DNA of 17,789 bases from Candidatus Delongbacteria bacterium (GTDB lineage: Bacteria; UBA4055): positions 1 to 17,789 of the forward strand of contig JAFGVM010000068.1 in the NCBI GenBank assembly GCA_016937995.1, given 5' to 3'. Shown piece by piece: positions 1 through 17,789 of the stretch (the first letter of the stretch is position 1; each line of letters starts with the position of its first letter). A program made the position numbers and the translations under genes. Under the pieces are notes generated by a model that was not told the origin of the DNA, did no database searches, and was given only the letters and a program-made list of their open reading frames with translations.

Positions 1-35
1 TTTATTGTTCGGTCATACCCTTTATTTCAAAGAAA

Positions 36-67
36 CTTCTTTTTACTTTTTGAAAAAGAAAAAGAAG
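36..67. terminator. AT-only inverted repeat downstream of the VR-bearing gene
   Basis: CTTCTTTTT, one bulged A and CTTTTT face their complement AAAAAGAAAAAGAAG across almost no loop, giving about 14 A:T-dominated pairs. It lies 47-78 bases past the stop codon of the FGE-domain gene. It could be a weak terminator. It could also be the kind of hairpin found just after many DGR variable regions, although it is farther from the VR and more AT-rich than the described examples. An 8-bp tandem repeat (GTGTAAAA twice, 79-94) sits between it and the gene. Confidence 0.4.
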
Positions 68-113
68 CAAAAAGAAAAGTGTAAAAGTGTAAAAGAACAA
101 AGTGTAAGCTACG

Positions 114-1460
114 CTATTTAGTCCTCGCAATACGAAACCCGCCGTAGGAGTTCCTGCCGCCGGGGTCGTTGCCGTTGCGGTCAGAAACTTTGCAGCCGGC
201 GTCGAGGTTGCCCCACGACCCGCCACGAACAACACGGCACTGTCCCTGCGTGTACCAGTCCCAGCACCATTCCCAAACATTTCCACTCATATCATGAATT
301 CCTAGCTCATTAGCTCTTTTTGTAGCTACGGGTTGTGTCTTTGATCCGGAATTTCCATCATACCAAGCAACATCACCGACATCATTACTCCCACTATAAG
401 TGTTTCCTCTGCTCTGATTTCCGCCCTTAGCCGCATACTCCCATTCAGCCTCTGTCGGCAAACGGTAACCGTTCGCTTTGAAGTTACAATTCGTACTTTT
501 TCCGCTTCCCGAATAGCACTTTGTCAATCCTTCCATTTCACTCAATTTGTTGCAGAACTCAACAGCATCGTACCAGCTTACTTGCTCGACAGGTAAGTTA
601 TCTCCTTTGAAATTACTCGGATTATTGCCCATTACAGCTTTCCACTGAGCTTGGGTCACTTCCGTTTTACCTATATAGAAATCGCTTCTGGCATATACCA
701 TATTCGATTTTATTTCACTTATAGCATATCTGTATTTATTTTTAATTTCTGCTATCCGCCTTAACTCTTCTGCATTTCTCCTTTCTTCTTCAGTTTTTTT
801 ATCATTCCTCAATTTCTTCTCTTCGTTGCTGAGCAATGCCGTATATTTGCTGCTTGGATAATAAATTTTGAATTTATCGAACTCCGGTGAAAAATTATTC
901 ATATATTTATCAAGAGAGTCAAAGTATTCGTTAACACTTTGTCCATACGGTAACAAAAACCACTTCATATATAAATAATGCGCTTGTTCCGCCAAATCTG
1001 TGTTTGTATCATTCATCAGCTTTATAATTATTTGCTTTGATTCTTCTTTTTTGTCTTGTTCAAAAATGTGCTTTGCATATCGCAGTTCTTTGAATGTGAT
1101 ATCTTCTTCTACTGTAGATTTAACTTTTCCTACAAGAACTACCGAATAAGTGCCGTCAGACCCGTACCCGTTGTCTATTATCTGGAATCCCGGCATCAGA
1201 ACTGTCTCTGCTTGTGTTTCAATGTAATCGTAAGTGGTCTGGAAGTTTTCAACTTTCGTAGTGGATTTGAGTTTCAATCCCGCTTTTTCAAGAGCTTGAC
1301 GTTTTGCGTCCATTATAGCTTCCTGCCTGTCTTTCTGCTCGCCGTTCTTGTAATTGTCGCTTACTCCTCTTACAGCTACATCTACAAGGGCTTGTGCTTT
1401 TAATAGTGTGCTGAAAATTAACAATGTCACAAATAATAGTTTCAGGATATTTTTACTCAT
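114..1460 (-). CDS. Secreted FGE-sulfatase/C-type-lectin-fold protein, candidate DGR variable protein
   Basis: 448 residues. The N-terminus is a signal peptide (hydrophobic residues 7-20, A-Q-A cleavage motif at 22-24), so the product is exported. Residues ~25-115 resemble the LPP20/FlgT N-terminal type of fold (an alternating strand, then a D-A-K-R-Q-A-L-E-K-A-G helix). Residues ~212-245 are a charged helical linker rich in K/E/R. Residues ~258-448 form an FGE-sulfatase (SUMF1-like) domain, shown by IGKTEVTQAQWKAVMG, YRLPTEAEWEYAAKGG, GNVWEWCWDW, VVRGGSW and the terminal GFRIA. The catalytic cysteine pair of true formylglycine-generating enzymes is not kept: only C423 aligns, and the other position falls on a variable codon. 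A binding role is therefore more likely than catalysis. ATG 1460 is preceded by GAGG eight bases upstream. The last ~35 codons have base composition unlike the rest of the gene (see the variable-region entry). The fold assignment is firm; the ligand is unknown. Confidence 0.9.
   Translation of the reverse strand: MSKNILKLLFVTLLIFSTLLKAQALVDVAVRGVSDNYKNGEQKDRQEAIMDAKRQALEKAGLKLKSTTKVENFQTTYDYIETQAETVLMPGFQIIDNGYGSDGTYSVVLVGKVKSTVEEDITFKELRYAKHIFEQDKKEESKQIIIKLMNDTNTDLAEQAHYLYMKWFLLPYGQSVNEYFDSLDKYMNNFSPEFDKFKIYYPSSKYTALLSNEEKKLRNDKKTEEERRNAEELRRIAEIKNKYRYAISEIKSNMVYARSDFYIGKTEVTQAQWKAVMGNNPSNFKGDNLPVEQVSWYDAVEFCNKLSEMEGLTKCYSGSGKSTNCNFKANGYRLPTEAEWEYAAKGGNQSRGNTYSGSNDVGDVAWYDGNSGSKTQPVATKRANELGIHDMSGNVWEWCWDWYTQGQCRVVRGGSWGNLDAGCKVSDRNGNDPGGRNSYGGFRIARTK
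120..239 (-). other. Candidate DGR variable region (VR) at the 3' end of the FGE-domain gene
   Basis: Read on the minus strand, codons 417-440 (212 down to 141) are 20 of 24 NNC, including GGC, AAC, CTC, GAC, GCC, CCC, TCC, TAC and CGC. That is the set expected when AAC codons of a template repeat are copied with adenine-specific mutagenesis. By hand count the block is 48/72 G+C in an AT-rich genome. The protein frame is C-R-V-V-R-G-G-S-W, six variable residues, C-K-V-S, variable, R, four variable, P, two variable, R, four variable, G-F-R. This matches the spacing I know from DGR targets of the Treponema TvpA/C-type-lectin kind. The invariant 3' part (codons GGG TTT CGT ATT GCG AGG) would be the initiation-of-mutagenic-homing end. 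No template repeat or reverse transcriptase is in the window, so the DGR is inferred from the VR signature alone, and its outer limits are approximate. Confidence 0.72.
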
Positions 1461-1772
1461 TTTTTCTACCTCATTGCTGAATTGCTTTTAATTTTTATAT
1501 TTTCCACTACGCTTCTGCAAATCCTAATTGTGCCTATTTAGTTACAAGAAATAAATTCAGTTAGAATTTTAAGTTTTTTTGTCAAATAATTCAAGTAAAA
1601 TCCTTTGTTTAAATATTTATATTTTTGTATATTTAAAAAACACCGGTTAAGAAAAAAAAGGACGCGGATAAACAATCATAAACAGCCCCTAACATTGGCA
1701 AAATTGTACTGTTGTAATTATCTATGGGTCCGAATGCTTTAGCAGCTGAGTATACTTGATTATCCACGATAT
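1461..1772. other. Intergenic region between the FGE-domain gene and the efp terminator
   Basis: No gene is supported here. Bases ~1561-1670 are very AT-rich. A TTGACA box lies on the minus strand at about 1579-1584 but has no good -10 at the right distance, so the FGE-gene promoter is not resolved. On the minus strand 1767 down to 1633 is open for 44 codons from a GTG (V-D-N-Q-V-Y-S-A-A-K... to a TAA). It has no ribosome binding site and resembles nothing I recognise. Confidence 0.4.
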
Positions 1773-1802
1773 AAAAAAAGGGTCGTATATATTACGACCC
1801 TT
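1773..1802 (-). terminator. Intrinsic terminator of efp
   Basis: A 10-bp stem (1778-1787 with 1793-1802, core GGGTCGT/ACGACCC) with a five-base loop is followed on the minus strand by seven T residues. It begins 38 bases after the efp stop codon. Confidence 0.9.
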
Positions 1803-1839
1803 ACTGTCAACTGGTCAATGACCATTATCCACTACAGAG

Positions 1840-2397
1840 CTATGCTCTGCTAATATACTCCCCGGTCCTTGTATCTATTTTGATCTTCTCCCCCTGCTTA
1901 ATAAATGCCGGAACCTTAATTTCGTGACCATTAGCAAGTTTTGCATCTTTTATCAAACCACCTGAAGTATTACCTCTCTCAACATCCTCGGTATAATCGA
2001 TCTCAGCAATAACAACAGTAGGCAATTCAATTGAGACCACTCTGCCTTCATAGAACTGAACAGTGATATTCATCTCCTCCTGCAGGAACACAACATTATC
2101 TCCGATCTGATTCTCTTCGACCTCCAGCTGCTCATAGGTTTCATTATCCATAAATGTATAAGTGGTTCCTGTAGAGTAAAGATATTGCATTTCTCTGGTA
2201 TCAAGTCTTAGATCATCAACAGCATCGGAAGCAGGTATAATATCATTAACGATCTGTCCCGTAATAATATTTTCCAGCTTTAATTTCATAACACATGCTT
2301 TTTCACTGGGATTAAAATGCTCTGATTTTAAAACTCTGAAGATCTCATTTTTCATCTTAAGAACGTTCCCGTTCCTGATCTCTTTGGCTTTTTTCAT
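1840..2397 (-). CDS. efp: Translation elongation factor P (EF-P) family protein with Glu at the modification-site position
   Basis: 185 residues, the normal EF-P length. EF-P binds between the ribosomal P and E sites and relieves stalling at polyproline. The family is shown by the N-terminal KOW-like part (I-R-N-G-N-V-L), the central T-R-E-M-Q-Y-L-Y, F-M-D-N-E-T-Y-E-Q-L-E, and the C-terminal OB signature T-S-G-G...V-P-A-F-I-K-Q-G-E-K-I-K-I-D-T-R-T-G-E-Y-I-S-R. Aligned without gaps to the remembered Bacillus subtilis sequence over residues 7-47, the K-P-G-K-G loop reads N-P-S-E-K. The residue modified in most bacteria is thus Glu32, with a Lys next to it. The N-terminus (A-K-E-I-R-N-G) recalls the EF-P-like YeiP/EfpL group, but the C-terminus is standard EF-P. 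GGAG lies five bases before ATG 2397. The gene is monocistronic, with its own promoter and terminator. Confidence 0.93.
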   Translation of the reverse strand: MKKAKEIRNGNVLKMKNEIFRVLKSEHFNPSEKACVMKLKLENIITGQIVNDIIPASDAVDDLRLDTREMQYLYSTGTTYTFMDNETYEQLEVEENQIGDNVVFLQEEMNITVQFYEGRVVSIELPTVVIAEIDYTEDVERGNTSGGLIKDAKLANGHEIKVPAFIKQGEKIKIDTRTGEYISRA

Positions 2398-2428
2398 TGA
2401 AACTCCAATCTGAATTTAATTTTTAACG

Positions 2429-2457
2429 AAAATAATAATATTTTCATATTAAGTCAA
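2429..2457 (-). promoter_or_regulatory. Sigma70-type promoter of efp
   Basis: Minus strand: TTGACT (2457-2452), a 17-base spacer, then TATTTT (2434-2429), 31 bases before the efp start codon. It sits directly after the terminator of the upstream kinase operon, which supports independent expression. Confidence 0.65.
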
Positions 2458-2463
2458 TAGCAT

Positions 2464-2490
2464 AAAAAAAAGGGTGCAAATACACCCCTT
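2464..2490 (-). terminator. Intrinsic terminator of the histidine kinase operon
   Basis: Stem GGGTG/CACCC (2472-2476 with 2483-2487) flanked by A:T pairs, followed on the minus strand by eight T residues. It starts 22 bases past the stop of the second kinase gene. Confidence 0.85.
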
Positions 2491-2511
2491 CCATTTTTTA
2501 CTTAATGAAAT

Positions 2512-4527
2512 CTAACTATCCAGCGCTTCTCTTACCGCTATGGACAGCTCTCTTTTTAAGAAAGGTTTCATTATAACATGCTTTATAGGAAGTACATCAA
2601 CTCTGGTTTCATTTAACAGTTTGCTAAAGCCGGTGCACAGAATTATAGGCAGGTCCGGGTTTATCTCAAGTAGCTCCTCAGCCAATTCTATCCCTGTAAT
2701 ACCAGGCATAGATATATCTGTAATGACCAGATCAAAATGATCAGGATCATTCCTGAATATCTTCAAAGCTTCATTACCTCTAAAACTGGTAGTAACAGAA
2801 TAACCCAGCTCTGATAAGATCATCTTACCGAGTGCAGTGATCTGTTCTTCATCATCAATAAATAATATATTTTCATTACCGGTGGGAATTTCCTGTGAAT
2901 TCTCTTCCACAACTTTCTCATATTCAAGTTCATTATACGGAAACATAATACTGAAAGTTGTTCCTTTACCAACTTCACTGTAAACCGAAATAGTACCATT
3001 CAGATTTTTTACGATTCCGTCAATGACAGCAAGACCCAGACCTGTACCTTCACCTACTTTTTTTGTTGTATAGTATGGTTCAAAAATTCGATCCATCTCA
3101 TTTTTCTTTATACCGATACCCGTATCAGAAATGACCAGTTTAAGATAACTTCCCGGTGATATATCATAACCGTTTTGCTCAACATCAAATTCAGTTATGT
3201 TCTTATATTCCAGAGATATCCCTAAAATACCTCCTTTATCCTGCATAGCTTGAAAAGAATTTGTACATAGGTTCATTACGATCTGATGGATTTGAGTAGG
3301 ATCAGCCATGACCGTACCTTGAAGCGTATTGATATCCTGCTTGATGTCGATAGTACTTGGTATAGATGCTCTTAATAATTTCAATGCTTCTTTTACTATG
3401 AGATCGATCCTTACAGGAATAAGTTCCTGCTCGGTCTTTCGACTTAATGTAAGGATTTGCCTAACAAGATCTTTTGCTCTGTTTCCTGCTCTTAGCACTT
3501 CTTTCAATTTAACGCTTGTTGTATTGTTATCCTGCAGTTCCATCTTAGCCAGTTCTGTGTAACCCAGTATCGCTGTTAAAATATTGTTAAAATCATGAGC
3601 TATCCCACCTGCCAGAGTTCCAATAGCTTCCATTTTCTGAGATTGCCTTAATTGTCTTTCCATTTGATTATGAACAGTCATGTCCCTTTTGATCGCAAAA
3701 TACCCGTGATTCTTATTATCGCTGTTCCTCATAGGTGATATCGTACTGTCTTCCTCTATCAGTGAACCGTCCTTTCTTTTGTTCACTATCATTCCTCTCC
3801 ATACATTACCGTTGGTAATAGTTTCCCAGAGTTCCTTGTATATTTTTTCAGACTGTTTTCCACTTTTTAATAATCTTGGATTTTGACCGATAACTTCAGC
3901 AGAAGTGTAACCTGTAATTCTCTCAAATGCCGGATTTACATATGTAATATTCCCGTCAAGATCAGTTATAATAATATCTTCTTCAGTTTGTTCAAGGATC
4001 ATAGCCAGTCGATTAATTTCAGAAATCCTCTCCTCTATTATGCTCTCCTGCTCCTGATTTATCTTTTTCAACTCCTTTTCAGCTTTTAACCTTAAGAATA
4101 CTTCCTCAAATAATTTTTCATTTTTTTCTTCGAGTTCTTTTTGTATATCTGTAAGCTTAAGATGTGTTTTTATCCTTGCCAGAAGTTCATGAGGGTTGAA
4201 TGGTTTTGTTATATAATCTACTCCCCCGCTTTCAAAACCCCTGATTATACTTTCTGAATCAGTTTTTATCGTTAGAAATAGTATCGGTATCTTTTTATAT
4301 TCATCATTAGCTTTTATTTTTTCACAAAGTTCAAAACCATTAATCTCAGGCATTATGACATCCAGTAAAATAATATCCGGTAATTCTTTCGACAGGATAT
4401 TAAGAGCTTCCTCACTAGTAGTTGCAAAAGATAAGATATATCCTTCATTCTGCAAAAAATTTCCGACAACCTGGATATTCTTTGGAGTATCATCTATTAT
4501 CAATACCTTGTATTTTTTTGTAAACAT
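2512..4527 (-). CDS. Soluble hybrid histidine kinase, REC-PAS-HisKA-HATPase-REC
   Basis: 671 residues with no signal peptide or membrane helix, so cytoplasmic. Order of parts: an N-terminal receiver at ~6-125 (acidic D12/D13, phospho-acceptor D56, K108), a coiled coil at ~126-178, and a PAS domain at ~180-290 (D-L-D-G-N-I-T-Y-V-N-P-A-F, then the PAC part). Next is a HisKA box with H311 in G-G-I-A-H-D-F-N-N, an NtrB-like class. The HATPase domain has N-L-C-T-N-S-F-Q-A-M, D-T-G-I-G-I and G-E-G-T-G-L-G-L-A. A C-terminal receiver at ~552-671 carries D604 and K654. The start codon lies 30 bases after the stop of the upstream membrane kinase, with a strong GGAGG (4533-4537), so the two form an operon. 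The N-terminal receiver is a plausible acceptor of phosphate from the upstream kinase; this is inference. No DNA-binding output gene is nearby. All key catalytic residues look intact. Confidence 0.93.
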   Translation of the reverse strand: MFTKKYKVLIIDDTPKNIQVVGNFLQNEGYILSFATTSEEALNILSKELPDIILLDVIMPEINGFELCEKIKANDEYKKIPILFLTIKTDSESIIRGFESGGVDYITKPFNPHELLARIKTHLKLTDIQKELEEKNEKLFEEVFLRLKAEKELKKINQEQESIIEERISEINRLAMILEQTEEDIIITDLDGNITYVNPAFERITGYTSAEVIGQNPRLLKSGKQSEKIYKELWETITNGNVWRGMIVNKRKDGSLIEEDSTISPMRNSDNKNHGYFAIKRDMTVHNQMERQLRQSQKMEAIGTLAGGIAHDFNNILTAILGYTELAKMELQDNNTTSVKLKEVLRAGNRAKDLVRQILTLSRKTEQELIPVRIDLIVKEALKLLRASIPSTIDIKQDINTLQGTVMADPTQIHQIVMNLCTNSFQAMQDKGGILGISLEYKNITEFDVEQNGYDISPGSYLKLVISDTGIGIKKNEMDRIFEPYYTTKKVGEGTGLGLAVIDGIVKNLNGTISVYSEVGKGTTFSIMFPYNELEYEKVVEENSQEIPTGNENILFIDDEEQITALGKMILSELGYSVTTSFRGNEALKIFRNDPDHFDLVITDISMPGITGIELAEELLEINPDLPIILCTGFSKLLNETRVDVLPIKHVIMKPFLKRELSIAVREALDS

Positions 4528-4557
4528 TTTATCCTCCGAAATTTGATAGTTCTTTTG

Positions 4558-7500
4558 TTATACAACTCCTTCACACTTATCAATTATATCCTCAAAACTT
4601 CCCAACAATCTCTTGATGTTCTCGATATCAAAATTGTTAACGGCATTTTTCAATTCTTTGGAAAATTTTGAAATTGTGTTGGAATTATGCTGAACTGATA
4701 ATTTTTCAAGTTCAGATGAAAATTCTTTGATATCATCAAGATTTTGTTTTTCAATTGAATTTCTGTATTTATTAAAGATCTCTCCCTTGAGTTTTCTGAA
4801 AAATATTTCAGGATCTTTCAATTCTTCGTCCAGAATATAAATCTCCTTTGTATCCTGTTTAACTGTGAAAGGAATGAATTCTCTGAACTTGTTCAATAAC
4901 TCTTTTCTGGAAATCGGTTTTCTTAAATAACCGCTGAATCTAGATCTTTCCAGTTTAACACTTTCACTTGACATCACAGATGCAGTAACAGCAATGACCG
5001 GAATATTCACTAAACTATTATCCGACTTAATTTTGCTTATAGCCTCATATCCATCCATTTCAGGCATTCGTATATCCATCAATATGATATCAGGAACATA
5101 GAATTTTGCCATTTCAACAGCTTCCTTTCCATTAACAGCTTCAAAAACTTCAAAACCATGTTCCTCGCATAATTCTCTCAAAAGAATTCTGTTAGATTCA
5201 ACATCATCAGCGATCAATATCTTTCTCTTTTCAAAAACAATATTCTCGAAGGTGTTTTCATCATGATCAACTTTTTTTATTTCACTGTCTATATGAACTT
5301 TCAGAAGATCAATTATGAATTTAGTACCCTTGTTCAATTCACTTTGAACTTGAATACTACCATTCATCATTTTTACCAGATTACTTGTAATTGCTAGTCC
5401 AAGACCTGTTCCTTTTGTAATTCTTTTAATTTTCGGATCTGATACCTGTACGAAAGGTTTGAATATTTTTTTCAAGTTCTCCGGGCTCATGCCCATCCCG
5501 CTATCTTCAATGATCAACCTGATATCAGTATATCTTGGTTTAATATTTCTGAATTCTGTGATAAGCTTAATGTATCCTTTATTTGTAAATTTGATAGAAT
5601 TGCTTATAAGGTTGAAAAGTATCTGTCTAAGTCTGCTTTCATCGAGAACTATCATATTAGTAATATCAGACTTGTGTTCGATTAAGAACTCAAGCCCTTT
5701 TAACTTTAGTTCCTTTTCAAAAAATTGCTCGATCTCATAGACGGTACTTACCAAATTAAAGCTGGAATATTGTAATTCCATTTTTTTTGCTTCTATCTTT
5801 GAGATATCAAGTATATCATTGATCAGATTCAATAATGTGTTCCCGCCAGCTTTTATTGTCGAGATATAGCTTAATTGTTTACTTGTCAAAGGTGTCTTTT
5901 CCATAAGTTCGGTAAATCCGATTATTGCATTCATCGGAGTTCTTATCTCGTGGCTCATATTCGCCAAGAACTCACTCTTGGCATTTGTAGCTTTCTCGGC
6001 AACATTCTTTGCTTTAACCAATTCGATCTCAGTTTTTTTCCTCAGATCTATCTCTCTGGCCAGTCTCCTGTTCCAGAAAAAAATGAATATCATTACTACC
6101 AAAGAAAAAATTATTACTTTCCATACAAGTGCATAATCTATAAGATCGCCTTCTTTGCCATGCCATTTTTCGAAAATTGAATTTTTTTCCTCAATAGAAA
6201 TAGTAGCAATAGATTTATTAATTATGCCCAGTAAAATTCTGTTATACTTTGATACTCCGATCTTATAATCACGGGAATATTCTGTAACTCCAACTACTTT
6301 CAGTGCTGTCAGCATCTTTTCTTTCTTGGAGTACTGAAATTCTGAATAGTGTCTTAAGAAAAGATCTATCTTTTTCTTTACAAGGTCGTTATAAGCAATG
6401 TCAGGATCCGAATAATAATAAAGTTGAATTTCCGGATAATCCCTTTTGATCAACTCTGTCTCTGAAGTTCCTTCTTGCACACCCAGTTTTAAATTTCCCA
6501 CTTTTTCCAACCCATCGACAAAATCCTGATCATTACGTCCAATAATAATAACTTGTGAAGTGAACAGCACATCAGAAAAATCCATGTATTTTGCTCTTTC
6601 AGTAGTTTCAGAAACCCCGTCTATAATATCAATAGCTCCGGATTGCATGAGTTTTAATGTTTCTGCCCAGTTCTCACTTCTTACCCTCTCAAATTTTATG
6701 CCTGATCTTTCTGAAATAATGCTCCAAAGATCAGCTATAATCCCAACGTAATTACTATCCTGATCATACATTGAGTTCGGTGGCCAATAAGGATCACCTG
6801 AAATTTTAATCACAGGATTTTCTCCCAACCACTCATTTTCCCTTGTATTAATCTCGATCTTTCTGGTAGACAGGATCGATTCACCAAACCATTTGTTCCT
6901 GAATTCCCTGTTTTGTTTTTCAGGAATACTTCTGAGCACTTTGTTTACTATATTCAGCAATATTGTATCATTCTTAGTTACACCGATCGAAATTTTAGCT
7001 CTCCAGTCCGGAAGTTCATTGACGACCTTAAGGTTTGTAATTAGTTCTTCCTGGGATATATGTGTAAATGCTGGTAAGTTTCCAATATAAGCATCAGCTT
7101 GACCGAAAGATACTGCCTCAATACATTCTTTGTTTGATGATTTTAATACCGGAAATACTTTTATCCCTGAAGCATTTATATACTCATGGATGTATGAGTC
7201 TTTATTAACTGCGATCGTTTTACCTTTAAGATCATTGAATTTCTTTATATCATCTCTGTCCGATTTTATAATTATCACTAAAGGAACATCTATGAACGGA
7301 TCTGAAAATTTTAAAAATTCATCCCTGTTATTTGTTCTTACTACCGCAGAGATACCTTCATAAATTCCTTTCTTTGCATTCTCCAGTACAAATGACCACA
7401 CACCCGGAACCACATTGATCTTGATCCCGGTCTTCTTTTCAATAACGTTAATATAATCAGCTGACAGACCGGTATGTTTATCATTCTTATCAGCAAAATC

Positions 7501-8370
7501 AAATGGAGGCCATTTAAAATCAGCACCAAAAGTAATTTCCTTGTTCGATTCGAGCCATCTCTTCTCTTCTTTTGAAAATTTAATCACACCATTTCCGGGA
7601 TTGAAGGAATACAGATATTTAATATCGCTTAACCATTTTGTAGAGATCGAATCAAATTCTTCCTTTGTAATGCTGTTCAGTCCTTCATTTATCAAATTCA
7701 ACAGCTTATCATTTCCTTTTTTAACAGAACCACGGTAGGACCTTTTGTATCCTTCTATAAAATCAAGTTGAATATAATGATTGCTTAGTTTATTTGATAG
7801 AAGATAATATTCGAGGTTCTCTTTAGGAGCAACGAACACTTTTAACTGTCCGCTTGTAGCCTCATCGAACAGATCAGTGTAATCTTCAAAAACTTCCAAA
7901 GTTTGCTCGGGATATTTTTTTTCTATATAACTCGCAGTGTATCCTTTGGGAACTCCGATCTTGTACGCAAGTATATCATTCACATTCATGGATCTGCTGT
8001 AGCATCCTCTGTCTATGAAATAACTGTACTCAGCATTCATAATACTTTTAGTAAAATCGAAGTCTTTATTTCTGTCTTCACTATGAAACAGTCCTGCATG
8101 GATATCAGCTTTGCCCTGCTTTACCATTGACAGTGTACTGTCCCATGTAGCTGAGATAAATTTTATTTTTATTCCTGTTTTTTTAGACCATAGTCTCCAG
8201 AGATCAATTAATATGCCATCTGATTCACCTTTTTCATTAACGAACTTAAATGGAGGATTATCAAGATTATGAGCAATGGTTACGGATCTGAATTCTTTGA
8301 TCTGAGCAAATGACATTTGAAATAGAACAAATATCGTAAGAATGAAAAATATGAAATTATCTCGTTTCAT
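4558..8370 (-). CDS. Membrane hybrid histidine kinase with three tandem periplasmic solute-binding-type sensor domains
   Basis: 1270 residues. The N-terminal signal/anchor is at 6-21. Three extracellular bacterial type-3 solute-binding domains follow (~25-250, 275-497, 515-738), each starting with the typical pattern (hydrophobic strand, W-P-P-F/N-P-P-F, then G-I-...-D-L). A membrane helix lies at ~748-766 and a short linker follows. HisKA has H807 in M-S-H-E-I-R-T-P. HATPase has N924, D-S-G-M-G (956-960) and G-T-G-L-G (987-991). A receiver at ~1048-1165 carries D1099. The last ~90 residues form a helical tail that resembles degenerate C-terminal Hpt-like modules but has no H-x-x-K-G histidine. 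The layout is that of the BvgS/EvgS class, which has two sensor domains in the best-known members. Such domains usually bind amino acids or small acids; the ligand here cannot be read. It is the first gene of the operon with the soluble kinase at 2512-4527. Confidence 0.93.
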   Translation of the reverse strand: MKRDNFIFFILTIFVLFQMSFAQIKEFRSVTIAHNLDNPPFKFVNEKGESDGILIDLWRLWSKKTGIKIKFISATWDSTLSMVKQGKADIHAGLFHSEDRNKDFDFTKSIMNAEYSYFIDRGCYSRSMNVNDILAYKIGVPKGYTASYIEKKYPEQTLEVFEDYTDLFDEATSGQLKVFVAPKENLEYYLLSNKLSNHYIQLDFIEGYKRSYRGSVKKGNDKLLNLINEGLNSITKEEFDSISTKWLSDIKYLYSFNPGNGVIKFSKEEKRWLESNKEITFGADFKWPPFDFADKNDKHTGLSADYINVIEKKTGIKINVVPGVWSFVLENAKKGIYEGISAVVRTNNRDEFLKFSDPFIDVPLVIIIKSDRDDIKKFNDLKGKTIAVNKDSYIHEYINASGIKVFPVLKSSNKECIEAVSFGQADAYIGNLPAFTHISQEELITNLKVVNELPDWRAKISIGVTKNDTILLNIVNKVLRSIPEKQNREFRNKWFGESILSTRKIEINTRENEWLGENPVIKISGDPYWPPNSMYDQDSNYVGIIADLWSIISERSGIKFERVRSENWAETLKLMQSGAIDIIDGVSETTERAKYMDFSDVLFTSQVIIIGRNDQDFVDGLEKVGNLKLGVQEGTSETELIKRDYPEIQLYYYSDPDIAYNDLVKKKIDLFLRHYSEFQYSKKEKMLTALKVVGVTEYSRDYKIGVSKYNRILLGIINKSIATISIEEKNSIFEKWHGKEGDLIDYALVWKVIIFSLVVMIFIFFWNRRLAREIDLRKKTEIELVKAKNVAEKATNAKSEFLANMSHEIRTPMNAIIGFTELMEKTPLTSKQLSYISTIKAGGNTLLNLINDILDISKIEAKKMELQYSSFNLVSTVYEIEQFFEKELKLKGLEFLIEHKSDITNMIVLDESRLRQILFNLISNSIKFTNKGYIKLITEFRNIKPRYTDIRLIIEDSGMGMSPENLKKIFKPFVQVSDPKIKRITKGTGLGLAITSNLVKMMNGSIQVQSELNKGTKFIIDLLKVHIDSEIKKVDHDENTFENIVFEKRKILIADDVESNRILLRELCEEHGFEVFEAVNGKEAVEMAKFYVPDIILMDIRMPEMDGYEAISKIKSDNSLVNIPVIAVTASVMSSESVKLERSRFSGYLRKPISRKELLNKFREFIPFTVKQDTKEIYILDEELKDPEIFFRKLKGEIFNKYRNSIEKQNLDDIKEFSSELEKLSVQHNSNTISKFSKELKNAVNNFDIENIKRLLGSFEDIIDKCEGVV

Positions 8371-8530
8371 TGAATTCTCTTAGAATTTTCAAAACTTTGT
8401 AACTTTCTGGTAGAAAATATTTATATATCAAGTTCTTTTTCAACTCAGGTGGAAAATACTGTACTTTGTTAATATCATGAATTAATCTGGTGTACACAAG
8501 AAAAAAGTATTGTGTTATTTGCTTATATGA
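8357..8530 (-). other. Unassigned 57-codon open frame overlapping the kinase start
   Basis: The frame is open from 8530 to a TAA at 8359-8357, which overlaps the first codons of the kinase gene in another frame. There is no ATG. The decoded text (for example Y-F-P-P-E-L-K-K-N-L and P-E-S-Y-K-V-L-K-I-L-R-E-F) looks protein-like, but I do not recognise a family. It may be the tail of a decayed gene, or chance. It also covers the possible kinase promoter. Confidence 0.2.
8414..8443 (-). promoter_or_regulatory. Possible promoter of the kinase operon
   Basis: Minus strand: TTGAAA (8443-8438), an 18-base spacer, then TATTTT (8419-8414), 43 bases before the kinase start codon. In such AT-rich DNA this could arise by chance. 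Confidence 0.35.
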
Positions 8531-8544
8531 TTATCTGATCGCTG

Positions 8545-8720
8545 TCAGGAGATTAAAATCGCATCTATAGCATTTTTTATTTCAGATAACCTGAATGGTT
8601 TAGTGACGGCATTTAAAATCCGTACTTTTTGTAATTCATTATAACAGGATCATTATTTTGCATTTCAACTGTGAGTTCAAAACTATTTTATCTTTGTCTG
8701 AATCGAAAACTTCTCCTTCA
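8545..8720 (-). pseudogene. Frameshifted remnant of a response-regulator receiver domain
   Basis: Minus-strand translation gives pieces of one receiver C-terminal half in different frames. One piece, at about 8617-8670, reads E-M-Q-N-N-D-P-V-I-M-N-Y-K-K-Y-G-F. The other, ending at a TGA at 8547-8545, reads N-A-V-T-K-P-F-R-L-S-E-I-K-N-A-I-D-A-I-L. In intact hybrid kinases of this type the S-N-D-P-V-M...Y-K-K-Y-G-F segment runs straight into the invariant K-P-F lysine motif, so a frameshift near 8615-8625 separates them. A further stretch (V-E-G-E-V-F-D-S-D, 8697-8720) may belong to the same gene but is not assignable. No phospho-acceptor Asp block is visible. The rest of the 8371-8830 gap shows only very AT-rich DNA and no clear mfd terminator. 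Confidence 0.6.
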
Positions 8721-8830
8721 ACCGCAAGTAAACGAATAACACTGAAGCATACCTTTACGTATCTCTTAAAATAATTTTATCATTCTAAGTAGAAAAAATA
8801 ACATTATGTTTTTATACCGGGTTGTTTTGA

Positions 8831-11800
8831 CTACAACACCGTTTTTACACTCTTCCCCATCATCTTGAGGCATTTCTCTGTAAAATTGAATTTATCCATG
8901 TCTTTATCCATTACAAAATTTACGACTTCACCATCTTTTTCAACTGTTAGCTCCACTGATGGATCTTTCATTAATTCAATAACATTCTCCTGGACCATCA
9001 GAGCCGTCTCAGTATGCTTGATCTCATCCATTTCTTCCAGATTGAAAGTAAACTTAAGAACATCGTTTTTTCCATATTTTGTCAAAGAAATGTTCTTAAT
9101 AAGAAGATTTCCACCAAGTATTGAAAGATAAACGTTACTGAAGAGGTTTACCGCTTCAGGTGGAAGAATTCCAAATCTGTCCCTTACCTCTGTTCTAATA
9201 TCGTTAAGGTCGTCAACTGAATAGCAATTCATCATTCTTCTGTATATTTCCACCCTTTCTGATGCATCATCAACATAATACTCAGGCAGATATATCTCAT
9301 TCTGTAAATTTATAGATGATTTTATCATTCTGACAGGAGTATCAATATGTCTCAGAACATCTGAAAATTCTTCTTCTTTCAGCTCTGAAACAGCCTCCTC
9401 CATTATTCTTGTATAGAGGTCAAATCCAACAGTTTCTATGAACCCGCTCTGCTCTCCACCCAGAAGATTACCTGCACCTCTGATCTCAAGATCTTTCATA
9501 GCTATCTGGAAACCTGATCCCAGATCAGTAAAATGACTTACTGTTTCCAGCCTTTTTCTGGCAATTGGTGATATTGACCCTGATGGGGGAGCTAAAAAAT
9601 ACGCATAGGCCTGTCTGGAAGATCTGCCGATTCTACCTCTTAGCTGATATAACTGGGATAACCCGAACATATCCGCTCTGTTCACGATCATAGTATTAAC
9701 GTTAGGAATATCAACACCATTCTCGACTATAGTGGTGGCTAATAGAACATCATACTTTTTGTACATGAAATCATACATTATCTTTTCAAGTTCGGCAGGC
9801 TTCATCTGACCGTGAGCTATTGCGATAGAAACATCCGGAACGATCTTATTTATTGACACTCTTATTGTTTCTATCGTTTCAACCCTGTTATGAATGAAAA
9901 ATACCTGACCACCACGGTCAACTTCTTTCATTATCGCTTCAAAAATTATCTTTTCATCATAAGGGTGAATCTCAGTTATGATAGGAAGTCTGTTCACCGG
10001 TGGAGTATTTATCAGGCTGAGGTCCCTTACACCTATAAGCGACATATGGAGTGTCCTCGGGATTGGAGTAGCTGTCAGGGTCATAACATCAACATTAACT
10101 CTGAGCTCTTTGATTTTCTCTTTATGCTTAACACCAAATCTCTGCTCCTCATCTACGATCAAAAGACCTAGGTCTTTAAATTCAACATCTGATGATAACA
10201 GCCTGTGAGTTCCGATTATTATATCAATTTTACCTTCTTTAAGACCTGTCAGTGTTTTTCTCTGGTCGGAAGGTTTTCTGAATCTTGACAGAACATCCAC
10301 TTTCAAAGGATATCTTTCCATCCTGTTCTTAATATTTTCGTAGTGCTGATGCACTAAAATGGTCGTAGGAGCTAGAATTGCCACCTGCTTACCGGCGATC
10401 GCTGCTTTGAATGCTGCTCTGATAGCGACCTCTGTTTTCCCGAAGCCAACATCTCCACAAACAAGCCTGTCCATTGGAATTCTGGATTCCATATCCCTTT
10501 TAAAATCTTCAACGGCATTTGCCTGATCAGGAGTATCTTCGAATTCAAATGAAGCTTCAAGTTCAGTCTGCCATATCGCATCTGCAGGAAAAGCATATCC
10601 CTTTGCTTCTTTTCTTCTGGCATAAAGTTTTATAAGTTCTCTTGCTATTGACTTGACACTGTTCTTTGTTTTTTCCTTAAGGTTCTTAAATTGCTTACCA
10701 CCAAGTTTAGACAAAGCAGGCACTACACCGTCTCTTGCACTATACTTCTGGATCATGTGTATCATATCCAGCTTAACGAACAGGATATCTCCGTCTTTGT
10801 AAAGCAACTTAACAACATCTCTTACCGAACCGGCAACTCTGATCTTTTCCAAACCTAAGAACTGACCTATTCCATGATCCATATGAACAATGACATCTCC
10901 GTATTGAAGTCTTTTAAGTTCTCTGAGAGGTATTGCTTTTTTGAACCTGCGGAAATTCCTGGTCCTTTTCAACCTTCCGAATATCTGATGATCCGTATAG
11001 ACAGCTATATTCGATGATGGAAGAATAAAACCTTCGTGGATACCCACAGTTGTCACAGAACAGTTCTTAACTCCGGGTAATTCTTCATCGAGTATCTCTT
11101 CAAATCTTTCAGTCTGTCCCGGATTATCACATAAAATGTATGAATAATACCCTTTCATCGAATTATTATCCAGTGAAGTAAGAAAAGATTTAAAATCATA
11201 CCTGTATGATACCTGGTCTACGATATCCAGTTTTATATCTTTACCTGTATCAGTAAAACCGTTAACGATCAGATTTTTACTATCCAGATGTTTCAAAATT
11301 TCATCAGGTGAAAAATATTTTTCTTTGTAAGGTAATTCCACCTTGGCCGAACGGTTAAAACCCTCTATGATCTGCTGTTTGTAATAATCTTCAAATTTAG
11401 ATCTGATATCATCACACTCTTCTATAAATACAACAGTTTCAGGATCCAGTATTTCCAGCAGATTACGTCCGGTTGTGGTATTTATGCCGGCATCAGAGAG
11501 AAATATGTTTATCTTTCCTATCTCTCTGATCTTTTTCTGATCGACCGGATCAAAAAATCTGAGCGATTCTATCTCAGTGTCGAATAATTCTATCCTGACA
11601 GGACTTTCCAGAGCAAACGGATAAATATCGATAATATTACCCTTAACTGAATACTCTCCGATATTCTCCACAGTACTGACTTTTATAAAGCCTTTTTCAT
11701 CAAGCTTTTCAATAAGATCTTTAAGTGAAATTTCTTTACCGGTTTTAAATTCATACATACTGTCTTTGTAGTCATCTTCAGTAGGTATTTTATCAAAAAG

Positions 11801-12190
11801 GTTTCTAAAGGTTGAAATTATGATCTGATATTTTTTAGTCAGTATCTTTTCAAGAGCAAGAAGTCTGTTACCTTTACGTTCATCATCTATACTGCTTGAG
11901 CAATATGGATAATTCTCAGCAGGCAGGTAAACCTCACAGTCATCTCTATTCTTCAGGATAGAGAACAGGTCATCTCTTGCTTTCTCTGCACTTTCAACCG
12001 TATCAGCAAGGAATATCACTTTCTTTTTTAAATTTTCATATATGAAAGCCATAAAAAAAGACTTTAAAGAGTATGTAATGCCTTTAGTGTGAACTTTATT
12101 CTTGATCTGCAGCTGTTTTGCTGTTTCAGCAAAAAGTGGATTTGAAAATATCTGCTTTTTTATCCTGTTGGAAGGCATTTTAGTACTCAC
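8831..12190 (-). CDS. mfd: Transcription-repair coupling factor Mfd
   Basis: 1119 residues, close to the usual ~1150. Mfd recognises RNA polymerase stalled at DNA damage, pushes it off and recruits UvrA. Parts: a UvrB-like N-terminal module (~30-330), then the CarD-like RNA-polymerase-interacting domain (~425-525, L-Q-Y-G-D-V-I-V-H-M-D-H-G-I-G). The RecG-like SF2 translocase has Walker A G-D-V-G-F-G-K-T (579-586), D-E-E-Q (680-683), T-A-T-P-I-P-R-T (706-713) and motif VI Q-L-R-G-R-I-G-R (849-856). The D7 autoinhibitory domain is at the C-terminus. The open frame begins at GTG 12190; ATG 12178, four codons in, is an alternative. Neither has a good Shine-Dalgarno sequence. A terminator hairpin ends only about 20 bases upstream of the GTG, so how the gene is transcribed is not obvious. 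Confidence 0.97.
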   Translation of the reverse strand: MSTKMPSNRIKKQIFSNPLFAETAKQLQIKNKVHTKGITYSLKSFFMAFIYENLKKKVIFLADTVESAEKARDDLFSILKNRDDCEVYLPAENYPYCSSSIDDERKGNRLLALEKILTKKYQIIISTFRNLFDKIPTEDDYKDSMYEFKTGKEISLKDLIEKLDEKGFIKVSTVENIGEYSVKGNIIDIYPFALESPVRIELFDTEIESLRFFDPVDQKKIREIGKINIFLSDAGINTTTGRNLLEILDPETVVFIEECDDIRSKFEDYYKQQIIEGFNRSAKVELPYKEKYFSPDEILKHLDSKNLIVNGFTDTGKDIKLDIVDQVSYRYDFKSFLTSLDNNSMKGYYSYILCDNPGQTERFEEILDEELPGVKNCSVTTVGIHEGFILPSSNIAVYTDHQIFGRLKRTRNFRRFKKAIPLRELKRLQYGDVIVHMDHGIGQFLGLEKIRVAGSVRDVVKLLYKDGDILFVKLDMIHMIQKYSARDGVVPALSKLGGKQFKNLKEKTKNSVKSIARELIKLYARRKEAKGYAFPADAIWQTELEASFEFEDTPDQANAVEDFKRDMESRIPMDRLVCGDVGFGKTEVAIRAAFKAAIAGKQVAILAPTTILVHQHYENIKNRMERYPLKVDVLSRFRKPSDQRKTLTGLKEGKIDIIIGTHRLLSSDVEFKDLGLLIVDEEQRFGVKHKEKIKELRVNVDVMTLTATPIPRTLHMSLIGVRDLSLINTPPVNRLPIITEIHPYDEKIIFEAIMKEVDRGGQVFFIHNRVETIETIRVSINKIVPDVSIAIAHGQMKPAELEKIMYDFMYKKYDVLLATTIVENGVDIPNVNTMIVNRADMFGLSQLYQLRGRIGRSSRQAYAYFLAPPSGSISPIARKRLETVSHFTDLGSGFQIAMKDLEIRGAGNLLGGEQSGFIETVGFDLYTRIMEEAVSELKEEEFSDVLRHIDTPVRMIKSSINLQNEIYLPEYYVDDASERVEIYRRMMNCYSVDDLNDIRTEVRDRFGILPPEAVNLFSNVYLSILGGNLLIKNISLTKYGKNDVLKFTFNLEEMDEIKHTETALMVQENVIELMKDPSVELTVEKDGEVVNFVMDKDMDKFNFTEKCLKMMGKSVKTVL

Positions 12191-12199
12191 TGAAAATTA

Positions 12200-12230
12200 A
12201 ACAAAATAAAAGGCGAAGATCATTCGCCCT
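12200..12230 (-). terminator. Intrinsic terminator between the small membrane gene and mfd
   Basis: Stem GGCGAA/TTCGCC (12212-12217 with 12223-12228) with outer A:T pairs, followed on the minus strand by TTTTATTTTGTTT. It starts about 27 bases past the stop of the 112-residue gene and lies immediately before mfd. Confidence 0.8.
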
Positions 12231-12257
12231 TTAAACAGCTATTCTAGTTTTTTTAAT

Positions 12258-12596
12258 CTATGATAATTTCTTGTCTTTTGAAATTCCGCTGTCATTGATA
12301 AGAGAAATAATACCGTCTGATATCAAAATATAGACTAATAAAGCTAAAGCGATCCTGGTCAAATAAGGGAACATCGCTGCTCTGATCCCGAAAAAATTAT
12401 CAAATGTTGCGGTTACGATCATAATGAAGAAAAAGAAATAAATTATAGCCCAGAGGATATTATTGATCCTCATATTTTTTGCTTTCAATGAACCATCTTC
12501 AAAATTATGCTGTTTTTTAATTACCTCAGGTACGATCAAACCAAAAGTTCCGATCAATATCACGTATGCTAATAATTTATTTTTTGTACCTTTCAT
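12258..12596 (-). CDS. Small three-helix membrane protein of unknown function
   Basis: 112 residues with predicted membrane helices at about 8-23, 46-64 (very rich in F and I) and 76-99. A charged segment lies between the first two, and a lysine-rich tail follows. I do not recognise a family. The gene is supported by good coding character, a clear AGAGG ribosome binding site before ATG 12596, an upstream promoter-like sequence and a downstream terminator. It is 67 bases upstream of mfd in the same direction and diverges from the metallophosphoesterase gene. Nothing ties it functionally to Mfd. Confidence 0.8.
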   Translation of the reverse strand: MKGTKNKLLAYVILIGTFGLIVPEVIKKQHNFEDGSLKAKNMRINNILWAIIYFFFFIMIVTATFDNFFGIRAAMFPYLTRIALALLVYILISDGIISLINDSGISKDKKLS

Positions 12597-12621
12597 TTAT
12601 TACCTCTTTTGATTTCATGGG

Positions 12622-12650
12622 AAAATAAGAAAATATTTTAATTTTAACAA
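12622..12650 (-). promoter_or_regulatory. Probable promoter of the small membrane gene
   Basis: Minus strand: TTGTTA (12650-12645), a 17-base spacer, then TATTTT (12627-12622), 25 bases before the start codon. A weaker alternative, TTGAAC with TATAAC at 19 bases, lies just upstream. Confidence 0.45.
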
Positions 12651-12717
12651 GTTGTTATACGTTTGTTTTTGATTTCGTGTTCAAAATGAATGTAATAATT
12701 GATTTTGGTAGGGAATG

Positions 12718-12746
12718 TTGACTGACGAGGTGATGAAAAACATAAA
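12718..12746 (+). promoter_or_regulatory. Probable promoter of the metallophosphoesterase gene
   Basis: TTGACT (12718-12723), a 17-base spacer, then CATAAA (12741-12746), about 72 bases before ATG 12819. The -35 is good and the -10 matches the consensus at four of six positions. Confidence 0.45.
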
Positions 12747-12818
12747 TACATTAATCATTTAAATTCTTTTGTTAATCCCTTATATTTCCTTTTGAAATTA
12801 AAATTCGAGGCAACAAAA

Positions 12819-13895
12819 ATGAATTTAAAGGTGATCATAATATTCTTAACGACTATCATATCATTTATATACTTTTTCTCCTTCTTCAGCCTGAGAATGT
12901 TTTATTCACTCGCTGAGAAAAAATTAACCTGGAAAGCCAATTTCGGATACACTGCTCTGATCGTGATGGGTTTATTCATGATAATGACAATAGCAAGGTA
13001 TTTTGATATAAAATTTTTCAGTGATGTTTTTTTCTATAGTACAATAGTGATCATATACACTTTGTTAATTTCTCTGATATTAAAGCCAATGTCAATGATA
13101 ATAAGATCAAGTCCAACAATTAATCTATCAATTCTATTCGGTCTTTTAGTACTGTTTTTTATCGTAGGCATTTACAATGCGTACCAGTTAACAGTAAAAA
13201 AGGTTGAATTTTCTTCCGGTAAAATTACAAAAGAATATAATTTTGTTCTTCTCAGTGATACTCATATCGGCTCTAACTCCCCCAAATTTTTTCACAAGAT
13301 AATGGAGAGTGTGTGTGATCTGAGACCCGATGCTGTATTTATAACCGGGGATTTCATCGATGAAAGGTACATTACTCTTGATGATATAAGGGTAATTGAA
13401 GATGCTCACTGCCCGTTTTACTTTATTACAGGGAATCATGAGGTTTATGCGGATAAGCACAACGGTTTCTTTTACGGTTTGAAAAATTTTCATAAATTCG
13501 AATTAGATTCTACTGTAACGGAATTTAATAATGAGATCAATATAACCGGTTTCCCTTGGGGAAATATGAGAATGAACAATTCCGGATTTTACGAAGAACT
13601 GATGAAAAGAACTGTGATCGATCCGACTAAATACAATATCCTGCTCAATCATGAACCTTCATCAGTGAAAATGATATCAGAGAACAAAATTGACCTGATG
13701 CTATCGGGACATACTCACAACGGACAAATGTTCCCGTTTAAGTATTTAGTAAAATTACGTTACGAAAATATTTACGGGAAATATAAGATCGGTAACATGG
13801 ACCTTTATGTAACTTCCGGAACTGCCACCTGGGGACCTAAGATCAGATTCGGAACTCAGAATGAGATAGTACAGATAATTTTAAAACCTGAATAA
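12819..13895 (+). CDS. Membrane-anchored calcineurin-like metallophosphoesterase (YkuE type)
   Basis: 358 residues from ATG 12819, which has GAGG nine bases upstream. The frame is open from TTG 12792, but that start has no binding site. Four membrane helices (~4-27, 43-60, 70-88, 102-121) are followed by a phosphoesterase domain carrying all the metal-ligand motifs: D-T-H (D147, H149), G-D-F-I-D (D178), G-N-H-E (N206, H207), N-H-E-P (H278) and G-H-T-H-N-G-Q (H298, H300). The dinuclear metal centre therefore looks intact. The YkuE-like family includes enzymes acting on lipid-linked or nucleotide-lipid phosphoesters. Membrane anchoring fits a lipid or envelope substrate, but the substrate is not readable from sequence. 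The next gene starts 91 bases downstream and has its own promoter. Confidence 0.9.
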   Translation: MNLKVIIIFLTTIISFIYFFSFFSLRMFYSLAEKKLTWKANFGYTALIVMGLFMIMTIARYFDIKFFSDVFFYSTIVIIYTLLISLILKPMSMIIRSSPTINLSILFGLLVLFFIVGIYNAYQLTVKKVEFSSGKITKEYNFVLLSDTHIGSNSPKFFHKIMESVCDLRPDAVFITGDFIDERYITLDDIRVIEDAHCPFYFITGNHEVYADKHNGFFYGLKNFHKFELDSTVTEFNNEINITGFPWGNMRMNNSGFYEELMKRTVIDPTKYNILLNHEPSSVKMISENKIDLMLSGHTHNGQMFPFKYLVKLRYENIYGKYKIGNMDLYVTSGTATWGPKIRFGTQNEIVQIILKPE

Positions 13896-13923
13896 TGACT
13901 TTTATTTCAAGTACATTATAATA

Positions 13924-13952
13924 TTGATTTTAATTACCTGCTTACATATATT
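13924..13952 (+). promoter_or_regulatory. Sigma70-type promoter of the GH2-like gene
   Basis: TTGATT (13924-13929), a 17-base spacer, then TATATT (13947-13952), 34 bases before ATG 13987. Confidence 0.6.
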
Positions 13953-13986
13953 TACCTAGTTAACTTCAATCTTACAGCTGAAAAAT

Positions 13987-16593
13987 ATGATCAAAAGATT
14001 ACTGTTATTACTTATATTCATTTCCATATGCAATTCATTCGGGATCAATTTCTATTCCAATCCGGATGATTTTTCAAAATATGTTTCCACGGGTATGTAC
14101 CCTGAAAACAAACTTATAAAGAAAATTCCTCTTAATACGAACTGGCAGTTCAAACTTGAAGGTCTGGAAGAGTGGAAAGATATTTTTGTGCCTTCCTGCT
14201 ACGACGATTATGATCAGGACAAGAAAATATACTTCAGAACAAATTTTTTTCTCGGGGGGGAAAAGTCATCAGACAGGAGTTATAAGCTTGTTTTTTACGG
14301 TATAAATTACAGTTGTAATATTAAGATCAACGATATATTTGTCGAAAATCACAGTTCGATCAATTCTTTTGAAGTTAATCTGAATAACAACCAGCTTAAA
14401 TTCGATGATACGAATACTTTGGTCGTGGAACTGTCCAATAAACTTTCTCAATTCACAATTCCGGCAGAAATGCAGGTTAATGACTGGAGAAATTACGGAG
14501 GTATTTTCAGAGATGTTTACCTGATAATAACTTCTCAGACATCAATCTCGGATGCGAATATCAGATACTATTTTGAAAACAACAATACCATTGTAAATTC
14601 TGAAGTATCAGCAAATATCAAAGATAATAATTTTATCAAAGTAAATGAGACTGACTCGATAGTATACGATACGAAAATTTACTCATATATTGAAGTGAAA
14701 AGGAACTCTGACAACAAAACCGTTTACAAGTCTGATGACCTGGAGCTTGTTATCAGAAGATACAGTGATAAATTGATCAAATTTAATTTCAAACTTAAAG
14801 ATCCTAAATTATGGTCACCAAATGATCCTAATTTATACAGATGTTCTGTATTTTTAGGAAAAATTAATGCTTACGGGAAAAAAGTTGATTATAACAGATA
14901 TGATTTCAATTTTGGATATAAAGACCTTCAGATCGTGAAGAATAATTTTGTTCTCAACGGAGAAAAATTTGTAATTCAGGGTATTTCAAGATACGAGGAT
15001 ATAATGAGAATGGGTAATTCCATTACTTATTCAATGATGCAGAAAGAAATAGAAAAGATAAAAAATATCGGTTCAAATGTTCTTTACTGTAATTCTTACC
15101 CGCCACATCCGTATATACTTGACCTGTGTGATAAATACGGGATATTTGTACTGGAGGACCTTCCGATCAATACAGCTCCTAAAATATCACTTTCAAACAA
15201 AGAATTTATTGACCAGGCATATGATATACTGGATAAACTGGTAAAAAGAGATGAAAATCATGTTTCCTTATTCGGAGTAGGTTTAGGATTCGGTTACAAT
15301 GTTTTTGATCTTCAGGCTGTTGATTTTATTAAGGACCTTGCAGACAGAACAAAGGTTTTAAATGACGACCTGCTGACTTTCTTTACTTCAAATTATACTG
15401 AAATCGATGAATACTACAATGTTACAGATTTTAATGTTATAGACCTTTCAAAGCCGTCTAATGTTGAATACAGCAGTACAGAGATAAAAAATATCGCTGA
15501 AAAAGCCGTCAATAAACCTTTGATAGTAAATAATAAACTTATCCGTGTATATCCGGGAAATCAAAATGGTTTTATTGATCCTCACAGTGAACCTGCCCAA
15601 GCTAAAGCAATAATTGAAAATTACAGATTGGTCATTGAAGAAAATAATCTTTCGGGTATTATAATTGATTCTTTCAGAGATCATAGAACTGATGTCTCTC
15701 TACTCACTAATCGACCGGATGATGATCTTTATATTGTGCGGAACGGTTTGATCGATTATAACGGAAATGAAAGAATTTCATATATGATAGTAGATGCATT
15801 GTTCAAAGGAAGAAAACCACCCACTTTGTCTCAGGGAGAATTTAAGGTTGATGAAATTAATATTTATTTCATTCTGGGACTAATATTCACTATCGTTTTC
15901 CTATACATGACAAAAAGAGAACATTACCTTTTTGTTAACAGTGTCAGAAGCTTAAAAAACCCAGATGCTTTTTACATTGATATCCGGGATAGAAGGGTCA
16001 CTCAGATACTTCATTCAGTTTTCATAGGTTTTTTATCATCCTTTTCTTTAGCCTCAATATTATCAGCTGTATTTTACAGTTTCAGACAAAATGAAAAATT
16101 TGATTATTTTTTAACTTACTTTATACGAAATGATATCTTGAAAAAATATCTTACTTATTCTTCATGGGAACCGATGATATTTTTGATCACAGTAACATCC
16201 ATTATAACGCTGCTGATGATTGTATTAGCTCTTTGTTTAAAGATAATTTCAGTTTTTTTTAATTTAAGATATTCAATGCCTATAGCAATTAACATGGTAT
16301 TCTGGAATTCTATTGTATTTCTACCTTTACTGCCTATCTCAGCTGTTTTCCTGCGGGTTTTCTCATCATTTTCAGTAAAACTCGTTACTTTCCTATTTGT
16401 GGGAATGCTGATATGGTTTGTCGTTAGAATGTTCCTTATAATGGCAATTTCTTTTAAAACTTCAGTAAGGAATATTATATGGATGAATCTGGCAATATTG
16501 ATAAGTTCATTTCTTCTGTATATCTATTTCTTTGAGTTCAACTATTATAAGATAAGTTATTTCTTCTATCTTATTGACAAGCTCAGTATATAA
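13987..16593 (+). CDS. GH2-family-like protein lacking catalytic glutamates, with C-terminal multi-helix membrane domain
   Basis: 868 residues. A signal peptide (3-18) is followed by the GH2 jelly-roll sugar-binding domain (~45-185, including N-W-R-N-Y-G-G-I-F-R-D-V-Y-L), an immunoglobulin-like domain (~186-312, K-L-W-S-P-N-D-P-N-L-Y) and a TIM-barrel-like part (~315-605). GH2 landmarks are clear: F-V-L-N-G-E-K-F-V-I-Q-G, S-Y-P-P-H-P-Y-I-L-D-L-C-D-K-Y-G and R-D-E-N-H-V-S. Where active enzymes have S-L-G-N-E, this protein has G-L-G-F-G (432-436), so the acid/base Glu is Gly436. The nucleophile region K-P-x-x-x-S-E-F-G reads K-P-L-I-V-N-N-K-L (510-518), with Asn516. Residues ~625-848 form about six membrane helices. 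This suggests an exported, membrane-held carbohydrate-binding or structural protein rather than a glycosidase. The start codon lacks an obvious Shine-Dalgarno sequence. The stop codon abuts a bidirectional terminator. Confidence 0.88.
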   Translation: MIKRLLLLLIFISICNSFGINFYSNPDDFSKYVSTGMYPENKLIKKIPLNTNWQFKLEGLEEWKDIFVPSCYDDYDQDKKIYFRTNFFLGGEKSSDRSYKLVFYGINYSCNIKINDIFVENHSSINSFEVNLNNNQLKFDDTNTLVVELSNKLSQFTIPAEMQVNDWRNYGGIFRDVYLIITSQTSISDANIRYYFENNNTIVNSEVSANIKDNNFIKVNETDSIVYDTKIYSYIEVKRNSDNKTVYKSDDLELVIRRYSDKLIKFNFKLKDPKLWSPNDPNLYRCSVFLGKINAYGKKVDYNRYDFNFGYKDLQIVKNNFVLNGEKFVIQGISRYEDIMRMGNSITYSMMQKEIEKIKNIGSNVLYCNSYPPHPYILDLCDKYGIFVLEDLPINTAPKISLSNKEFIDQAYDILDKLVKRDENHVSLFGVGLGFGYNVFDLQAVDFIKDLADRTKVLNDDLLTFFTSNYTEIDEYYNVTDFNVIDLSKPSNVEYSSTEIKNIAEKAVNKPLIVNNKLIRVYPGNQNGFIDPHSEPAQAKAIIENYRLVIEENNLSGIIIDSFRDHRTDVSLLTNRPDDDLYIVRNGLIDYNGNERISYMIVDALFKGRKPPTLSQGEFKVDEINIYFILGLIFTIVFLYMTKREHYLFVNSVRSLKNPDAFYIDIRDRRVTQILHSVFIGFLSSFSLASILSAVFYSFRQNEKFDYFLTYFIRNDILKKYLTYSSWEPMIFLITVTSIITLLMIVLALCLKIISVFFNLRYSMPIAINMVFWNSIVFLPLLPISAVFLRVFSSFSVKLVTFLFVGMLIWFVVRMFLIMAISFKTSVRNIIWMNLAILISSFLLYIYFFEFNYYKISYFFYLIDKLSI

Positions 16594-16620
16594 AAAAAGA
16601 ACGCATCTCTGCGTTCTTTC
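16592..16620. terminator. Bidirectional intrinsic terminator between the GH2-like gene and trxB
   Basis: A 10-bp stem AAAGAACGCA/TGCGTTCTTT (16596-16605 with 16610-16619) has a TCTC loop. The run of A at 16592-16598 becomes a T-run on the minus strand, so it is strongest for trxB, and TTT after the plus-strand stem serves the GH2-like gene. Confidence 0.88.
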
Positions 16621-16656
16621 TACCATAAAATTCAATATTTAAAAAAACGAAGTTTA

Positions 16657-17607
16657 TTAGAGATATTGCTCTTCTTCGAAATACCAGTCATTATAAAATT
16701 CAATAGACTTGATAGCAGTAGCAGCATCACCACATGCAGTAACGATCTGTCTCTGTTTTTTAGAAATTATATCACCCGCTGCGAAAATACCGGGAATATT
16801 TGTTCTCATTTCCATATCTGTTTTAATATAACCAGCCTGATCTTTGTCTATAATACCGGGCACAAAACTTGTTCCGGGAATATATCCTACAAAAACAAAT
16901 ATTCCCTGAACTTTAAAATCAGTTATCTCATTTGTCTTTACGTTCTTTAATTTTAAATTGTCGACGATCATTTTTCCTTCAATACCTTCTACTACTGTAT
17001 CCCAGATAAAATTGATCTTGGGATGCTTCAGTGCCTTTTCCTGTATAACTTTAGTTGCTCTTAATTTATCCCTTCTGTGGATAATAGTGACCTTACTAGC
17101 GAATTTAGTAAGATACAGAGCTTCTTCCACAGCGGAATCTCCACCACCAACAACTGCGATCTCTTTTTCTCTGAAAAACGCACCATCACAGGTTGCACAA
17201 TATGATACACCTCTGCCAAGATGTTCTGATTCGCCTACACATCCGATCTTTCTCGGAGTTGAACCGGTAGCGATCAAAACACTTTTTGCAATATATTCAT
17301 TGGAATCTGTTTTAACAATGTGTCCGTTTATACCTGCACCAGGTTCGATCAAAAGAACCTCTTCACTTTTGATCTCCAGGCCCATATCTCTTGCCTGTTT
17401 TTCCATATTTCCGACAAGTTCAGGACCTGTAATGTCAGGAGTGCCCGGATAATTCTCTACTTCAGCTGTAATTGACACCATACCACCCGGCATCATTTTT
17501 TCCAGCATTATAACATTCATTTGAGATCTTGCAGCATAAAGTCCAGCAGTTAATCCTGCAGGTCCTCCACCTATAATGACCAGGTCTAATAACTCTTTCT
17601 TTTCCAT
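16657..17607 (-). CDS. trxB: Thioredoxin reductase (NADPH)
   Basis: 316 residues, the standard length of the low-molecular-weight bacterial enzyme, which uses FAD to pass electrons from NADPH to thioredoxin in the cytoplasm. Visible: the FAD-binding G-G-G-P-A-G (13-18), the redox-active C-A-T-C (C137, C140) followed by D-G-A-F-F, the NADPH-binding G-G-G-D-S-A (154-159) with a downstream H-R-R-D motif, and the C-terminal G-I-F-A-A-G-D-I flavin-contact motif. H-R-R-D after the second Rossmann motif favours NADPH. The start ATG 17607 has an AGGGG ribosome binding site. The gene has its own strong promoter and shares a terminator with the convergent GH2-like gene. No thioredoxin gene is in the window. 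Confidence 0.97.
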   Translation of the reverse strand: MEKKELLDLVIIGGGPAGLTAGLYAARSQMNVIMLEKMMPGGMVSITAEVENYPGTPDITGPELVGNMEKQARDMGLEIKSEEVLLIEPGAGINGHIVKTDSNEYIAKSVLIATGSTPRKIGCVGESEHLGRGVSYCATCDGAFFREKEIAVVGGGDSAVEEALYLTKFASKVTIIHRRDKLRATKVIQEKALKHPKINFIWDTVVEGIEGKMIVDNLKLKNVKTNEITDFKVQGIFVFVGYIPGTSFVPGIIDKDQAGYIKTDMEMRTNIPGIFAAGDIISKKQRQIVTACGDAATAIKSIEFYNDWYFEEEQYL

Positions 17608-17645
17608 ACTATCCCCTTGTTTTTTCTCTATATAGCCACTCTACT

Positions 17646-17674
17646 AATATACGTCATTTTTCCTTTTGTGTCAA
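17646..17674 (-). promoter_or_regulatory. Near-consensus sigma70 promoter of trxB
   Basis: Minus strand: TTGACA (17674-17669), a 17-base spacer, then TATATT (17651-17646), 38 bases before the trxB start. The -35 is perfect and the -10 matches at five of six positions. Confidence 0.82.
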
Positions 17675-17721
17675 TAGGAATAATTTGAATTTGATTATTT
17701 GACCCTCACAAAATCATTTTT

Positions 17722-17789
17722 ATGGAAGAAATTCTTAACTATCTGCCTGGTTCAGTCACAGTTTTTGTTTCAGCCAGAGCTTTGACAAA
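17722..17789 (+). CDS. Start of an unidentified gene, cut by the window edge
   Basis: From ATG 17722 the frame is open for 22 codons to the end of the window (begins M-E-E-I-L-N-Y-L-P-G-S-V). It is divergent from trxB. No Shine-Dalgarno sequence is visible upstream, and the fragment is too short to name. The composition and an amphipathic start look coding, but this is a weak call. Confidence 0.4.
   Translation, partial: MEEILNYLPGSVTVFVSARALT

Follow-up and report, generated by a model that had tools for sequence, protein, structure and literature searches.

Window positions 126-236 (the window being the whole 17,789-nt stretch that was analysed, G000:C13:1-17789 of a 2.75-Mb draft genome) are identified as the variable repeat (VR) of a genuine diversity-generating retroelement (DGR). 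We favor, with a probability of roughly 95%, a complete chromosomal DGR that has a cis target in the window and a trans target on contig C56, the latter having gained its module by recombination that left a relic behind. The parts of the DGR, a mutagenesis pattern confined to adenines, two targets, a concerted VR core, a mosaic gene, and the relic are all observed in the assembly, a fragmented draft of 99 contigs with a contamination estimate of 1.6%.

The cis target gene (114-1460, minus strand) encodes a 448-aa protein with a signal peptide, read by eye, a FlgT_N-like region (sub-threshold match to Pfam PF16548), a charged linker, and a C-terminal FGE/C-type-lectin domain (Pfam PF03781, E = 2e-41). 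The G+C content of the window is 34.6% overall, and when the whole window is scanned, 72-bp stretches with 48 G+C start at positions 133-198 only, which is the end of the target gene. A recount of positions 141-212 equals the hand count in the sequence-only reading that had pointed to this gene end (48 of 72 bases are G or C and 20 of 24 codons end in C), and the invariant residues that it named (RGGSW, C, R, P, and GFR) are all present. The variable region is real, and the interval first assigned to it, 114-239, is slightly too wide. The block of homology to the template repeat (TR), here VR1, has 111 nt and covers positions 126-236 on the minus strand (codons 409-445).

The other parts are on contig C40, all on the minus strand: an intergenic TR (C40:10194-10304) in which 15 of 37 codons are AAC, avd (C40:9551-9895), and a reverse transcriptase gene (RT; C40:8473-9561) that lies downstream of both and is the only RT match in the genome. 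The Avd protein scores 111 bits against a cutoff of 80 for the NCBIfam equivalog NF033474 and also matches Pfam PF22296 (bAvd). The top PDB match of the RT is the Bordetella DGR RT (bRT, chain 8ub7; E = 8e-52), with group II RTs at 8e-20, and its IGNLTSQ and YMDD motifs align with IGSLTSQ and YMDD of bRT. Judged from these motifs and a difference of ∼30 orders of magnitude in E-value, the RT is DGR-type. The spacer between TR and avd holds no known RNA in Rfam. A GC-rich inverted repeat, GGAGCGG...CCGCTCC, is present there (L002:10045-10090, on C40, minus strand), likewise without an Rfam match, and is possibly part of the DGR RNA spacer. Directly 3′ of the RT is a toxin-antitoxin-like HEPN/nucleotidyltransferase pair (L002:7733-8403, on C40, minus strand).

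The TR, avd, and RT are thus on a contig separate from the cis target, and two features support the junction of C13 and C40. Positions 1-31 of the window are exactly those of C40:10310-10340, and this 31-nt overlap is found nowhere else in the genome, even allowing three mismatches. In addition, the C56 locus, which is within a single contig, is homologous across the joint, the alignment reaching position 151 of the joined sequence. Because this homology runs over the joint, it supports adjacency of the two contigs. In the joined cassette the order is target/VR, inverted repeat, TR, avd, and RT, all on one strand. A DGR-type RT and a template of AAC codons had been anticipated left of position 1, and both are present, together with avd.

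Differences between VR1 and TR follow the pattern expected of adenine-specific mutagenesis. Over 111 nt there are 24 differences, and all 24 are at the 41 TR adenines (hypergeometric P = 1.1e-13), while 70 of 70 non-adenine sites are identical, as had been proposed for a template of this region. The changes from TR comprise 16 A>G, 4 A>C, and 4 A>T. Codon positions 1 and 2 hold 37 of the 41 TR adenines; VR1 has ∼20 changeable codons and ∼7e21 protein variants are reachable in theory. With TR, Avd, and RT found and every VR/TR difference at an adenine, the earlier claim that the gene ends in a DGR variable region is upheld.

The second target, on contig C56, encodes a protein of 741 aa that combines a caspase domain (PF00656; SGHG and DACR motifs are in its sequence) with an FGE domain, and ends in a second variable repeat, VR2. 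Relative to TR, VR2 has 25 differences, of which 22 are at TR adenines (P = 3e-9) and the three others are all in the first 12 nt. VR1 and VR2 are identical to each other at 58 of 58 constant core sites and at 29 of 29 third positions.

These counts bear on the possibility that the DGR is genuine but was recently silenced, its VRs being fossils of past rounds. Decay may occur in the family, as genome G008 has genes with VR-like ends, a remnant of a TR, and a piece of an RT that breaks off at a contig end. On its contig C51, a PEGA-FGE gene (L076:6444-8276) is followed by the shared inverted repeat and an apparent 22-nt TR end, and this locus looks like a decayed cassette; the TR of G008 may be in an assembly gap. 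However, the reading frames of RT and Avd in the C40 cassette are intact and there is no non-adenine drift from TR in the core (70 of 70 sites in VR1; 58 of 58 in the VR2 core). Long silence would have eroded the match, and we consider recent silencing improbable.

Agreement at third positions addresses a different explanation, that the C56 gene is a retired paralog whose VR resembles that of the cis target by common descent, with no homing in trans. Consistent with descent, all three non-adenine mismatches of VR2 fall within its initial 12 nt, and the surroundings of C56 show duplication and recombination. The mismatches are also compatible with joining of cDNA inside the VR. Moreover, common descent predicts like values on both sides of the VR boundary, but between the two targets, third-position identity is 54% in the FGE domain before the VR versus 29 of 29 in the VR core (Fisher P = 1.4e-7). 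This jump implies that one template was recently copied into both targets, a pattern that descent alone does not explain, and descent without homing is quite improbable. We infer from the pattern that this TR homes in trans as well, into the caspase-FGE gene on C56.

Of 11 FGE paralogs in the genome, only two fit the TR, and a whole-genome pattern search returned TR, VR1, and VR2 only. Among the other loci of the genome that were examined, the best matches TR at 38 of 70 constant sites, versus 70 for VR1 and 67 for VR2, and the remaining FGE genes were rejected as further targets. That the GC-rich 3′ end reflects horizontal transfer or codon bias in an ordinary FGE paralog, without mutagenic copying, is scarcely credible: such paralogs are many and have naturally variable C-termini, but the exact non-adenine match to a noncoding AAC-rich repeat beside RT and Avd (P ∼1e-13) and the fit of only 2 of 11 paralogs refute it. 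A prophage origin of the system was also rejected, as the nearest viral RTs are 38% identical versus 43% for those of family members, and flanking genes look ordinarily chromosomal. A TR-like stretch in viral contig L099 is inside a long unrelated phage-like gene with no RT seen, and was attributed to chance. A weak Avd-like frame on contig C73 (L071:17183-17485) is interrupted by a stop and has no RT or TR seen beside it.

Both targets are composites, and the homology of their parts suggests how they arose. The N-terminal part of the cis target (residues 1-206; 843-1460, minus strand), the acceptor scaffold, shares 70% identity with a protein without an FGE domain from a genome of the same genus (G012, contig C133). 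DNA homology to FGE genes on other N-terminal scaffolds (caspase on C56; PEGA on C51 of G008) starts abruptly at gene nucleotide 776, near codon 259, which marks the start of the FGE/C-type-lectin module (residues 259-448; 114-686, minus strand). The homology extends past the stop codon and through an A+T-rich inverted repeat. Since the N-terminal half occurs without an FGE domain in a relative and the module boundary is abrupt, the cis target is read as a graft, a chimera of an exported-looking N-terminal half and a TvpA-like FGE/C-type-lectin domain.

In the C56 gene, the caspase part is 74% identical in DNA to orthologs in two other genera (G008, contig C39; G003, contig C250), genes that end in GFRVVRLP. 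The FGE part is instead of the type in the window, with 72-84% identity to it versus 35% to the orthologs over the 100 bp that tell the two apart best. After the FGE part come the inverted repeat, the initial bases of a TR, and then a 56-bp stretch with 82% identity to the old 3′ end of the orthologs. This relic behind a swapped-in module points to replacement by recombination, by which the C56 gene would have gained its FGE/VR/inverted-repeat module from a copy of the cis-type module. The sequence CGTGTTGTTCGT (RVVR) is common to the start of TR and the 3′ end of the G008 ortholog and is a plausible crossover point. We give even odds to the fuller scenario, that a new target arose when the whole FGE/VR/inverted-repeat module, together with the first TR bases, recombined into an existing caspase-FGE gene, with the crossover at CGTGTTGTTCGT shared by the start of TR and the 3′ end of old targets; the repeats may thereby guide spread to new effector proteins.

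The A+T-rich inverted repeat (36-67) is ∼58 bp past the VR and is also conserved 3′ of the second target and of related modules. In phage DGRs, a hairpin with a 7-10 bp GC-rich stem and a GRNA loop is 4-34 bp from the VR (PMC3240598). A GC-rich hairpin of that form with a GRNA loop is not present near the VR, where the A+T-rich inverted repeat at ∼58 bp is the only such element; it may be a target-site hairpin or a terminator.

The lectin domain has as its top PDB match TvpA (2y3c), a solved DGR variable protein, and Foldseek agrees, so that Pfam, PDB, and Foldseek all bear out the FGE/lectin fold first proposed from sequence. A model of the full-length target has a mean pLDDT of 68.5 and is reliable in the lectin core only, with low confidence at the VR codons; the VR is at the 3′ end of the gene, as in targets with a C-type-lectin fold. 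Catalytic FGEs carry a pair of active-site cysteines close to the C-terminus. The target has a single cysteine (C423) in its last 37 residues, which makes FGE catalysis unlikely. The N-terminal signal peptide suggests that the protein is exported. The target is most likely a hypervariable, exported binding protein, and the caspase-linked copy points to possible coupling between binding and an effector. A role in recognition of prey or host, as had been put forward, is a guess.

Similar elements occur in relatives. Genomes G001 and G003 have TR/VR pairs of their own with the same adenine bias. Contig C8 of G003 (L074) has two TR-like repeats, a caspase-FGE gene, and a broken RT, and there are two other RT loci in G003. 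Small genes resembling HEPN/nucleotidyltransferase are, by eye, near DGR parts on this contig (L074:578-883 and 5393-6089). FGE-domain proteins are unusually numerous family-wide, with 3 to 16 matches per genome across 13 genomes, and several of their genes cluster on contig C47 of G006 (L080).

We propose a mechanism that carries predictions on present-day enzymatic activity, export, ligand binding, and biological role. TR RNA would be copied by a complex of Avd and RT with errors at adenines, and the FGE-lectin gene would have its 3′-terminal VR replaced by the cDNA, yielding a binding protein with ∼20 changeable codons. The same TR would be copied in trans into the caspase-FGE gene on C56, which would earlier have taken its FGE/VR/inverted-repeat module by recombination, the relic of its former 3′ end being left downstream. 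With this system, a lineage in which FGE-domain proteins abound gains an apparently exported DGR that has two targets, one of them a hypervariable lectin fused to a caspase. The system is also a readable example of DGR target recruitment, which the literature consulted infers mainly from domain modularity. The caspase-lectin gene is found in three genera, and a TR was identified in two of these; the gene could serve to test if an immune or cell-death sensor is tuned by DGRs.

Features of the DGR are shared in part with each of several known systems. Like that of Bordetella phage BPP-1 (Mtd, Avd, and bRT), it has adenine-specific TR/VR changes, Avd, an RT that is related over its length, and a VR at the 3′ end of a C-type-lectin-fold gene. 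The BPP-1 system is however in a phage and ordered target-avd-TR-RT, whereas the one described here is chromosomal and ordered target-TR-avd-RT, has two targets, and is without the GC-rich GRNA-loop hairpin close to the VR. The DGR of Treponema denticola is likewise cellular and its variable protein TvpA has the FGE subtype of the fold, is the closest solved relative of the target lectin domain, and matches it in the location of the C-terminal variable part in the alignment. TvpA consists of one domain, in contrast to a lectin domain grafted onto an unrelated N-terminal part and a second target fused to a caspase. Cyanobacterial and Thiohalocapsa DGRs have remote targets in which caspase-like or other effector domains are fused to hypervariable lectin domains, with signs of domain shuffling (PMC7517822, PMC10907252). 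Remote modular targets and the caspase fusion are common to both. Unlike in those systems, targets here look exported, by their signal peptide, the former 3′ end can still be recognized after the swapped-in module, and no transposon is seen at the junction. Chimeric DGR targets formed via recombination have already been proposed (PMC8144416). Targets in trans, targets fused to caspases, and grafting of modules are known from other DGRs, and the footprint that they have left in this genome is unusually legible.
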